Part shown: piece after piece, positions 1 through 64,000 of the stretch
Layout: the number at the start of each line of letters is the position of its first letter
Position numbering within the stretch: the first letter of the stretch is position 1
NCBI GenBank assembly: GCA_901457705.2
Contig: LR590083.2
Span: forward strand, 2,480,597 to 2,544,596
Length of the DNA stretch: 64,000 nt
Source of the DNA: Beijerinckiaceae bacterium RH AL1
Lineage (GTDB): Bacteria > Pseudomonadota > Alphaproteobacteria > Rhizobiales > Beijerinckiaceae
Direction of reading: 5' to 3'
Made by a program: the position numbers and the translations under genes
The notes under the pieces: generated by a model
What the model was told of the DNA's origin: nothing
The model's input: only the letters and a program-made list of their open reading frames with translations
The model's database searches: none

Positions 1-1
1 C

Positions 2-463
2 AAGGGCTTCAGCGAGGAGATGCGCGAGCTCGGCCGCACCCCCAGCTCGAACGTGCTGGAGTGCGCCGCCGTCGAGGACCGCGCGATCGCCTCGATCTTC
101 GGGCTGCCGTCGACCTCGCCGCTGCTCAAGCTCGAGCGCGTCCGCTGCGGCGACGGCGCGCCGCTGTCGCACGAGCTCGCCTGGTACAATCTCGAGGCGG
201 TGCCGCAGCTCGCCGACATCGACCCGTCGGGCTCGATCTACGAGCAGCTGCGCGAGCACGGCGCCAAGCTCGCGACCTGCGAGCAGTGGATCGAGGCGGC
301 GACGCCGACCCCGCAGGAATGCGAGATCTTCGGCTTTGCGCAGCCGCTGCCGTGCCTCTTGATCAAGCGCAAGTCGTATGACGGCAGGGGCCGGATGATC
401 GAGTACGTCGAGGGCCTCTTCCGCGGCGACAGCTATGCCTACCGCCTCAAGCTCACGGTGTGA
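2..463 (+). CDS. GntR/HutC-family regulator, UTRA ligand-binding domain (5' partial)
   Basis: The gene enters from the left edge, so its N-terminal winged-helix DNA-binding domain lies outside the window. The visible 153 residues read as a UTRA effector domain: a GRTPSS segment, alternating strands such as LLKLERVR and PLSHELAWYN, and the C-terminal pattern PCLLIKRKSYDGRGRMIEYVEG followed by FRGDSYAYRL that closes these domains. Family members are transcription repressors or activators that release DNA on binding a small molecule (sugar phosphates, histidine breakdown products, phosphonates). The ligand cannot be told from this part. It converges on the leftward phosphoesterase gene with only 12 bp between. 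Confidence 0.85.
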   Translation, partial: KGFSEEMRELGRTPSSNVLECAAVEDRAIASIFGLPSTSPLLKLERVRCGDGAPLSHELAWYNLEAVPQLADIDPSGSIYEQLREHGAKLATCEQWIEAATPTPQECEIFGFAQPLPCLLIKRKSYDGRGRMIEYVEGLFRGDSYAYRLKLTV

Positions 464-475
464 GCCGAGCGCAGC

Positions 476-1372
476 CTACAGCGCGATCTCGCCGAGATCG
501 CCGATCTGGTTCAGGCCGGGCAGCAAGCCCCGCGCTCGTGCGACGACCCTGACGTCGGCGCCCTCGCCCTCTATCGAGAAGAGGTGGTAGCCGGCGCGGT
601 TGCGCAGCGATCCCTTGACGGCCGATGCCGATGGGACGCCGACGATCGGCACGCGCTTGCCGAGCCCCGGCACGTGGTCGACCGAGACCTTGTGGTTGTG
701 GCCGTGGATGATGAGGTCGGCGCCGACGCGGCCGATCATCGCGCGGAAGGCGTGGTGGTCGGAAAGGCCGCGCGCGAGATGGCCGGTCGGCTCGGAGAGC
801 TTGGGCGGATGGTGCAGCATGACGACGCGCGCGAGCTTGCGGCGCCCGGCGTCGGCCAGCAGGTCCTCGCAGACCTCGCGCTGCATGTGGCCGAGCCGGC
901 CCGACGCGATGAACGGCGCCCGCGGCACGCCGGAGCAGAGGCCGATCAGCGCGACGCCGTCGCGGACTTTGAGGAACGGATAGCCCGGCAGGCCGGTGCT
1001 GTCGCTCTGCGTCCAGGGCGCGAAGGTGCGGGCGAGCGTCGGCAGCGCGCCGCGCGTGTAGGCATCGTGGTTGCCGGCGGTGAAGGACACCTCGCTGCCC
1101 GGCGCTCCGAGCGTCTCGAGCCAGGCGGCGGCGAGCGGATACTCGCCGGGCAGCCCGATATTCAGGATGTCGCCGGTCATCGCGACATGGCTCGGCGCCT
1201 GCAGGCGCATGTCGGTGACGACGGCGGCGAGCACGTCCATGTCGTGCGCCGTCGCGCGCCCCCGCTTCCAGTTGATGTAGCCGGTGATCCGCTTGCCGAT
1301 CAGGTCGCGCCGCCGCGCGTGCGGCAGCGGTCCGATGTGGGCGTCGGAAAGATGGGCGAGGGTGAAGGGCAA
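476..1372 (-). CDS. Calcineurin-like metallophosphoesterase
   Basis: Carries the full two-metal phosphoesterase motif series in order: LSDAHIG (D-x-H), MTGDILN (GD), TAGNHDAY (GNHD), VVMLHHPP and IIHGHNHK (GHxH). Such enzymes hydrolyse phosphomono- or diesters with Fe/Mn/Zn; the substrate is unknown. The reading frame stays open upstream to an ATG at 1480, but the extra ~36 residues look like non-homologous GC-rich read-through. A TTG at 1372 places LPFTLAHLSDAH at the N-terminus, as is usual in the family, so I prefer it. No strong ribosome binding site decides between the two starts. The product is about 298 residues (334 from the upstream ATG). Confidence 0.85.
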   Translation of the reverse strand: MPFTLAHLSDAHIGPLPHARRRDLIGKRITGYINWKRGRATAHDMDVLAAVVTDMRLQAPSHVAMTGDILNIGLPGEYPLAAAWLETLGAPGSEVSFTAGNHDAYTRGALPTLARTFAPWTQSDSTGLPGYPFLKVRDGVALIGLCSGVPRAPFIASGRLGHMQREVCEDLLADAGRRKLARVVMLHHPPKLSEPTGHLARGLSDHHAFRAMIGRVGADLIIHGHNHKVSVDHVPGLGKRVPIVGVPSASAVKGSLRNRAGYHLFSIEGEGADVRVVARARGLLPGLNQIGDLGEIAL

Positions 1373-1500
1373 GCGGCACTCGCTGTGGCGACGGCGCGGC
1401 GACTTAAATAGAAGAGCGCTCGCGCTGTCCAACGCCGTCGGCGCGACCGGCACCACGCGACCGCTATGGGGCCGCGACATTTATGTAGATACAATTCCGA

Positions 1501-1571
1501 ATGGCGATAACCTTCGATCCAGCAAAGCGCGTTGGACGCTCGAAGAGCGCGGCATCGAGGAAGGCGAATGA
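1501..1571 (+). pseudogene. Frameshifted remnant of a BrnT-type toxin gene
   Basis: The ATG at 1501 opens with MAITFDPAKR, the usual N-terminus of BrnT ribonuclease toxins. The matching continuation WTLEERGIE is found in the frame shifted by one base (from about 1530) and ends after EEGE at the TGA overlapping the next start codon. The C-terminal two thirds of a BrnT protein (about 90 residues) is missing. Directly downstream is a BrnA-type antitoxin gene, which is the normal partner. What is seen is the split motif; that it is a decayed toxin gene is inference. Confidence 0.6.
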
Positions 1572-2056
1572 GCGCGAGCAAGCGAGGTTTTGGCAGCGAC
1601 TTTCAGAGGATTGACGCCTCCGAGAACACCGAGGCGGACTATGCCGAGCTTCCGGAGGCGACGGACGCCGACTTCGCCCGCGCCATGGTGCACCACGGCG
1701 ACAAGCCGGCGCGCGGACGGCCGCCGGTCGGCAGCGCGACGAAGCAGCTCGTCAGCCTGCGGCTCGACCCCGAGATCCAGGCGCGCTTCCGCTCGAGCGG
1801 CCCGGGCTGGCAGTCGCGGATGGACACCTTCCTCCTGCACAACGAGGTGGTGCTGAAGATGATCGTCGAGTTCGACGACGCGATCGGCGACATGGAGAGG
1901 CTGATCGAGCAGCTGCGCGCAGGCGGTCTGGGCCCGGTCACCGAGTCGGTGGAGACCACGATCCGGAGGGTCGAGCGCAGCATTGCCCTCAACGGGGAGA
2001 CGACGCGCGCCTTGCGCAAGACCTTGGTTTGGGAGCCGACCGAGCCCGTCGCCTGA
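1568..2056 (+). CDS. brnA: BrnA-family antitoxin / DNA-binding protein
   Basis: The central segment RGRPPVGSATKQLVSLRLD followed by PEIQARFRSSGPGWQSRM matches the BrnA antitoxin signature (VSLRLDPEI...ARFR.xGPGWQxR), a ribbon-helix-helix-like protein that binds and represses its own promoter and neutralises BrnT. The start at 1568 is chosen because GAGGAAGG lies just upstream and the ATG overlaps the stop of the toxin relic (ATGA); a reading frame open from 1532 adds 12 unlikely residues. At 162 residues it is longer than typical BrnA, with an extra ~70-residue helical C-terminal tail. With its toxin apparently lost, it may persist as a free-standing regulator. Confidence 0.7.
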   Translation: MSASKRGFGSDFQRIDASENTEADYAELPEATDADFARAMVHHGDKPARGRPPVGSATKQLVSLRLDPEIQARFRSSGPGWQSRMDTFLLHNEVVLKMIVEFDDAIGDMERLIEQLRAGGLGPVTESVETTIRRVERSIALNGETTRALRKTLVWEPTEPVA

Positions 2057-2101
2057 TCGGGCCGGCGCGCCCCGCTTTGGCGTGCGAGGCGCGCCCCTTA
2101 G

Positions 2102-3073
2102 CTACGACGCTCCGATCAAGATCCCCGTTGCCAGAACGATCGCGCCGCCGAGCACGATCTGGAAGATCGCCTTCAGCAGCGGCGTGTCCATGAAGTGCGC
2201 GCGGACCCAGGCGATCGCCCACAGCTCGATGAAGACCACGACGCCCGACAGGGTCGTCGCCGTCCAGAAGGCGTTCGGCCACGAGTTCGGCACGAGGTAG
2301 GGCAGCGTGTGCCCGAGCCCGCCGACGGCCGTCATCACGCCGCTGGCGATGCCGCGCAGCAGCGGCGACCCGCGCCCGCTGATCGTGCCGTCGTCGGACA
2401 GCGCCTCGGCGAAGCCCATCGAGATGCCGGCGCCGATCGAGGCGGCGAGACCGACCAGGAAGGTCTGCCAGTTGGAGTGCGTGGCGAAGGCGGCGGCAAA
2501 CAGCGGCGCCAGCGTCGAGACCGACCCGTCCATGAGGCCGGCGAGACCCGGCTGGACGTACTGCAGCACGAACTGCCGGCGCGCCGTGTTGGTCTCGTTG
2601 TCCTTCGCCTCGGGAGACAGATGCTCCTCCTCGAGCTCCTCCACCGTGCCGCCGTGGCCGCGCTCGACGACGGCGAGATCGTAGAGGAGGTCGCGCGTTG
2701 CGATGTCGTGCGTCTGCGCGACCGCACGCTCGTAGAAGTCGGCCGAGGCCGCCTCCCGCGCGGAGAGCTCCTTGCGGATCGTGTCGAGCGGAAGGTTCTT
2801 GGTCAGCCACAGGGGCTTGCGGCGCAGCGTGCCCTGGATGTCGTCGCGGCAGATCGGCACCAGCACCGGCCCGAACCGCTTCTCGTAGAGCTGCAGCAGG
2901 TCCTGGCGGTGGCCGTTCTCGACCTCGGCCATCTCGCGAAACATCTTGGCGGTCGCGGGATAGCGGCCGTCGAGGTCCTCGGCAAAGCAGTGGTAGACGC
3001 GCGTGTCCTCCTCCTCGCTGGCGATCGCCACGGCGAGGATCTCGCGCTCATCGAGTTCGGCAAAGCGTTTCAT
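2102..3073 (-). CDS. mbfA: Membrane-bound ferritin MbfA (ferritin-like + VIT1 iron exporter)
   Basis: The N-terminal ~160 residues form a ferritin-like four-helix domain with clustered Glu and ExxH pairs (EEEDTRVYHCFAEDL, EVENGHRQDL, VVERGHGGTVEELEEEH). The C-terminal half is a VIT1/CCC1-type membrane domain (GLMDGSVSTLAPLFAAAF, GAGISMGFAEALSDDG and three more hydrophobic segments). Proteins of this two-domain type in Bradyrhizobium and Agrobacterium export iron and protect against peroxide, under Irr control. An Irr-box-like sequence about 20-50 bp upstream supports the same regulation here. The 323-residue length is normal. It is transcribed away from the NUDIX gene. Confidence 0.93.
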   Translation of the reverse strand: MKRFAELDEREILAVAIASEEEDTRVYHCFAEDLDGRYPATAKMFREMAEVENGHRQDLLQLYEKRFGPVLVPICRDDIQGTLRRKPLWLTKNLPLDTIRKELSAREAASADFYERAVAQTHDIATRDLLYDLAVVERGHGGTVEELEEEHLSPEAKDNETNTARRQFVLQYVQPGLAGLMDGSVSTLAPLFAAAFATHSNWQTFLVGLAASIGAGISMGFAEALSDDGTISGRGSPLLRGIASGVMTAVGGLGHTLPYLVPNSWPNAFWTATTLSGVVVFIELWAIAWVRAHFMDTPLLKAIFQIVLGGAIVLATGILIGAS

Positions 3074-3092
3074 CGCACTTTCCTTGGAATGG

Positions 3093-3120
3093 TTCTAAGG
3101 CACCTTAGAATTAATCTAAA
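3093..3120 (-). promoter_or_regulatory. Irr/ICE-type iron-response operator upstream of mbfA
   Basis: Two overlapping dyads share a half-site. TTCTAAGG-CA-CCTTAGAA (3093-3110) is a perfect 8-bp inverted repeat. CTTAGAATTAATCTAAA (3104-3120) matches the ICE consensus TTTAGAANNNTTCTAAA at 15 of 17 positions. The sites lie 20-47 bp before the mbfA start, where Irr repression is known for this gene in rhizobia. The assignment to Irr is inferred from the motif and the gene. Confidence 0.75.
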
Positions 3121-3164
3121 CAAGCTGCAAGGCAGGACTGGCGGCAGATGGTCCGAAATCCGCT

Positions 3165-3641
3165 ATGCTCGGCCGCATGGATCGCACCGACGCCCGCACG
3201 TGGCTGCTTCGTCAGGGGTTTCGTGCCCACCAGGCGATCTGGTGGACGCGGGCCGTCACCCTCGGGGTCCGCGCGCTGGTGCTCGACGGGCGCAGCGTGC
3301 TCCTGGTGCGCCACACCTACCGCCCCGGCTGGTTCCTGCCCGGCGGCGGCGTCGATCGCGGCGAATCGGCGGAGGCGGCGGCCGTCCGCGAGCTGCGCGA
3401 GGAGGCGGGCATCCTCTGCGGCGAGCGCCCCGCCCTCTTCGGCTTCTACCGCAACGGCCGGCACGACCATGTCGCCTGCTACGTCGTGCGCAAGTTCGAG
3501 CGCGGCCTGCCCGTCCAGGATCTGGAGATCGCCGAGAGCGGCTTCTTCCCCGTCGACGCGCTGCCGCCCGACGCCACGCCGTCGACGCAGGCGCGGCTCG
3601 CCGAGGTGCTGCGCGGCGCGCCGCTCAGCGACACCTGGTGA
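3165..3641 (+). CDS. NUDIX hydrolase
   Basis: A complete Nudix box is present around residues 61-84: GGGVDRGES then [15 protein letters not shown], fitting Gx5Ex7REUxEExGU, with all catalytic glutamates retained. NUDIX enzymes cleave nucleoside diphosphates linked to another group, typically as house-cleaning or signalling enzymes; the substrate cannot be deduced. The protein is 158 residues, and a second ATG twelve bases in would also serve. It is divergent from mbfA and is followed 37 bp later by an acetyltransferase on the same strand, so the two may be co-transcribed. Confidence 0.9.
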
Positions 3642-3678
3642 TGACCGGTGGCGCGCTTGGTGCTACGGCAGCGCCGCC

Positions 3679-4188
3679 ATGGCCGACCTCCCCTTGACTC
3701 TCAAGCCGCTCGCTGCGGTCGACCTCGAGGCGATCGAGCGGCTCAACGCGCGCACCTTCGGGCCGGGCCGCTTCGCCCGCTCGGCCTACCGGCTGCGCGA
3801 GGGCGTCGCGCCGGACCTTACGCTCTCATTTGCGGCCTGGGTCGGCACGCTGCTCGTCGGCGCCAACATCATGACGCCGATCCGCTGCGGCGACGTCCCC
3901 GCTTTGCTGCTCGGGCCGCTCACCGTCGATCCGCCGTTCCGCTCCGGCCGCGTCGGCGAGGCGCTGGTGCGCCGCTCGCTGGAGGCGGCGACGGAGGCCG
4001 GGCATGCGCTCGTGCTGCTCGTCGGCGACCTGCCCTACTATGCGCGCTTCGGCTTCGCGACGGTGCCGCTGGGCCAGCTCGACTTCGGCGGCCCGGTCGA
4101 TCCCGCGCGGCTGCTCTATCGCGAGCTCATCGAGGGCGCCTTCGCTACGGCAGCGGGGACCGTGCGGCGCGCGATCCCGGTCGGTTGA
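3679..4188 (+). CDS. GNAT-family N-acetyltransferase
   Basis: At 169 residues it shows the GNAT fold pattern of predicted YhbS-like proteins: LLLGPLTVDPPFRSGRVGEALV (acetyl-CoA-binding motif A, with R/GxxG loop), then VLLVGDLPYYARFGFA, where the PYYxRFGF signature is strongly typical. The acceptor substrate is unknown. The reading frame is open further upstream inside the NUDIX gene, but the ATG at 3679 gives the correct domain boundary. The 3' end overlaps the convergent phosphoesterase gene by 44 bp. Confidence 0.88.
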   Translation: MADLPLTLKPLAAVDLEAIERLNARTFGPGRFARSAYRLREGVAPDLTLSFAAWVGTLLVGANIMTPIRCGDVPALLLGPLTVDPPFRSGRVGEALVRRSLEAATEAGHALVLLVGDLPYYARFGFATVPLGQLDFGGPVDPARLLYRELIEGAFATAAGTVRRAIPVG

Positions 4189-4690
4189 GCGGCCGGCGCC
4201 GTCGGGCGCGGATCGTCTCCAGCGTCACCGGTGTGAAGTCGAACGCATCGACGCCGACGTCGTATTGCCGGGTCAGCGGCTTCAGCATGGCGTGCGAATG
4301 GCCGTGCAGGTCGATCGCGCCCTTGCCGATCTTGTTCCAGGTCCGCAGCGGATAGTGGAAGAGGATGCAGAGCACACCATCGAAGGTCAGCTCGGCATAG
4401 TCCTGCACGCTGGCCCAGCCCGGATGGTTGCGCGTCGCCGCATCGTCGTTGTTGCCCGTGACGAGGTGCTTGCGGCCGGGGAGCTTTTCCAGAAGCGCGT
4501 CGAGCGCCTCCGCCGTGTAGCCCGGTGCGACGTCGCCGAGATGCCAGATCTCGTCGTCCTCGCTCACCGTGGCCTGCCAGCGCGCGATGATCTCGGCGTC
4601 ATGCGCGGCGATCGTCGCGAAGGGACGCCGTGCCGATTTCAAAATGCGGGTGTCGCCGAAATGCGTGTCGCTCGTGAAGTAGATCGCCAT
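4145..4690 (-). CDS. Metallophosphoesterase (YfcE/calcineurin-like, short)
   Basis: A 181-residue calcineurin-like phosphoesterase with IYFTSDTHFGD (DxH), EIWHLGDVAPG (GD), LVTGNNDD (GNxD, replacing GNHD), ILFHYPL and LHGHSHA (GHxH). The GNND form and short length are typical of the small bacterial subfamily often annotated as phosphoesterases or predicted phosphohydrolases. The last ~15 residues (RPGSRAARSPLP region) lie in the overlap with the convergent acetyltransferase gene and are probably not essential. The substrate is unknown. Confidence 0.88.
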   Translation of the reverse strand: MAIYFTSDTHFGDTRILKSARRPFATIAAHDAEIIARWQATVSEDDEIWHLGDVAPGYTAEALDALLEKLPGRKHLVTGNNDDAATRNHPGWASVQDYAELTFDGVLCILFHYPLRTWNKIGKGAIDLHGHSHAMLKPLTRQYDVGVDAFDFTPVTLETIRARRRRPLNRPGSRAARSPLP

Positions 4691-4743
4691 GGCGCAGGAT
4701 AGCGCCGCCCGCGGCCGGCGTCATTCGGCGCGGCGTCGCGCCC

Positions 4744-5976
4744 CTAGACGAACAGCCCCGCCACCGCCCCGCTCATCAGCGACGCCAGCGTGCCCGAGAC
4801 GAGCGAGCGCCAGCCGAGCGCGACGATGTCGGCGCGACGCTCCGGCGCCATCGCGGTCATGCCGCCGAGCATGATGCCGAGGCTGCCGAAGTTGGCAAAG
4901 CCGCAGAGCGCGAAGGTCATCACGAGCTTGGCATGCGCATCCAGCGCCGCGGCCGGCAGGTGCGCGAGATCGAGGTAGGCGACGAACTCGTTGAGCACGG
5001 TCTTGGTGCCCATCAGGAGCGCCGCCGCGCCGCTCTGCTCCCATGGGATGCCGATCAGCCAGGTGAGCGGGCGGAAGCCGAACGCGAAGAGCCGCTGCAG
5101 CGACAGCGGCTTGCCGCCGAGCGGGATGAGCCCCACCACGTCGTTGACGAGCGTCACGATCGCAACGAGCACGATCAGCATGGCGATGATCGCGGCGACG
5201 AGCGAGATGCCCTCCAGCGCGCCGCGCACGATCGCCTCCATCGCGCTGCCGTCGGCACTTGGCTCGATCGCCGCCTCGGCGTCGGCATCGATGGGATAGG
5301 GGATCATCAGGGCGGAGATCGCGAGCGCGCCCGGCGTCGACAGCACGGCGGCGATCAGGATGTAGGAAAACGAATCGGGGATGGCGTGGCCGAGGATCGC
5401 GCCGTAGATCACCATCATCGTGCCGGCGATGCCGGCCATGCCGCAGCTCATCACGGCGAACAGCTCGCCCCGGCTCATGCCTTTGAGGTAAGGCTTGATG
5501 AGCAGCGGCGCCTCGATCATGCCGACGAAGATGTGCGCCGCCGCCGCGAGGCCGACTGCGCCGCCGATGCCGAGCGTTCGCCGCAGCACCCAGGCGAGCG
5601 CGCCGACGATCCGCTGCAGCAGGCCCCAGTGCGAGAGCAGCGCGGCGAGCGCGCTGATGACGAGCACGAGCGGCAGCGCCCGGAAGGCCAGGATGAAGCT
5701 GCCGCCCGGCACCGTCTCGGCGAACGGCAGCGGGCCGCCGCCGAGATAGCCGAAGACGAGGCCGGTGCCGGCCTCGGTCGCCGTCTGCAGCGTGCCGACC
5801 GCGCGATCGAGCACGACGAGCAGCGCCACCGCCGGCGGGACCTTGAGGAACAGGGCGGCGATCGCCGCCTGTAGCAGCACGCCGCCAAGAACGACGCGCC
5901 ATCTGATGGCGCCGCGTGCCTCGCTCAGCGCCAACGCGATGGCGAGCACCACGACGATCCCGAGCAGCCCCCGCAT
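4744..5976 (-). CDS. Concentrative nucleoside transporter (CNT/NupC family)
   Basis: A 410-residue polytopic membrane protein with family hallmarks: GGGPLPFAETVPGGSFILAF, AHIFVGMIEAPLLIKPYLKG (the VGxxEAPxLIKPY motif), FAVMSCGMAGIAGTMMVIYG, GTKTVLNEFVAYLDL and MTFALCGFANFGSLGIMLGG. These match the nucleoside- and cation-binding regions of NupC-type symporters, which import nucleosides with H+ or Na+. It stands alone, facing away from the rlpA-like gene upstream of it. Length and motif order are normal for bacterial CNTs. Confidence 0.93.
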   Translation of the reverse strand: MRGLLGIVVVLAIALALSEARGAIRWRVVLGGVLLQAAIAALFLKVPPAVALLVVLDRAVGTLQTATEAGTGLVFGYLGGGPLPFAETVPGGSFILAFRALPLVLVISALAALLSHWGLLQRIVGALAWVLRRTLGIGGAVGLAAAAHIFVGMIEAPLLIKPYLKGMSRGELFAVMSCGMAGIAGTMMVIYGAILGHAIPDSFSYILIAAVLSTPGALAISALMIPYPIDADAEAAIEPSADGSAMEAIVRGALEGISLVAAIIAMLIVLVAIVTLVNDVVGLIPLGGKPLSLQRLFAFGFRPLTWLIGIPWEQSGAAALLMGTKTVLNEFVAYLDLAHLPAAALDAHAKLVMTFALCGFANFGSLGIMLGGMTAMAPERRADIVALGWRSLVSGTLASLMSGAVAGLFV

Positions 5977-6101
5977 GATCCCCCGACGATGTCCCGAGGC
6001 GAAACCTCGAGCCCCGACGGAGGATCGCCGATGGCGGGCGGGAGCACAATCGGTGCCAGCATCAGCCGCGCCGCACCGCGGCTACGGCTGACGCGTCATC
6101 G

Positions 6102-6668
6102 CTAGCCCGGGCCGCCGACGACCTGGACGCGGACGGTCGCGGTGCCGGAATGCAGCATGCCGAGCGTGCCGGCCGCGCCGACCGAGACATCGACGATGCG
6201 GCCGGCCACGAACGGGCCGCGATCGTTGACGGTCAGCACCGCCTGGCGCTGGTTGGCGAGGTTGGTGACGAGCACGCGCGTGCCGAACGGCAGGGAGCGG
6301 TGCGCGCAGGTCGCAGCGCCGACACGGCCGCCGTTCGCGGTGCGGCTCTGCAGGCCGTAGAACGAGGCGCGCCCGACCTGGCCGCCGCCAGCGGCAGGAG
6401 CGGATGCCGCCACGGCGACGTGGCGCCGGAAGTCGGGACGTGCCCAGGCGTAGCCGTGGCGGCCGAGCGGGCGACGCCAGGCATGCCGGACGCGGCCGTA
6501 GCTACCGATGCGGGGGCGATAGGCCGCAAAACGCGGCCGGGAGGTGTGAAAGCCTGCATGAGCGGTGTGAAAATACGCGTGGTGGCGTGACGATGCGGAG
6601 GCGGTACCCGGTATCGCGAGCGACGCGGCCAACAGGGTGCCGACAACAACCATAGTCTTCTTGAACAA
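6102..6668 (-). CDS. rlpA: RlpA-like septal ring lytic transglycosylase (DPBB domain)
   Basis: The N-terminus has a signal peptide (MFKKTMVVVGTLLAASLAIP, cleavage near ASA). A basic, His/Arg-rich linker follows, then a double-psi beta-barrel from about residue 98: GRASFYGLQSRTANGGRV, TCAHRSLPFGTRVLVTNL, VTVNDRGPFVAGRIVDVS. The GxxFDGxxTANGE-like segment and the NDRGPF catalytic Asp region match RlpA, which cleaves denuded glycan strands at the septum. There is no lipobox and no SPOR domain, so it belongs with the short secreted RlpA proteins common in rhizobia (188 residues). Confidence 0.88.
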   Translation of the reverse strand: MFKKTMVVVGTLLAASLAIPGTASASSRHHAYFHTAHAGFHTSRPRFAAYRPRIGSYGRVRHAWRRPLGRHGYAWARPDFRRHVAVAASAPAAGGGQVGRASFYGLQSRTANGGRVGAATCAHRSLPFGTRVLVTNLANQRQAVLTVNDRGPFVAGRIVDVSVGAAGTLGMLHSGTATVRVQVVGGPG

Positions 6669-6994
6669 CAGCCTCAGTCCTAGATCGTTAAGGGTGCCGG
6701 CCGTCTAAATGAAGATTTTCTAGTATGAAAGTCTTGACACTAGTAAATTGCCATGCAGAGGCGCTGCAATACTCAAAATAATCTCCATGCCACGGACGCT
6801 ATCGTGACACATTCTGGCTCGATTTGCGAACGAACGGCCCATTCTAGTGGGCAATTCTTACACGCCCCAAGGGGAGACTGGCGGTGGTGCCCGCTTTCGG
6901 TCGCATGCGTGAAGCCGCGCCACCTCGGCTCCATGATGTTGTGACCGGAAATTTTTTTCTCGCGAGCCGCTTTTCCGTCGGCGATAGAGGCCTG
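6669..6994. other. AT-rich intergenic region between divergent rlpA and mobA
   Basis: This 326-bp stretch contains no convincing gene and is clearly richer in A/T than its surroundings, especially 6705-6790. It has a CTAGTA direct repeat (from about 6720 and 6740) around a TTGACA hexamer at 6734-6739, but no matching -10 box at standard spacing. The region should hold the rlpA promoter and perhaps the mobA promoter. Nothing more specific is supported. Confidence 0.4.
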
Positions 6995-7642
6995 ATGGCG
7001 CTCGACCTTCCCTCCGCGGACCTCGAAACCACGCGCGTCGGCGTCATTCTCGCCGGCGGAGCGGCGTCGCGGATGGGCGGCGGCCACAAGGGCCTGCTGC
7101 GCGTCGGCGGCCGCACGATCTTCGAGCGCGTCGCCTCCGTCCTGCGCGCGGGATGCGGGACGGTCGTGCTCAATGCCAACGGCGACGCCGGGGAGCTGGC
7201 GGTCCTCGGGCTGCCCGTCGTGCCCGACAGCCTGCCGGACCGTCCCGGCCCGCTCGCCGGCGTGCTCGCCGCGATGGACTGGGCGGCCGCCGCGCAGCCT
7301 GCGGCAACGCACGTCGTCACCGCGCCCGGCGACACGCCGTTCCTGCCGGGCGATCTGGTGGCGAAGCTCGCGGCGGCGCAAGACGAGGCCGACGCCGCGA
7401 TCGCCTGCGCGCGCTCCGGCGGCGGGACCCATCCCGTGGCCGCGCTCTGGCCCGTCGCGCTCCGCGACGAGCTGCGGCGCGCGATCGTCGACGAGGACAC
7501 GCGCAAGGTCGGGCTGTTCCAGGCGCGCCGCGCCGTCACCTACGCCGACTGGGCCGCCGCGCCGGTCGACCCGTTCTTCAACGTCAACACGCCGGACGAC
7601 CTCGCCGCGGCCGTGGCCCTCGCGGCGCAGCACGGCCTCTGA
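6995..7642 (+). CDS. mobA: Molybdenum cofactor guanylyltransferase MobA
   Basis: The N-terminal nucleotide-binding motif VILAGGAASRMGGGHKGLL, the PDRPGPLAGVLAAMDW segment, VTAPGDTPFLP (metal-binding Asp) and the C-terminal FFNVNTPDDL are diagnostic of MobA, which attaches GMP to molybdopterin to make the bis-MGD cofactor. The canonical D-K of the first motif is H-K here. The start at 6995 has AGAGG upstream and gives 215 residues; the longer open frame from 6884 is not needed. Functionally it links to the bis-MGD-type nitrate reductase encoded at 34.7-38.9 kb. Confidence 0.9.
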   Translation: MALDLPSADLETTRVGVILAGGAASRMGGGHKGLLRVGGRTIFERVASVLRAGCGTVVLNANGDAGELAVLGLPVVPDSLPDRPGPLAGVLAAMDWAAAAQPAATHVVTAPGDTPFLPGDLVAKLAAAQDEADAAIACARSGGGTHPVAALWPVALRDELRRAIVDEDTRKVGLFQARRAVTYADWAAAPVDPFFNVNTPDDLAAAVALAAQHGL

Positions 7643-7728
7643 GCCGTCGCCCATGAATAACGGGGATGACGCCGGGGATGGAGCCGTTTGGCTTCGTTCC
7701 TGTATTGTTCTATGCTAGCGTCGCGGGC

Positions 7729-10700
7729 ATGGAATCGCCCGGCTTCGTCCACCTCCACGTCCACTCGTCCTATTCGCTGCGCGAAGGCGCGATGCCGATC
7801 GCCAAGCTCATCACCTTCGCCACCGCGGACGCGATGCCGGCGCTGGCGATCACCGACACCAACAACCTCTTCGGCGCGCTCGAATTCTCGGAAAAGGCGT
7901 CGAAGGCCGGCCTGCAGCCGATCATCGGCATCCGCCTCGACGTCGGCTTCGGCGACGGCTCGATGCTGGCCGCGCGCGGCGGCGAGGAAGGTGCGGGCCG
8001 CGCGCCCCTCGTCCTGCTCGCCAAGGACGAGCGGGGCTACATGAACCTCATGCACCTCGCCTCGCGCGCCTTCCTCGACCCGACGCCGGGCGAGGCGGCG
8101 CACGTGGGCCTCGCCAGGCTCGAGGGCCGCACCGACGGTCTCATCGCGTTGACCGGCGGCCCAAGCGGCCCGCTCGACCGCTGCTATGCGCTCGAGCGCC
8201 CCGATGTCGCCGTCGAGCGGCTCGGCAAGCTCGAGGCGCTGTTCGGCGGCCGCCTCTATGTCGAGCTGCAGCGCCACGGACTCGCCCCGGAGCGCGAGAT
8301 CGAGGGCGCCCTGATCGACCTCGCCTACGACCGCGGGCTGCCGCTCGTCGCGACCAACGAGCCCTACTTCGCCGCCCTCTCCGACTACGACGCGCACGAT
8401 GCGCTGATCTGCATCGCCGAGGGCGCCGTCGTCGGCCAGCCCGGGCGCCGGCAGCTCTCGCCGGAGCATCGCTTCAAGACGCGCGCGGAGATGCTGGCGC
8501 TGTTCTCCGACCTGCCGGAGGCCACCGACTCGACGATCGAGATCGCGCGGCGCTGCGCCTATCGCCCGCGCACCCGCAAGCCGATCCTGCCGGCCTTCAC
8601 CACAGGCGCGGCCGAAGACGAGGCGGCGGAGCTGGTGCGCCAGGCCGAGGCCGGCCTCGCGATGCGGCTCGAGACGCGCGGGATGGCGCCGGGCGTCGAG
8701 CGCGAGGTCTACGAGAAGCGGCTCGCCTTCGAGCTCGACGTCATCCGCAACATGAAGTTCCCGGGCTACTTCCTGATCGTCTCGGATTTCATCAAGTGGG
8801 CGAAGGACCACGGCATTCCCGTCGGCCCCGGCCGCGGGTCGGGCGCCGGCTCGCTCGTCGCCTACGCGCTGACGATCACCGATCTCGATCCCTTGCGCTT
8901 CGGCCTGCTCTTCGAGCGCTTCCTCAATCCCGAGCGTATCTCGATGCCGGACTTCGACATCGACTTCTGCCAGGACCGACGCGACGAGGTGATCCGCTAC
9001 GTGCGCGATCGCTACGGCGCCGACAAGGTCGCCCAGATCATCACCTTCGGCTCGTTCCTGGCGCGCGGCGTGGTGCGCAACGTCGGCCGCGTGCTCGAGA
9101 TGCCGCTCGGCCAGGTCGACAAGCTCGCCAAGCTCGTGCCGCAGAACCCGGCGAAGCCGGTGACCTTGAAGCAGGCGATCGAGAGCGAGGCGCGCCTACA
9201 GGAGGCCGCCGCCGCCGAGCCGAAGGTGGCGCGGCTTCTCGAGATCTCGCAGACGCTCGAAGGTTTGTATTCCAACGCCTCGACGCATGCCGCCGGCATC
9301 GTGATCGGCGATCGGCCGCTCGACGAGCTGGTGCCGCTCTACCGCGACCCGAAGTCCGACATGCCGGCGACCCAGTTCAACATGAAATGGGTCGAGCCCG
9401 CAGGCCTCGTGAAGTTCGACTTCCTCGGCCTGAAGACGCTGACGACGCTCGCGACGGCGGTCAATCTCCTGAAGGCGCGCGGCATCGACGTCGAGCTGGA
9501 GAAGATCCCGCTCGACGACGAGGCGACCTTCAAGATGCTCGGGCGCGGCGAGACGGTCGGCGTGTTCCAGCTGGAATCGGGCGGCATGCGCAAGGCGCTG
9601 GTCGAGATGCGCGCCGACCGTTTTGAAGACATCATCGCGCTCGTCGCGCTCTACCGCCCCGGCCCGATGGCCAACATTCCCACCTATTGCGCGGTGAAGC
9701 TCGGCGAGCAGGAGGCCGACTACATCCATCCGAAGATCGAGACGGTGCTGAAGGAGACGTTCGGCGTCATCATCTACCAGGAGCAGGTGATGCAGATCGC
9801 TCAGATCCTGTCCGGCTACTCGCTGGGCGAGGCCGACATGCTGCGCCGCGCGATGGGCAAGAAGATCAAGGCCGAGATGGATGCGCAGCGCGAGCGCTTC
9901 GTCTCCGGCGCGGTGAAGGGCGGCCTGAAGGAGAAGCAGGCGAAGGACATCTTCGAGCTGCTCGCCAAGTTCGCCGACTACGGCTTCAACAAGAGCCACG
10001 CCGCCGCCTACGCGCTGATCGCCTACCAGACGGCCTGGTTCAAGGCGAACCACCCCGTCGAGTTCCTCGCCGCCTCGATGACGCTCGACAAGCCGAACAC
10101 CGACAAGCTCGCCGAGTTCGCCAACGAGGCGCGCCGGCTCGGCATTCCCGTGCTGCCGCCGTCGGTCAAGGCGAGCGGGCCCGACTTCGAGGTGCACACG
10201 GTCGGCCAGGGCGCAGACGGCAAGGGCAAGCTCGCGATCCGCTACGCGCTCTCCGCCATCAAGGGGGTCGGCGACGGCCAGGCGCAGGGCGTGGTCACGG
10301 CGCGCGGCGACCGGCCCTTCGTCGACCTTGCGGACTTCGCCAATCGTTTGAACCCCAAGGATGCCAACAAGCGCGTGCTGGAGAGCCTCACCGCCGCCGG
10401 TGCCTTCGACGATCTCGACGACGACCGCGCAAAAGTCTTCGCCGGCATCGAGACGCTGCTGGCGGTCGCCAACCGCCGCTCGGCCGAGAAGGCCGCAGGC
10501 CAGAGCGCGCTCTTCGGTGCCGACACGACGGAGACGCTCGCTCTGCCGAAGGTGCCGGGGTGGCCGCTTGCCGACCGGCTGCGGCGCGAGTTCGACGCGG
10601 TGGGGTTCTTCCTGTCGGGGCATCCTCTGGACGGCTACGCCAGCGTGCTCGGCCGCATGCGGGTGCAGCGGTGGGCGGAGTTCGTCCGCGCGGTGAAGGG

Positions 10701-11184
10701 CGGCGCCTGCGCCGGGAGGCTCGCCGCCACCGTGCTCGACCGCGCCGAGCGGCGCACGCGCTCAGGCTCGAAGATGGGCATCGTCCAGCTCTCCGATCAG
10801 TCCGGCCAGTACGAGGCGATCCTGTTCCAGGAAGGGCTCGACCAGTTCCGCGACCAGCTCGTCAAGGGCGCCTCGCTGCTGCTCGGCATCCAGGCGCAGC
10901 TCGAGGGCGAGGACGTGCGCGCCCGCATCGTCTCGGTCGAGTCGCTCGACCAGGCGGCGGCGCGCATGCAGAAGGGCCTGCAGATCTTCGTGCGCTCGGC
11001 CGAGCCGCTCGCCTCGATCGGCGCCATGCTGAAGGAGAGGGGCGACGGCCGCGTGTCGATCGTCGCCATGACGCCGGATCGCGCCGAGACCGAGATCGAG
11101 GTGCCCGGCCGCTTCAAGATCACGCCGCAGATCGCCGGCGCCATCAAGGCGATCCCGGGGATCGTCTCCGTCGAGCACGTGTGA
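7729..11184 (+). CDS. dnaE: DNA polymerase III subunit alpha (DnaE1)
   Basis: A 1151-residue replicative polymerase, of usual DnaE1 length. The N-terminal PHP domain starts with FVHLHVHSSYSL. The palm shows GPGRGSGAGSLVAYAL and MPDFDIDF near residues 406-413 with the catalytic aspartates. Further on are VALYRPGPM, NKSHAAAYALIAYQTAW, the helix-hairpin-helix region (ALSAIKGVGDGQ) and an OB domain (MGIVQLSDQSGQYEAIL). The start at 7729 follows 21 dispensable codons of open frame. The last ~166 coding bases belong to a repeat that recurs, slightly diverged, at 11913-12121. Confidence 0.97.
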   Translation: MESPGFVHLHVHSSYSLREGAMPIAKLITFATADAMPALAITDTNNLFGALEFSEKASKAGLQPIIGIRLDVGFGDGSMLAARGGEEGAGRAPLVLLAKDERGYMNLMHLASRAFLDPTPGEAAHVGLARLEGRTDGLIALTGGPSGPLDRCYALERPDVAVERLGKLEALFGGRLYVELQRHGLAPEREIEGALIDLAYDRGLPLVATNEPYFAALSDYDAHDALICIAEGAVVGQPGRRQLSPEHRFKTRAEMLALFSDLPEATDSTIEIARRCAYRPRTRKPILPAFTTGAAEDEAAELVRQAEAGLAMRLETRGMAPGVEREVYEKRLAFELDVIRNMKFPGYFLIVSDFIKWAKDHGIPVGPGRGSGAGSLVAYALTITDLDPLRFGLLFERFLNPERISMPDFDIDFCQDRRDEVIRYVRDRYGADKVAQIITFGSFLARGVVRNVGRVLEMPLGQVDKLAKLVPQNPAKPVTLKQAIESEARLQEAAAAEPKVARLLEISQTLEGLYSNASTHAAGIVIGDRPLDELVPLYRDPKSDMPATQFNMKWVEPAGLVKFDFLGLKTLTTLATAVNLLKARGIDVELEKIPLDDEATFKMLGRGETVGVFQLESGGMRKALVEMRADRFEDIIALVALYRPGPMANIPTYCAVKLGEQEADYIHPKIETVLKETFGVIIYQEQVMQIAQILSGYSLGEADMLRRAMGKKIKAEMDAQRERFVSGAVKGGLKEKQAKDIFELLAKFADYGFNKSHAAAYALIAYQTAWFKANHPVEFLAASMTLDKPNTDKLAEFANEARRLGIPVLPPSVKASGPDFEVHTVGQGADGKGKLAIRYALSAIKGVGDGQAQGVVTARGDRPFVDLADFANRLNPKDANKRVLESLTAAGAFDDLDDDRAKVFAGIETLLAVANRRSAEKAAGQSALFGADTTETLALPKVPGWPLADRLRREFDAVGFFLSGHPLDGYASVLGRMRVQRWAEFVRAVKGGACAGRLAATVLDRAERRTRSGSKMGIVQLSDQSGQYEAILFQEGLDQFRDQLVKGASLLLGIQAQLEGEDVRARIVSVESLDQAAARMQKGLQIFVRSAEPLASIGAMLKERGDGRVSIVAMTPDRAETEIEVPGRFKITPQIAGAIKAIPGIVSVEHV

Positions 11185-11230
11185 GGCCGAACGATCCGGG
11201 CTCGCACGCCTTGCGCGACCGGGTCAGCCG
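11019..11230 (+). repeat. Direct repeat, left copy: 3' end of intact dnaE plus 46 bp downstream
   Basis: About 210 bp from CGGCGCCATGCT through the dnaE stop to TCAGCCG recur in the same orientation at 11913-12121. The two copies differ by scattered substitutions and a few-base length difference after the stop codon. This copy forms the C-terminus of the full-length dnaE. Confidence 0.9.
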
Positions 11231-11257
11231 GATGGCTGCAGTAAGTGTCCACAGTCC

Positions 11258-11878
11258 TTAGAACCGGCAAGCGTGAAGCACGGAGGCAACAAGCGTCCGG
11301 ATGGGCTCCTCGAGATCGACCGTCACGTCTCTTTCCAGGCTGGGGCCCGAGATGCGGATCGCTCGGTCCAGCAGCTCTATCTTGTCGACGGGCTCATGCG
11401 CGTTGGGCGAAGCACCCACGAGACAGGGGACGTCGCCGACGACGCTGACGAATGCTCGATCATGGGCGTGGCCAGTCACTCTGAAATTCTGCAAGGCACC
11501 ATCCCTGGTGTTGGCGAAGACGTAGACGTCGCCGGTGCCGTTGAAATCGAATGTCCGTTGCGAGGTGATGCCGGCAATGAACTCGCAACAAAACAGGGCG
11601 ACCTCGTCGAGCGCGTCGATCGTTACGCGGGCTTGAGCCCCCTCGTAGACGGTCGAGAACACAAGCTGTCGCCGAGGCCGCGACACCTCGAAGGAATGGA
11701 CGGCCTCGCAAGGCGTATCGCTCTCGAGCTCACCGTAGGGATCGAGGTTCATCACGAACGTTTTCTCTGCTGCGGAAAACTCGAAGGCGAAGTCTTCCAC
11801 GCACGACATGGCCAGCCGCTTGGCGGCTCGGTTGTATTCCAGGGATGAGAAGTCCGACGTGAAACGGAGGTCACGCAC
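11258..11878 (-). CDS. Uncharacterised protein between dnaE 3'-end repeats
   Basis: I do not recognise this 206-residue protein. It has no signal peptide or membrane segment, is mixed alpha/beta in appearance, carries a CC pair (ALFCCEFIAG) and several acidic stretches, and ends in VASVLHACRF. Its DNA is visibly less GC-biased than neighbouring genes, with codons such as TTT, AAA and GAA in use. It lies precisely between the two copies of the dnaE 3' end, so it was probably acquired together with that duplication. The continuous, non-shadow-like composition argues that it is a real gene. No function can be proposed. Confidence 0.65.
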   Translation of the reverse strand: MRDLRFTSDFSSLEYNRAAKRLAMSCVEDFAFEFSAAEKTFVMNLDPYGELESDTPCEAVHSFEVSRPRRQLVFSTVYEGAQARVTIDALDEVALFCCEFIAGITSQRTFDFNGTGDVYVFANTRDGALQNFRVTGHAHDRAFVSVVGDVPCLVGASPNAHEPVDKIELLDRAIRISGPSLERDVTVDLEEPIRTLVASVLHACRF

Positions 11879-11912
11879 GCCGCAGGCTCCGCGATCGATG
11901 GCTTTGGTCTGG

Positions 11913-12121
11913 CGGCGCCATGCTAGAGGAGAAGGGCGACGGCCGCGTGTCGATCGTCGCCATGACGCCGGACCGCGCCGAGACCGAGATCGAGGTGCCC
12001 GGCCGCTTCAAGATCACGCCGCAGATCGCCGGCGCCATCAGGGCGATCCCGGGGATCGTCTCGTTCGAGCACGTGTGAGGCCGAACGATCCGGCCTCACA
12101 CGCTCGCGACCGGCTCAGCCG
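11913..12121 (+). repeat. Direct repeat, right copy: displaced dnaE 3'-end fragment
   Basis: Second copy of the dnaE C-terminal coding end. It stays in frame from ATG 11920 to TGA 12076-12078 (52 residues, ending PGIVSFEHV) with changes such as K to R and V to F relative to the intact gene. The repeat extends to TCAGCCG, which contains the stop codon of the convergent His-rich gene. The right flank therefore appears to be the original chromosomal neighbour of dnaE. Confidence 0.85.
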
Positions 12122-12420
12122 ACGTGATGCGCGCGGTGGTGGCGCAGCGCCAGATGGCGATGATGGTGCCGGTGATGGACCGGCGCCGCCTCGGGCGCAG
12201 CCGCCACTGCGGGCCCCGGCACCAGGATCGGCTGCAGGATCGGCGAGGTGACGCCGTTGAACACGGCGACGGCCTCGGGCAGGCCGGGGATCAGGTTCTC
12301 GCCCGGCAGGTTGGTCGGCGCGGCCGGGCTCAGCGGCGTCGCCGGAAAGTCCTCGGCGAACGCCGGGGCCGCGGCGGCCACCATCGCGACGATGCCAAGC
12401 GCGGCAAGATAGGTCTTCAT
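12115..12420 (-). CDS. Small secreted His-rich protein
   Basis: A 101-residue protein with a clear signal peptide (MKTYLAALGIVAMVAAAAPAFA, cleavage after AFA-E), a Pro/Ala-rich middle and a C-terminal histidine tract (HHRHHHRHLALRHHRAHH). No known domain is recognised; the tail suggests metal or acid buffering in the periplasm, but this is inference. The stop codon lies inside the right copy of the dnaE 3'-end repeat, so this gene was probably the original convergent neighbour of dnaE. Confidence 0.7.
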   Translation of the reverse strand: MKTYLAALGIVAMVAAAAPAFAEDFPATPLSPAAPTNLPGENLIPGLPEAVAVFNGVTSPILQPILVPGPAVAAAPEAAPVHHRHHHRHLALRHHRAHHVG

Positions 12421-12622
12421 CAGTCGAAACTCCCGATCGTTTTGTGTCCCTCGACACGGCAGCCGTCGCCGCGCGTGTGCGCAAAGAGTTGCACGAAGCC
12501 GAGGGGATGCGTTTCTTTTGTTGCCGGCGCTCGACCAAGCGGGCGGTCGCGCGGGCGCAGCGGCGTAGGAGAAAAGCCTCTGCGCGGGCTCCGCCGTTCC
12601 CGGCGACGACGGCGAGTCCGCC

Positions 12623-13567
12623 CTACTCCCGCGCGTCCCCCATCGGGTGCAGGTCGCGCACCATCGCCTTCATGCGCTCGTCGAGCACGTGCGTGTAGAT
12701 CTGCGTCGTCGCGATGTCGGCGTGGCCGAGCAGCTCCTGCACGATGCGCAGATCCGCGCCGTTCTGCAGGAGGTGCGAGGCGAAGGCGTGGCGCAGAACG
12801 TGCGGGCTGACGCGCGCGGTGGCGATGCCGGCGGCGGCCGCCACCATCTTCAGGTCGCGCGCGAAGGCCTGGCGCGTCAGGTGCCCGGCTTCCGAATCGG
12901 CGGGAAACAGCCACGGCCCGTCGGCGGCGCCGGGCAGCCGCTGCTTCAGGAGCGCGAGGTAGAGCGACACCGCGGCGCGCGCGGGCTCGGAGACGACGAC
13001 GAGCCGCTCGCGGCCGCCCTTGCCCTTGATGGCGATCAGCGGATCGCGCCCGCGCAGCGCGTGGCGGGGCAGCGAGACCAGCTCGGAGACGCGCAGGCCC
13101 GTCGCGTAGAGGAGCTCGAGCAGCGCGTTCATCCGCGCCGCGCGCAGTCGCTCGCCGAGCGGCCGACTCTCGAGGTCCAGTCCCTCCTTGGCGACGGCGA
13201 GCAGGCGATCGACCTCCTTCAGCGACAGGATCTTGGGTAGCCTTCGCCCCTGGCGCGGCCCCTCCAGGATCTGCGCGGGGTCGTCGGCACGCTTGCCCTC
13301 GGCGACGAGGAAGCGATGGAACTGGCGGATCGCCGACAGCTTCCGCGCCGCGGACGTCGACTTGAAGCCCTGCGCCTCGAGCGTCGCGAGATAGGCGCGC
13401 ACGTCGTCGGTCGCCGCATCGAGCGGCGAGCGCCCGCGCGCCACGAGCCCGGCGGAGTAGGCCGTGAGGTCGCGGCGGTAGGCCTCGAGCGTGTTGGCCG
13501 CCGCGCCGCGTTCGGCAGCGATCATGTCGAGGAACAGCTCGACGAGGCGGTGCGCGGGAAGGTCCAT
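12623..13567 (-). CDS. xerD: Site-specific tyrosine recombinase XerD
   Basis: The N-terminal SAM-like core-binding domain (LVELFLDMIAAERGAAANTLEAYRRDL) is followed by a tyrosine-recombinase catalytic domain with all active residues: R in ATGLRVSELVSL, K in KGKGGRERLV, HVLRHAFASHLL, H in GHADIATTQ and the nucleophile in TQIYTHV. This matches the chromosome-dimer-resolving XerD rather than a phage integrase. The ATG at 13567 gives 314 residues; an upstream ATG at 13606 would add 13. It stands alone without flanking repeats, as expected for a housekeeping xerD. Confidence 0.92.
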   Translation of the reverse strand: MDLPAHRLVELFLDMIAAERGAAANTLEAYRRDLTAYSAGLVARGRSPLDAATDDVRAYLATLEAQGFKSTSAARKLSAIRQFHRFLVAEGKRADDPAQILEGPRQGRRLPKILSLKEVDRLLAVAKEGLDLESRPLGERLRAARMNALLELLYATGLRVSELVSLPRHALRGRDPLIAIKGKGGRERLVVVSEPARAAVSLYLALLKQRLPGAADGPWLFPADSEAGHLTRQAFARDLKMVAAAAGIATARVSPHVLRHAFASHLLQNGADLRIVQELLGHADIATTQIYTHVLDERMKAMVRDLHPMGDARE

Positions 13568-13695
13568 CAAGGGGCTCGGGGGCGGCGTCCGCCGATCATC
13601 GCGCATCGGCCTTGCGTGGGCCTGCGCGCCTTTACGTGATCATAAGCGCCTGCGGCCTATGCTCAAGGCGTTGCGAGTTCGCGTGAGGTGCCGCG

Positions 13696-13893
13696 TTGAA
13701 GCCTGTCCCCTACTCCGAGCGGCTCGAGCCCGCGCCCCTCATCGCGCCCCGCGAGCGGCTGAGCGATATCCTCGCCGCGCTCACCTCGCGGATGAGCGAG
13801 GCCCAGCGCCACGCCTTCCTTGCGAAGATGGCGGAGCTCGACCGCCAGCGCTTCGAGCTGTCCCCCTTCTCGGCGACGCTGGGCTCGGCCTGA
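13696..13893 (+). CDS. Small conserved-looking protein (65 residues)
   Basis: A TTG start at 13696 with GAGGTG just upstream opens a 65-residue reading frame rich in charged helices (LSDILAALTSRMSEAQRHAFLAKMAELDRQRFEL). It is soluble, with no signal peptide. I do not recognise a family. Support for it being real is the ribosome binding site, the amphipathic helical pattern and the absence of a better gene on either strand here. Confidence 0.5.
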   Translation: MKPVPYSERLEPAPLIAPRERLSDILAALTSRMSEAQRHAFLAKMAELDRQRFELSPFSATLGSA

Positions 13894-13994
13894 GCGATCG
13901 TTGCTGTGGTTTGAGGCGCGCGCGCCTCGCCGAATCCCTCATTCGCGCCTAAAGCTTCGCTCTCGTCTCTGAAGATGCGCGGAGCGACCCCACC

Positions 13995-14426
13995 ATGAAC
14001 GTCACCTCGCCCGCCCGGCCGGCCACATCGGGCGCGGACATGCAGGACTTCTTCGACGCGCTCTCGCGCGGCGAGGTCGACCACGCCGGCAAGGTGTTCG
14101 CCGACAACGTGCTGCTGCTCCTGCCCGGCCTGCAGCCCGTGCACGGACGCCGGCGCGCCGTGCGGCTCTTGCGGCTGATCCGCCGTCGCTTCGCCGAGAT
14201 CGGCTGGACGCGGGCGAGTGCCGTCGATGCCGAGCCCGGCTGGTCCATCGCGACCTGGACGGTCGCCGGCACGCTCTCCGACGGGACGCGCTTCCGCCAG
14301 GAGGTCGCCTCGGTGGCCCGTTTCGACGTCGAGGGCAAGGTCGCTTACCTCTCGGACTACCTGAAGTCGACGGATCGCCTCGGCCAGCGCGCCGAGCCGG
14401 CGCAGCTTTTTCTGGGTCGCGGGTAG
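13995..14426 (+). CDS. SnoaL/NTF2-like domain protein
   Basis: A 143-residue protein with the cone-shaped SnoaL-like pattern: an N-terminal helix pair (MQDFFDALSRGEVDHAGKVFADNVLLLLPG), a helix RRAVRLLRLIRRRFAEIGW, then strands EPGWSIATWTVAGTLSDGTRF and SVARFDVEGKVAYLSDYL. Such domains serve as small-molecule isomerases or binding proteins; substrate and role are not deducible. The ATG is used as start. It is followed 60 bp later by the hexapeptide-repeat gene on the same strand. Confidence 0.75.
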   Translation: MNVTSPARPATSGADMQDFFDALSRGEVDHAGKVFADNVLLLLPGLQPVHGRRRAVRLLRLIRRRFAEIGWTRASAVDAEPGWSIATWTVAGTLSDGTRFRQEVASVARFDVEGKVAYLSDYLKSTDRLGQRAEPAQLFLGRG

Positions 14427-14486
14427 CGCCACCCGCGGGACGGCCGGCTTGCCCGGCGCCCGCGCCCGATCTACCTCGAACGCACC

Positions 14487-15509
14487 ATGCAGCCTGCCCT
14501 TGTCCTGCCGTTCGCCGGCGCCCTTCCCGATTTCGGCGGCCCGATCGCCTTCGCGGGGCCGCGCTCCGCCGTGCTCGGGCGCGCGACGATCGGAGCCGGC
14601 GCCTGGCTCGGCGAGGACAGCGTGGTGCGCGCCGACGGCGAGCGCGTGACGATCGGCGCCAACGTGCACCTCGGTCATCGCACGACGGTGCACATCGTGC
14701 ACGACACGACGCCCTGCCTCATCGGCGACAACGTGACCGTTGGCGCCAACGCCTGCGTCCACGCCTGCACCGTGGGCGACAACTGCGTCATCGAGGACGA
14801 CGTCGTGCTCCTCGACGAGGCGACCGTCGGATCAAACGTGGTGATCGAGAAGGGCTCGACCGTCTTCCCGCGCAAGCGGCTCGATGCCGGCTGGCTCTAT
14901 CGCGGCAGCCCGGCCAAGCCGGCGCGCGAGCTGTGGGCCGGCGAGCTCGCACGGCGCGCCGCGAGCGTGCGCGCGCAGCAGGGCAGCGAGCGGGCGCTGA
15001 CGCCGACCGCGCAGGACTTCGGCCCCGCCGTCTTCCTCGCGCACACGGCGCAGCGCGCCGGGCGGCTGATCTGCGCGCCGGGCTCGAGCCTGTTCTTCGG
15101 CTGCGTCGCCGACGCCGGCCTCGGCTCGATCTACATCGGCGAGAACACCAACGTGCAGGACAACACGGTGATGCGCGCCGGCACGGGCGAGATCGTCATC
15201 GGTCGCGACACGACGGTCGGCCACAACGTGCGCATGGGACCGGCGCGGGTCGGCGATCTGTCGCTCATCGGCATCGGCGCCGTGCTGGCAGAGGACACGT
15301 GGGTCAAGGACGACGTGCTGCTCGCCGCCGGCGCGCACACGACGCCGGGCCAGATGCTCGAGTCGGGCTGGCTCTACGGCGGTCGCCCAGCGGCGCAGAT
15401 GTCGCGCCTCGATGAGGCGCGACGCGAGATGATGCGCGTCAACATCACGCACTATCTCGGCTATTCGCAGAAGTTCCGGGCCATCCAGGCCGAGCGGCTC
15501 GGAAGCTAA
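14487..15509 (+). CDS. Tandem left-handed beta-helix protein, gamma-carbonic-anhydrase-like (two domains)
   Basis: The 340 residues consist of two successive hexapeptide-repeat domains, each like PaaY/YrdA/gamma-carbonic anhydrase: residues ~20-150 (RVTIGANVHLGHRTTVH, IGDNVTVGANACVHACTVGD, ending GWLYRGSPAK) and ~190-320 (IYIGENTNVQDNTVM, TTVGHNVRMGPARVGD, ending GWLYGGRPAAQ). Relative to the three zinc-binding histidines of the family, domain 1 keeps the first and third (H69, H92; the middle is A87) and domain 2 keeps only the middle one (H246; R230 and G251 replace the others). It may be a CO2-hydrating enzyme, an acyltransferase or a structural protein. Confidence 0.82.
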   Translation: MQPALVLPFAGALPDFGGPIAFAGPRSAVLGRATIGAGAWLGEDSVVRADGERVTIGANVHLGHRTTVHIVHDTTPCLIGDNVTVGANACVHACTVGDNCVIEDDVVLLDEATVGSNVVIEKGSTVFPRKRLDAGWLYRGSPAKPARELWAGELARRAASVRAQQGSERALTPTAQDFGPAVFLAHTAQRAGRLICAPGSSLFFGCVADAGLGSIYIGENTNVQDNTVMRAGTGEIVIGRDTTVGHNVRMGPARVGDLSLIGIGAVLAEDTWVKDDVLLAAGAHTTPGQMLESGWLYGGRPAAQMSRLDEARREMMRVNITHYLGYSQKFRAIQAERLGS

Positions 15510-15539
15510 CCGGCCGGGGCTGATCGGCCGGCGGCGCCG

Positions 15540-16106
15540 CTACATCTGCTCGACGGCCTCGACCTCGGGCACAAAGTGCGACAGCAGGTTCTGGATGCCG
15601 TGCTGCAGCGTCGCGGTGGACGACGGACAGCCCTGGCAGGAGCCCTTCATCGCGAGATAGACGGTCCCCTCGCGGAAGCCGCGGAAGCGGATGTCGCCGC
15701 CGTCGCCGGCCACGGCCGGACGGACGCGCGTCTCGATCAGGTCCTTGATCGTGTCGACGATCTCGGCGTCGTCGGGGTCGAAGAACTCCTCGAACTCGGA
15801 CCGGTCGACCGCGCTGTCGTCCTCGAGCAGCGGCGCGCCCGAGGTGAAATGCTCCATGATCGTGCCGAGCACCGCGGGCTTGAGCGCCTGCCAGTCCGCC
15901 GCATCCGACTTCGTGACGGAGATGAAGTCGGCGCCGTAGAAGACGCCGTCGACGCCGTCGATCTCGAAGAGCGCGCGGGCCAGCGGCGAGGGCGCCGCAT
16001 CGGCCTTGCTGCGCATGTCGAGCGTGCCGCCCGGCAGCACGTCCTTGCCGCCTGGCAGGAACTTGAGCGTCGCCGGATTCGGCGTCGTCTCGGTATGGAT
16101 GAACAT
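15540..16106 (-). CDS. NifU-like Fe-S scaffold/carrier protein (Nfu type)
   Basis: The N-terminal Nfu domain (MFIHTETTPNPATLKFLPG, LFEIDGVDGVFYGADFISVTK) is followed by a NifU C-terminal domain with the Fe-S ligand pair in MKGSCQGCPSSTATL (CxxC) preceded by VAGDGGDIRFRGF. Nfu proteins carry 4Fe-4S clusters from assembly machinery to apo-enzymes. The 188-residue length and two-domain build are typical of alphaproteobacteria. Clients in this window could include the nitrate reductase, NirA and the Fe-S flavoreductase, but no genetic link is visible. Confidence 0.92.
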   Translation of the reverse strand: MFIHTETTPNPATLKFLPGGKDVLPGGTLDMRSKADAAPSPLARALFEIDGVDGVFYGADFISVTKSDAADWQALKPAVLGTIMEHFTSGAPLLEDDSAVDRSEFEEFFDPDDAEIVDTIKDLIETRVRPAVAGDGGDIRFRGFREGTVYLAMKGSCQGCPSSTATLQHGIQNLLSHFVPEVEAVEQM

Positions 16107-16298
16107 CGCGACCTCTCTCGCGCCGGCGCTTCACTCGGCAAGCGCCGCACGCCACGGGATATGGGCGGTTTTTCCGGACGGCACAAGCCGCGCGCCCCGG
16201 CGCCTAATGTAGGCGGGCGTGGCGTCAAACGCACAACAGCTTGGGCCTGGCTATGCTAGTCAGCCGGAATCCGTCGCACTCCAGAAGAGGTCAACCAC

Positions 16299-16589
16299 AT
16301 GCCCCGATTCTCGGCGGCTCTCCTGCTGGCGCTCGCGCTTGCGCCCGTGCCCGCGCTCGCCCAGAGCGGCACCGAGGCCGAGCAGGAAGCCTGCACGCCC
16401 GACGTCTTCAAGCTCTGCTCCGAGTTCATCCCCAACGAGGACCCGATCGTCGCCTGCCTCAAGGCCAAGCATACGCAGCTCTCGGCGGCGTGCGAGCCGG
16501 TGATGTTCCCGCGCGCCAGCACGGCGCCCGCCTCGGCCGAGGCCGCGCCGCGCAAGCACCGCAAGCGTCACAAGGTGGCCCGGGACTGA
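16299..16589 (+). CDS. Secreted cysteine-rich small protein
   Basis: A 96-residue protein with a signal peptide (MPRFSAALLLALALAPVPALAQ) and a core with four cysteines, CTPDVFKLCSEFIPNEDP followed by IVACLKAKHTQLSAAC, matching a pattern common in rhizobial exported proteins (related to GLG1-type cysteine-rich repeats), and a basic C-terminal tail (RKHRKRHK). Two disulfides in the periplasm are likely. The function is unknown. It converges on chpT with 7 bp between them. Confidence 0.75.
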   Translation: MPRFSAALLLALALAPVPALAQSGTEAEQEACTPDVFKLCSEFIPNEDPIVACLKAKHTQLSAACEPVMFPRASTAPASAEAAPRKHRKRHKVARD

Positions 16590-16596
16590 TTCGCCG

Positions 16597-17292
16597 TCAG
16601 GCGGCGCTGGCGGCGACGCCGATCATTCCGGTGTCGATGGCGGGCGCCGCCGTCCCGTCCGGGACCGCCGACAGCGTCACCTTGCCGTCCTCGGCGACGG
16701 CGGTGACGTTGAGATGCGCCTCGCGCGCCACGAGGCCCGCGTAATAGGGCTGGATGCCGTGCGCATCGACGGTCCCCTCGGGCTCGCCGGCGAGCAGATG
16801 CGGCCAGTGGCTCTGCAGCTTGGCGTTGAGCCCGCTCGCCTCGACCTTGATCGTCAGCTCGTTGTCCATGCCCTCGAGGTTCACCGTGATGGTGCCGCCG
16901 CGCGGGATGGTCTGCCCGGCCATCAGGACGAGGTTCAGAATCAGCTTCACCTTGTTCTTCGGCAGGAGGGCGCGGGTCGCGTTCCAGACGAGCTTGGTCT
17001 TCTCGTCGGCGATGAGGCCGCGCGCGACGCCTTCGGCATCGCCGGTGTCGATCGAGGCGCCGGCCGAGCCCGCCGCCCCGAAGGCGAGGCGGCAGAACTG
17101 CAGGCGGGCCGAGGCCACCGCGGTCGACTTCTTGATCAGGTCCATCGCGAAGCCGCGCATGTCCGGATCCTTCTCGGATTCCAGCACCTCGAGGCCATTG
17201 GCGATCGCCCCGACGGGGCTGATCACGTCGTGACAGACGCGCGAGCAGAGCAGCGCCGCAAGATCGAGGGGGTCGAGGGAATATGCCGTCAT
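16597..17292 (-). CDS. chpT: Histidine phosphotransferase ChpT
   Basis: At 231 residues it matches the dimeric pseudo-kinase phosphotransferase of the alphaproteobacterial cell-cycle relay. DLAALLCSRVCHDVISPVGAI holds the phospho-accepting histidine (H21), followed by NGLEVLESE, a long second helix (KKSTAVASARLQFCRLAFG) and a degenerate ATPase-like domain (LILNLVLMAGQTIPRGG). ChpT passes phosphate from CckA to CtrA and CpdR. A near-consensus CtrA box about 65 bp upstream is consistent with CtrA feedback control. Confidence 0.92.
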   Translation of the reverse strand: MTAYSLDPLDLAALLCSRVCHDVISPVGAIANGLEVLESEKDPDMRGFAMDLIKKSTAVASARLQFCRLAFGAAGSAGASIDTGDAEGVARGLIADEKTKLVWNATRALLPKNKVKLILNLVLMAGQTIPRGGTITVNLEGMDNELTIKVEASGLNAKLQSHWPHLLAGEPEGTVDAHGIQPYYAGLVAREAHLNVTAVAEDGKVTLSAVPDGTAAPAIDTGMIGVAASAA

Positions 17293-17355
17293 CGTCTCAA
17301 TCCAGTCTGGCTGTGCCTCGGGGCAGACGTCGCCGCGCCATCAAGCGCCGGAATG

Positions 17356-17371
17356 GTTAACGGCGGCTTAC
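17356..17371 (-). promoter_or_regulatory. CtrA-like box upstream of chpT
   Basis: On the minus strand the sequence reads GTAA-GCCGCCG-TTAAC, one mismatch from the CtrA consensus TTAA-N7-TTAAC. It lies 64-79 bp before the chpT start. The motif match is seen; control by CtrA is inferred from the gene's role in the CtrA relay. Confidence 0.5.
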
Positions 17372-17578
17372 CCGACGAGAACGAATCAGTCCGGCACACC
17401 TCATGTTTCGAGGGATAACGCGAGAGGGCGGGAGGCGCAAAGCGCTCCTCTCATCTGCCCCCAACAGGAACGGCTTTCCCCAACGTCGTTCGTGACAATC
17501 GTAGTCAAAGGCGCAACGAACCCTACGGAAGTCGCTTGTATAGTCGTACCCCGCAGCAACCGGACTGGGGAGCCCAAG

Positions 17579-17974
17579 ATGGACGCCGAGCGGGTCATGA
17601 CGATTGCCGAGGTCGCCACGGCCTTCGGCGTCACGCATCGCTCTCTGCGATTTTACGAGCAGCGCGGGTTATTGCACCCGCAGCGGCGAGGCACGACGCG
17701 CTACTACCGCCCCGCCGACACCGTGCGCCTGCAGGTTCTCCTGAAAGGCAAGAAGCTCGGCTTTTCGCTTGAAGAGATCGCCCGGCTGATCCTCAGCCAC
17801 GAGACCCCGCGCGCCGGCGCCGCGGATGCGACAGTCTATCTCTCGCAGGCGCAGATCGCGACGAAGCTCGCCGCGCTCGAGGCCGAGCGTCGGCGGATCG
17901 ACCTTGCGATCGCCGAGCTCAGCCAGGCGATGGAGCGAATGTCGGCGCGTTGCGAAAGCGAGCCGACGGCCTGA
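17579..17974 (+). CDS. MerR-family transcriptional regulator
   Basis: The ATG at 17579 has GGGGAG upstream and gives 131 residues. The N-terminal winged helix MTIAEVATAFGVTHRSLRFYEQRGLLHP with RYYRPADTVRLQVLL is a standard MerR DNA-binding domain, followed by KGKKLGFSLEEIARLIL and a dimerising coiled coil (AALEAERRRIDLAIAELSQAM). There are no clustered metal-binding cysteines or a large effector domain. It resembles the short MerR proteins found in fatty-acid or stress regulation, so the signal is unknown. The next gene is convergent, so its target is not evident from context. Confidence 0.88.
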   Translation: MDAERVMTIAEVATAFGVTHRSLRFYEQRGLLHPQRRGTTRYYRPADTVRLQVLLKGKKLGFSLEEIARLILSHETPRAGAADATVYLSQAQIATKLAALEAERRRIDLAIAELSQAMERMSARCESEPTA

Positions 17975-18000
17975 GATGCGTGGGCGTCCGTTGAGGACGC

Positions 18001-18459
18001 TCAGAACATCGTGATGAGCGCCACGCCGGCGATCAGGACGAGGACGCCGACCGCGCGCAGCGGGCTCGTCGAATGCTGCGCGACGCCGAGCAGCCCAAAC
18101 TGGTCGATGATGACCGACATCACGAGGTTGGCGGAGACGGTGAGCGCGGCAAAGAGCCCGGCGCCGACCTTGTCGACGAAGAGCAGCCCGGCGACGACCG
18201 CGAAGGCGCCGATGATGCCGCCGAGCGGGGCCCACCAGGGCATGTTCGCGAGGCCCTCGGCCGTCGGCAGCGGACGCGGAAACACCGCGGCGACGATGAC
18301 GAACAGCGCCATAATGAGGCCGAACGACACGAGCGTCGCAACCCAGGGGTTGACCAGCGAGATGCGCAGCTGGCCGTTCATCGGCGGACCCATCGCCTGC
18401 AGCGCGCCGCAGAGCAGGATGATAGGGATGAGGAAGGCACCGGTGGCGGACGAATTCAT
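18001..18459 (-). CDS. DMT-superfamily membrane protein (DUF606/YdcZ-like)
   Basis: A 152-residue membrane protein with five predicted helices (FLIPIILLCGALQAMG, WVATLVSFGLIMALFVIVAAV, WAPLGGIIGAFAVVAGLLFV, GLFAALTVSANLVMSVIIDQFGLL, LRAVGVLVLIAGVALIT). The order and the sequence VSANLVMSVIIDQFGLLG are typical of DUF606 half-size transporters in the drug/metabolite superfamily. The substrate is unknown. It sits 22 bp downstream of the ArsB/NhaD-like transporter gene on the same strand and probably ends that operon. Confidence 0.85.
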   Translation of the reverse strand: MNSSATGAFLIPIILLCGALQAMGPPMNGQLRISLVNPWVATLVSFGLIMALFVIVAAVFPRPLPTAEGLANMPWWAPLGGIIGAFAVVAGLLFVDKVGAGLFAALTVSANLVMSVIIDQFGLLGVAQHSTSPLRAVGVLVLIAGVALITMF

Positions 18460-18481
18460 GCGCGTCTCTCCTTGATGTCTG

Positions 18482-19756
18482 TCACGGCAAAAGAAGCAGT
18501 CCTGCGAGCGCGGCCAGGAGCGCCGGCGGCATCGCCAGCAGTCCCAGCTTCAGAAACGTCCATGCGCTGACGTCCTCGCCCTCGCGGCGGATCGCGGTGA
18601 GCCACAGGATGGTCGCGAGCGAGCCCGTGACCGACAGGTTCGGCCCGAGGTCGACGCCGACGAGGATCGCTCCGGCGACCTTGTCGGAGACATGCGCCGC
18701 GTGGACCGCCGCGCCCGCCAGGAGGCCCGCCGGCAGGTTGTTCACGAGGTTGCAGGCGACGGCGACGACCGCGCCGCTGATCCAGCCGGCCTCGAGATCG
18801 GAGCGCTGCGCCAGGTTCTTGAGCGCGTCGCCGAGCAGCGCGAGCACGCCGCTCGTCTCGAGCGCCTGCACGAGAACGAACAGCCCGGCGACGAGCGGGA
18901 TCACCGACCACGAGATGCCCTTCATCGTCTCCCACGGGCCCTCGCGCTTGACGGCGAGCACGATGGCGACGGTGAGCAGGCCCGCGACGAAGGTCGGCAG
19001 GCCGAGCTGGATGTCGAAGGCAGAAGCGGCGATGAGCGCGATGCCGGTCGCGATGATGCCGAGGCCGGCGATGCGGCCGCTCAGAGACAGGCGCTTCGCC
19101 TCGACGTCGGTCGCGATCGCCTCCTGCAACTGTTTGCGCTGCGACCATCGCAGCACCAGGAAGGTGACGACGATCGAGGCGATCGAGGCGACGCCGAAGC
19201 GCAGCAGCCATTGCGCGAGCGGCGGCATGTGATCGCGGAAGACGACGAGGTTGGCCGGGTTCGAGATCGGCAGGACGAAGCTCGCCGCGTTGGCGATCAG
19301 CGCGCAGATGAAGAGGTAGGGCAACGGCTCCGCCTTGGCCGCCTTCGCCGCCGCATAGACCGCCGGCGTCAGCACGACGGCCGTGGCGTCGTTGGAGAGG
19401 AACACCGTCACGACGGTGCCGACCGCATAAACGAGGGCGAAGAGCCGGGAGGCCGAGCCCTTCGACTGGCGCACGGCGAGCGTCGCCAGCCAGTCGAACA
19501 GCCCTTCGCGGCGCGCGACCTCCGCCAGCGCCATCATGCCGATGAGGAAGAGGTAGACGTCGAGCCCTTTCAGCACGCCGTCCCAGGCGGCGGCCGGCGG
19601 CAGCAGCCGCAGCGCGACGAGAAGGATGGCGCCGGTCGCGGCCCAGATAAACTCGGGCCATCGGAACGGCCGCAGGATCACGCCGAGCACGGAGAGTGCG
19701 ATGATCGTCCAGGTGACGACGTGCGGCGTCAGCCAGGGGGCAAGCGAGGCTGGCAT
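18482..19756 (-). CDS. ArsB/NhaD/SLC13-like ion transporter
   Basis: A 424-residue protein with about ten or eleven membrane helices in two inverted halves. Both halves carry the family's conserved loop: VTVFLSNDATAVVLTPAV in the first and ACNLVNNLPAGLLAG in the second, as in arsenite efflux ArsB and related anion or Na+/H+ transporters (ITS superfamily). The start codon overlaps the upstream gene's stop (TGATG), so translation is coupled to the phosphoesterase. There is no ars regulator nearby, so arsenite as substrate is not supported; an anion exporter is as likely. Confidence 0.85.
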   Translation of the reverse strand: MPASLAPWLTPHVVTWTIIALSVLGVILRPFRWPEFIWAATGAILLVALRLLPPAAAWDGVLKGLDVYLFLIGMMALAEVARREGLFDWLATLAVRQSKGSASRLFALVYAVGTVVTVFLSNDATAVVLTPAVYAAAKAAKAEPLPYLFICALIANAASFVLPISNPANLVVFRDHMPPLAQWLLRFGVASIASIVVTFLVLRWSQRKQLQEAIATDVEAKRLSLSGRIAGLGIIATGIALIAASAFDIQLGLPTFVAGLLTVAIVLAVKREGPWETMKGISWSVIPLVAGLFVLVQALETSGVLALLGDALKNLAQRSDLEAGWISGAVVAVACNLVNNLPAGLLAGAAVHAAHVSDKVAGAILVGVDLGPNLSVTGSLATILWLTAIRREGEDVSAWTFLKLGLLAMPPALLAALAGLLLLP

Positions 19757-20871
19757 CACCATTTGCGACCGTTGCGGTTCGGGCCCAGCTGCGTGCCGAG
19801 GACATGGCGCGCCTCCCAGGCGGCGACGGCATCGGCGTCGCTGCCGTCGGCGCGGCGCTCGACGGCAAGGTCGGCGGCGGAAGCAAGCTCGATCGTCTCG
19901 CGCCCGGTGGCGCCGCGATCGTCCGTCGCCTCGACGACGATCGTGGCGGCCCCGTCGAGATCGAGCTTTGCCGTCCAGCGGCCCGGCGATGTCTCGCGCA
20001 GCGGCTGCGGCGCGCCCTCGTCGACGACGCAGGAGCAGCTCGCGATCGGCCGCGGCCACAGCACGCTGACGCGCAGCTCGCAGCGAGGACCGGGGAGATG
20101 ATCGGGATCGTCGGGGTCGAACGCGAGGCGGCGATCGACCGGCGCGGTGATCACCACGAGCGGCCCTTCGTCCGTCAGCGTGCGGAAGCGCCATGAGACC
20201 GCGCGGCGATCGATCGAGACGATCGAGAAGCCGACCGGCCCCTCCTCGATCTGGCCCGTCGAGCGCGTGGCGGAAAAGATCGTGCGGCCGTCGTTGGCGA
20301 GCTCGTTGTAGTGGGTGTGGCCCATGTCGACGAGCAGCACCTCGCGGGCCGCCAGCGCCGCGTTGATCGCGGCGGTCTCACCGCCGCCGCGCAGGTCGGC
20401 GGGATAAGTGTGCATGAAGATCGCGCAGCGTGTGCCCTGCGCCGCCGCCGTCGCCAGCTCCGCCTCGAGCCAGGCCGTCTGCTCGGCCCCGAGGCGGAAG
20501 TCCGGGCCGCCGGTGCCCGGCCCGCTGATGTCTAGGAAGAGGCAGCGCACGCCCTTGACGTCGACCGCCTTCGGCAGCCGGGACGCGCCAAGCTCGCCGT
20601 GGAAGGCCTCGAGCGAGCCCTGCTCCATGTCGTGGTCGCCCGTGATGACGTGGACGGGCAGCTGCAGGCGCTCGATCGCGCGGCGCACCAGCGCGTATTG
20701 CGCGCGCGTGCCGTTGTCGGCGTTGTCGCCGGGCAGGTAGACGAAGTCGAGCGAGCCCGCGAAGTCCCGGGCGATCACGTCGACGATCGCTAGCAGGTCG
20801 CGATAGTTCTCCTCGGTTTCCGTCGTGAGGTGCAGGTCGCCGAGATGTGCGTAGACGAGAGGATCCGTCAT
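19756..20871 (-). CDS. Calcineurin-like phosphoesterase with C-terminal beta domain
   Basis: A 371-residue cytosolic protein. The N-terminal ~230 residues show YAHLGDLHLT (DxH), VYLPGDNADNG (GD), VITGDHDME (GDHD, in place of GNHD), FMHTYP and VDMGHTHYNEL (GHxH). The C-terminal part is beta-rich (ELRVSVLWPRPIASCSCVVD, ATIVVEATDDRGATG), like an Ig-type domain. The architecture resembles purple-acid or Icc-like phosphoesterases; the substrate is unknown. It is translationally coupled to the downstream transporter, suggesting a joint role. Confidence 0.88.
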   Translation of the reverse strand: MTDPLVYAHLGDLHLTTETEENYRDLLAIVDVIARDFAGSLDFVYLPGDNADNGTRAQYALVRRAIERLQLPVHVITGDHDMEQGSLEAFHGELGASRLPKAVDVKGVRCLFLDISGPGTGGPDFRLGAEQTAWLEAELATAAAQGTRCAIFMHTYPADLRGGGETAAINAALAAREVLLVDMGHTHYNELANDGRTIFSATRSTGQIEEGPVGFSIVSIDRRAVSWRFRTLTDEGPLVVITAPVDRRLAFDPDDPDHLPGPRCELRVSVLWPRPIASCSCVVDEGAPQPLRETSPGRWTAKLDLDGAATIVVEATDDRGATGRETIELASAADLAVERRADGSDADAVAAWEARHVLGTQLGPNRNGRKW

Positions 20872-20895
20872 GGGGGAGTTCCGTAGGTCATGAAG

Positions 20896-22185
20896 TCAGG
20901 CTGCGGCCCGCATAGGTGACGCCGAGGAGCGCGGCTCGAAGCCTCGCGTCTCCGGCATCGCGACGAGGTAGATGACGAAGCCGGCGGCCGCGATGATCGC
21001 CAGCGCGATGAAGGCCGCGGAAAAGCTCGCCGCGACGATGATCGTGCCGGCGAGCGTCGCCGAGAGCGCCGCGCCGAGGCCCTGCGCCGTGGCGACGGCG
21101 CCCTGGGCGACGTTGAAGCGCCCGGTGCCCCGCATGAGGTCGGCGACGACGATCGGAAACAGCGCGCCGTAGATGCCGGCGCCGATGCCGTCGAGAAGCT
21201 GCACGCCGACGAGCCAGAACGGATCGTTCGAGAAGGTGTAGAGCACGCCGCGCACCGCGAGCACGCCGAAGGCGGCGAGGAAGATCGGCTTGCGGCCGAT
21301 CGCATCCGCCTTGGCCCCGACGAAGACGGCGACGGGCACCATCACGAACTGCGCGGCGACGATGCAGACCGCGATGAGCGAGGTCGCGTGATCCTTGCCC
21401 GAGAGCTTGGTCAAGAGCTGCCCGACCGAGGTGAGCATGGCGGCGTTGGCGAGATGGAAGATCGCCGCGAGCAGCGCGAAGAGCGCCAGCAGCTTGTTCT
21501 GGAACAGGGTCTCGAGCACCGACGGCTGCTCGGCCTCGTCCTTGCCGGCGCCGTCGAGGCCGCGGGCGAGATCGTCGTCGATCGCGTCTGCCGGCACCAT
21601 CAGCATCGCGCCGATGCTCGCGACGGCGAGTGCCGCGAGCAGCCAGAAGACGACGATCGGCCCGAACTTGAGCGCCGTGACGCCGGCGATCGCCGCCGCG
21701 ATGGCGTTGCCGGCATGGTTGAACCCCTCGTTGCGGCCGACCCGCTTCGAGAACGCCTTCGGCCCGACGACGCCGAGCGTGATGGCGGCGATCGCCGGCG
21801 GGAAGATCGCGCCGGCGATATGGGCGATCGACTGCGTGATGGTCACCAGCGCGAAGCCGGAGACGAACGGCAGCACGAGGCAGGAGAAGGTGACGGCCAG
21901 CGCGCCGGCGATGACGATGGCCCGCTTGTGCCGCGTCCGATCGACGAGGGCGCCGACCGGCGTCTGGGCGACGAGGCCGGCGATGCCGGCGATCGTCATG
22001 ACGAGCCCGACCGTCGCCTCGTTCCAGCCCTGGGTGGGGCCGCGCTCGGCGATGAGGTAGATGGCGAGATACGGCCCCAGGCCGTCGCGCACGTCGGCAA
22101 GGCAGAAGTTGAGCGCGTCGAGCCCGCGCAGGCTACGCCGCGAAGGGGATCTCTCGATCCCTTTGCGCTCGTCGTCCGTCGTCAC
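20896..22185 (-). CDS. MFS transporter
   Basis: A 429-residue major-facilitator protein of about twelve helices. The first loop DALNFCLADVRDGLGPYLAIYLI and GALVDRTRHKRAIVIAG (GxxxDRxxxK motif A between helices 2 and 3) are clear, and VGAKADAIGRKP repeats the motif in the second half. It resembles predicted drug/solute transporters in rhizobia. The GTG at 22185 is chosen because a G-run lies about ten bases upstream and the frame before it is GC-rich read-through over the neighbouring gene. The substrate is unknown. Confidence 0.88.
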   Translation of the reverse strand: MTTDDERKGIERSPSRRSLRGLDALNFCLADVRDGLGPYLAIYLIAERGPTQGWNEATVGLVMTIAGIAGLVAQTPVGALVDRTRHKRAIVIAGALAVTFSCLVLPFVSGFALVTITQSIAHIAGAIFPPAIAAITLGVVGPKAFSKRVGRNEGFNHAGNAIAAAIAGVTALKFGPIVVFWLLAALAVASIGAMLMVPADAIDDDLARGLDGAGKDEAEQPSVLETLFQNKLLALFALLAAIFHLANAAMLTSVGQLLTKLSGKDHATSLIAVCIVAAQFVMVPVAVFVGAKADAIGRKPIFLAAFGVLAVRGVLYTFSNDPFWLVGVQLLDGIGAGIYGALFPIVVADLMRGTGRFNVAQGAVATAQGLGAALSATLAGTIIVAASFSAAFIALAIIAAAGFVIYLVAMPETRGFEPRSSASPMRAAA

Positions 22186-22214
22186 TCGGTCGTCCCCCCG
22201 TCGCGCGGCGGCTT

Positions 22215-22712
22215 CTAGGCCGCCGTCAGCTCGTCCGCCCACTTGTGATCGTCGTGGGGCACCGGCTTCTCCTTGCGGATATGGCCGTCGAGCTCGACGT
22301 GGCATTCGACGAAGTGCCGGCCGTGCCGCGCCAGCACCTCGAAGTGCTTCGGCTTGCGCCGCGGCGTGCCGATCGGCTGCATGCCGGCGGCGGTGACGGC
22401 GCGGAGCGCGACCTGGGGATCGGCCGGCTCGTGATGGTGAGGTCCGCGATGGCCGGGCCCGTGCTCGTGCGGCTTCTTGTGGGCGATCGCGACGGGCGCC
22501 TGGCCCTCCTGCGCGATGCTGTCGACCTTGAGCTCGGACGGCTTCATCTCGCCGGCGGCGACGACGCGCAGGCCAGGCTTGAGACGGAAGGCTTCCGCGC
22601 CCTTCGGGCCGAGGTCGGCGAGCACCCGGCCATGCCCGGTGTCGATAGTGAAACGATGCGCGAAGACGTCGACGATCTCGCCGACGACCTCGCGGCGCTC
22701 GTGATGGGGCAT
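22215..22712 (-). CDS. Uncharacterised protein with His-rich linker
   Basis: A 165-residue soluble protein, not recognised. The N-terminal part (VGEIVDVFAHRFTIDTGHG then RVLADLGPKGAEAF and VVAAGEMKPSELKVDSI) looks like a small beta-barrel of the OB/DUF5666 kind. A histidine-rich linker (HKKPHEHGPGHRGPHHH) joins it to a C-terminal segment (HFEVLARHGRHFVECHVELDG) of alternating strands. The histidines suggest metal binding, unproven. It lies 29 bp upstream of the MFS gene on the same strand and may share its transcript. Confidence 0.65.
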   Translation of the reverse strand: MPHHERREVVGEIVDVFAHRFTIDTGHGRVLADLGPKGAEAFRLKPGLRVVAAGEMKPSELKVDSIAQEGQAPVAIAHKKPHEHGPGHRGPHHHEPADPQVALRAVTAAGMQPIGTPRRKPKHFEVLARHGRHFVECHVELDGHIRKEKPVPHDDHKWADELTAA

Positions 22713-22775
22713 ACTAAAATTCTCCGAAGCTGGACAGTAATGGCCAAGGCCAAGTTTCGTTGCGCCGTGCGCGAT

Positions 22776-23117
22776 TTATTTGGCTGCCGGCGCGGGGCTC
22801 GTCTGGGCGAGAAGCTTGGTCGCGATCTCGGCGCAGGCTGTCGTCGTGTCCTGCTGCGCGCAATGGACGTCGACGTGGACGACGCCGTCGGCCTGGCGGT
22901 CGATGACGACATGCGCGCCGGGCGGCGGGGGCGGCGGGAACATGCCGGCCTGCGGGCGCGGCGGCGGGCCCTCGCCGGGCGGCGGGGGCGGTGCGTCCCG
23001 CCCGGCAGGAGGAGGCGGCGCATCCTGGCCGGGCGGCGGCGGCGGGGCGGCATGGGCCAGCAGCGGGGCGGCCATGAGGCCCGCGAGCAAGGTGGCGGTG
23101 AAGGAGAGACGATGCAC
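22776..23117 (-). CDS. Secreted proline-rich small protein
   Basis: A 113-residue protein with a signal peptide (MHRLSFTATLLAGLMAAPLLAHA), then a repetitive PPPPPG-x-DAPPPP linker (roughly residues 25-68) and a short C-terminal domain with two cysteines (VVHVDVHCAQQDTTTACAEIATKLL). The proline repeats suggest an extended periplasmic spacer. No function is known. It is divergent from the response regulator gene, and the 126-bp gap between them carries TTCAG repeats. Confidence 0.65.
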   Translation of the reverse strand: MHRLSFTATLLAGLMAAPLLAHAAPPPPPGQDAPPPPAGRDAPPPPPGEGPPPRPQAGMFPPPPPPGAHVVIDRQADGVVHVDVHCAQQDTTTACAEIATKLLAQTSPAPAAK

Positions 23118-23186
23118 AGGGAAACCTCTCGTCTGCGGATGGCGGCACGCTAAACGGTCTCGCGAAATCCAGCCTGAACCGAGCCG

Positions 23187-23202
23187 TTCAGATTGAGTTC
23201 AG
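23187..23202 (+). promoter_or_regulatory. Tandem TTCAG repeat, candidate OmpR-family operator
   Basis: TTCAG-N6-TTCAG (11-bp period, one helical turn) lies 42-57 bp before the response regulator start, with an inverted CTGAA at 23174-23178. Direct repeats with this spacing are how OmpR/PhoB-family regulators bind, so this may be an autoregulatory site also serving the divergent proline-rich gene. This is inferred from spacing only. Confidence 0.35.
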
Positions 23203-23243
23203 CAGCCGAGCGTAAGGCGCCGGATCGAGTCTCCTGCCCGCCC

Positions 23244-23909
23244 ATGAAAATCCTGCTCATCGAAGACGACGGTCCGCTCGCCACCGAGATCGCGCGCGGC
23301 CTGCGCCAGGAAAGCTTCGTCGTCGATCACGCCGGCAACGGCGAGGACGGCCAGCACCTCGGCGCGACGGGACTCTATGATGCCTGCGTGCTTGACCTCG
23401 GCCTGCCCAAGGTGCCGGGCCTCGCCGTGCTCGCCGCCTGGCGCGCGGCGGGCGTCAAGGTCCCGGTGCTCATCCTCACGGCGCGCGATGCGTGGAGCGA
23501 CAAGGTCGAGGGCTTCAAGGCCGGCGCCGACGACTTCCTGACGAAGCCGTTCCGCATCGAGGAGCTGGTGATGCGCCTGCGCGCGCTGATCCGCCGGGCG
23601 GCCGGCTATGCCGACACCAAGGTGCAGTGCGGGCCGCTCACCTTCAACGCGCATATCGGCGTCTTCGAGCTCGACGGGCTGCCGCTGCGGCTCACCGCGC
23701 TCGAATGGCGGGTGCTCTCGTGCCTCGCGCTGCGCAAGGGCGTCGTCGTCTCGCGCGACGAGCTCACCGAGCGCGTCTACCAGAGCGACGCCGACACGGA
23801 TTCGAACTCGCTCGAGGTCATCATCGCGCGGCTCCGGCGCAAGATCGGCCGCGACCTCATCGAGACCGTGCGCGGCCGCGGCTATCTGCTCACGGACGCC
23901 GGCGGTTGA
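23244..23909 (+). CDS. OmpR-family response regulator
   Basis: A 221-residue two-domain regulator. The receiver (MKILLIEDDGPLA) has the acidic pair, phospho-acceptor D51 in ACVLDLGLP and K in FLTKPF. The C-terminal winged helix shows LTALEWRVLSCLALRKG and SLEVIIARLRRKIGRDLIETVRGRGYLL. It is closest in look to PhoP/QseB regulators. It is followed immediately by its sensor kinase gene, with the stop overlapping a possible TTG start. The signal is unknown. The ATG at 23244 gives the standard N-terminus. Confidence 0.93.
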   Translation: MKILLIEDDGPLATEIARGLRQESFVVDHAGNGEDGQHLGATGLYDACVLDLGLPKVPGLAVLAAWRAAGVKVPVLILTARDAWSDKVEGFKAGADDFLTKPFRIEELVMRLRALIRRAAGYADTKVQCGPLTFNAHIGVFELDGLPLRLTALEWRVLSCLALRKGVVVSRDELTERVYQSDADTDSNSLEVIIARLRRKIGRDLIETVRGRGYLLTDAGG

Positions 23910-23938
23910 GCGGCCTGCGCGGGCTCGCGGGCCGGCTG

Positions 23939-25327
23939 ATGCCGACCTCGCTCGGCGGCCGCCTGCTGGCCGGCTCGGCGCTGTTCACGCTGATCGCCCT
24001 GCTCTTCACGCTCGGCCTCATGTGGCAGGTGCTGTCGCGCTTCGTGACCGGCCAGATCGACCAGCGGCTCGACAATAAGATCGTCGCCTTGTCGTCGCAG
24101 CTCCGCGTGGCGCCGGACCGCCGCATCACGCTCGAGGGCGACGCCGACGGGCCGCCGTTCGACAAGCGGCACCATCACGCCTTCTGGTTCATCCGCGGCC
24201 CGGCGAACGACCTGCATAGCCGCTGGCTGCAGCCGTCCGACTTCGTGCCGCCGGCCGACGCGGAGATCGCCACCCTGCCCACGCCGCCACCGCCGATCGG
24301 GGCGGACGACGAGCTGTCGGCCCTCGAGCGCGACGGCCGGCCGCAGACCCTCGTGACTTCGGGCCCCGGCGGCCTCGCGATGCACATGCGCGTCGCGCGA
24401 CGATCGATCGGCGGCGTGCCGGTGACGATCTTCGTCGCCGCGCCGGTCGAGTCGATCACCCATCCCATGCGCGAGGCGCTGACGACGATCTCCATCGCCG
24501 TCGCCGGTCTCGGCCTCGCGCTAATCGCCGCGGCGCTCGTGCAGGTGCGGCTCGGCCTGCGCCCGCTCGGGCGCCTGCGCCGCGAGGTGGCGGCCGTGCG
24601 CGACGGCCGCGCCGCGCTCCTGCCGGTCGCGCAGCCCGCTGAGATCGAGCCGCTCGTCACCGAGCTCAACGCGCTGCTCGCGCAGAACGCCGCCAATCTC
24701 GAGCGCGCCCGCCGCCATGTCGCCAACCTCGCGCACGGGCTGAAGACGCCGCTCGCGACGCTCGCCCTGTCGCTCGAGCGCATGCCGGGCGACGACGGCG
24801 CCGCCGCGCGCAAGCTCGCGACCCTCGTCGAGCGCCGCATCCGCCACCACCTCGCCCGTGCCCGCGCCGCGGCGCTCGAGGGGCCGGCGCGCAGCCGGAC
24901 GCCGCTCGCCGTGCGGCTCGGCGATCTCGGCGACGCGCTGGCCCGGATCCACGCCGGACGACAGGTGGTCTTCGCTCTCGAGTGTCCGCCGGAGGCGGCC
25001 ATCGCCTGCGAGCCGCAGGATGTGGACGAGATCTTCGGCAACCTGCTCGACAACGCCTTCAAGTACACGCGCGAGCGCGTCGCCTGCGAGGTAAGAGAAG
25101 TTGGGCGCCAAACCATCGTCGAGATCGCCGACGACGGGCCGGGGCTGAGTGCCCAGGAAATCGCGCGCGTGCTGCGGCCGGGCCAGCGGCTCGACGAGGA
25201 CATCCCCGGCTACGGCTTCGGTCTGCCGATCGCGCGCGAGCTGGTCGAGCTGTACGGGGGCACGCTGGCGCTGGCCGGGCGAGAGCGCGGGCTGGTCGTC
25301 ACGGTGCGGCTTCCGGCGGCGCGCTAG
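23939..25327 (+). CDS. Sensor histidine kinase (PhoQ-like)
   Basis: A 462-residue kinase. Transmembrane helix 1 (LLAGSALFTLIALLFTLGLMW), a periplasmic sensor region of about 150 residues, helix 2 (ISIAVAGLGLALIAAALVQV) and a HAMP-like segment are followed by the H-box VANLAHGLKTPLATL (H266) and ATPase motifs NLLDNAFKYT (N), ADDGPGLS (G1) and GYGFGLPIARELV (G2). The HGLKTPL form of the H-box is typical of PhoQ-type kinases, which sense divalent cations or acidic peptides. A TTG at 23906 overlapping the regulator stop is an alternative start. The last 4 bp overlap the convergent gene. Confidence 0.92.
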   Translation: MPTSLGGRLLAGSALFTLIALLFTLGLMWQVLSRFVTGQIDQRLDNKIVALSSQLRVAPDRRITLEGDADGPPFDKRHHHAFWFIRGPANDLHSRWLQPSDFVPPADAEIATLPTPPPPIGADDELSALERDGRPQTLVTSGPGGLAMHMRVARRSIGGVPVTIFVAAPVESITHPMREALTTISIAVAGLGLALIAAALVQVRLGLRPLGRLRREVAAVRDGRAALLPVAQPAEIEPLVTELNALLAQNAANLERARRHVANLAHGLKTPLATLALSLERMPGDDGAAARKLATLVERRIRHHLARARAAALEGPARSRTPLAVRLGDLGDALARIHAGRQVVFALECPPEAAIACEPQDVDEIFGNLLDNAFKYTRERVACEVREVGRQTIVEIADDGPGLSAQEIARVLRPGQRLDEDIPGYGFGLPIARELVELYGGTLALAGRERGLVVTVRLPAAR

Positions 25328-25785
25328 GGCGAGAATCTGCCCTCCGCATCCAGGATCCAGGTCCGATCGCAGAACGCGACGTAGATGCGCTCCTGGCCGA
25401 GCGCGACGCCGAGCTCGATCGCCAGCTCGTTCAGCATCGCTTCGATCTCGCCATCGGCGAGGTGGCCAAGGTAGGCGTGCACCGCCTCGCCGGTGAAGAG
25501 CGCGACGGGCTCGCGGTCGGAGCCCACGGTGCCGTCGGGCCGCTTCCAGGCATAGGTCACCTCGGCGCGGCCGAACATGCCGGAGAGCGCGGGCTGACCG
25601 GCCGCCACGCGCCGGCGCATCCACGCACGGGCGGTACGTACGGCTTCGGAGATGTCGTAGACGCGGCCTTCCTCGTCCCAGCCCTCGCGCAGGCCGACGG
25701 TGATGCGGAAGTCGCGGCGCGGGCTCTCAGAGCCCGCTACGAGCTTGAAGTCGGCCGCGGTCGGCGGGCGGCGCGCATCGGTCAT
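25324..25785 (-). CDS. Conserved-looking hypothetical protein
   Basis: A 153-residue soluble protein, not assigned to a family. It has an N-terminal ITVGLREGWDEEGRVYDISEAV segment with many acidic residues, a helical centre (AVRTARAWMRRRVAAG) and a C-terminal part (GVALGQERIYVAFCDRTWIL). Natural start and stop codons and a coherent amino-acid composition support a real gene. It lies 13 bp downstream of the DUF2306 gene on the same strand and overlaps the kinase stop by 4 bp. Confidence 0.6.
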   Translation of the reverse strand: MTDARRPPTAADFKLVAGSESPRRDFRITVGLREGWDEEGRVYDISEAVRTARAWMRRRVAAGQPALSGMFGRAEVTYAWKRPDGTVGSDREPVALFTGEAVHAYLGHLADGEIEAMLNELAIELGVALGQERIYVAFCDRTWILDAEGRFSP

Positions 25786-25798
25786 CCAGGTCTCCGGC

Positions 25799-26200
25799 TC
25801 AGTTGCCGAAGACCACGTGGTGCATGATGCGGCCCGGCACCAGGGTGAACAGCCCGGCGACGACCAGCGCGCCGAGGAACAGCGAGATCATCGTCCAGCG
25901 GTGCGCCTCGACCCGCCCGGCGCGGGCGTGCGCGACGCCGGTCACCAGGAAGACGAGCGTGGTGATCGACAGGAGATGGATCCAGCTGAACGGGCCGAGC
26001 TGGCGGAGCGTGTTGACGAAGAACGAGCCGCCGGCGACGACGGCCATCAGCGCGATCCAGAGCCATCCGAGCGCGCGATGCCCGGGCGTGCCCTTCCGCC
26101 GCGCGAGCTGCGCGATGCCGAGCACCAGCGCCGTCACGGCCGCCGCCGCGTGCAGCGTGATGACGGGTCCGGCGCGGAAGAGCGGCTCGAGGCTCGGCAT
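25799..26200 (-). CDS. DUF2306 predicted membrane protein
   Basis: A 133-residue protein with four membrane helices and histidines at the helix ends: PVITLHAAAAVTALVLGIAQL, HRALGWLWIALMAVVAGGSF, IHLLSITTLVFLVTGVAH and HRWTMISLFLGALVVAGLF, closing with PGRIMHHVVFG. This pattern (GHRxLGWxW...HRxxM) is that of DUF2306/COG5395, possibly haem-binding. The frame is open further upstream, but the ATG at 26200 gives the domain start. It overlaps the end of the DUF4188 gene by 67 bp. Confidence 0.82.
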   Translation of the reverse strand: MPSLEPLFRAGPVITLHAAAAVTALVLGIAQLARRKGTPGHRALGWLWIALMAVVAGGSFFVNTLRQLGPFSWIHLLSITTLVFLVTGVAHARAGRVEAHRWTMISLFLGALVVAGLFTLVPGRIMHHVVFGN

Positions 26201-26700
26201 GCGTCTCCATAGGCCGCGGCGCCGATGCGACGCGACAGCCGGCGCGCCGCGCTTGCCCGCTCGCCCTTGGCCGGAAAAGTCGCGGCCGCGGCGCCGAGCC
26301 CGAAATGCGGCATGTTGACGTACACCGATTCCGAGTTGCCAGCCGGAATCGCATAGGTCTCGTGCCAGATGCCGACGTCGCCGCTCGTGCCGACGAGCGC
26401 GTTGAAGCGCTTCCAGGCCGGCTGGTGCTTCAGCGCATGCGAATGCGCGTAGGCCTGCAGCTTCTCGACGCTCTCCCAGTACTGCGTGACGCCGATCACC
26501 CGGCCGCCGAAGTACGGGAAGGCTGCGATCAGCCCCAGCTCCGGGCTCGCCTCGAGCTCGCGCAGCATGCGCGGCATCTCGCGCATCACCGGCACCCACT
26601 TCCAGAATTTCCACAGCTTGTTGATGCGCATGCCGATGAGGAAGACGACGATCTCCTTCTCCGGCTCGGCACAGATCCGCTCGGCTACGATCTCGGTCAT
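26134..26700 (-). CDS. DUF4188 protein (monooxygenase-like, fused-ABM fold)
   Basis: The ATG at 26700 is preceded by GGGAGG and yields 188 residues. The core (VVFLIGMRINKLWKFWKWVPV, MLRELEASPELGLIA, YFGGRVIGVTQYWESVEKLQAYAH, PAWKRFNALVGTSGDVGIWHETY) is typical of DUF4188, related to antibiotic-biosynthesis monooxygenase-type proteins. The last ~25 residues are Arg/Ser-rich and lie in the overlap with the next gene. It is divergent from a TetR regulator 76 bp away, a usual arrangement for a detoxifying enzyme and its repressor. Confidence 0.82.
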   Translation of the reverse strand: MTEIVAERICAEPEKEIVVFLIGMRINKLWKFWKWVPVMREMPRMLRELEASPELGLIAAFPYFGGRVIGVTQYWESVEKLQAYAHSHALKHQPAWKRFNALVGTSGDVGIWHETYAIPAGNSESVYVNMPHFGLGAAAATFPAKGERASAARRLSRRIGAAAYGDACRASSRSSAPDPSSRCTRRRP

Positions 26701-26776
26701 GTCATACCTCCCGCAGGCGGCATTTGCCTCGCCCGGCGGCGCCGCGTACGATGTAAACATACGCTCTAAGCTTACG

Positions 26777-27382
26777 GTGTCAACATTGGTCGCGACAAAG
26801 CCCAGCTATCACCACGGAGACCTGCGGTCCGCCCTCGTGGACGCCGGCCTCGCCATCCTGGCGGAAGGCGGAGACCCGGCCGGGCTGAGCCTGCGCGAAG
26901 CCGCCCGGCGCGCGGGCGTCTCGGCGATGGCGCCCTACCGGCATTTCGCCGACAAGGACGCGCTGCTCGCCGCCATCGCGGCCATCGGCTTCGTGCGTCT
27001 GGCCGAGGCGCAACGCGTCGCCGACGCCGCACCCTCCCCCGCCGCCGCGATGAAGGCGCAGGGCGTGGCCTACGTCGCATTCGCTTTGGACAACCCTGCC
27101 CTGTTCCGGCTGATGTTCGGATCGGCGCGCCCGTCGATGGGGCACGAGGTGCTGGCGGCCGCCGCGCAAAGCTCGTTCGATCTCCTGGTGACCCGCGTGC
27201 TCTCGCTCTCGCCGCCGGCGGGGGTGAAAGGCTGCGACATGGACCGCGTGCTGGCCCACTGGTCGCTGGTGCACGGCCTCGCCATGCTGGCGGTCGACGG
27301 GCAGCTGGAAAAGTTCGGCGCACCGCCCATCGATCTGGCCAACCGCGTGGCCTCGCTGACGCTCTGCGACCTGGACGTTTGA
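26777..27382 (+). CDS. TetR/AcrR-family regulator
   Basis: A 201-residue regulator. The helix-turn-helix region has the YHHGDLRSALVDAGLAIL signature and LSLREAARRAGVSAMAPYRHFADKDAL, characteristic of the TetR subgroup often annotated with a WHG-type C-terminal domain. A GTG at 26777 or a TTG at 26786 are both plausible starts; the frame upstream is non-coding. The 76-bp gap to the divergent DUF4188 gene contains the palindrome TAAGCTTA (26767-26774), a possible part of the operator. It probably represses the DUF4188/DUF2306 genes and itself. Confidence 0.88.
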   Translation: MSTLVATKPSYHHGDLRSALVDAGLAILAEGGDPAGLSLREAARRAGVSAMAPYRHFADKDALLAAIAAIGFVRLAEAQRVADAAPSPAAAMKAQGVAYVAFALDNPALFRLMFGSARPSMGHEVLAAAAQSSFDLLVTRVLSLSPPAGVKGCDMDRVLAHWSLVHGLAMLAVDGQLEKFGAPPIDLANRVASLTLCDLDV

Positions 27383-27500
27383 CGGACGTGGCCGAAACGT
27401 AACGTTAGCGTCGATTGAATATGTCCAAAACGTGCCCACCTTGCGCTTACCGCCGGATGAGAGCAGGACTCCCTGGCTGGTTATCTTCGGGACAAGTCAC

Positions 27501-28367
27501 ATGACGTCCAATGCCGCGGCCCTCAACGGCGCCGCGATGAAGACCCTGGCCGAGATGGACTGCGACGAGGTCGCGGAAATCTTCGCCGAGCTGACGATCG
27601 AAGCCGCCGTCGCCGTGATGCACGTGTACGCGGGCGACGCCAACGCGCGGCAGAAGGCAGACAAAAGCCTCGTCTGCGATGCCGACGAGCGCGGCGAGGC
27701 GATCATCCTGGCCGGCCTGCGCAAGCGCCTGCCGCACATCCCGGTCATCGCCGAGGAGGCCGCCTCGCGCGGCGAGAAGCCGTGCTGCGGGCGCGCCTTC
27801 ATCCTCGTCGACCCCGTCGACGGCACCCGCGAGTTCCTGAGCCGCAACGGCGAGTTCACCATCAACATCGGGCTGATTCTCGACGGCGTGCCGCGCGCCG
27901 GCGCCGTCTATGCGCCGGCGGTGGGCCGCATGTGGATGGCCGGCAAGCACGCCTGGACCTGCACCGTGCTGCCCGGCGAGCCGCTGCCGCCCGTCTCCGA
28001 GCGCACGCCGATCAAGGTTCGCGCCTATCCCGCCGCCGGGCTCACGGCCCTGGCGAGCCGATCCCATGCCGACGAGAAGACAGAGGCCTTCCTCTCGCAG
28101 CTTCCGATCGCCGAGCGCCGCTGCGCGGGCTCTTCGCTAAAATTCTGCGTCGTCGCCGAGGGCGCGGCGGACGTCTATCCCCGCTTCGGGCCCACGATGG
28201 AGTGGGACACGGCGGCGGGCGACGCGGTGCTGCGCGCCGCCGGCGGCGCCGTGCTCGACGAGACGGGCGCCGCCATGCGCTACGGCAAGGCCGAGACGCA
28301 GTACAAGAACGGCGCCTTCGTCGCCTGGGGCGACCAGCCCTCGCGCGACGGCGACGCCCCGACTTAG
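27501..28367 (+). CDS. cysQ: 3'(2'),5'-bisphosphate nucleotidase CysQ
   Basis: A 288-residue member of the lithium-sensitive Mg2+-dependent phosphatase family: VIAEEAAS (metal-binding EE), LVDPVDGTREFL (DPxDGTxxF) and MEWDTAAGDAVLRAAGG (WDxxAGxxI). CysQ removes the 3'-phosphate from PAP, the by-product of PAPS-using enzymes. That fits the neighbourhood: two sulfotransferase genes within 3 kb, one convergent with a 4-bp overlap. The ATG at 27501 is preferred; a second Met at residue 13 is possible. Confidence 0.92.
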   Translation: MTSNAAALNGAAMKTLAEMDCDEVAEIFAELTIEAAVAVMHVYAGDANARQKADKSLVCDADERGEAIILAGLRKRLPHIPVIAEEAASRGEKPCCGRAFILVDPVDGTREFLSRNGEFTINIGLILDGVPRAGAVYAPAVGRMWMAGKHAWTCTVLPGEPLPPVSERTPIKVRAYPAAGLTALASRSHADEKTEAFLSQLPIAERRCAGSSLKFCVVAEGAADVYPRFGPTMEWDTAAGDAVLRAAGGAVLDETGAAMRYGKAETQYKNGAFVAWGDQPSRDGDAPT

Positions 28368-29143
28368 GGCCGCATCGGGTCGCTCGACGGCACGCCGAGC
28401 CAGTCCCGCAGGTCGAGGCCCGTCAGCCGGGCCGTCTCGACGATATCTTCCGCGAAAAGATCGGCGAGGTAGGCGGCGTCCGCCGGATCGAGCGTGGCGC
28501 TTCTGTCGTCCTCTCCGCTCACTCGCGGCGCGACGTAACGCTGCTCCGCCTCGCCTGTGCCGGGCACGCCCAGAAACGCATGCACCTTTGCCAGCGTCGC
28601 CGCAGGCTCGTTCCACAATGCATCGGTGCGCAGGAACAGCAGCTGCTCGGCCGGAAAGAGATCGAGCAGGCGCGCGACCTGGCCGGCATAGAACCCCCGC
28701 TCGACATAGGAATGGACGCGGTGCGCGCCGCGCGGCGCGGTGCTGACGCGCTCCCGCGCCGCCGGGCGGATGGCCTCGGCGAACGGCAGCGTCTCCCAGC
28801 CGCGCGCCGTCTCCATCCGCCAGTGCGACCAGGCGCGCAGCACGGGATGGCGCAGCATCAAGATCAGCTTGGCCTCGGGATTGTATCGCTGCAAGCGTTC
28901 GAGCGCGCGAGGCCAGTAGCTGTAGATCGGCGTGGCCTCGCCGCGCAGCGGCCGCGGGCGCCGCGGCTCGAAGAAGCCGTGCAGCCGCGCATAGTCCGGG
29001 TTGGCCCAGCGCATCTTCTCGTTGTCGAAGAAATGCGTCTCCTTCGGCCGCGCCATCTGGATGTCGGGATGCGCGCGAAGAAAGCTGTCGAGCGCGGTCG
29101 TGCCGCCCTTCTGCACGCCGCAGATGAAGAAGTCGACGCGCAT
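28364..29143 (-). CDS. Sulfotransferase (PAPS-dependent)
   Basis: A 259-residue sulfotransferase-domain protein. The 5'-phosphosulfate loop is ICGVQKGGTTALDSFL and the 3'-phosphate motif is LILMLRHPVLRAWSHW, both binding PAPS. PKETHFFD and FYAGQVARLLDLFPAEQLLFL resemble heparan-type sulfotransferases that act on sugars. The ATG at 29143 overlaps the stop of the upstream glycosyltransferase (TGATG), so the two are co-translated; sulfation of a product of that glycosyltransferase is the likely role. The convergent cysQ would clear the PAP produced. Confidence 0.9.
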   Translation of the reverse strand: MRVDFFICGVQKGGTTALDSFLRAHPDIQMARPKETHFFDNEKMRWANPDYARLHGFFEPRRPRPLRGEATPIYSYWPRALERLQRYNPEAKLILMLRHPVLRAWSHWRMETARGWETLPFAEAIRPAARERVSTAPRGAHRVHSYVERGFYAGQVARLLDLFPAEQLLFLRTDALWNEPAATLAKVHAFLGVPGTGEAEQRYVAPRVSGEDDRSATLDPADAAYLADLFAEDIVETARLTGLDLRDWLGVPSSDPMRP

Positions 29144-30270
29144 CAGTAGCCGCGCCAGCGCCACGGCGACGCCAGCGCGCCGCTGCCGTCGAGCAGCGAG
29201 AAGAGCTTCTTCACGTCGAGCGTCGTGTCGGAATGGTAGGCATCGACGATCGCCGCACGATCGATGATCGGCCGCTCCGCGCTCTCCGCGTCGGGGTTGT
29301 AGAGATAGGTCGCCCGGTTACCGATCAGCTCGTCGATCATGAAGAAGTTCTCGTTCACGTCGTGGTCGCGGTTGACGTAGATCGCGGTCTTCGCGTCGTC
29401 GCAGAACAGCATGGTGTGGAACGCCGAGCCGGCGATGCCGGCGATCGTGCCGTAGCGTCGCATCACCAGGATCTGCTGCTCGAACGGCAGCTCTTCCATG
29501 TGGAAGACGTCGAAATCGTTGCGGGCGAACGCCTTCTCCATCCGCTGCTCGCCGTGCGACTGGCGATAGCCGTAGCGCGTCCGCGAGAGGTAGGCGCCCG
29601 CCGCCTCGTGCGAGACGAGATCGCTCACCGCGCGCGCGTAACGCTCGGCCACAGCGCCGGCGGCGCGGAACGGCGCCCGAAAGTTCTCGTGCACCATCTT
29701 GCGGATCGTGAAGGCGCTGTGCGGGACGATCACCCGATCGAAGCTCACCGCGTGATCGACGATCATGATGCGGTCGCGCCAGCCCAGAAGATCGAAGAAG
29801 GTCTGCGCCCAGCGCGGCACGCGCTCGCGCCCGATCGTGTTCTGGAAAACGATCGGACCCTCGAACCGCTCGAGCACCGGCCACCATAGGCGGTTCGTCG
29901 ATTCGAGCAGGAAATGCCCGAAATGCTTGAAGGCGAGGCCGGCGTAGACCGCTTCGCCCGGGATGTGCTCGACCGGGCCGATCTCGCCGGGGGCGAAGGA
30001 GGTCGAGACGCGGGTGAAGTCGCGCTCGTGCAGCGAGGCCGGGCAGACCTCGCCGTGGCGATCGTAGACGCCGCCCTTCCAGCCCGTGAACTTCCACTCG
30101 CTCGCCGTGTCGAAGATCGGGATCTCGCAGTCCACGGTCCTGGGGATCACGCCGTTCTCGACGACATCCACGCCAAGCGGGTCGCGGCGCAGACGCGAGG
30201 CCTGCGACGCGGCGACGATGCGCTGCGGCGCTCCGAGCACCCGAATGTCGGCGTTCTCCGGCGGCGTCAT
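29143..30270 (-). CDS. Glycosyltransferase family 61 protein
   Basis: A 375-residue protein with GT61 (DUF563) features: KHFGHFLLESTNRLWWPVL (the HxxHFLxE-type active segment), VPRWAQTFFDLLGW, AYLSRTRYGYRQ and TIAGIAGSAFHTMLFC. GT61 enzymes transfer sugars to polysaccharides or proteins. GGGGAGAAGG directly precedes the ATG. The frame is open ~90 codons further upstream, but that part overlaps the divergent sulfotransferase promoter and gene and is not credible. It forms an operon with the downstream sulfotransferase. Confidence 0.86.
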   Translation of the reverse strand: MTPPENADIRVLGAPQRIVAASQASRLRRDPLGVDVVENGVIPRTVDCEIPIFDTASEWKFTGWKGGVYDRHGEVCPASLHERDFTRVSTSFAPGEIGPVEHIPGEAVYAGLAFKHFGHFLLESTNRLWWPVLERFEGPIVFQNTIGRERVPRWAQTFFDLLGWRDRIMIVDHAVSFDRVIVPHSAFTIRKMVHENFRAPFRAAGAVAERYARAVSDLVSHEAAGAYLSRTRYGYRQSHGEQRMEKAFARNDFDVFHMEELPFEQQILVMRRYGTIAGIAGSAFHTMLFCDDAKTAIYVNRDHDVNENFFMIDELIGNRATYLYNPDAESAERPIIDRAAIVDAYHSDTTLDVKKLFSLLDGSGALASPWRWRGY

Positions 30271-30367
30271 CCTTCTCCCCTGCACGACGTCCGAGCGACG
30301 GCGCAAATTCGATGATAGGGAGTCTCGCGAGAGCGCGACAGGCGGCCTGTCGCGAGGGAGGCTCGGC

Positions 30368-31063
30368 GTGGCGACGACGGCAGTCTGCGTGCTCGGCATG
30401 CACCGCAGCGGCACGAGCTGCGTCGCTGGCACCCTGCAGGCGGCGGGGCTGCATCTCGGCGACGTCTCGACGGCGGAGAAGCACAACCAGAAGGGCAACC
30501 GCGAGCACGGCGCGATCAACGCCCTGCACGACGACCTGCTCGCCGACAACGGCGGCAGCTGGCGCGACCCACCCGACGCCGTGCGCTGGTCGCGCGATCA
30601 CCGCATCCGCCGCGACGCCATCATCGCCGAGATGGCGGCGGCCGCGCCGCGCTGGGGTTTCAAGGACCCCTGCACGCTGTTCACGCTGGACGGCTGGCTC
30701 GAGGTGCTGCCGACGCCGGCCTTCGTCGGCATCGTCCGCCATCCCCGCGCGGTGATCCGCTCGCTCGAGGCGCGCCGCGGCGCCACCTTCCGCGGGGCGC
30801 TCACGCTGTGGACGACGTACAACCGGCGGCTGGCCGCCCTAAGAGACCGCCACGACATCCCCATGATCTGCTTCGACCTTCCGGCACCGGACCTGATCGC
30901 GGCGCTGAAGATGGCCTGCGCGCGGCTCGACCTCGATCCCGCCGGAGCGGACGCCTTCTTCGAGGCCACGCTGCGCCACCACGACGGCCGCGAGGAGAGC
31001 TGGGACGGCATCCCCGCGGAGGCGCGCTCGCTCTACGAGCAGCTCGCCGGCCATCCCACCTGA
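30368..31063 (+). CDS. Sulfotransferase-family protein (second)
   Basis: A 231-residue protein starting at a GTG with GGGAGG upstream. It shows VCVLGMHRSGTSCVAGTLQAAG (PAPS 5'-loop, GMHRSGTS type) and FVGIVRHPRAVIRSLEAR (3'-phosphate motif), with PRWGFKDPCTLFTLDGWLEVLP between them. The GMHRSGTS variety is common in polysaccharide and O-antigen clusters. It is divergent from the GT61/sulfotransferase operon with 97 bp between starts, so the three genes and cysQ likely form one sulfation locus. Confidence 0.85.
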   Translation: MATTAVCVLGMHRSGTSCVAGTLQAAGLHLGDVSTAEKHNQKGNREHGAINALHDDLLADNGGSWRDPPDAVRWSRDHRIRRDAIIAEMAAAAPRWGFKDPCTLFTLDGWLEVLPTPAFVGIVRHPRAVIRSLEARRGATFRGALTLWTTYNRRLAALRDRHDIPMICFDLPAPDLIAALKMACARLDLDPAGADAFFEATLRHHDGREESWDGIPAEARSLYEQLAGHPT

Positions 31064-31202
31064 TCCATCGCGGCGCACGCCATGCGATTGCCGTTCGGTC
31101 CGGTAAGCCTCCTTTAACCCTGCCCTGCAACGATCCGGACAGGTGCTCGCCGCGCCACACATCCGCGCGGCCTGCGAGCTTCGCGTGCAGTGGGGACTGA
31201 CG

Positions 31203-31787
31203 ATGCGACACGAGGGACGGAGAGACTTTCTGCGCGGCCTCGCCGCCTGCGCGGCGACGACGGCGATGCCGGCGGCGGCCCTGGCCTATGCCGAGGAGCG
31301 GCCGATCGTCTACACCAACAACGACATCGTCTTGAGCGGCCACCGCTTCTTCGGCTCGGTGTCGCGTGGCCTCGCCGACATCGTCGAGACGGCGACGCGG
31401 CGCTGGGGCCAGCCCAACGGCTACATCCTCGGCGAGGAGGCCTCCGGCGCCTTCGTCGGCGGCCTGCGCTACGGCGAGGGCAAGCTCTACACCCGCAATG
31501 CCGGCGACATGCGCGTCTTCTGGCAGGGCCCGTCGATCGGCTTCGACTCCGGCGTCGACGGCGACCGCACCATGATGCTCGTCTACAACCTGCCGGCGCG
31601 CGGCGCGATGTTCCGCCGCTTCGGCGGCGTCGACGGCTCCGCCTACTTCGTCGGCGGCCTCGGCATGACCGCGCTGGTCGCCGACCAGGTGACCGTCGTC
31701 CCGATCCGCACCGGCCTCGGCGTCCGCCTCGGCGCCAACATCGGCTACCTGAAGTTCACCCGCGGCCAGACCTGGAACCCTTTCTGA
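31203..31787 (+). CDS. eipA: EipA-like envelope protein (DUF1134)
   Basis: A 194-residue exported protein. A twin-arginine signal is visible (RRDFLRGLAACAATTAMPAAALA). The mature part (DIVLSGHRFFGSVSRGLADIVE, GYILGEEASGAFVGGLRYGEG, VFWQGPSIGFDSGVDGDRTMMLVYNLP) and closing GVRLGANIGYLKFTRG are typical of DUF1134, named EipA in Brucella, a periplasmic protein needed for envelope integrity. A hairpin with a T-run begins within its last codons. It precedes a two-component operon on the same strand. Confidence 0.88.
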   Translation: MRHEGRRDFLRGLAACAATTAMPAAALAYAEERPIVYTNNDIVLSGHRFFGSVSRGLADIVETATRRWGQPNGYILGEEASGAFVGGLRYGEGKLYTRNAGDMRVFWQGPSIGFDSGVDGDRTMMLVYNLPARGAMFRRFGGVDGSAYFVGGLGMTALVADQVTVVPIRTGLGVRLGANIGYLKFTRGQTWNPF

Positions 31788-31795
31788 GGGTTTTT
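31776..31795 (+). terminator. Short terminator hairpin at the end of eipA
   Basis: AACCC-TTTCTGA-GGGTT followed by TTT forms a 5-bp stem with a 7-nt loop and a T-run. The stem includes the final codons and stop of eipA. It is weak for a terminator but is the clearest T-tract in the area. Confidence 0.4.
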
Positions 31796-31859
31796 CACCG
31801 GGACCGACAGAAGACTTAGCGGCTTTGTGATCGGCGCAGCGCCCTGTATCAATCGGGGC

Positions 31860-32582
31860 GTGAGCCAGCCCGAAGTCGCCCGCATTCTCGTCGTCGAGGA
31901 CGATCCTCATATCCGCACGCTGATCCTGCGCGTGCTGAAGGAAAACGGCTTCGAGGCGACGAGTGCCCGCGACCCCCGCGAGGCGACCGCGGCCCTGAAG
32001 GAGGCGGTCTTCGACCTGCTTCTCCTCGACGTGATGCTGCCCGGCGGCAGCGGCCTCGATCTCTGTCGCGACATCCGCAGGACGAGCCAGGTGCCGATCA
32101 TCATGGTCTCGGCGCGTGGCGACGAGATCGACCGCGTCGTCGGCCTCGAGGTCGGCGCCGACGACTACGTGCCGAAGCCGTTCGGCGCCAAGGAGCTGCT
32201 CGCGCGCATCCGCGCCCTGCTCCGCCGCACGCAGGCCGTCGGCACCGGCGGCGGGACGGCCGGGCGCGTGCCGCAGGACATCATGAGCTTTGCGGGCTGG
32301 CGGCTCGACCGTCGCCGCCGCGAGCTGACCGACCCCGAAGGCGCCGCCGTCGACCTCTCCGGCGCCGAGCACGATCTCCTCGTCTCCTTCCTCGAGAACC
32401 CGCAGCGGGTGATCGGCCGCGAGCGGCTGCTCGAGCTGTCGCGCACGCGGCTCGCCGATTCCTCCGACCGCTCGATCGACGTGCTGGTCAGCCGCCTGCG
32501 CCGTAAGCTCGGGCAGGACGATCTCATCCGCACCGTGCGCGGGGTCGGCTACCTCTTCACCGCCGACGTCGCGACGTCCTAG
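31860..32582 (+). CDS. OmpR-family response regulator (OmpR-like)
   Basis: About 240 residues. Receiver with EDD near residues 13-15, D57 in LLLLDVMLPGGSGL and K in YVPKPF; C-terminal winged helix with LSGAEHDLLVSFLENPQRVIGRERLLEL and SIDVLVSRLRRKLGQDDLIRTVRGVGYLF. The sequence VPIIMVSARGDEIDRVVGLEVGADDYVPKPF is OmpR-like. The GTG at 31860 gives the standard N-terminus; a GTG at 31827 is possible. The kinase gene starts 2 bp after its stop, so the pair is one unit. Confidence 0.92.
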   Translation: MSQPEVARILVVEDDPHIRTLILRVLKENGFEATSARDPREATAALKEAVFDLLLLDVMLPGGSGLDLCRDIRRTSQVPIIMVSARGDEIDRVVGLEVGADDYVPKPFGAKELLARIRALLRRTQAVGTGGGTAGRVPQDIMSFAGWRLDRRRRELTDPEGAAVDLSGAEHDLLVSFLENPQRVIGRERLLELSRTRLADSSDRSIDVLVSRLRRKLGQDDLIRTVRGVGYLFTADVATS

Positions 32583-32584
32583 CC

Positions 32585-33898
32585 ATGGCGACGCAGCTCT
32601 GGCCGACCGGACTGATCGGCCGCGTCGGTCTCGTGCTCGGCATGGCGATCGCGCTGGAGCTTGCCGCCTCGACCTTCGTCTTCGAGCGCGCGGAGCTCGT
32701 CTCGACGGACGACGCGCTGGCCCGGCGCATCGCCGTCCAGCTCGATTCGGCCGCGCGCGTGCTCGAGGTGACCGACCGCGACCAGCGCCACGCGGTGGCG
32801 AAGGGCCTGACGGAGCCTGAGCTCTCCTTCGACTGGCATGAAGCCAAGGCTGGCCCGGCGCCCACCGCGACCGACGACCACGTGCGGATTCTGAAGGCGA
32901 AGCTGATTGCCGACGAGCCGAGCCTGGCGAAACGCGATCTCGCGCTCGGGAGCGCCGGCGGGACGAGCGACGTCGTCGACGGGCAGATGGCGCTCGCGGA
33001 CGGATCGCTCGTCACCTTCCGCGCGCATGCGCCGGAGAGCGGTCTGCCGAGCCTCTTCGGGCAGATCGCCTCGGTGGTCCTCCTGTCCAGCTGCGTGCTG
33101 CTGGCGGCGCTGCTCGTCGTCCGCACGCTGGCGGCGCCGCTGCGCATGCTCGTCGAGGCGACGGATGCGATCGGGCGCGGGCCGGCCGTGCATCTCGACG
33201 ACGCCAAGGGACCGCGCGAGATCCGCCGCGTGGCGCGGGCCTTCAACGCCATGCAGGACCGCATCGCCGGACTGCTCAAGGACCGCATCGCGGCGCTCGC
33301 CGCCGTCTCGCACGACCTGCGCACGCCGATCGCCCGCATGCGGCTGCGCGCCGACATGATCGGCGGCGAGGAGGCGCGCGCCATCGACCGCGACCTCGCC
33401 GAGATGGAAGCGATGCTCGACGCGCTCAACGCGCATCTGCGCGGCGACACCGACCCCGAGAAGCCCCGGCGCTTCAACATCGCCGCGACCCTGCAGACGC
33501 TCGTCGACGATGCCGCCGACGCCGGCAAGGCCGCGACCTACGTCGGCCCCGACCAGCTCGCTCTTTCGGCGCGGCCGTTGGCCCTCAAACGAGCCTTTTC
33601 CAACATCGTCAACAACGCCATCGCCTACGGCGACCGCGCCGGCGTCGCGCTGGCCGACGGCGGTGACGAGGTGCTGGTGACGGTCGACGACGACGGCCCC
33701 GGCATCGCCGAGGCCGAGCGCGACGCCGTCTTCGAGGCGTTCTACCGCGGCGACCACTCGCGCAACCGCGCCAAGGGCGGCATGGGGCTCGGCCTCGCGA
33801 TCGCGCGCGCCGCCGTCACCCGCGACGGCGGCACGATCGCCCTCGCCAACCGGCCGGAGGGCGGCCTGCGCGTCACCATCACCCTGCCCAAGACCTAG
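32585..33898 (+). CDS. Sensor histidine kinase (EnvZ-like)
   Basis: A 437-residue kinase with helix 1 (GRVGLVLGMAIALELAAS), a periplasmic region of ~130 residues, helix 2 (IASVVLLSSCVLLAALLVV), a HAMP domain (RTLAAPLRMLVEATDAIGRG), the H-box AAVSHDLRTPIARMRLRAD (H243) and ATPase motifs IVNNAIAYG (N), VDDDGPGI (G1) and GGMGLGLAIARAAV (G2). The SHDLRTP H-box and layout are EnvZ-like. The stimulus is unknown. It is paired with the adjacent response regulator. Confidence 0.93.
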   Translation: MATQLWPTGLIGRVGLVLGMAIALELAASTFVFERAELVSTDDALARRIAVQLDSAARVLEVTDRDQRHAVAKGLTEPELSFDWHEAKAGPAPTATDDHVRILKAKLIADEPSLAKRDLALGSAGGTSDVVDGQMALADGSLVTFRAHAPESGLPSLFGQIASVVLLSSCVLLAALLVVRTLAAPLRMLVEATDAIGRGPAVHLDDAKGPREIRRVARAFNAMQDRIAGLLKDRIAALAAVSHDLRTPIARMRLRADMIGGEEARAIDRDLAEMEAMLDALNAHLRGDTDPEKPRRFNIAATLQTLVDDAADAGKAATYVGPDQLALSARPLALKRAFSNIVNNAIAYGDRAGVALADGGDEVLVTVDDDGPGIAEAERDAVFEAFYRGDHSRNRAKGGMGLGLAIARAAVTRDGGTIALANRPEGGLRVTITLPKT

Positions 33899-33974
33899 CG
33901 CATCGCCTACGCATTCATGCGTTCGCAAGCCCGCCGCGCTAGAGCTGCTGCGACAGGACCGCGGAGACCGAGAC

Positions 33975-34745
33975 GTGTCTGACCTCCAAGCCGACGCCAT
34001 CGCCCCCAAGCCCTATGGCTTGCTCGGCCTTGTCGTCTCGATCGTGCTGATCCTCCTCGGCACGGTGCTCCTGAGCCTCCTCGCCATCGCGGCGGCGGTG
34101 CTCGCGACGATCGCGGTGGTCGGCTACCACCACCTGATGGATCACGTCGCCGTGCTCGATCCGGCGAACGGCGACCTGCTCGCGCGCGAAAAGTTCGGCA
34201 TCGTGGTCTCGCTCATCGGATACGGCGCGCTCGCGCTCGCCGTGCTCGCGGCAGCCCGCGTCCGCGGCGGCGCGCGCGGCTGGCGGCCGCTCGTCGGCTG
34301 GAACGCCTGGACGAGCTGGCGCGCCTGGTGGATCTGGGGATTGGCCCTCGTGATGGTCGGCTACAGCCTCGGCGCGACCGTCGCGCTCGCGCATTTCTTC
34401 CCGAGCTTCGACGCCACGATCCGTCTGCCCGAGGGCAAGACCTGGGGCCTCCTGTTCCTGCTGCTCGCCTCCGTGCTGGCGCCGATCGGCGAGGAGATGC
34501 TGTTCCGCGGCTGGATGTACACGAGCCTGCGCGCGTCGTTCGGCGTCGCGGCGGCGATGCTCGTCGTCTCCGTGCTCTTCGCGCTGGCGCATTGGGAGCA
34601 GACGCATCTCTACGCGCTGGCCGTTTTCCCGGTCGGCCTCGGCCTCGCTTGGATCCGCGAGCGCACCGACACGATCAAGGCCTCGATCGTCGTGCACGGG
34701 CTCTACAACGGGATTGCCGCCCTGCTCCTGTTCTTCCAGAAGTAA
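33975..34745 (+). CDS. CPBP-family intramembrane metalloprotease
   Basis: A 256-residue polytopic membrane protein of the CAAX-protease/bacteriocin-processing (Abi) family. The active-site motifs are GEEMLFRGWMY (EExxxR), ALAHWEQT (FxxxH) and SIVVHGLYNGIAAL (HxxxN). Such proteins act as intramembrane proteases or bacteriocin immunity factors; the substrate is unknown. A GTG start at 33975 is used. It lies 76 bp downstream of the kinase gene and converges on the nitrate reductase gene with only 5 bp between the stop codons. Confidence 0.88.
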   Translation: MSDLQADAIAPKPYGLLGLVVSIVLILLGTVLLSLLAIAAAVLATIAVVGYHHLMDHVAVLDPANGDLLAREKFGIVVSLIGYGALALAVLAAARVRGGARGWRPLVGWNAWTSWRAWWIWGLALVMVGYSLGATVALAHFFPSFDATIRLPEGKTWGLLFLLLASVLAPIGEEMLFRGWMYTSLRASFGVAAAMLVVSVLFALAHWEQTHLYALAVFPVGLGLAWIRERTDTIKASIVVHGLYNGIAALLLFFQK

Positions 34746-34750
34746 CCGCG

Positions 34751-37700
34751 TCAATAGACGTCGCGCAGATAGCGCTTGTCGGCCGCGAGCGCCTTGACGT
34801 AGGCGGCGGCGCGCTCCTCGTCGAGGCGCCCGTGGTCGCGGGCGACCGTGACCAGCGCGCGCTCGACGTCCTTGGCCATGCGCTCGGCATCGCCGCAGAC
34901 GTAGAAGTAGGCGCCCGCCTCGAGCCACGCCCAGAGATCGGCGCCGCGCTCGATCATCTTGTCCTGCACGTAGACCTTGTGCGCCTGGTCGCGCGAGAAG
35001 GCGAGGCTCAGCTCGGTGAGGTGGCCGTCGTCGCGCATCGCGACGAGCTCGTCGCGATAGTAGAAGTCGCTCGCCTCGTGCTGCTCGCCGAAGAACAGCC
35101 AGTTGCGCCCCGTGGCGCCGGTGACGCGACGCTCGTGCAGGAAGCCGCGGAACGGCGCGACGCCGGTGCCCGGCCCGATCATGATGACGGCGGCGTCGGG
35201 GTCGGCCGGCAGGTGGAAGTGCGACGAAGGCTGGATGAAGATCGGCACGTCGCCGTCGCCGGCGCGGTCGGCGAGGAAGGTCGAGCACGTGCCCGTGCGC
35301 CTGCGCGCGCCGTAGCGCACGGCCGAGACGGTGAGGTGCACCTCGTCCGCGTGCGCCTTGGGGCTCGAGGAGATCGAGTAGAGCCGCGGCTGCATCTTCG
35401 GCAGGCGCGCGACGAGCTCGTCGGCCTCCGTACGGATCGGAAAGGCCTCGAGCACGTCGACGAGCTGACGGCCCCACAGGAAATCTTTCAGCTCGCGCTT
35501 GCGGTCGTCGCCGATGAGGCTGGTCAGCTCGGAGCTGCCGCTGCGCTCGGCGATGAAGCGCAGCATGTCGCGCGACGGCTTGGTCAGCTCGACCTCGTGC
35601 GTTAGCGCCTGGCCGAGTGGCATCTCGCCCTTGCCCTTGATCGTGACGGGGGCCGCTGCGTCGAGACCCACAAGCTCGATCGTCTCGGCGACCGTCGCCT
35701 CGCAGTTGCGCGGCCAGACGCCGAGCGCATCGCCCGGCTGGTACGATAGGCCGGAGCCGGCGAGCGAGAAGCGGAAGAAGCGCGTGTCCTTGCCCGCGCC
35801 CTCGCCGTTGAGCCTGACGTTGCCGACGAGCTTGGCGCGGAACGGATTGGTCTTGCTCCAACCGGTCGGCGCGGCCGCCATGCCGGCTTTGGCTTGGACC
35901 GCCGGCTGCGCCACGGCGTTCGGCTTGCTGGCGCCGCCGGCCTTGGCGAACAGCGGCGCCAGCGCCTCGATCCAGGCGGCCGACTGGGTCTCGTAGTCCG
36001 GATCGCAATCGATGCGATGCTGCAGGCGCCGCGCGCCCAGCTCTGTCAGCCGGGCGTCGAGGTTCTTGCCGTGGTTGCAGAACTGATCGTAGGAGGGGTC
36101 GCCGAGCGCGCAGATGGCGTAGCTCAGATGCTCGAGGCGCGGCGCCGCATCCGAGCGCAAGAAGTCCCAGAAGGCCTTGCCGTTGTCGGGCGGATCGCCG
36201 TCGCCGTAGGTCGACGAGACGAAGACCAGCTGCGCCTCGCCGCCGAGCCGGCCTGTGTCGTAGTCGTCCATGGCGAGCGCCTGCGCTGGCCGCCCCGCGC
36301 CATTGAGTGTGGTCGCAATCCCCTCGGCGAGGGTCTCGGCGTTGCCGGTCTGCGAGGCGTAGAGCACCGTGATCGGTTTTGCGGCGGTCTCCGGCCGCGG
36401 CGCGGCCGCACCGTCGCTGCCGGGGGCGCCCGTGCGGCTGTACATGCCGGCGAGAACGCCATCGAGCCAGAGCCGCGTGTTCGGCGCCACCGGCGCGTCG
36501 GGCGGCAGCACCGGCGTCGAGCCGAGCGCCTCGGTCGAGCGCAGCCCCGACATGAAGCCGGAGAGATAGACGGTCTCCGCCTCCGTGAACGAGGGCGGCT
36601 CGATCGGCCTCAGGTTGATCGCCGAGGCGAAGATGCTCGCCATCGCGTCGACCTTTGGCCGCGTCGCAGTCTTGACGCCGCCGGCCTCGACGGTTTGGGG
36701 TGCAACGGCCTGCGACGCCCGCGCCTCGCTGCCCGGCGCCGTGACGTGAGCCGCGCTCGACGCCGGCCCGACGCGCTCCAGCGCTACCGCACAATACTTG
36801 AACGCCGCCTGCTTCGAGATCGGGTCGCAGGCGTCGGTCGTCACCGCGTTGATCGCGAGATTGTCGCCGTAGCTGTCGTTCCAGTGGAACGGCGCGAAGC
36901 AGGCGCCGCGCTGCACGCGCGCCGTGAGGCGCGCCGGCAGGATCGCCTTGCCCCGCCGCGAGCGCACCTCGACCTCGTCCTTCTCCTTGATCCCGGCCGC
37001 CCTCGCATCGTCCGGGTGGATCTCGATGAAGGGGCCAGGGTTCAGCTTGTTCAGCTGCGGCACCTTCCCGGTCTTGGTCAGCGTGTGCCACTGGTGCGGC
37101 AGCCGCCCCGTGTTCAGGATGAACGGATAGGCCTCGTCCGGATACTCCGCCTGCTCGACGACGGGCCGCGCGAAGAACTGCGCCTTGCCGCTCGGCGTCG
37201 GGAACGCCAGCCGCGGCCGCGCGCCATCCCGTTCCTCGCGCAGCTTCTGGCTGACGCCATCGTTGAGATAGCGCGTCGGGTTGCGATCTTCGGCCGTCTC
37301 CGGCGGGCAAGGCCATTGCAGCGGCGTCCTGCGCAGCCGCGCATGCGAGGCGCCGCGGATGTCGTAGCCGGTCTTCGGGTTCCAGAACCGCTTGATCTCG
37401 TCGAAGACGTCGCTCGACGACGCATAGGCGAACGCGTCCTCGTAGCCCATGGCGCAGGCCACCTTGGCGATGATCTGCCAGTCCGGCATCGCCTCGCCCG
37501 GCGGCTCCACCGCCTTCTCCATCAGCGTGAGGTTGCGCTCGGAATTGACCATCACGCCCGTCGCCTCGGCCCACAGCGCGCCGGGCAGCAGGATGTCGGC
37601 GTAGATGTTCGTCTCGTTGTCCTGGTAGGCGTCCTGCGTGATGACGAGCTCGGCCGCCTTCAGCCCGGCGATGGCGTTCGCGCGGTTGGGCGTCGTCGCG

Positions 37701-38935
37701 ACCGGATTGGTGCAGATCACCCACACGGCCTTGATGTCGCCGGCCTGCATCGCCTTGTACATGCCGGCCGCGTCGACGCCTGGCTCCGGCCGGATGGTGC
37801 CCGGCGCCAGGCCCCACACCTCCTCGGTAAAGCGCCGCTCGTCGTCACAGGCGACGGAGCGCTGGCCCGGCAGGCCGTAGCCGAGATAGCCCATCTCGCG
37901 GCCGCCCATCGCGTTCGGCTGGCCGGTGAGCGAGAACGGGCCGCTGCCCGGGCGACAGATCGCGCCGGTCGCGAGATGCAGGTTGCAGAGCGCGTTGGTG
38001 TTCCAGGTGCCGCTGATCGACTGGCTGAGCCCCATCGTCCAGCAGCTCATCCAGTCCTTCGCCTCGCCGATCCAGGTTGCGGCCTTGCGCAGGTCCGCCT
38101 CGGCGATGCCGCAGGTCTCGGCGACCGCCTCCGGCGTGTAGGCGGCGAGGAAGGCCGGCATCTGCGCCCAGCCCTCGGTGAACTCGTCCATGAAGTCGCG
38201 GTCGATGCGGCCTGCCGCGACGAGCAGGTGCAGGATGCCGTTGAAGAGCGCGATGTCGGTGCCGGGCGTCACCTGCAGGAAGAGGTCGGCCGCCTCCGCC
38301 GTCGCGGTGCGACGCGGATCGACGACGATCAGCCTGGCGCCGGCGCTCTTCATCCGGTCCTTCATCCGCAGGAAGAGGATCGGATGGCAGTCCGCCATGT
38401 TCGAGCCGGCGATGAAGAACAGGTCGGCCTTGTCGAAGTCCTGGTAGGACCCGGGCGGTCCGTCGGCGCCGAGCGACAGCTTGTAGCCGGAGGCCGCCGA
38501 GGCCATGCAGTATCGCGAGTTCGACTCGATATTGTTGGTGCCGATGAAGCCCTTGGCGAGCTTGTTCGCGAGATACTGCGCCTCCATCGACATCTGCCCG
38601 GAGACGTAGAGCGCCACCGCATCCGGCCCGTGCGTGTCGATGATCGCGCGCAGCCGCCGCGCGGCCTCGGCAATGGCGACGTCCATCCCCACCGGCACCT
38701 GGTCGGCCTTGCGGTCGGCGCGCACGGAGGCGCGCTCCATGCGTCCGGTGCCGGCGATGATCTTCGCCGCCGTCGAGCCCTTGGTGCAGAGCCGCCCGAA
38801 GTTGGTCGGATGGTCCTTGTCGCCCGAGAGCTTGGTGACCTTGCCGCCCTCGACCTGCAGCACCATCCCGCAGCCCACCCCACAGTAGGGGCAGGCCGTC
38901 TTCACCGTGCGGACGTCGGTGGTTTGGGCACCCAC
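34751..38935 (-). CDS. Assimilatory nitrate reductase fused to CysJ-type flavoprotein reductase
   Basis: A 1394-residue fusion. Residues 1-~710: bis-MGD molybdoenzyme with an N-terminal 4Fe-4S motif ([10 protein letters not shown]...GRLCTKG) and substrate-channel segments as in NasA/NarB. Residues ~780-835: linker with two copies of a YLxGFxxG-like helix. Residues ~855-1000: flavodoxin ([11 protein letters not shown]). Then an FAD-binding domain ([11 protein letters not shown]) and an NADPH domain ([28 protein letters not shown]) ending YLRDVY. It should reduce nitrate to nitrite with electrons from NADPH. The GTG at 38935 lies 8 bp after the previous stop; the open frame beyond is shadow. 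Database entries name this type a bifunctional nitrate reductase/sulfite reductase flavoprotein. It is the last gene of the nirA operon. Confidence 0.93.
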
Positions 38936-38943
38936 GGCCGGCC

Positions 38944-40536
38944 TCAGTACACGTCGGCCTGGTAGCGCCCGTTCTTCTTCAGCGCGGCGATGAAGCTCTT
39001 CGCCGACGCCTCGTCCTGTCCGCTCTCCCTGGCGACGATCTCGGTCAGCGCCTTCTCGACGTCGGACGCCATCCGCTTGGCATCGCCGCAGATGTAGAAA
39101 TGCGCGCCGCGCTCGAGCCAGGACCACACCTCCTTGCCGTCCTCGCGCATCTTGTCCTGGACATAGGTCTTCTTCTCGCCGTCGCGCGACCAGGCCAGGG
39201 ACAGCTTCGAGAGCGTGCCGTCCTGCATGAAGCCGTCGATCTCGTCCTCGTAGAAGAAGTCGGCCGCGCGCCGCTGGTGGCCGTAGAACAGCCAGGCGCC
39301 GCCCTTCGCCGCAGCGCTCTTGCGATCGTGCAAAAAGGCGCGGAACGGCGCGACGCCGGTGCCGGGGCCGACCATGATGATCGGCACGTCGGTCGACTTC
39401 GGGAGGCCGAAGTTGTGCGCCTTCTGCACGTAGGCCTTGATCTTCGAGCCGACCGGCAGCCGCTCGGCGAGCCACGACGAGGCGACGCCGCGGCGCGTGC
39501 GCTCGCCGACGATGTAGCGCACGTGATCGACGGTGAGCGAGACGCGGCCCGGCGTCGCGTTATGCGACGAAGAGATCGAGTAGAGTCGCGGCTGCAACGG
39601 GTCGAGCGCCTCGATGAACGCCTCCGGATCGGGTCGCAGGCCCGGGAACTTCTCGAGCACCGCGAGCACGTCGAGGGTGTGGACGTCGCCGTCCGGGTCC
39701 TCGCCCTTGGCGAGCAGCTTCGCCTTGGCACGGCGCTCGCCGCCGGTGATGTAGGAGATCAGCTCGAAGAGCGCGTCCGGCGCCAGGCCGAGCGAGACCT
39801 CGGTTCTCAGGTAGTCGGCGAAGCTCTTGTCGCCGATCGGGAAGTCGCGCGGCGCGCCGATCGCCGCGATCACACGGTCGACGAGCTCCGGGTCGTTCTC
39901 GGGAAACAGGCCGAAGGCGTCGCCGACCGTATACTCGATGCCGGCGGCCGTGAGATCGATGTCGATGTGGAAGGTCGACTTTTCCGAGTCCGCCTTGTTG
40001 AGCCGCCGACGGCCCTCGAACACCACGTCGACCGGCAGGGCGCGCGAGTAGCCCGGCGCCTCCGCGCTCGCGGCGGGCGCCGCCTTGGCCTCGACCTTCG
40101 CGTCACCCGCCCCGGCGGGCGCCTCGCCGCCGAGCTCGGCCGCGAGCTCCTTCACCTTGCGCGCGGTCTCCTTGCCGCCCGGCACGCAGAGATTGAGCCG
40201 CGCCTCCTCACCGTCGGCGATGGCCTTCGAGTACTTGTCGCAATCGTAGCCGCACTGGCCGCAATCCTGCTGCGCCATCGCGGCCATGAGCCGGCGCTGG
40301 ATCGGCTTGCCCTCGGCGAGGCTCATGCGCTCGTCGATCGGCATCGCCGGGTCGTGCCACGGCGCGTCGTCGTCCTCGACGCCGGCCTCGGCGCCCGAGA
40401 TCGGCTGCGCGTCGCCGGGCTGCGGCGCGAGGAAGCCGGCGAAGAAGCCGTTGAGCCAGGCGCGCTGCTCCTCGGAGAACGGCGCGTTCTCCGGGATGAA
40501 CGGCGCGATCGTGGGCGTCGGAGCCTGGAACGTCAT
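38944..40536 (-). CDS. Fe-S flavoreductase, CysJ-like without flavodoxin domain
   Basis: A 530-residue protein annotated in relatives as sulfite reductase flavoprotein alpha subunit. The N-terminus has [18 protein letters not shown]. Residues 92-117 carry a Fe-S motif ([12 protein letters not shown]...NLCVPGG) in place of the flavodoxin domain of true CysJ. FAD-binding ([11 protein letters not shown]) and NAD(P)H-binding domains ([28 protein letters not shown]) follow, ending YQADVY. It probably feeds NADPH electrons to the NirA reductase encoded just upstream. The ATG overlaps the nirA stop (ATGA). The open frame continues upstream into nirA, but that is shadow. Confidence 0.92.
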
Positions 40537-42287
40537 GCTTTCACCTCGGCCGCCATGGCCTTCAAGGTTTCGATCTCCTTGCCTTGCGCGAAAGCCAGGA
40601 AAGACTCGTTGGGGTCGGAACGATTGGCGAGATAGGCCTTGAGCAGCCGCTCGACATGCGCGGGGCAGTCCTCGGCCTTCACGGCGGGGTAGATTTCGCG
40701 GCCGATCGACGGCGTCGTCGAGAAGCCGCCGCCGACGTGGATGTCGTAGCCGTCGACCGTGTCGCCGTCGTCGTTGACCGGCACGCGGGCGCCGATCAGC
40801 CCGATGTCGCCGATGTAGTGCTGGGCGCAGGAGTTGTGGCAGCCGGTGAGATGGATGTTGATCGGCTGGTCGAGCTTGACGCGCGGCTCGCACCAGGCGG
40901 CGATCGCCTGGGCGTTGAGCTTCGTCGGCGCGGCGGCGAACTTGCAGCCCTGCGAGCCCGTGCAGGCGACGAGGCCGGCGCGGATCGGCGTCGCCTGCCA
41001 GGCGAGCCCCGTCGACTCGATGCGCGCCTTCGCCTTGTCGAGCTTGTCGTCCGGGATGCCGGAGATCAGAAGGTTCTGCCAGACGGTGAGGCGGATGTCG
41101 CCGTCGCCGAGCTCGCGCGCGATGGCGGCGAGCTCGTGCATCTGCTCGCAATCCATCTTGCCCACCGGCAGCACCACGCCGATGTAGTTGAGCCCCGCCT
41201 GCTTCTGCGCGTGCACGCCGACATGCGCGTGGCGGTCCTGCGCCGGGCGCGGCGCGACGTGCTCGGCCGCGACCCGCGGCAGCTTCCAGCCGAGCTTGTC
41301 CTCCACCGCGACGAGGAATGTGTCGAAGCCCCAGTCGTCGAGCACGTACTTGAGCCGCGCCTTGTTGCGGTCGGTGCGGTTTCCCGAATCGATGAAGACG
41401 CGGACGATCGCATCCGCCACCTTGGTCGCGTCGCGGGGCTTCACCACCACGCCGGTGTCGCGCGCGAGGTCCTTGTGGCCGGTGATGCCGCCGAGCACGA
41501 GGCGGAACCAGATCCCCGGCTCGACGCCCGCGCCCTCCTTCACCTCCACGGCCTGGAAGCCGATGTCGTTGGTGTCCTCCAGCGTCGGGATCGGGCCGCC
41601 GCCGTCGAAGGCGACGTTGAACTTGCGCGGCAGCCCGTACATCACCCGGTTGTTGAGGATGTGGAAGTGCCACGCCTTGGCATAGGGCCGCGTGTCGAGG
41701 AGCTCGCCCCGCGCGATGCCGGCGGTTGCGTCGCCCGTCACGTTGCGGATGTTGTCGGAGCCCGAGCCGCGCGAGCAGAGCCCGAGGTCGATCACCTGCT
41801 CGATGACGTCGATCGCGTGCCGCGCGGGGATCTCGCGCAGCTGCAGGTTGGCGCGCGTCGTCACGTGCGAATAGCCGCCGGCGCAGCGCGCCGCGAGGTC
41901 GGCCATTGCCGCGAACTGCCAGTGGTTGAGGATGCCGTTATGGATTCTCATGCGCAGCATGTAGGCGTCCTGCGCCGGCGCGACGTAGAACAGCCCGTAG
42001 TAGCGCCAGCGGAAGTTGTCCGGCGGCTTGGGGAACTCGTCGTTCTCCGCCTGCGCCTTCAGGCGATGGTAGGCGTCGAAGGGGTGCTCCTCGCGCTTCC
42101 ACTTCTCCTGGTCGGCGAGCTTCTTGCCCGCCGCCTCGGCCTTGGTCATCGCAGCGAGATGCGGCGCGTCGGGGCCGCTCGGCGCCGACGGTCCGCCGCC
42201 GGCCGCCGGCTTGAGGCGGCCGACCTGGATGCCCGAGGTAAATCCCTCGAGGTAACGCTTCTGCTCGGCCGTAAATTCACCGCCCAT
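40533..42287 (-). CDS. nirA: NirA-type siroheme nitrite (or sulfite) reductase
   Basis: A 584-residue one-subunit siroheme/4Fe-4S reductase. Ligand cysteines are C442 and C448 (ACTGSQGCKF) and C483 and C487 (TGCHNSCAQHYIGDIGLIG); siroheme-contacting HVTTRANLQLREI is present. The N-terminus has EFTAEQKRYLEGFTSGIQ. It reduces nitrite to ammonium (sulfite to sulfide in related enzymes) with six electrons; the adjacent nitrate reductase and nitrogen-type leader favour nitrite. GAAGGG precedes the ATG at 42287. It is the first gene of a three-gene operon with overlapping stops and starts, behind a structured leader. Confidence 0.93.
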   Translation of the reverse strand: MGGEFTAEQKRYLEGFTSGIQVGRLKPAAGGGPSAPSGPDAPHLAAMTKAEAAGKKLADQEKWKREEHPFDAYHRLKAQAENDEFPKPPDNFRWRYYGLFYVAPAQDAYMLRMRIHNGILNHWQFAAMADLAARCAGGYSHVTTRANLQLREIPARHAIDVIEQVIDLGLCSRGSGSDNIRNVTGDATAGIARGELLDTRPYAKAWHFHILNNRVMYGLPRKFNVAFDGGGPIPTLEDTNDIGFQAVEVKEGAGVEPGIWFRLVLGGITGHKDLARDTGVVVKPRDATKVADAIVRVFIDSGNRTDRNKARLKYVLDDWGFDTFLVAVEDKLGWKLPRVAAEHVAPRPAQDRHAHVGVHAQKQAGLNYIGVVLPVGKMDCEQMHELAAIARELGDGDIRLTVWQNLLISGIPDDKLDKAKARIESTGLAWQATPIRAGLVACTGSQGCKFAAAPTKLNAQAIAAWCEPRVKLDQPINIHLTGCHNSCAQHYIGDIGLIGARVPVNDDGDTVDGYDIHVGGGFSTTPSIGREIYPAVKAEDCPAHVERLLKAYLANRSDPNESFLAFAQGKEIETLKAMAAEVKA

Positions 42288-42317
42288 GGCAGCCCTTCGT
42301 TGCGAGGGCATGAGGAC

Positions 42318-42397
42318 AAAAGCTCGGGATCGCCATGCCCGCGCCAGTCCCGGAGGCCGGGGAGATCTGGCGAGGCGTCGTCGACAAGGTCCCGAGC
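42318..42397 (-). terminator. Terminator-like nested hairpin in the nirA leader
   Basis: On the minus strand GCTCGGGA (42397-42390) pairs perfectly with TCCCGAGC (42329-42322), which is followed by TTTT (42321-42318). The enclosed 60 nt contain nested arms CGCCAG/CTGGCG (42372-42367 with 42347-42342) and CCCGG/CCGGG. The T-run ends 30 bp before the nirA start. It is placed where a nitrogen-regulated antitermination system would have its terminator; the activity is inferred. Confidence 0.45.
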
Positions 42398-42428
42398 AAC
42401 CCCACACCTGGATTGATCGAAGCGCCGG

Positions 42429-42476
42429 CCGTGCGCCGTTGCACGGTCATGCGCCCGGACGTGCGCAGCATTGCGC
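42429..42476 (-). promoter_or_regulatory. ANTAR (NasT-type) dual hexaloop RNA motif in the nirA leader
   Basis: Two successive hairpins with six-base loops on the minus strand: GCGC-[AATGCT]-GCGC (42476-42463) and CCGTGC-[AACGGC]-GCACGG (42446-42429), separated by 16 nt. Both loops have A at position 1 and G at position 4, the rule for RNA targets of ANTAR antiterminators such as NasT/NasR. The first stem is short (4 bp), the second 6 bp. Placement between a sigma-54 promoter and a terminator-like fold before nirA strengthens the call. No nasS/nasT genes are in this window. Confidence 0.6.
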
Positions 42477-42494
42477 GAGCGAGCAGTTACGGTT

Positions 42495-42510
42495 GGCAAA
42501 AGGCGTGCCG
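42495..42510 (-). promoter_or_regulatory. Sigma-54 (RpoN) promoter for the nirA operon
   Basis: The minus strand reads C-GGCACG-CCTT-TTGC-C, matching the -24/-12 consensus TGGCACG-N4-TTGCW at every key position with exact GG-N10-GC spacing. The predicted start of transcription is near 42484, eight bases before the first ANTAR-type hairpin. Activation by NtrC would be expected; no clear NtrC site was found in 42511-42715, which otherwise shows no feature. Confidence 0.68.
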
Positions 42511-42715
42511 CAGTGCGGGAGCGCTCGGCGGAGCCGGGCCGGGGATCGGCGGTGATCGCCCGATGCCCGCGCGGGCGGCGCGAGGTGCCGCTTTGCTCGC
42601 CACTCTGCGCGCTACGGGGCGCCCGCGACGATCCTGTCGAGCGAGCCAAATTGTCGTTTGCATCGCGCCGCCATTTGCGCCATATGACGCCTCCACGGCG
42701 CTGCCGTGAACGGAT

Positions 42716-42790
42716 GCGGGTGTAGCTCAGGGGTAGAGCACAACCTTGCCAAGGTTGGGGTCGAGGGTTCGAATCCCTTCGCCCGCTCCA
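42716..42790 (+). tRNA. tRNA-Gly (anticodon GCC)
   Basis: A 75-nt cloverleaf: acceptor GCGGGTG pairs with CGCCCGC, D-arm GCTC-AGGGGTA-GAGC, anticodon arm CAACC-TTGCCAA-GGTTG with anticodon GCC, T-arm GAGGG-TTCGAAT-CCCTT, discriminator T and an encoded CCA. A T-rich run (TTTTATTTT, about 42800-42809) follows and may terminate transcription. The stretch from there to 43006 holds no other gene. Confidence 0.97.
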
Positions 42791-43006
42791 AAAATGGCAT
42801 TTTATTTTCGTGTCAGGGATTTAGGCTGCGGCTTTGCGGGCCACGGAAGCACGCGCGTGGACCCCGCCGAGATGACCCGAGCGCCAAACTACGATGACTG
42901 GCACCAAAGCTTCAGGCGACGCCGCCGAGCGGCCTTCCGCCCACCGTTGGCCGCGGCTTTAGCTGCCGCGACCCCTACTCAATAGCGTCGCCGACAAAAC
43001 CGCCGA

Positions 43007-43342
43007 TCAGTGGCTGATCATCCACGGCCGGGCGCCGGGGAAGGACTTGGCGGCGCTCCGGCCGGAGACGGGCGTCGCGGAGAAGCCGCGGGACGTGCTG
43101 CAGCAGCCGCAGCCCGAAGGGTGCGCCTTGCCAGACTTGCGCGGCTCGTGGCGCGAGCGCTCGTTGACGGCCATGCCGCGGCGTGCGCCCGCATCCATGG
43201 TCGCGAGCGCGGGGGCGCGCAGGATGGCGCGCGGGGCCGGCGCCCCGCAGCCCTCGCAAGCCAGCGGCTGGTCGTACTCCGACATCGGCCGGTGGGCGGT
43301 GAACGGCCCACAGGCCGCACACACATAGTCGTACATCGGCAT
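43007..43342 (-). CDS. fmdB: FmdB-family zinc-ribbon protein
   Basis: A 111-residue protein whose N-terminus (MPMYDYVCAACGPFTAHRPMSEYDQPLACEGCG) is the FmdB zinc ribbon, with CxxC pairs at both ends, followed by a basic, low-complexity tail (CGCCSTSRGFSATPVSGRSAAKSFPG). FmdB was described with the formamidase of Methylophilus as a putative regulatory protein. It directly follows fmdA and ends the urt-fmd operon. Confidence 0.88.
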   Translation of the reverse strand: MPMYDYVCAACGPFTAHRPMSEYDQPLACEGCGAPAPRAILRAPALATMDAGARRGMAVNERSRHEPRKSGKAHPSGCGCCSTSRGFSATPVSGRSAAKSFPGARPWMISH

Positions 43343-43345
43343 GGC

Positions 43346-44575
43346 CTAGAAGTCCGGCGCGGTCGGCAGCTTGATGCTGCCGTCGAGGAACTTGGTCGGG
43401 CCGGCAGCGCCGGGGTTGATGTCGAAGTCGAAGATCTCGGTCGGGATCCACAGCGTCGCGCAGGCATTCGGCACGTCGACGACGCCCGAGATGTGGCCCT
43501 GCACCGGCGCGGTGCCGAGGATCGAGTAGGCCTGCTCGCCCGAGTAGCCGAACTTCTTCAGGTACTCGATCGCCGCGAGGCAGGCCTGGCGGTAGGCGAC
43601 GCCGACGTCGAGGTAATATTGCTTGCCGGCCTCGTCGACGGAGATGCCGTCGAAGATGAGGAAGTCGGTGTAGTTCGGCTTGATCGGCGACGGCTTGAAG
43701 ATCGGGCTCTTCACGCCGTACTTCGACATGCCGTCCTTGATGAGCTCGACCTTGAGGTGCAGCCAGCCCGCCATCTCGATCGCGCCGCAGAAGGTGATCT
43801 CGCCGTCGCCCTGGCTGAAGTGCAGGTCGCCCATCGAGAGGCCCGCGCCCGGCACGTAGACGGGGAAGTAGATCTTCGAGCCGCGCGACAGATCCTTGAT
43901 GTCCATGTTGCCGCCGTGCTCGCGCGGCGGCACCGTGCGGGCGCCGGTGGCGGCGGCCTTGTCGTAGGCCTCGCCCTTCAGCCGGCCCATGTGCGCGGTC
44001 TTGGCGAACGGGGGGTTGGCGACGCCGGTCGGATGATCGGGGTTGGCGGCGATGAAGGCCGTCTCTCGCTCGTTCCACAGCTCGAGCAGCTTGGGATCGG
44101 GCAGGCAGCCGATGAGGCCGGGGTGCACGAGGCCGGCGAAGCTCACTCCCGGCACGTGGCGCGAGCTCGTGTACATGCCCTTGATGTCCCAGATCGACTT
44201 CTGCGCTGTCGGGAAGTGGTCGGTGAGGAAGCCGCCGCCGTTCTTGCGCGAGAAGGCGCCGTTGAAGCCCCAGTCGCCGCCGGGCAGCGTGCCGATGTCG
44301 AGGATGTCGACGACGAGCAGGTCGCCGGGCTCGGCGCCCTTGACGCCGATCGGGCCGGACAGGAAGTGGACGATCGACAGGTCGATGTCGCGCACGTCGG
44401 AGGCGTCGTCGTCGTTCTTGATGAAGCCGCCGGTCCAATCGTAGGTCTCGATGATGAAGTCGTCGCCGGGGTTGACCGTCGCCACCATGGGAATGTCGGG
44501 GTGCCAACGATTGTGCACCATGTCGTTGTCGTAGGCGGACTGCGTGACATCGACCTTGATGATCGTCTCGGTCAT
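43346..44575 (-). CDS. fmdA: Formamidase FmdA
   Basis: A 409-residue enzyme of the acetamidase/formamidase family: HNRWHPDIPMVATVNPGDDFIIETYDWTGG, GAEPGDLLVVDILDIG, VPPREHGGNMDIKDLSRGSKIYFPVYVPGAGLSMGDLHFSQGDGEI and EYLKKFGYSGEQAYSILGTAPV are diagnostic. It hydrolyses formamide (and weakly other short amides) to formate and ammonia. Within the operon it follows the urea/amide transporter and a hydrolase and precedes fmdB, so the transporter may import short amides as well as urea. Confidence 0.95.
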   Translation of the reverse strand: MTETIIKVDVTQSAYDNDMVHNRWHPDIPMVATVNPGDDFIIETYDWTGGFIKNDDDASDVRDIDLSIVHFLSGPIGVKGAEPGDLLVVDILDIGTLPGGDWGFNGAFSRKNGGGFLTDHFPTAQKSIWDIKGMYTSSRHVPGVSFAGLVHPGLIGCLPDPKLLELWNERETAFIAANPDHPTGVANPPFAKTAHMGRLKGEAYDKAAATGARTVPPREHGGNMDIKDLSRGSKIYFPVYVPGAGLSMGDLHFSQGDGEITFCGAIEMAGWLHLKVELIKDGMSKYGVKSPIFKPSPIKPNYTDFLIFDGISVDEAGKQYYLDVGVAYRQACLAAIEYLKKFGYSGEQAYSILGTAPVQGHISGVVDVPNACATLWIPTEIFDFDINPGAAGPTKFLDGSIKLPTAPDF

Positions 44576-44626
44576 GTGGCTCTCTCCCTTTGCGTGCGTC
44601 GTTGATGGTCGTTGTTGCAGGTCCCG

Positions 44627-45643
44627 TCAGGCGGCGAGCAGCTCTTTCAGCGCCTTGTCGAGGATCTCGATGTCGTCGGGGCTTGTGCCCGGGCCGCCGG
44701 CGAAATGGCCCCAGTAGGTGTCGATCGTGCGAAGCTCGGCGTTCGGCATCGACTCCGCCTCGATGGCGTTGTCCTCGGGCGGGAAGTAGAGATCGGTCGA
44801 GGCCGGCATCAGGATCGCCTTGGCCTTGATCGAGGCCAGCGCGGCCTTGAAGTCGCCCTTGAACGTCTCGTTGGCGCTGATGTCGCCGTGCTGCCAGGTC
44901 CACAGCATGGCGAGCAGGTTGTTGGCGTCGCGCTCGTAGAAGAGACCTTCCCAGAAGCCGATCAGGAAGTCCTCGAGCGAGGCGTAGCCCATGTGCTTGA
45001 TGTCGGCCTCGACGCGATAGAACGTCTGCGAGAAGCCCCAGCCGGCGTAGACGCGGCCGAAGGCGCGCAGCCCCTTGTAGGGCGGGGATTGATACCAGCC
45101 GTCGTTGAAGGCGGCGTCGGCCTGCAGCGCCGCCTTGGCGCCCTCGAGGAAGACGTAGTTGTGCCGCGAACATTTCGCCGAGCCCTGGAACGGCAGGATC
45201 TTCGGCACCATGTGCGGGAACATCACCGCCCAGTGGTAGGTCTGCAGCGCGCCCATCGACCAGCCGGTGACGAGCACCAGCTTCTCGATCCCGAAATGCT
45301 CGGTGACGAGCCGGTGCTGCGCCTTCACGTTGTCGTAGGCGGTGACGTTTGGAAAGCGCGGGCCGTTCCAAGGCGCCGGCGTGTTGCTCGGCGAGGACGA
45401 GAGCCCGTTGCCGAACATGTTCGGGATGATGATGAAGTATTTTTCTGGATCGAGCGCCTTGCCGGGCCCGATCAGCCATCCGTTCTCGTAATGCTGGCCG
45501 GAGTACCAGGTCGGATAGACGATCGCGTTGTCCTTGGCGGCATTCAGCGTGCCGAAGGTCTTGAAGGCGAGCTTGGCGGAGCGCAGCGTCTTGCCGCACT
45601 GGAGGACGAAGTCGCCCAGCTCGAAGATCTCGTAGTCCTTCAT
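44627..45643 (-). CDS. Alpha/beta hydrolase, homoserine acetyltransferase (MetX)-like
   Basis: A 338-residue alpha/beta-hydrolase. NAIVYPTWYSGQHYENGWLIG and FIIIPNMFGNGLSSSPSN resemble MetX-type acyltransferases; the nucleophile elbow is GWSMGALQTYHWA, with acid and histidine in MPASTDLYFPPEDN and WGHFAGG. Its position between urtE and fmdA, all leftward with small gaps, argues against methionine synthesis. A role in hydrolysing or transferring an amide or formyl group is inference. The reaction is unknown. Confidence 0.85.
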   Translation of the reverse strand: MKDYEIFELGDFVLQCGKTLRSAKLAFKTFGTLNAAKDNAIVYPTWYSGQHYENGWLIGPGKALDPEKYFIIIPNMFGNGLSSSPSNTPAPWNGPRFPNVTAYDNVKAQHRLVTEHFGIEKLVLVTGWSMGALQTYHWAVMFPHMVPKILPFQGSAKCSRHNYVFLEGAKAALQADAAFNDGWYQSPPYKGLRAFGRVYAGWGFSQTFYRVEADIKHMGYASLEDFLIGFWEGLFYERDANNLLAMLWTWQHGDISANETFKGDFKAALASIKAKAILMPASTDLYFPPEDNAIEAESMPNAELRTIDTYWGHFAGGPGTSPDDIEILDKALKELLAA

Positions 45644-45654
45644 GCCTTCGCTCC

Positions 45655-46356
45655 CTAGACGGACAGGTACTTTGCGACCTTTGCCTCGTCGATGTCCGCA
45701 CGCGCGTCGTTGTGCACGATCTCGCCGTTCTCGATCACCGCGACGCGGTCGGCGACGTCGAGCGCGAAGCTCAGCACCTGCTCCGAGACGAGGATCGACA
45801 GCCCGCGCTCGTCGCGGATGCGGCGCAGCGTGCGCCCCATCTCGCGGATGATCGAGGGCTGGATGCCCTCCGTCGGCTCGTCGAGAAGCAGGACCTTCGG
45901 CGCGCTCGCCAGCGCACGGGCGATGGCGAGCTGCTGCTGCTGGCCGCCCGAGAGGTTGCCGCCGCGGCGCTTGCGCATCTCCTTGAGCACCGGGAACAGC
46001 GTGTAGATGTCTTCAAGGATCGAGCTCTTGCCGGCCTTGCCGAGGCCGGTCTCGATGTTCTCCTCGACCGTCATGGACGAGAAGACCATGCGACCCTGCG
46101 GCACGTAGGCGACGCCGCGCGCGACGCGCTCGTAGCTCTTCAGGCCGCCGATCTCGGCGTCGGCGACGCGCACGCCGCCCTGCTTCGTCGGGATCAGGCC
46201 CATCAGCGCCTTCAGGAGCGTCGTCTTGCCCATGCCGTTGCGGCCCATCAGCGCGACGATCTCGTTCTTGGCGACCGAGAGGCTCAGCCCGTGCAGGACC
46301 TCGCTCTGGCCGTAGGCGACGTGCAGGCCGTCGATCGAAAGAATTGCCTCGGACAT
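45655..46356 (-). CDS. urtE: Urea ABC transporter ATP-binding subunit UrtE
   Basis: A 233-residue ATPase of the LivF type. Walker A is GRNGMGKTT, the signature LSGGQQQQLAIARAL and Walker B VLLLDEPTEGIQPSI. The sequence GIQPSIIREMGRTLRRI is typical of UrtE rather than LivF. It forms the second nucleotide-binding subunit of the urea importer with UrtD. The ATG at 46356 is preceded by an in-frame GTG. It lies 10 bp after urtD and just upstream of the MetX-like gene. Confidence 0.93.
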   Translation of the reverse strand: MSEAILSIDGLHVAYGQSEVLHGLSLSVAKNEIVALMGRNGMGKTTLLKALMGLIPTKQGGVRVADAEIGGLKSYERVARGVAYVPQGRMVFSSMTVEENIETGLGKAGKSSILEDIYTLFPVLKEMRKRRGGNLSGGQQQQLAIARALASAPKVLLLDEPTEGIQPSIIREMGRTLRRIRDERGLSILVSEQVLSFALDVADRVAVIENGEIVHNDARADIDEAKVAKYLSV

Positions 46357-46366
46357 CACCCGCTCC

Positions 46367-47110
46367 TCAATGACCGAGATAGACTTCGACGACCTTGGGG
46401 TCGCTCTTCACCTGCGCCATCGTCCCCTCGGAGAGGATCTTGCCCTGGTGCAGCACCGTCACCTTGCGCGCGATGTCCTCGACGAACTTCATGTCGTGCT
46501 CGATGACGATGACCGAGCGGTCCGCGATGATTCGGTTCAAGAGCTCGGCGGTCTTGACGCGCTCGCTGACGCTCATGCCGGCGACCGGCTCGTCGAGCAT
46601 CAGAAGCTCGGGGTCCTGGATCAGCAGCATGCCGATCTCGAGCCACTGCTTCTGCCCGTGGCTCAGGTACTCGGCGTTCTGCTTCAGCTGGTCCTTGAGG
46701 AAGATGATCTCGGCGACCTCCTCGACGCGCTCGATGACGGCGGCGTCGCGGCGGAAGGTGAGCGCACCGAAGACGCTGCGACCCTTGGGGTAGGAGATCT
46801 CGAGATTCTCGAAGACCGTGAGCTCGTCGTAGATCGACGGCGTCTGGAACTTGCGCCCGATGCCAGCGAGGACGATCTCGTTCTCGTTGAGCTTGGTGAT
46901 CTCCTTGTTGCGGAACTTGATCGAGCCTTCGCTGGCTTTCGTCTTGCCGCAGATGAGGTCGAGCACCGTCGTCTTGCCGGCGCCGTTCGGGCCGATGATG
47001 ACGCGAATGTCGTTCTTGTCGACGTAGAAGGTGAGGTCGTTCACCGCCTTGAAGCCGTCGAAGGAGACGGTCAGGTTCTCGACGGCGAGGAGGAAGTCTG
47101 TCTCGCTCAT
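46367..47110 (-). CDS. urtD: Urea ABC transporter ATP-binding subunit UrtD
   Basis: A 247-residue LivG-type ATPase with Walker A GPNGAGKTT, signature YLSHGQKQWLEIGMLL (the SHGQKQWLEIG form is specific to UrtD) and Walker B LLMLDEPVAGMS. FDGFKAVNDLTFYVDKNDIRVIIG is also typical. It works with UrtE on the cytoplasmic face of the urea/short-amide importer. Its codons use more A/T than most neighbours (e.g. NENEI, KTKASEGSIKF), as often seen in conserved genes. Confidence 0.95.
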   Translation of the reverse strand: MSETDFLLAVENLTVSFDGFKAVNDLTFYVDKNDIRVIIGPNGAGKTTVLDLICGKTKASEGSIKFRNKEITKLNENEIVLAGIGRKFQTPSIYDELTVFENLEISYPKGRSVFGALTFRRDAAVIERVEEVAEIIFLKDQLKQNAEYLSHGQKQWLEIGMLLIQDPELLMLDEPVAGMSVSERVKTAELLNRIIADRSVIVIEHDMKFVEDIARKVTVLHQGKILSEGTMAQVKSDPKVVEVYLGH

Positions 47111-47114
47111 GTCC

Positions 47115-48245
47115 TCACTCCGCCGGGATCTGCAGGGCTTCGCTCGGGTCCTTCGACGTGCGGGCGCCGAGCTTCTTCTGCACCCACGGCGCGACGTGGC
47201 TGCGGTAGATGCCGGCGAGGCCGTTCGGGAAGAACAGCACCACGATCATGAACAGCGCGCCGAGGCCGAGCTGCCAGAGCTGCGGGAAGGCCTCGGAGAA
47301 GCTCGACTTCGCGTAGTTGACGATGAGCGTGCCGTAGATCGCGCCGAACAGCGACAGGCGGCCGCCGACGGCGGTGTAGATCACCATCTCGATCGACGGG
47401 ACGATGCCGACGAAGGACGGCGACATGAAGCCGACCTGGAGCGTGAACATCGCGCCGCCGATCGCCGCGAAGGCCGCCGCGACGCAGAAGGCGAAGACCT
47501 GGAAGCCGGCGACCGAGTAGCCGGAGAAGCGCACGCGGTCGACCTTGGTGCGCATCGCGATGAGGATGCGGCCGAGCTTCGAGCGCGTGATGTACTGGGC
47601 GGCGAGCAGGCAGGCGAGCAGCAGGATGGCGTTCACGAAGTAGAGGATCGTGTGAGCGTGATCGGTGCGGATGTCCCAGCCGTGCAGCGTGCGAAGGTCG
47701 GTGATGCCGTTGACGCCGCCGGTGTAGCCCTGCTGGCCGATGATCAGGATCGTCAGGATCGAGGCGACGGCCTGGGTGATGATCGCGAAGTAGACGCCGC
47801 CGACGCGCCGCTTGAACATCGCGTAGCTGAGGATCGCGGCAAGCAGCGTCGGCACGACGACGACGGCGATGAGCGCCAGCGGCAGGCTCTTGAACGGCAC
47901 CCAGAAGGTCGGCAGCTCGGTGATCTGGTTCCAGTCCATGAAGTCGGGGATGCCCGGCGTCGACTGGATCTTCGTGTTGGCGACGCTCGAGGCCTCGAGC
48001 TTCAGGTACATCGCCATGCAGTAGCCGCCGAGGCCGAAGAACACGCCCTGGCCCAGGCTCAGGATGCCGCCGTAGCCCCAGCAGATGACGAGGCCGACCG
48101 CGACGAAGGCGTAGGTGAGGTACTTGCCGACGAGGTTCAGCCGGAAGGGATCGAGCACCGCCGGGAAGACGACGAGCAGCAGGACCGCGAGGATCGCCAG
48201 GTTGAGCCAGCCGGCGCGTCCGAAGAAGGGGGTTCCATTCGGCAT
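47115..48245 (-). CDS. urtC: Urea ABC transporter permease UrtC
   Basis: A 376-residue LivM-type permease with about nine membrane helices: CWGYGGILSLGQGVFFGLGGYCMAMYL, FAIITQAVASILTILIIGQQGYTGGVNGITDL and VGGRLSLFGAIYGTLIVNYAKSSFSEAFPQLW are UrtC-typical. It pairs with UrtB to form the membrane channel for urea. It lies 10 bp downstream of urtB and 4 bp upstream of urtD in the transporter operon. Confidence 0.95.
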   Translation of the reverse strand: MPNGTPFFGRAGWLNLAILAVLLLVVFPAVLDPFRLNLVGKYLTYAFVAVGLVICWGYGGILSLGQGVFFGLGGYCMAMYLKLEASSVANTKIQSTPGIPDFMDWNQITELPTFWVPFKSLPLALIAVVVVPTLLAAILSYAMFKRRVGGVYFAIITQAVASILTILIIGQQGYTGGVNGITDLRTLHGWDIRTDHAHTILYFVNAILLLACLLAAQYITRSKLGRILIAMRTKVDRVRFSGYSVAGFQVFAFCVAAAFAAIGGAMFTLQVGFMSPSFVGIVPSIEMVIYTAVGGRLSLFGAIYGTLIVNYAKSSFSEAFPQLWQLGLGALFMIVVLFFPNGLAGIYRSHVAPWVQKKLGARTSKDPSEALQIPAE

Positions 48246-48255
48246 CGGGCGATCC

Positions 48256-49194
48256 TCAGCGGCGCACTTTGAGAACGAACAGACCCTGCGGCCGAAGCAG
48301 GAGAATGCCGACGATCAGCAGGAGGGTGATGACGGATGCCATCGAGCCGGAGAGGAAGAACTCGAGCGTCGACTGCGTCTGCGAGATCGAGAACGCCGAG
48401 GCGATGGTGCCGATCAGGCTCTGCGCGCCGCCGAAGACGACGATGAGAAAGGCGTTGACGATGTAGAGCTGGCCGGAGGTCGGGCCGGTCGAGCCGATCA
48501 TCGTGAAGGCCGCGCCCGCGATGCCGGCGATGCCGCAGCCGATCGCGAACGTGTAGCGATCGATGCGGTCGGTGTTGATGCCGACGGCGCCGGCGATCGG
48601 CCGGTTCTGCACCACCGCGCGCACCGACAGGCCCCAGCGAGACTTGTACATCAGCACGCCGACGGCGATCGTGATGAGGATCGTCAGCGCCATGATGATC
48701 ATGCCGTTGATCGGGATCTGGATCGAATCCGTGACCTGCCAGGAGCCGAGCATCCACTGTGGCAGGTCGACGCCGACCTCGCGCGCGCCGAAGGCCGAGC
48801 GGTAGATCTGCTGCAGGATCAGGCTCAGGCCCCAGGTCGCGAGCATCGTGTCGAGCGGGCGATGGTAGAGCCGCTTGATCAGCGCCCATTCTATGAACAT
48901 GCCGAGCGCGCCGGAGGCGAGAAACGCGATGAAGATCGCGACGAAGAAATAGCCGCCGAACAGCGACGGCAGGTAGGCCTGGAACGCCTTCGACGTAAAG
49001 TACGTCATGTAGGCGCCGAGGATCATGAACTCCCCGTGCGCCATGTTGATCACGCCCATCTGGCCGAAGATGATCGCGAGGCCGAGCGCCATCAGCACGA
49101 AGACCGAGAACAGGATCAGCCCGGCGAAGCCCTGCATCACGAAGATCGAGCCGAGATCGCCGAAGGAGTAGCCGCCGAGCATGGCAAGTCTCAC
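48256..49194 (-). CDS. urtB: Urea ABC transporter permease UrtB
   Basis: A 312-residue LivH-type permease: LGLAIIFGQMGVINMAHGEFMILGAYMTY, PLDTMLATWGLSLILQQIYRSAFGAREVGVDLPQW, VQNRPIAGAVGINTDRIDRYTFAIGCGIAGIAGAAFTMIGS and GGAQSLIGTIASAF match UrtB. The start may be the GTG at 49194 or the ATG at 49182 four codons on. It follows urtA by 88 bp and is the first of four tightly packed transporter genes. Confidence 0.94.
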   Translation of the reverse strand: MRLAMLGGYSFGDLGSIFVMQGFAGLILFSVFVLMALGLAIIFGQMGVINMAHGEFMILGAYMTYFTSKAFQAYLPSLFGGYFFVAIFIAFLASGALGMFIEWALIKRLYHRPLDTMLATWGLSLILQQIYRSAFGAREVGVDLPQWMLGSWQVTDSIQIPINGMIIMALTILITIAVGVLMYKSRWGLSVRAVVQNRPIAGAVGINTDRIDRYTFAIGCGIAGIAGAAFTMIGSTGPTSGQLYIVNAFLIVVFGGAQSLIGTIASAFSISQTQSTLEFFLSGSMASVITLLLIVGILLLRPQGLFVLKVRR

Positions 49195-49282
49195 TGTTGG
49201 AAGGCAGAGAGGCCGTGGCGACGCGGGTCCGCCACGGCGTTGAGGGGGCCCTGCACGTCGCGTGCCGGGCCGACCGGTGCGC

Positions 49283-50542
49283 TTACTGGTAGCCCTTGGG
49301 GAAGGGGTTCGGCTCGATCAGCTCAGGCGTCGTGTAGACGACGTCGAACTGTCCGTCGGCGCGGGCCCGCCCGACCAGGGTTTTCGACCACAGGTGATGG
49401 TTGGGGTGGATGCGGACGTAGCCTTCCGGCGCGTCCTTGAACTCGATGCCGGGCGAGGCGGCAGCGATCTTGTCGACGTCGAAGGAGCCGGCCTTCTCGC
49501 AGGTGAACTTCCACAGCCAGGGCCCGAGATAGGCGGCCTGCGTCACGTCGCCGATGACCGTCTTCTCGCCCCACATCTTCTTGAAGGCGGCGACGAAGGC
49601 CTTGTTCTGCGGCGTGTCGAGCGACTGGAAGTACTTCATGCAGGCGTAGGCGCCGGCGATGTTCTCGCCGCCGATGCCGTCGATCTCGTCCTCGGTGACC
49701 GAGATCGTCATCAGCATCTGCTTGTTGAGGTCGATGCCCGCCGCCTTCAGCTGCTTGTAGAATGCGACGTTCGAGCCTCCGACGACCGCGATATAGATCA
49801 CGTCGGGCTTCTTCAGCTTGATCTTGTTGATCACCGAGTTGAACTGGGTGCTGCCGAGCGGGAAGTAATCCTCGCCGACGACCTTCTGGTGCAGCACGTT
49901 CTCGATGTGCTTGCGGGCGATCTTCATCGAGGTGCGCGGCCAGATGTAGTCGGACCCGAGCAGGTAGAATGTCTTGGCCTTGCGCTCCTTCTCGACCCAG
50001 TTGAGGCCGGCGAGGATCTGCTGCGTGGCCTCCTGGCCGGTGTAGATGACGTTCTTCGACTGCTCGAGGCCCTCGTAGAAGGTGGGATAGTAGAGCATGC
50101 CGTTGTACTGCTCGAAGACCGGCAGCACGGCCTTGCGCGAGGCCGAGGTCCAGCAGCCGAAGACCGCCGCGCAGTGGTCGCTGACGAGCAGCTTCTTCGC
50201 CTTCTCCGCAAAGGTCGGCCAGTCGGAGGCGCCGTCCTCCTGGATGACCTTGATCTGCCGGCCGAGCACGCCGCCGGCCTCGTTGATCTGCGAGATCGCG
50301 AGCTTCTCGGCCTCGACCGAGCCGGTCTCCGAGATCGCCATCGTGCCGGTGATCGAGTGCAGGATGCCGACGGTCACGCTGTCGTCGGTGACGGCGAGGC
50401 CCGTCGTGTCGACCGCCGAGGTGGCGGGCGCCGCGAAAGCCCGGCGTCCGAACAAGCTCACCGCCGGCAGCGCCGCGATGCCCTTGAGGATCTGCCGCCG
50501 CAGCGGAGACGCCAGCGCGTCGTGATCGTCGTCGTGTGACAT
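49283..50542 (-). CDS. urtA: Urea (short-chain amide) ABC transporter substrate-binding protein UrtA
   Basis: A 419-residue periplasmic binding protein with a probable twin-arginine signal (LRRQILKGIAALPAVSLFGRRAFA). The mature part shows VTVGILHSITGTMAISETGSVEAEKLAI, CTSASRKAVLPVFEQ-like FGCWTSASRKAVLPVFEQ, MLYYPTFYEGLEQSKNVIYTGQEATQQI and EGYVRIHPNHHLWSKTLVGRA, all characteristic of UrtA/FmdD. The ATG at 50542 follows a G-rich ribosome binding site. It heads the urt-fmd operon, divergent from the permease-kinase gene. Confidence 0.95.
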   Translation of the reverse strand: MSHDDDHDALASPLRRQILKGIAALPAVSLFGRRAFAAPATSAVDTTGLAVTDDSVTVGILHSITGTMAISETGSVEAEKLAISQINEAGGVLGRQIKVIQEDGASDWPTFAEKAKKLLVSDHCAAVFGCWTSASRKAVLPVFEQYNGMLYYPTFYEGLEQSKNVIYTGQEATQQILAGLNWVEKERKAKTFYLLGSDYIWPRTSMKIARKHIENVLHQKVVGEDYFPLGSTQFNSVINKIKLKKPDVIYIAVVGGSNVAFYKQLKAAGIDLNKQMLMTISVTEDEIDGIGGENIAGAYACMKYFQSLDTPQNKAFVAAFKKMWGEKTVIGDVTQAAYLGPWLWKFTCEKAGSFDVDKIAAASPGIEFKDAPEGYVRIHPNHHLWSKTLVGRARADGQFDVVYTTPELIEPNPFPKGYQ

Positions 50543-50617
50543 ACCCACCCCTCGAACCGAGCCAGGCCCTCACGGCTTGGACGGTCTCAGGGTGACGTGG
50601 CGTGCGGCGCTGCAGCA

Positions 50618-50635
50618 ATACGTAGGACCACGTAT
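50618..50635. promoter_or_regulatory. Palindrome in the urtA / sensor-kinase intergenic region
   Basis: ATACGT-AGGACC-ACGTAT is a perfect 6-bp inverted repeat with a 6-bp spacer, 76 bp before urtA and 172 bp before the kinase start. It is the most ordered element of this 265-bp divergent promoter region and a candidate binding site for the LuxR-type regulator encoded at 54161. No sigma-54 promoter with correct spacing was found here. Confidence 0.45.
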
Positions 50636-50807
50636 GCGGCTGCGGCAATTCGCTGATAATGGAGCGCCGAGCGGGCGCCGAGCGAAGGGGGCTTGCCGAT
50701 TGCCGTCGGTGGCCGCTTTGTTGCAATGCCGAATGATGGGCTGAACGATGAGCCAAACGATCGGCCGGGCGATGGTCGATTAACCGGCCGGGATGTAGAC
50801 GATCACC

Positions 50808-53800
50808 ATGGCAGGGCGTCAGCGGATCGATCGCGTCAGGCGCGAGTACAACCAGTGGGCCGCCAACGAAACGTTGGAGGACTTCGCGCTCCGCTTCACC
50901 GCGAAGCGGGCACGACGCTGGTCGTCGGCACGAGTCGGCCAGACCGCGCTCGGCGCCGCCTCCTTCCTGGCGCTGGAGGCGATCGGCGGCTCGATCACGC
51001 TGAGCTACGGCTTCTCCAACGCCGCCGCGGCGATCGCGGTGGTCAGCGTGGCGATCTTCGCGACCGCGCTGCCGATCTGCTTCTATGCCGCGAAATACGG
51101 CGTCGACATCGATCTGCTGACCCGCGGCGCCGGCTTCGGCTACATCGGCTCGACGATCACCTCGCTGATCTACGCCTCGTTCACGTTCATCTTCTTTGCG
51201 ATCGAGTCGGTCATCATGGCGATGGCGCTCGAGCTCTGCCTCGGCATCCCGCGGCCGCTCGGCTACCTCGCCAGCGCGCTCGTCGTCATTCCCCTCGTCG
51301 TCTACGGCATCTCGGCGATCAGCCGCCTGCAGGTCTGGTCGCAGCCGATTTGGATCGCGCTCAATCTATTGCCGATCGCCGCCGTCGTGATGCGCGATCC
51401 GCAGGGTCTCGACGAGTGGACGCATTACGTCGGCGCCTCCGGCGGCGGCTTCGATCTCCTGTCCTTCGGCGCGGCGGCGTCCGTCGCCTTCGCACTGATC
51501 GTGCAGGTCGGCGAGCAGGTCGACTTCCTCCGCTTCCTGCCGGACAGCCGGCAGCAGAAGCGCGCCTGGTGGCTCGCCCTCCTCTCCTCCGGCCCGGGCT
51601 GGATCGTCGTCGGCGCGCTCAAGTTCCTCGTCGGCTCGTATCTCGCCGTCTACCTCGTCCGCCACGGCATGGCGCGCCATGAGGCCGGCGATCCGCCGCG
51701 CATGTATGCGGTCGGCTTCGCGGCGCTCGTCGGCCCCGGTCCGCTGTCGCTCGGGCTGACCTGCGCCTTCGTCGTTTTGTGCCAGATCAAGATCAACGTG
51801 ACGAACGCCTATGCCGGCTCGATCGCCTGGTCGAACTTCTTCTCGCGCCTGACGCATTCGCATCCCGGTCGCGTCGTGTGGCTCGTCTTCAACGTCGCCG
51901 TCGCCTTGCTCGTGATGGAGCTCGGCGTCTACGAAGCGCTCGAGCGCACGCTGGCCTTCTACTCGAGCCTCGCCGTCGCCTGGGTCGGCGCGCTCGTCGC
52001 CGACCTCGTGATCAACAAGCCGCTCGGCCTCTCGCCGCCCGGCATCGAGTTCAAGCGCGCGCACCTCTACGACATCAACCCGGTCGGCGTCGGCGCCATG
52101 GCGGCGGCGACGCTCCTCTCGACGCTGGCGCAGATCGGCGCCTTCGGCGCGATCGCGAGAGCCTTCTCGCCGTTCCTGGCGCTCGTCACCGCGCTCGTCG
52201 TCGCCCCCCTCATCGCGCTCGCGACCCGCGGCCGCTTCTACCTCGCGCGACAGCCCGAGCCCGTCGCCGACGGCCGTACGAGCGTGCGCTGCTGCATCTG
52301 CGAGAACACCTTCGAGACCGAGGACACCGCGTCCTGCCCCGCCTATGCCGGGCCGATCTGCTCGCTCTGCTGCTCGCTCGACGCGCGCTGCCACGACCTG
52401 TGCAAGCCGCACGCCCGCATGCACCGGCAGCTCGCCGACGGCCTCGCCGGCGTCGTGCCCTCGCGCTGGCGGCAGCTCATCCGCCCGCATGTCGTCGAGT
52501 TCGCGCTGGCCTTCGGCCTCTCGACGCTGCTCGTCGCCTTCCTGCTCGCGCTCATCGGCCTGCAGATCGGCACCGACCGCAGCGTCGACCACGCCGCGCT
52601 CGTCGCCACGATGTGGAAGGTCTTCGTCCTGCTGTTGATCGTCATCGGTGTCGGCAGCTGGCTGTTCGTGCTGGTGCAGGTGAGCCGCCGCGCCGCCCAG
52701 GACGAGATGCTGCGCCAGACGCAGCTCCTCATGGAGGAGATCGAGGCGCACGAGCGCACCGACGCGGCCCTCAAGCGCGCCAAGGAGGCCGCCGAGTCGG
52801 CCAACTACGCGAAGAGCCGCTACGTCGTCGGCCTCAGCCACGAGCTGCGCACGCCGCTCAACACGATCATGGGCTACGCCCAGCTGCTGGAGCGCGACCA
52901 GAAGCTGGGCGGCAAGCAGCGCGGCCAGATCGCCGTCATGCGCCGCAGCGCCGGCCATCTCTCCGGGCTGATCGACGGCCTCCTCGACATCTCCAAGGTC
53001 GAGGCCGGCAAGCTCGACCTGTCGCGCGACGAGATCGCGATCAAGCCGTTCCTGAAGCAGATCGTCGACATGTTCGCGGTGCAGGCGGCCGCCAAGGGCA
53101 TCGCCTTCGAGGTCGAGATCGCCGGCGACCTGCCGGAGACGGTGGCGAGCGACGAGAAGCGGCTGCGCCAGATCGTCATCAACCTCTTGTCGAACGCGAT
53201 GAAGTTCACCTTCGCCGGCCGCGTCGACTTCAGGGTGCGCTACCGCAACGAGGTCGCGGAGTTCGCCGTCATCGACACCGGGCCCGGCATCCCGCCGGAG
53301 GATCTGGAGCGAATCTTCGAGCCGTTCGAGCGGCTGCAATCCGGCATGACCGCCCCCGGCACCGGGCTCGGCCTCACCATCTGCCGCCTGCTCGCCCGCG
53401 TGATGGGCGGCGACATCCTGGTGGAGAGCACGCCGGGGCGCGGCAGCACGTTCCGGCTGCGCCTCTTCCTGCCGCGGGTCAACGACACCAAGCTGCCGGC
53501 GATCGAGGAGCGCCTGCTCGGCGCCGACGTCGGCGCGGGGCGCGCCATCCTGGTCGTCGACGACGACGCCACCCACCGCGACGTGATCGCCGAGGCGATG
53601 ACGCCGCTCGGCTTCACGATGTTCGCCGCCGAGACGGCCGGCGAAGGCCTGCGCGTCGCCGACCTGACGCGACCCGATCTGTTCCTGCTCGACGTCGGCC
53701 TGCCCGACATGCACGGCTGGCAGCTCGCCGAGCAGCTGCGCGCCGCCGGCCACACCGAGGCGCGCATCGTGATGGTGTCGGCGAGCGCGATCGAGGAGCA

Positions 53801-54164
53801 CCGCACGTCGATCGCCCAGCCCTTCCACGACGCCTACGTCATGAAGCCCGTCGACATCGCGCGGCTGACCGAGACGATCCTCGCGCTGCTCGGGCTCGAC
53901 GTGCAGGACGCCCCGCTCGCCGTGCCGGCCACCGAGGCCGCCGTACCGTTGGAGAGCCTGCCGCGGCCCGATGGCGACCGCCTCGCCGCGCTGATCGATC
54001 TCTGCGAGATCGGCTTCGTGCGCGGCCTGCGCGAGGCGCTCGCCGACCTCGCCACGGACGCGCGCTACCGGCCGCTCGCCAACCGCCTCCTCGTCTTCGT
54101 CGATGCCGTCGACATGCGCGGCCTCGCCGCGGCGCTCGAGACCCTGCGCGAGCCCATCGCATGA
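50808..54164 (+). CDS. Hybrid sensor histidine kinase with NCS1-permease-like input domain
   Basis: A 1118-residue fusion. Residues ~1-480 form a twelve-helix domain like NCS1 nucleobase/allantoin permeases (VRREYNQWAANETLEDFALRFT, GGSITLSYGFSNAAAAIAV, IDLLTRGAGFGYIGSTITS). Residues ~493-530 are a nine-cysteine module (CCIC...C...CSLCC...CHDLC). Two further helices and a coiled coil lead to the H-box VGLSHELRTPLNTIMGY (H678), the ATPase (NLLSNAMKF, DTGPGIPPEDL, GTGLGLTICRLL), a receiver (LVVDDD, D near residue 962, KPVD) and a ~80-residue tail. It probably senses urea or an amide and signals to the coupled regulator (ATGA overlap). Confidence 0.88.
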   Translation: MAGRQRIDRVRREYNQWAANETLEDFALRFTAKRARRWSSARVGQTALGAASFLALEAIGGSITLSYGFSNAAAAIAVVSVAIFATALPICFYAAKYGVDIDLLTRGAGFGYIGSTITSLIYASFTFIFFAIESVIMAMALELCLGIPRPLGYLASALVVIPLVVYGISAISRLQVWSQPIWIALNLLPIAAVVMRDPQGLDEWTHYVGASGGGFDLLSFGAAASVAFALIVQVGEQVDFLRFLPDSRQQKRAWWLALLSSGPGWIVVGALKFLVGSYLAVYLVRHGMARHEAGDPPRMYAVGFAALVGPGPLSLGLTCAFVVLCQIKINVTNAYAGSIAWSNFFSRLTHSHPGRVVWLVFNVAVALLVMELGVYEALERTLAFYSSLAVAWVGALVADLVINKPLGLSPPGIEFKRAHLYDINPVGVGAMAAATLLSTLAQIGAFGAIARAFSPFLALVTALVVAPLIALATRGRFYLARQPEPVADGRTSVRCCICENTFETEDTASCPAYAGPICSLCCSLDARCHDLCKPHARMHRQLADGLAGVVPSRWRQLIRPHVVEFALAFGLSTLLVAFLLALIGLQIGTDRSVDHAALVATMWKVFVLLLIVIGVGSWLFVLVQVSRRAAQDEMLRQTQLLMEEIEAHERTDAALKRAKEAAESANYAKSRYVVGLSHELRTPLNTIMGYAQLLERDQKLGGKQRGQIAVMRRSAGHLSGLIDGLLDISKVEAGKLDLSRDEIAIKPFLKQIVDMFAVQAAAKGIAFEVEIAGDLPETVASDEKRLRQIVINLLSNAMKFTFAGRVDFRVRYRNEVAEFAVIDTGPGIPPEDLERIFEPFERLQSGMTAPGTGLGLTICRLLARVMGGDILVESTPGRGSTFRLRLFLPRVNDTKLPAIEERLLGADVGAGRAILVVDDDATHRDVIAEAMTPLGFTMFAAETAGEGLRVADLTRPDLFLLDVGLPDMHGWQLAEQLRAAGHTEARIVMVSASAIEEHRTSIAQPFHDAYVMKPVDIARLTETILALLGLDVQDAPLAVPATEAAVPLESLPRPDGDRLAALIDLCEIGFVRGLREALADLATDARYRPLANRLLVFVDAVDMRGLAAALETLREPIA

Positions 54165-55078
54165 CTCCGCAGCCTGCCGACATCGTGCTCGTCGTCGACG
54201 ATTCGCCGGAGACGCTGCGCATGCTCACCGACGTGCTCGACGCCACCGGCATGACGGTGACGGTGGCGCTCGACGGTGCCGCCGCGCTGAAGGTCGCCGC
54301 GCGCCTCAAGCCCGACGTGGTGCTGATGGACGCCGTCATGCCGACGATGGACGGCTTCGAGACCTGCCGCGAGCTGAAGAAGCTGCCGGGCTTCGAGCAC
54401 GTGCCGGTGATCTTCATGACCGGCCTGGCCGAGCCGGAGCACAGCGTCCGCGCCTTCCAGGTCGGCGGCGCCGACTACGTCACCAAGCCGCTCGATATCG
54501 ATTCGATGCTCGCGCGCATCGGCACGCATCTCGCCAACGCGCGCAAGCTGAAGAGCGCCTTCACGGCGCTCGATGCCGCAGAGCAATTCCTCATCGCCGT
54601 CGACCGGACCGGCGACATCCTGTGGTTCACGCCGCAGGCCTACCGGCTCGTCGAGGAGCGCTTTCGCGCCCCCGGCGAGGATCGTCTGCGGCTGCCGCCC
54701 GCCGTCATCGAGTGGCTGCGCGGCCGGGTGAGCGGCGCCCCGCTCCCGGGTGGCGACGAGATCGCCGTCGAGACGGCCGGCGCGCAGTTGCGCATCGGCT
54801 TTGCTGGCGCCACCGACCGCGGCGAGCTGATCCTGCGCATCTCGGCTGTCGCGACGTCGGATCGCACGGCGGCGCTGCGGGCCCGCTTCGCGCTGACGCG
54901 CCGCGAGGCGGAGGTCGCCTCCTGGATCGCGCAGGGCAAGTCCAACCGCGACGTCGCCGCCATCCTGTCGTTGAGCCCGCGCACCGTCGACAAGCACCTC
55001 GAGGTGATCTTCTCCAAGATGGGCGTCGAGAACCGGACCGCGCTCGCGGCGACGCTCTTCAGCTCGCAATTCGTCTGA
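54161..55078 (+). CDS. LuxR-type response regulator
   Basis: A 305-residue regulator. Receiver: VLVVDDSPETLRML, D57 in VVLMDAVMPTMDGF, YVTKPLD. A middle region with a PAS-like look (AAEQFLIAVDRTGDILWFTPQA) follows, then a C-terminal LuxR helix-turn-helix: LTRREAEVASWIAQGKSNRDVAAILSLSPRTVDKHLEVIFSKMGVENRTALAA. Its start overlaps the kinase stop, so they act as a pair. Likely targets are the flanking urt-fmd operon, the urease operon that begins 46 bp downstream, or both. Confidence 0.92.
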   Translation: MTPQPADIVLVVDDSPETLRMLTDVLDATGMTVTVALDGAAALKVAARLKPDVVLMDAVMPTMDGFETCRELKKLPGFEHVPVIFMTGLAEPEHSVRAFQVGGADYVTKPLDIDSMLARIGTHLANARKLKSAFTALDAAEQFLIAVDRTGDILWFTPQAYRLVEERFRAPGEDRLRLPPAVIEWLRGRVSGAPLPGGDEIAVETAGAQLRIGFAGATDRGELILRISAVATSDRTAALRARFALTRREAEVASWIAQGKSNRDVAAILSLSPRTVDKHLEVIFSKMGVENRTALAATLFSSQFV

Positions 55079-55124
55079 GCACAAACTTGTGGAGGCCGCC
55101 CGCGATGGCTGCTAGGGAGGCGAC

Positions 55125-55580
55125 ATGATCCTGATCGAGACCGTGATCGGCGACATGCGCGAGCCCGAGCTGGCTGCGCAGCTCCATCGCCTCGAGCATG
55201 CGGACGCCGTGGACACGGTCACGCTCGGCTCGGCCGATCTCGCGCGCCGCCGTCTGCGCGTGACGAGCGAACGCGGCGCCGACGTCGCCATCGCGCTCCC
55301 GCGCGACGTGGTGCTCTTCAACGGCGCCGTGCTGCAGCTCGACGACAGCCACGCGCTGATCGTGCGCGCGGCACCGACGGACTGGCTGCGGATCATCCCG
55401 CACGGCGCAGCGGCCGCTCTCGAGCTCGGCTATCACGCCGGCAACCTGCATTGGCGCGTCCGGTTTGCGGGGAGCGAGCTGCTGGTGGCGATGGACGGTC
55501 CGAGAGCGGCCTATCGGGCCCGCATCGCCCGCCTCGTCGATGACGGCCTCGTCACGATCGCCGAGACGGCGTCGGCATGA
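55125..55580 (+). CDS. ureE: Urease accessory protein UreE (nickel chaperone)
   Basis: A 151-residue UreE with an N-terminal peptide-binding domain ([45 protein letters not shown]) and a metal-binding domain including [15 protein letters not shown], where the conserved nickel-binding histidine sits. It lacks the C-terminal His-rich tail of the Klebsiella protein. UreE delivers nickel to the UreDFG complex. It opens the urease operon, 46 bp after the response regulator gene. Confidence 0.93.
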
Positions 55581-56251
55581 TCGCCACGCTGCTCGCCATG
55601 CAGCAGGCGGACGCCGCCTTTCCCAGCGGCAGCTTCGCCTTCTCGAACGGCATCGAGGGCGTCGCCGCCCTCCCCTATCCCTTCGATCGCGACGCGCTGC
55701 GTCGCCAGGCCGAGATCGCGCTCCGTCACCGCTGGGCCGGGCTCGATCGCATCGCGCTGGTGCGCGCCTGGCGCACCGGCGACGACCTCGGCGGGCTTGC
55801 CGGCATAGACGAGGACGTCGAGGCGGCGAACGTGGTCGCAAGCTTCCGCGAGGGATCGCGCCGGGCCGGCCGCGCGCTTCTGACGAGCCACGCCCGCCTC
55901 GGCACATCGGGCGCCGACGCGCTCAAAGCCGCAATCGCGCGAGGAAACCTGCTCGGCCATCTGCCGACGATGCAGGGCGCCCTCTTCCGAGCGCTCGGCA
56001 TGCCGGAGCGCGAAGCCATCGCAGTATCCGGCTACCAGGCGATCGCCAGCCTCACATCCGCCGCGGTGCGTCTCGGTCGCGTCGGCGCGCTCGAGGCGCA
56101 GACGGTGATCCGCGACCTGCTTCCCGAGATCGCCGCCCTGACGGCGCCCGAGGCCATCGACCCGGGCGCGCCGCTCGAGAGCTTCACCCCCTTCCTGGAC
56201 ATCGCGGCGATGCGCAGTGCCGATGCCGCGGTCCGGCTGTTCTCGAGCTAG
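55577..56251 (+). CDS. ureF: Urease accessory protein UreF
   Basis: A 224-residue all-helical protein with the typical start [24 protein letters not shown] and [25 protein letters not shown]. UreF binds UreD on apo-urease and controls UreG's GTPase during nickel insertion. Its start overlaps the ureE stop (ATGA). Length and motif order are normal. Confidence 0.93.
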
Positions 56252-56259
56252 GAGGCCGC

Positions 56260-56952
56260 ATGCTTTTGACACCAACGGAAATGGAGCGGCTGACGATCTT
56301 CACCGCTGCGGAGCTCGCCCGCAAGCGCCGCGCGAAGGGCCTCAAGCTGAACTACCCGGAAGCGGTCGCCATCATCACCGACGAGATCCTGGAAGGCGCG
56401 CGCGAAGGCCGCGGCGTGGCCGATCTCATCTCCTTCGGCTCGACGATCCTGTCGACCGATGACGTCATGGACGGCATCGCCGCCATGATGCCCATCCTGC
56501 AGGTCGAGGGCGTCTTTCCCGACGGCACCAAGCTCGTCACCGTGCACGAGCCGATCCGCCCGCGCGAGGGTGCGCCGGCCGATCCGCTCGAGCCCGGCGC
56601 GATCGTCGCCGGTGCCGGCGAGATCGAGCTCTCCGCCGGGCGCCCGCGCGTGACGATCGAGGTCGTCAACACCGGCGACCGGCCCGTGCAGGTCGGCTCG
56701 CACTACCACTTCTTCGAGACCAATCGCGCGCTGGCGTTCGACCGTGCCGCGGCCCGCGGCCACCACCTCGACATCCCCGCCGGCACCGCGGTCCGCTTCG
56801 AGCCCGGGCAGCGCAAGACGGTGACGCTCGTCACCTTCGGCGGCAGCCGCGACCTCTCAGGCCTCAACGACCTGACGCGCGGCGCCAAGGACGATGCGGG
56901 CTGGGACGAAGCGCTCGCGCGCGCCAAGGCCGGCGGCTTCAAGGGAGCCTGA
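56260..56952 (+). CDS. Urease gamma-beta subunit fusion (UreAB)
   Basis: A 230-residue fusion. Residues 1-100 are the gamma subunit ([75 protein letters not shown]). Residues ~115-230 are the beta subunit ([58 protein letters not shown]-type [12 protein letters not shown]). The fusion resembles Helicobacter UreA. GGAGG lies 4 bases upstream of the ATG. It is followed 2 bp later by ureC. Confidence 0.95.
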
Positions 56953-56954
56953 CG

Positions 56955-58667
56955 ATGGTGAGCATTCCGCGCGCGCAATATGCCGCAATGTACGGGCCGA
57001 CGACGGGCGACGGCGTGCGCCTCGGCGACACCTCGCTCGTCGCCGTCGTCGAGAAGGACCACGCCGTCTACGGCGACGAATGCCTGCACGGCGGCGGCAA
57101 GACGCTGCGCGACGGCCTCGGCCTCGCGGCGGGCGTCACCAACGCCGCCGGCGCGCTCGACTTCCTGCTCGTCAATGCGATGGTGATCGATCCCGTGCTC
57201 GGCATCGTCAAGGGCGATCTCGGCATGAAGGACGGGCGCATCGTCGGCCTCGGCAAGGCCGGCAATCCCGCGGTGATGGACGGCGTCGACCCGCGCCTCG
57301 TCGTCGGCGCGGGCACCACGGTGCGCGACTGCGAGGGGCTGATCGTCACGCCGGGCGGCATTGACGTGCACGTGCATTTCGACTCCGCCGCCCTCCCGGA
57401 TCACGCAATCGCGTCGGGCGTCACGACGATGCTCGGCGGCTCACTCGGGCCGATCACCGTCGGCATCGATTCGGGCGGCCCGTTCAACACCGCGCGCATG
57501 CTGCAGGCGGCGGAGGCGTGGCCGGTGAACTTCGGCTTCCTCGGCCGCGGCAACTCGCACAAGACGGCGCCGCTGATCGAGCAGCTTAAGACCGGCTGCC
57601 TCGGCCTCAAGATCCACGAGGACTGGGGCGCGATGCCGGCGACGATCGATGCCTGCCTCGCCATCGCCGACGAGCACGACTTCCAGGTGCAGCTGCACAC
57701 CGACACGCTGAACGAGTCGGGCTTCGTGGAGGACACGCTGCGGGCGATCGGCGGCCGCACGATCCACATGTACCACACCGAGGGCGCGGGCGGCGGCCAT
57801 GCGCCTGACATCATCCGCGTGGCGGGCGAGGCCTACTGCCTGCCCTCGTCGACGAACCCGACCAATCCCTACACGGTCAACACGTTCGACGAGCACCTCG
57901 ACATGACGATGGTGTGCCATCACCTCAATCCGTCGATCCCGGAGGACGTGGCGTTTGCGGAAAGCCGCATCCGCGCGCAGACGATCGCAGCTGAGGACGT
58001 GCTGCACGACATCGGCGCCATCTCGATGCTGGGCTCCGACAGCCAGGGCATGGGCCGCATCCACGAGGTCATCTGCCGCACCTGGCAGCTCGCCTCCAAA
58101 ATGAAGGACCAGCGCGGCACCCTGCCGGAGGACAGGCCCGGCTTCGGCGACAACGCGCGCATCAAGCGCTATATCGCAAAGTACACGATCAACGCGGCGC
58201 GCACGTTCGGCATCGCCGATCATGTTGGGTCGCTCGAGGACGGCAAGCTCGCCGACATCGTCGTGTGGCGGCCGGCCTTCTTCGGGGTGAAGCCGGAGCT
58301 GGTGATCAAGGGCGGCTTCATCGCCTGGGGCGCGATGGGCGACAGCGCGGCATCGCTGATGACCTGCGAGCCGATGCTGCTGCGGCCGCAGTGGGGCGCC
58401 TTCGGCAGCGCGCCGCAGGCGCTCTCCGCCTGCTTCGTGCATCCGCTGGCGATCGAGGCGAAGCTCGGCGAAAGCCTCGGCCTGCGCAAGATGCTGTTGC
58501 CGGCGCGCGGCACCCGCAAGCTCACGAAGCGCGATATGCTGTGGAACGACGCCTGCCCCAAGGTGACGGTCGATCCGCAAACCTTCGACGTCTTCGTCGA
58601 TGGCGTGCTGGCGACCTGCGAGCCGGCGCATCAGCTCCCCCTGGCCCAACGCTACATGCTGCGATGA
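56955..58667 (+). CDS. ureC: Urease alpha subunit UreC
   Basis: The 570-residue catalytic subunit. Nickel ligands and active-site residues are present: H139 and H141 (DVHVHFDSA), the carbamylated lysine K219 (GLKIHEDWG), [21 protein letters not shown] and the flap cysteine and histidines ([24 protein letters not shown]). It hydrolyses urea to ammonia and carbamate. Length matches other bacterial UreC. It is central to the operon and overlaps ureG by 4 bp. Confidence 0.97.
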
Positions 58668-59296
58668 CGAGATCGATGACGAAGCCAGCCACCGCAGCCC
58701 GCATCGGGATCGGCGGCCCCGTCGGCTCCGGCAAGACGGCTCTGATCGAGGCGCTGATCCCGGTTCTCGTGCGCGACGGTGTCGACCTCGCCGTCGTCAC
58801 CAACGACCTCGTGACGAAGGAGGACGCGGAGCGCCTGCGCCGCTCGGGGCTCATCGATCCGGCGCGCGTCGCCGCCGTCGAGGCCGGCGCCTGCCCGCAC
58901 ACGGTGATCCGCGAGGATCCGACGCTCAACATCCTCGCCGGCGACGAGCTCGAAGCCCGTTACGAAAACCTCGATCTCATCGTCTTCGAATCGGGTGGCG
59001 ACAACCTCGCGTCGACCTTCTCGCTCGACCTCGTCGACTGGTGGCTCTTCGTCATCGACGTCGCCGGCGGCGGCGACATCCCGCGCAAGCGCGGCCCCGG
59101 CGTCGTGCGCGCGGACCTCCTCGTCGTCAACAAGGTGGACCTCGCACCTTACGTCGGCGTCGACCTGCCGCTGATGCTCGACGAGGCGCGCGGCGTGCGC
59201 GAGGGACGCCCGGTGATCGCCACCGACGCCCGGCATGGATCGGGCGTCGAGGACGTCGCCGCGGCGATCCGCGCCGCGGTGCTGTTCCAGCAGTGA
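58664..59296 (+). CDS. ureG: Urease accessory GTPase UreG
   Basis: A 210-residue SIMIBI-class GTPase: P-loop [42 protein letters not shown] (nickel-binding CPH), [13 protein letters not shown] and [11 protein letters not shown]. It powers nickel transfer in urease maturation. The ATG at 58664 overlaps the ureC stop (ATGA); a second ATG four codons on is possible. Its stop overlaps the GTG of ureD. Confidence 0.95.
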
Positions 59297-60132
59297 CGCG
59301 CGGGCTCGTCGACGTCGGCCGGCATGTCGCGGCGCACCTCGCCTTTGCGGTCGGCGGCAACCGCACCGTCCTCGCGCGCCAGCTTGTGCCCTACCCCTTC
59401 CACATCACCAAGCCGTTCCGGCTCGACGCCGCGCGCCCGGACCTCGCGACGCTCTATCTGCAGTCGGCGTCCGGCGGCCTCTATCGCGGCGACGACCTGA
59501 CCCTCCGCATCGCCGCCGGGGCCGGTGCGGCCGCGCATCTGGTGACGCAGGCGGCAACCGTCGTCCACGACACCGGCGCCTCTCCGGCGCGCCAGCGCGT
59601 CGAGATCGAGATCGGCCCGGAGGCGTTCCTCGCCTACACGCCGGATCCGCTCGTGATGTTCTCGGGCGCGGCAATCGACACGATGACGCGTGTCACGCTG
59701 GCGGATGGCGCCCGCGCCATCGTCTCGGACGCCTTCGCAATGCACGATCCCAAGGCCGACGAGCGGCCGTTCGCTGCGCTGTCGCAACGGTTCGAGGTGG
59801 TCGATGCCTCGGGGCGGACGGCCGTCCGCGATATCGGCCGCATCGCCGGCGCGGCGATCGTGTCGGACGCCTCGCCGCTCGGTCCCTTCCGGGCCTTCGG
59901 CACGCTTGCTGTGCTGGCGCCGGCGGAAGCTCTTCCCGCGCCGGCGGTCCTGCGCGCAGCCGGCGAGACCTGCGGAGGGCTCGCCGGAGTCACGTCCTTG
60001 CCCGGCTCGGCCGGCTTGATGGTGAGATGCCTCGCCGACGACGGAGGCGGAGTCCGTCGCGGGCTCGAGGCAGCCTTCGAGGTCGCCTTCGCGAGTCTCG
60101 TGGGTACACGGCCGGCGCCGCGGCGGCGCTGA
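59293..60132 (+). CDS. ureD: Urease accessory protein UreD
   Basis: A 279-residue UreD/UreH protein: [61 protein letters not shown] and [17 protein letters not shown] are typical. UreD is the scaffold that binds apo-urease and UreF-UreG. It starts with a GTG overlapping the ureG stop (GTGA). It is the last gene of the operon, whereas in most operons ureD is first. Confidence 0.93.
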
Positions 60133-60161
60133 GGCCGCCGCAGTTGTTCAGCCTGTCGCGA

Positions 60162-61571
60162 TCAGCTCGGGTTGCCCTTCTGCAAGCCGAGGATGATGCC
60201 GACGGGGACCACCAGCGTCGCGCCGAGGTAGACGCCGTCCTTCGCCTTCACCGCCGAGGTCGGCGCGTAGTAGCTGTTCGGGTTGATCTCGTACTGGAAG
60301 ACCGGCTCGAAGGCGCAGCCGAGCGGCAGGGCGATATGGCCGCTCGCCTCGAAGACGAAGGCGTCGCGCTTGTAGGGGTTGTTGATCCCGCTGGCGAAGA
60401 AGTTCGCGGCCGAGATGTACTGCGTGTAGCTCGGGTTCATCCGCTGCCAGTTGAACTTCAGGTTGAAGTTGTCGTTCGGCCGGCCGGCGAAGGGCGCGAA
60501 GAGCGTCGTGCCGACCCAGATGTCCTGCGAGATCGGGATCGTCGAGTCGATCGCCTCGCCGACGCTGGCGAAGACGCCGAGCGAGGTCGGTGCGCTGGAC
60601 TTCGTGGTGCCGCCGTCCTGGCGCCACACGATCTTCTGCCCCTGCAGCACCACGCCCGACGTGCCCTTCTGGGTCTGCGGCGTCGCGCCGAACGCCGTCG
60701 CCGCGTTGAAGTCGACATGGTTGGCGGTGTTGAAGAAGCCCGTCAGCGACACTTTGTAGGGATACGGATCGATGTCGTAGGTCGTCTTCTTGCCGATCTC
60801 GCCCATGCCGATCACGCCGTCGTAGCGCTCGTCGGGGAAGTCGTAGCCGACGTGCACGTTGGCGTTGGGCTGCACCGCGAAGGCGCCGGCCTGGACGTAG
60901 ATGGTGTTCGTGGCCTGGTAGGCGATGTTGGCGCCGGGCACCGCGAAGAGCGGCGAGGTCCAGCCGGCGTTGAGGTAGAAGAGATCCTGGAAGCAGCTGT
61001 TGATCGAGTTGCAGTTCGGCACGCCGTAGAAGTAGCCGGGGTGCGTGATGCCGGCGGTGATGTCGAGCTTGCCGTCGACGAGCTTCTGCTCGATCGTCGC
61101 GTTGGAGAGGCGCGCGACGCGCGGCGTGAAGGGCGGCTGGTAGCCGACCTGGCTGTCACCGATCTGCCCGGCGAGGCTCAGGTTCTTGACGCCCGAGAAG
61201 AACACGTTCTCGAAGTGCAGCGACGTGCCCTGCAGGCCCGCAAGCAGCCCGAGGTCGGCGTCGATGCCGACGATCGTGTAGTTCGAGTTCGAACCATGGC
61301 CCGGCGCGATGCCGAGGCTCGGGTTCGTCTGCGCGAAGTCGAGGTCGATGACGTGGAAGGTGATGCCCTTCGCCGCGAGCGGCGCCGCGAAGGTCGCCAG
61401 CGGGCCGCTGTAGCCGGGGGCCACGGGCGCCGGCGCGACGACCGGCGGTGAATCGAGGTCCGCCGCCATCGCCTGGCCCGCCGGTGCGAGCATCAGGATC
61501 GCCGCGGCGGCCGTCGCCCTCCGCCGTATGGCCCGTGGCGCCTTCGCGCCGGTCCGGTACCGTCCCGTCAT
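60162..61571 (-). CDS. OprB-like carbohydrate-selective porin
   Basis: A 469-residue outer-membrane protein. A basic signal region (IRRRATAAAAILMLAPAGQAMA) precedes a Pro-rich linker and a beta-barrel with many alternating aromatic strands: LHFENVFFSGVKNLSLAGQIGD, DLFYLNAGWTSPLFAVPG, HVGYDFPDERYDGVIG, EASGHIALPLGCAFEPVFQYEINPNSYY and C-terminal GATLVVPVGIILGL. This fits the OprB family. A Fur-like palindrome about 60 bp upstream suggests metal control, so the substrate may be a metal complex rather than a sugar. It converges on ureD. Confidence 0.82.
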   Translation of the reverse strand: MTGRYRTGAKAPRAIRRRATAAAAILMLAPAGQAMAADLDSPPVVAPAPVAPGYSGPLATFAAPLAAKGITFHVIDLDFAQTNPSLGIAPGHGSNSNYTIVGIDADLGLLAGLQGTSLHFENVFFSGVKNLSLAGQIGDSQVGYQPPFTPRVARLSNATIEQKLVDGKLDITAGITHPGYFYGVPNCNSINSCFQDLFYLNAGWTSPLFAVPGANIAYQATNTIYVQAGAFAVQPNANVHVGYDFPDERYDGVIGMGEIGKKTTYDIDPYPYKVSLTGFFNTANHVDFNAATAFGATPQTQKGTSGVVLQGQKIVWRQDGGTTKSSAPTSLGVFASVGEAIDSTIPISQDIWVGTTLFAPFAGRPNDNFNLKFNWQRMNPSYTQYISAANFFASGINNPYKRDAFVFEASGHIALPLGCAFEPVFQYEINPNSYYAPTSAVKAKDGVYLGATLVVPVGIILGLQKGNPS

Positions 61572-61632
61572 GTGTCGTCCCCCTGATACGCCGAAGTCTG
61601 CCGGCCCCGGCGCGCATCCCCCGATGCGTGCC

Positions 61633-61651
61633 GATAATCAAAATGATTATC
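61633..61651 (-). promoter_or_regulatory. Fur-box-like palindrome upstream of the OprB-like porin
   Basis: GATAATC-AAAAT-GATTATC is a perfect 7-bp inverted repeat of 19 bp, close to the Fur consensus GATAATGATAATCATTATC. It lies 62-80 bp before the porin start in an AT-rich island. Which metalloregulator of the Fur family (Fur/Mur/Zur) binds cannot be decided by eye. Confidence 0.55.
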
Positions 61652-61788
61652 ATCGCCGTATTTCGGACGTCCAGGGTCGAAAGCCCTGTGCTAAATACAT
61701 CGAGCCATGTTTCAGGCGCTGCTTCATAAATGCAACAATTACAGGGACTAAGCTAATCTTGGACGAGGCGGGCATTCGAAGGCGGAAG

Positions 61789-61807
61789 AATAGTCAGATA
61801 GACTATT
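61789..61807 (+). promoter_or_regulatory. Palindrome upstream of the LuxR-type regulator
   Basis: AATAGTC-AGATA-GACTATT is a perfect 7-bp inverted repeat with a 5-bp spacer, 64-82 bp before the regulator start. A dimeric helix-turn-helix protein, possibly the regulator itself, is the likely binder. No family assignment is possible. Confidence 0.4.
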
Positions 61808-61870
61808 TACTGCGCAGGGTGTGGTGAGAATTTGTGCGCACAGGGTCCTAGGCCGAGGGATGAGCTGCCC

Positions 61871-62557
61871 GTGAAAGTGGTCATCGGAGATCCCTCGTGG
61901 CTTTGCCGGATCGGGCTGGCGCAGGCGATCGCCGCGCTGGTCGGGGCGAGCGACGTGCACGAGGCAGGCACCAGCGCCGAGCTCCATCGCGTGCTGGCCG
62001 AGCACGGCGACGCGAGCTTCGTCTTCATCGATGATTCCATCGTCGCCGAGGGCGAGGAGACGCTGCTCGGGCAGGTTCGGCAGCTCGCGCCCGATGCGGC
62101 GATCGGCGTGCTCGTCGGCGAGACCGACCGCGAGCGCGTGCTGAAGGCCATCTACTTCGGCGCCGCCGGCATCATACAGAAGGCGGCGGACGAAGAGACG
62201 GTGACCGGCACGCTGAAGGCCCTGCTCAGCGGACAGGCCGCCTTCCCGCGCAGCCTGCTGACCGAGCGGCCCGTGCCGGCGCCAGTGCGGGCTCCAACGA
62301 TCGAGCCGGGTCCGGACGAGCACGAGTTGCTGACCCCGCGCGAGCGCGAGGTCATCGCGCTTATCGGCACCGGCAAGACCGTGGCGCGCATCGCCGCCGA
62401 GCTGGAGCTGAGCCCGCACACCGTGCGTGTCCATGTCACGCGCATCATGAAGAAGCTCGATCTGCGCGACCGCTCGTCGCTGATCCACTATGCCGTGAAG
62501 CGGGGCGAAGCCCGCGGCGAGGCGGACGCGCCGCGCCCGCTGCCCTCGCTCAGCTGA
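61871..62557 (+). CDS. NarL/LuxR-type response regulator
   Basis: About 228 residues. The receiver (VKVVIGDPSWLCRIGLAQAI) has only one acidic residue at the usual acidic pair, D54/D55 in FVFIDDSIVAEG and K in IIQKAADEE, so it may be weakly or atypically phosphorylated. The C-terminal helix-turn-helix is standard: LTPREREVIALIGTGKTVARIAAELELSPHTVRVHVTRIMKKLDLRDRSSLIHYAV. No kinase gene is adjacent. The GTG at 61871 is chosen; a start at 61832 is possible. Confidence 0.85.
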   Translation: MKVVIGDPSWLCRIGLAQAIAALVGASDVHEAGTSAELHRVLAEHGDASFVFIDDSIVAEGEETLLGQVRQLAPDAAIGVLVGETDRERVLKAIYFGAAGIIQKAADEETVTGTLKALLSGQAAFPRSLLTERPVPAPVRAPTIEPGPDEHELLTPREREVIALIGTGKTVARIAAELELSPHTVRVHVTRIMKKLDLRDRSSLIHYAVKRGEARGEADAPRPLPSLS

Positions 62558-62560
62558 GTC

Positions 62561-64000
62561 TCAAAGCTTCGGCGGCTTGCGGTGGCGCGTCGCGCCCTCG
62601 TAAGCATGGCCCAGCGCGATGATGTCGGCTTCGCTCCACATCCGCCCGACGAAGGCGAGGCCGAAGGGCGACCCCGACGCGTAGGCGCCGGCCGGCACCG
62701 TGAGCACCGGCAGGCCGGCGATGTTGATCTCGCAGACCGTCGTCTCGTGGATGCCTTCGCTGCCGTGCAGCGGCGGCAGCTCGTTGCGCATCTGCGGAAA
62801 CACGAGCGCGTCGAGCCGATGCTGCGCCATCACCGCCTCGAAGATCTCGAGGTACTTTTCACGCAGCGCCAGGAAGTCGCTGAGGTCCGGCGGCACGGTC
62901 GGGTCGGCGAAACAGGCGCGGAACGGCTCGAGCGCCGACATGTAGAACAGCACGCCGCCCTTGGCGAAGCAGTCCTCGCCCTTGGTCGCCGCCGCGAACT
63001 CCGCGAAGGATTTCAGCGCGGCATCCGGCCCCATCCGCTTGAGGTAGAGCTCCATGTCGTAGGGCACGCTCTCCATGCCGCGGGCATCGAAATGGTCGAG
63101 ACCCGGCGCCGGCTGGCCGAGCGCGGCGAAGCCCGAGCCCGCGAACGGATCCTCGACGAGGATGGCGCCCGCCGCCTCGAGCTCGCCCTTCGCCCGCGCG
63201 TAGAGCGCCTCGCAGTCGTCGGAGAGCGGACGATCGCGCCAGCCCGGCCCGTAGAGGCCGAGGCGCTTTCCCTTCAAGGTCGCCGTCGCAAGCCCCGCCG
63301 TGTAGCCACCCTTGGGACGCTTGCCGATGCCGGCGACGGTCTTGGGGTCATGCGACGTGTAGCCGGCCAGCACGTCGAGGGTCAGGGCGGCGTCGCGAAC
63401 GCAGCGGGCGATCGGCCCGACGACGTCGCGGGTCGAGCCGGCGAGCGGCATGACGCCGACGTTCGGCACGAGCCCGAAGGTCGGCTTGAGGCCGACGCAG
63501 TCCTGCGCGGACGCGGGGTTCTGGATCGAGCCGCCGGTCTCCTCGGCGAGCGCCACGACGCAGAGGCTCGCCGCCACGGCCGCCGCGGAGCCCGCGCTGC
63601 TGCCGCCGGGCATGCGGTCGTGGATCGCGACGTTGATGGTCGGTCCCGCCCAGCTGTCGGAGGCGTGGGTGCCGGTCGCCGAGAGGACGGGGATGTTCGT
63701 CTTGCCGAGGATGACGCACCCAGCCGCGCGCATCCGCGCCACGACGGGCGAGTCGGTCGCCGGGATGAGGTCGACGCCGCCGGCGCGGCTCGACAGGAAA
63801 TGCCAGCCGCCGGTCGTCGGCGCGCCCGCCATGTCCATCGCGTCCTTGACCGCGACCGGCACGCCGGCGAGCGGGCCAAGCTTCTCGCCGGCGGCGCGGC
63901 GCTTGTCGATCGCCCGCGCGTCGTCGAGCGCGGCGGCGTTCATCGTGATGTAGGCGTTGTAGGTCGGATTGTAGCGCTCGATGCGCTGGAGAAACGCCGT
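62561..64000 (-). CDS. Amidase (amidase signature family), 5' partial
   Basis: The gene runs off the right edge; 479 residues are visible. The amidase signature is complete: VPVAVKDAMDMAG (catalytic Lys), PGGSSAGSAAAVAA and EETGGSIQNPAS (Ser-cisSer), GLKPTFG and PIARCVRDAALTLDVLAGY. The C-terminal INIAGLPVLTVPAGAYASGSPFGLAFVGR matches the family. It hydrolyses an amide to acid plus ammonia; the substrate is unknown. Its presence beside urease and formamidase fits nitrogen scavenging, though it is outside those operons. Confidence 0.93.
   Translation of the reverse strand, partial: TAFLQRIERYNPTYNAYITMNAAALDDARAIDKRRAAGEKLGPLAGVPVAVKDAMDMAGAPTTGGWHFLSSRAGGVDLIPATDSPVVARMRAAGCVILGKTNIPVLSATGTHASDSWAGPTINVAIHDRMPGGSSAGSAAAVAASLCVVALAEETGGSIQNPASAQDCVGLKPTFGLVPNVGVMPLAGSTRDVVGPIARCVRDAALTLDVLAGYTSHDPKTVAGIGKRPKGGYTAGLATATLKGKRLGLYGPGWRDRPLSDDCEALYARAKGELEAAGAILVEDPFAGSGFAALGQPAPGLDHFDARGMESVPYDMELYLKRMGPDAALKSFAEFAAATKGEDCFAKGGVLFYMSALEPFRACFADPTVPPDLSDFLALREKYLEIFEAVMAQHRLDALVFPQMRNELPPLHGSEGIHETTVCEINIAGLPVLTVPAGAYASGSPFGLAFVGRMWSEADIIALGHAYEGATRHRKPPKL

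Follow-up and report, generated by a model that had tools for sequence, protein, structure and literature searches.

For nasF of Klebsiella oxytoca, the parts of the literature cited here describe NasR, a one-component nitrate sensor with an ANTAR domain, together with Ntr control and two hexaloop hairpins (PMC5424462, PMC3369931). In alphaproteobacteria with NasT/NasS, ANTAR-type hairpins stand before assimilation genes, as for Paracoccus nasA and Bradyrhizobium nirA, and a NasT-interaction hairpin is reported for the latter in the cited section of its source (PMC6759348). As for dual-hairpin ANTAR targets in general, the sections used give limits of 2-25 nt for the linker and of at least 3 pairs for the stems (PMC8164766, PMC3369931); the eut leaders have linkers of 5-12 nt and a second hairpin, P2, that overlaps the terminator (PMC3369931, in part). 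Most actinobacterial ANTAR RNAs, as far as the cited text goes, need no terminator and act near the ribosome binding site on translation; their hairpins often cover this site, and repression is reported (PMC8164766).

In the window, i.e., the whole stretch of 64,000 nucleotides that was analysed, the leader of nirA carries a real-looking ANTAR target, with an unusual cognate sensor and a layout that is not the textbook one. Like nasF, it combines two hexaloop hairpins with presumed Ntr control and an ANTAR protein, here P0002, as the proposed one-component nitrate sensor; the putative sensor part of P0002, however, consists of C-terminal PilJ domains, whereas that of NasR is an N-terminal NIT domain. 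The NasT/NasS systems share the ANTAR-type hairpins before assimilation genes, but P0002 carries PilJ domains and its gene adjoins narK. The dual hexaloop hairpins with A1 and G4 are also those of the EutV targets (eutP and others), although the nirA linker has 16 nt. No overlap of P2 with the 5' arm of an intrinsic terminator was found in the nirA leader, which sets it apart from nasF, from the eut leaders and from those leaders of the family that lie near other ANTAR genes; it differs from the actinobacterial RNAs in that some 140 nt separate the end of P2 from the ATG.

The nirA operon and its leader

Table 1. Features of the nirA operon and its leader, with positions in the window.
Feature	Position	Strand	Basis
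Sigma54-type -24/-12 element, CGGCACGCCTTTTGC	42496..42510	-	pattern match; rpoN and ntrC in genome
P1 hexaloop hairpin, GCGC[AATGCT]GCGC, A1/G4, C-G closing, 4 pairs	42463..42476	-	motif scan, shuffles
Linker, 16 nt; GGGCGC (42456-42451) can pair with GCGCTT (42425-42420), extending P2	42447..42462	-	centroid fold
P2 hexaloop hairpin, CCGTGC[AACGGC]GCACGG, A1/G4, C-G closing, 6 pairs	42429..42446	-	motif scan, shuffles
After-P2 segment, CCGGCGCTTCG, complementary to the nirA Shine-Dalgarno region	42418..42428	-	pairing energy, fold
TTTT hairpin, 76 nt, imperfect, with 8-bp GC-rich base, then TTTT; possible terminator, no P2 overlap	42318..42397	-	folds, shuffles
Candidate upstream ORF of 19 codons that overlaps the start of nirA	42277..42336	-	sequence only
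Shine-Dalgarno region of nirA, CGAAGGGC	42292..42299	-	by reading
nirA, assimilatory nitrite reductase	40533..42287	-	NirA family NF007126
Sulfite-reductase alpha-type flavoprotein, second gene of operon	38944..40536	-	NF004859, over cut-off
NasC-like molybdoenzyme and CysJ-like flavoprotein in a single frame, third gene	34751..38902	-	NF047855 and TIGR01931, both below cut-offs

On the minus strand of the window, the sigma54-type element is followed by P1, P2, the TTTT hairpin and the nirA ATG at 42287 (Table 1). Because nirA is succeeded by the flavoprotein gene and by the NasC-like/CysJ-like fusion, the operon appears, from the family assignments of its genes, to hold nitrate and nitrite reduction together; the fusion frame lies beside the second gene, which is another CysJ-like one. 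On the plus strand, a tRNA gene (42716-42787) sits immediately upstream of the promoter region of nirA. An Rfam search of the leader, up to E 10, returned no match, and scans of its surroundings found neither sigma70 promoters nor simple terminators (loops of 3-8). The fold energy of the whole leader is ordinary (z -1.04 and -1.15), so that the case for it rests on the motif.

Regarding the promoter, the preliminary description had claimed a near-perfect -24/-12 element on this strand; at that place, CGGCACGCCTTTTGC deviates from TGGCACG-N4-TTGC in its first base only and agrees with GG-N10-GC, and GGCACG-N4-TTGC occurs once in the window, both strands counted. Taken alone, the element is weak evidence and proves little, since the window contains 17 matches to the full sigma54 pattern with up to two mismatches, where 25 would be expected, and GGCAC-N6-TGC is present in 97 of 5000 leader shuffles. 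The genome has both rpoN (TIGR02395, 421.7 bits) and ntrC (TIGR01818, 695.9 bits), each over the cut-off. An NtrC-type site with one mismatch lies at 42702-42718, and such sites number 47 in the window against 52 expected; the window scan gave no NtrC site above chance level upstream of the nirA promoter.

As for the hairpins, both had been described with A1 and G4 in their hexaloops and were found in those positions; together with the 16-nt linker and stems of 4 and 6 pairs, they fit the dual-hairpin targets. In shuffles of the 233-nt leader (linker up to 30 nt), the observed pair score was reached in 2 of 5000 and any pair was seen in 6 of 5000; with the rule of a C-G closing pair, introduced after the relatives had been inspected, a pair was found in just 5 of 20000 shuffles, and chance is therefore an unlikely source. 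A1/G4 hexaloop pairs with a stem score of at least 10 each and a linker of up to 40 nt occur at two places in the window, the second being on the plus strand at 14959, where the loops close with G-C. In silico, P1 folds as GCGCA[AUGC]UGCGC: its A1 and U6 are able to pair, and the loop may close to a tetraloop. P2 can be extended, with 6 of 6 linker and after-P2 positions pairing in nirA; a lower stem of at least 6 was present in 26 of 296 control hairpins. P1 and P2 probably constitute a working ANTAR site.

The ANTAR protein P0002 and the narK leaders

The presence of an ANTAR protein in the genome, on which the earlier proposal depended, was confirmed by a single gene (PF03861, 69.5 bits). 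Its product, P0002, has the ANTAR match and PilJ in two stretches; the Pfam search up to E 1 gave PilJ and ANTAR only, with no NIT domain and no receiver. Plain NasT was rejected as the regulator, since the sole ANTAR gene found codes for the PilJ type (receiver-like-ANTAR-PilJ). The gene neighbours were read, from the ORFs of its own locus (L035), as narK and glyQ, and the same reading gave no nasS beside it. A search for nasS/nasT and ntrC had been proposed: ntrC is there, and so is an ANTAR gene, but the lineage's only one is not plain nasT.

The N-terminus of P0002 aligns with receiver domains by sequence and by predicted fold. Aligned with Rv1626, P0002 has Tyr52 at the position of the receiver's phosphate-accepting Asp, and this Tyr belongs to a Cys-Tyr that all orthologs share (6 of 6); because of this replacement, the N-terminus is read as a putative degenerate receiver. 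A sequence comparison of P0002 with the PDB gave Rv1626, EutV, NasR (4akk, 'nitrate regulatory protein') and, as a weak relative, AmiR; 6gcv, a chemotaxis transducer and presumably the nitrate sensor McpN, gave a chance-level match (E 0.23). Each of the PilJ parts has a box that contains G-x-x-R (NRAGQLRMLSQR and INVSGRQRML-Q), and both boxes are invariant among the orthologs (6 of 6); G-x-x-R is a nitrate-binding motif according to the cited part of the source (PMC8199190), and these boxes suggest that P0002 may combine ANTAR with a nitrate sensor domain. The predicted model (mean pLDDT 80.2, pTM 0.58) has EutV bound to RNA as its nearest structure, a further likeness to that system; among the 50 matches listed in a fold search with it, none was titled nitrate sensor, and the nitrate reading of PilJ is not backed by this model-based search by itself. 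In titles and abstract starts among the literature matches listed, with subscription journals mostly outside, no PilJ-ANTAR regulator was found. Within the family, 6 of 298 genomes have an ortholog at E <= 1e-40; they belong to two genera, and the own genome is one of them. Among the 397 of the order sample, the own genome alone has one. A contig scan with P0002 gave three loci, of which one is a full-length relative, in Beijerinckia sp. L45.

In all six genomes the P0002-ortholog gene is divergent from narK (G127 was judged by its start sequence; the own narK has 308.6 bits, with a cut-off of 311.7). The six narK leaders, from two genera, have the order sigma54 site, 10-12 nt, P1, linker of 20-26 nt, P2; 96.3% of 107 cells are paired, the extended-P2 helix is paired in 30 of 30 cells, and two pairs are changed on both sides. 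Of 500 shuffled controls, 1 reached the covariation score and 73 had as many doubly changed pairs, so that the covariation is modest. A covariance model built from the five relatives gave the own narK leader 50.8 bits, with the next hit at 24.6; two other own-genome hits above 20 bits, which by reading lie in a DnaB-like frame and just 3' of a flagellin-like frame, were taken as chance (6 loci were looked at among the other hits in this genome). Judged from these sequences, the narK leader appears to be the conserved target of the P0002 protein class. When folded freely, some of these leaders do not favour P1, which has a probability of 0.01 in G003, 0.41 in G127 and 0.46 in G000.

The P2 loop of the own narK leader (L035:8533-8623) is GCCGGA, with G at position 1, where the five relatives have retained A1; this loop offers a natural test of the A1 rule. 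By reading, the narK leaders L035, L066 and L067 contain short upstream ORFs of 24, 46 and 85 codons, whose start is at the place of the narK start in L070, L071 and L075; in L066, the stop of this ORF overlaps the narK ATG.

The hairpin pair in the family

A scan of 659,243 bases (some overlapping) gave 24 A1/G4 pairs with C-G closing in both hairpins; the bases are mostly ANTAR and nirA neighbourhoods, by which the true-positive count is biased and the low background less so. This count leaves aside eleven loci (L001, L002, L032, L074, L076-L079 and L114-L116), most of them repeats, and includes L004 and L069 as one place counted twice and L043/L047 as near-identical loci; the own narK leader is outside the 24 because its P2 loop has no A1. 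Eighteen pairs follow a sigma54 site, namely the nirA leader described here and 17 near ANTAR genes. The remaining six comprise three near ANTAR genes and three rows that correspond to two background places, one of which sits inside a nirA coding frame. The preliminary description had matched the order of elements to antitermination of nitrate-assimilation operons, and for the order this holds: throughout the family, leaders close to ANTAR genes likewise have a sigma54 site followed, mostly after 10-19 nt, by P1 and then P2.

Conservation of the loops in relatives, whose lack the preliminary description had named as a refutation, was not borne out at nirA: in the family, eight other nirA genes have a sigma54 site no farther than about 200 nt away (L003, L004, L009, L083, L085, L100, L129 and L130), five of them from genomes with a P0002 ortholog, and the pair is present in none of the eight; the module is conserved at narK instead. 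Given this result, the nirA hairpin target is, within the sample, private to its own genome. Over the 34 nirA loci scanned (700 nt upstream, L096 and L102 in part), 25 have no sigma54 match; where their upstream was read, these genes appear to lie inside an operon and carry little weight. L086 and L104, with a sigma54-like match only at about -680, were kept out of the eight, and L095 has a hairpin pair with a linker of 37 and no sigma54 site. In the three same-genus genomes, the pair is absent from two, and the contig of the third ends at nirA. L009, L129 and L130, with a sigma54 site about 200 nt before nirA, have long leaders with hairpins that by eye are of another kind, and their genomes also have a PilJ-ANTAR protein.

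Detection of the nirA leader by a narK-trained covariance model failed, the score of 10.4 bits being in the noise and ranking 4 of 17 within the window. The same model is a poor test across leader classes, because at E <= 1 it reached just 7 of the 12 leaders that lie near other ANTAR genes, with L058 likewise at 10.4 bits. Plain alignment of mixed leader classes misplaces P1.

Proposed function of the nirA leader

It is reasonably probable that the nirA leader is an ANTAR target that stands under nitrogen control and responds to nitrate. Under nitrogen shortage, sigma54 polymerase would start near 42484, presumably together with NtrC, and the first 55 nt of the RNA would fold into P1 and P2; a P0002 dimer would dock on both loops once its PilJ domains bind nitrate, and this bound state would permit expression of the nirA-flavoprotein-nasC operon. 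The output would most likely consist in lifting a block that lies between P2 and the start codon, either by read-through of the TTTT hairpin or by exposing the Shine-Dalgarno region paired with the after-P2 segment. If true, nitrogen shortage (sigma54/NtrC) and nitrate presence (PilJ-ANTAR sensor) would be tied into one promoter-leader unit.

A chance or decaying relic, with nirA under sigma54/NtrC alone as relatives would suggest, would suit the eight pair-less nirA genes and the low score of the narK-trained model, as well as the A1-less P2 of the own narK, by which the system may be drifting; however, the rarity of the pair in shuffles, the two background places in 659 kb and the retention of A1, G4 and the C-G closing pair in both nirA loops make this unlikely, and the leader is likely a real ANTAR target. 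As for its output, antitermination would require the TTTT hairpin to be an intrinsic terminator whose formation or effect is blocked by ANTAR binding to P1/P2. The 8-bp long-range stem GCTCGGGA/TCCCGAGC (42397-42390 and 42329-42322) with TTTT (42321-42318) ends 30 nt before the nirA ATG, as previously described, and a feature like it was found in 2 of 2000 shuffles; its stability (-41.2 kcal/mol over 76 nt) is similar to that of the longest of the three relatives' terminators compared (-39.8 kcal/mol, 72 nt). Moreover, of 13 leaders close to other ANTAR genes, which may be of NasT type (so named as their genomes have no P0002 ortholog), 12 reuse the loop or the 3' arm of P2 as the 5' arm of a terminator with a U tail; L044 is the exception by the rule applied, and the survey covered loci other than L046, which ends too soon. 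Against this, P2 and the TTTT hairpin share no bases and coexist in silico, a departure from the textbook that had been anticipated, and in prefix folding the hairpin has, once the U run is made, a probability of 0.69 with P1/P2 free and 0.89 with P1/P2 held; in the model, then, holding P1/P2 does not oppose it. The linker, the P1-P2 stretch, the 5' end and the after-P2 segment pair with its 5' arm no better than shuffles (632, 1654, 1716 and 765 of 2000), and the simple scan found no terminator. Nor is there a convincing P2-overlapping terminator in the six narK leaders that go with the same protein class: the two overlaps that came up, in G072 and G127, extend over 156 and 163 nt, and their tails, CTTCTTCG and TTCTTCGT, mix C and T. 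A textbook exchange between P2 and terminator, the other part of the supposed match to known antitermination, is thus not supported by the folds of the nirA leader, and antitermination of any form is a tentative possibility.

A switch at translation is an equally tentative possibility, in which the after-P2 segment would have two alternative partners: the linker, giving the extended P2 of the ANTAR-bound state, and the nirA Shine-Dalgarno region, giving the off state. Because this segment is complementary to the Shine-Dalgarno region in nirA (-14.6 kcal/mol, with 77 of 2000 shuffles as good) and in five of the six narK leaders (55 to 243 of 2000), control at the start of translation is suggested, and the fully paired extended-P2 helix of the narK leaders agrees with it. 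However, the narK leaders are related and their tests are not independent, G016 fails (1161 of 2000), and the pairing of the after-P2 segment with the linker is not significant in nirA (518 of 2000) or narK (152 to 1363 of 2000), a lower stem of at least 5 being present in 78 of 296 control hairpins. With P1/P2 held, the accessibility of the nirA Shine-Dalgarno region remains 0.24, and the effect on narK is mixed (up in four, the same in one, down in one); three of the six narK leaders have a short upstream ORF, instead of narK, as their first ORF. The full combination, in which a rare one-component nitrate sensor of two genera (degenerate receiver-ANTAR-PilJ-PilJ) would control sigma54-driven narK and nirA leaders by switching the after-P2 segment between extended P2 and Shine-Dalgarno region, with no P2/terminator exchange, as an ANTAR system that activates translation, is improbable as a whole.

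The nirA leader would be a natural case for asking whether ANTAR proteins can act with no competition against a terminator hairpin, and the narK leaders of the six genomes make this question directly testable. The candidate 19-codon upstream ORF of nirA starts within the TTTT hairpin.
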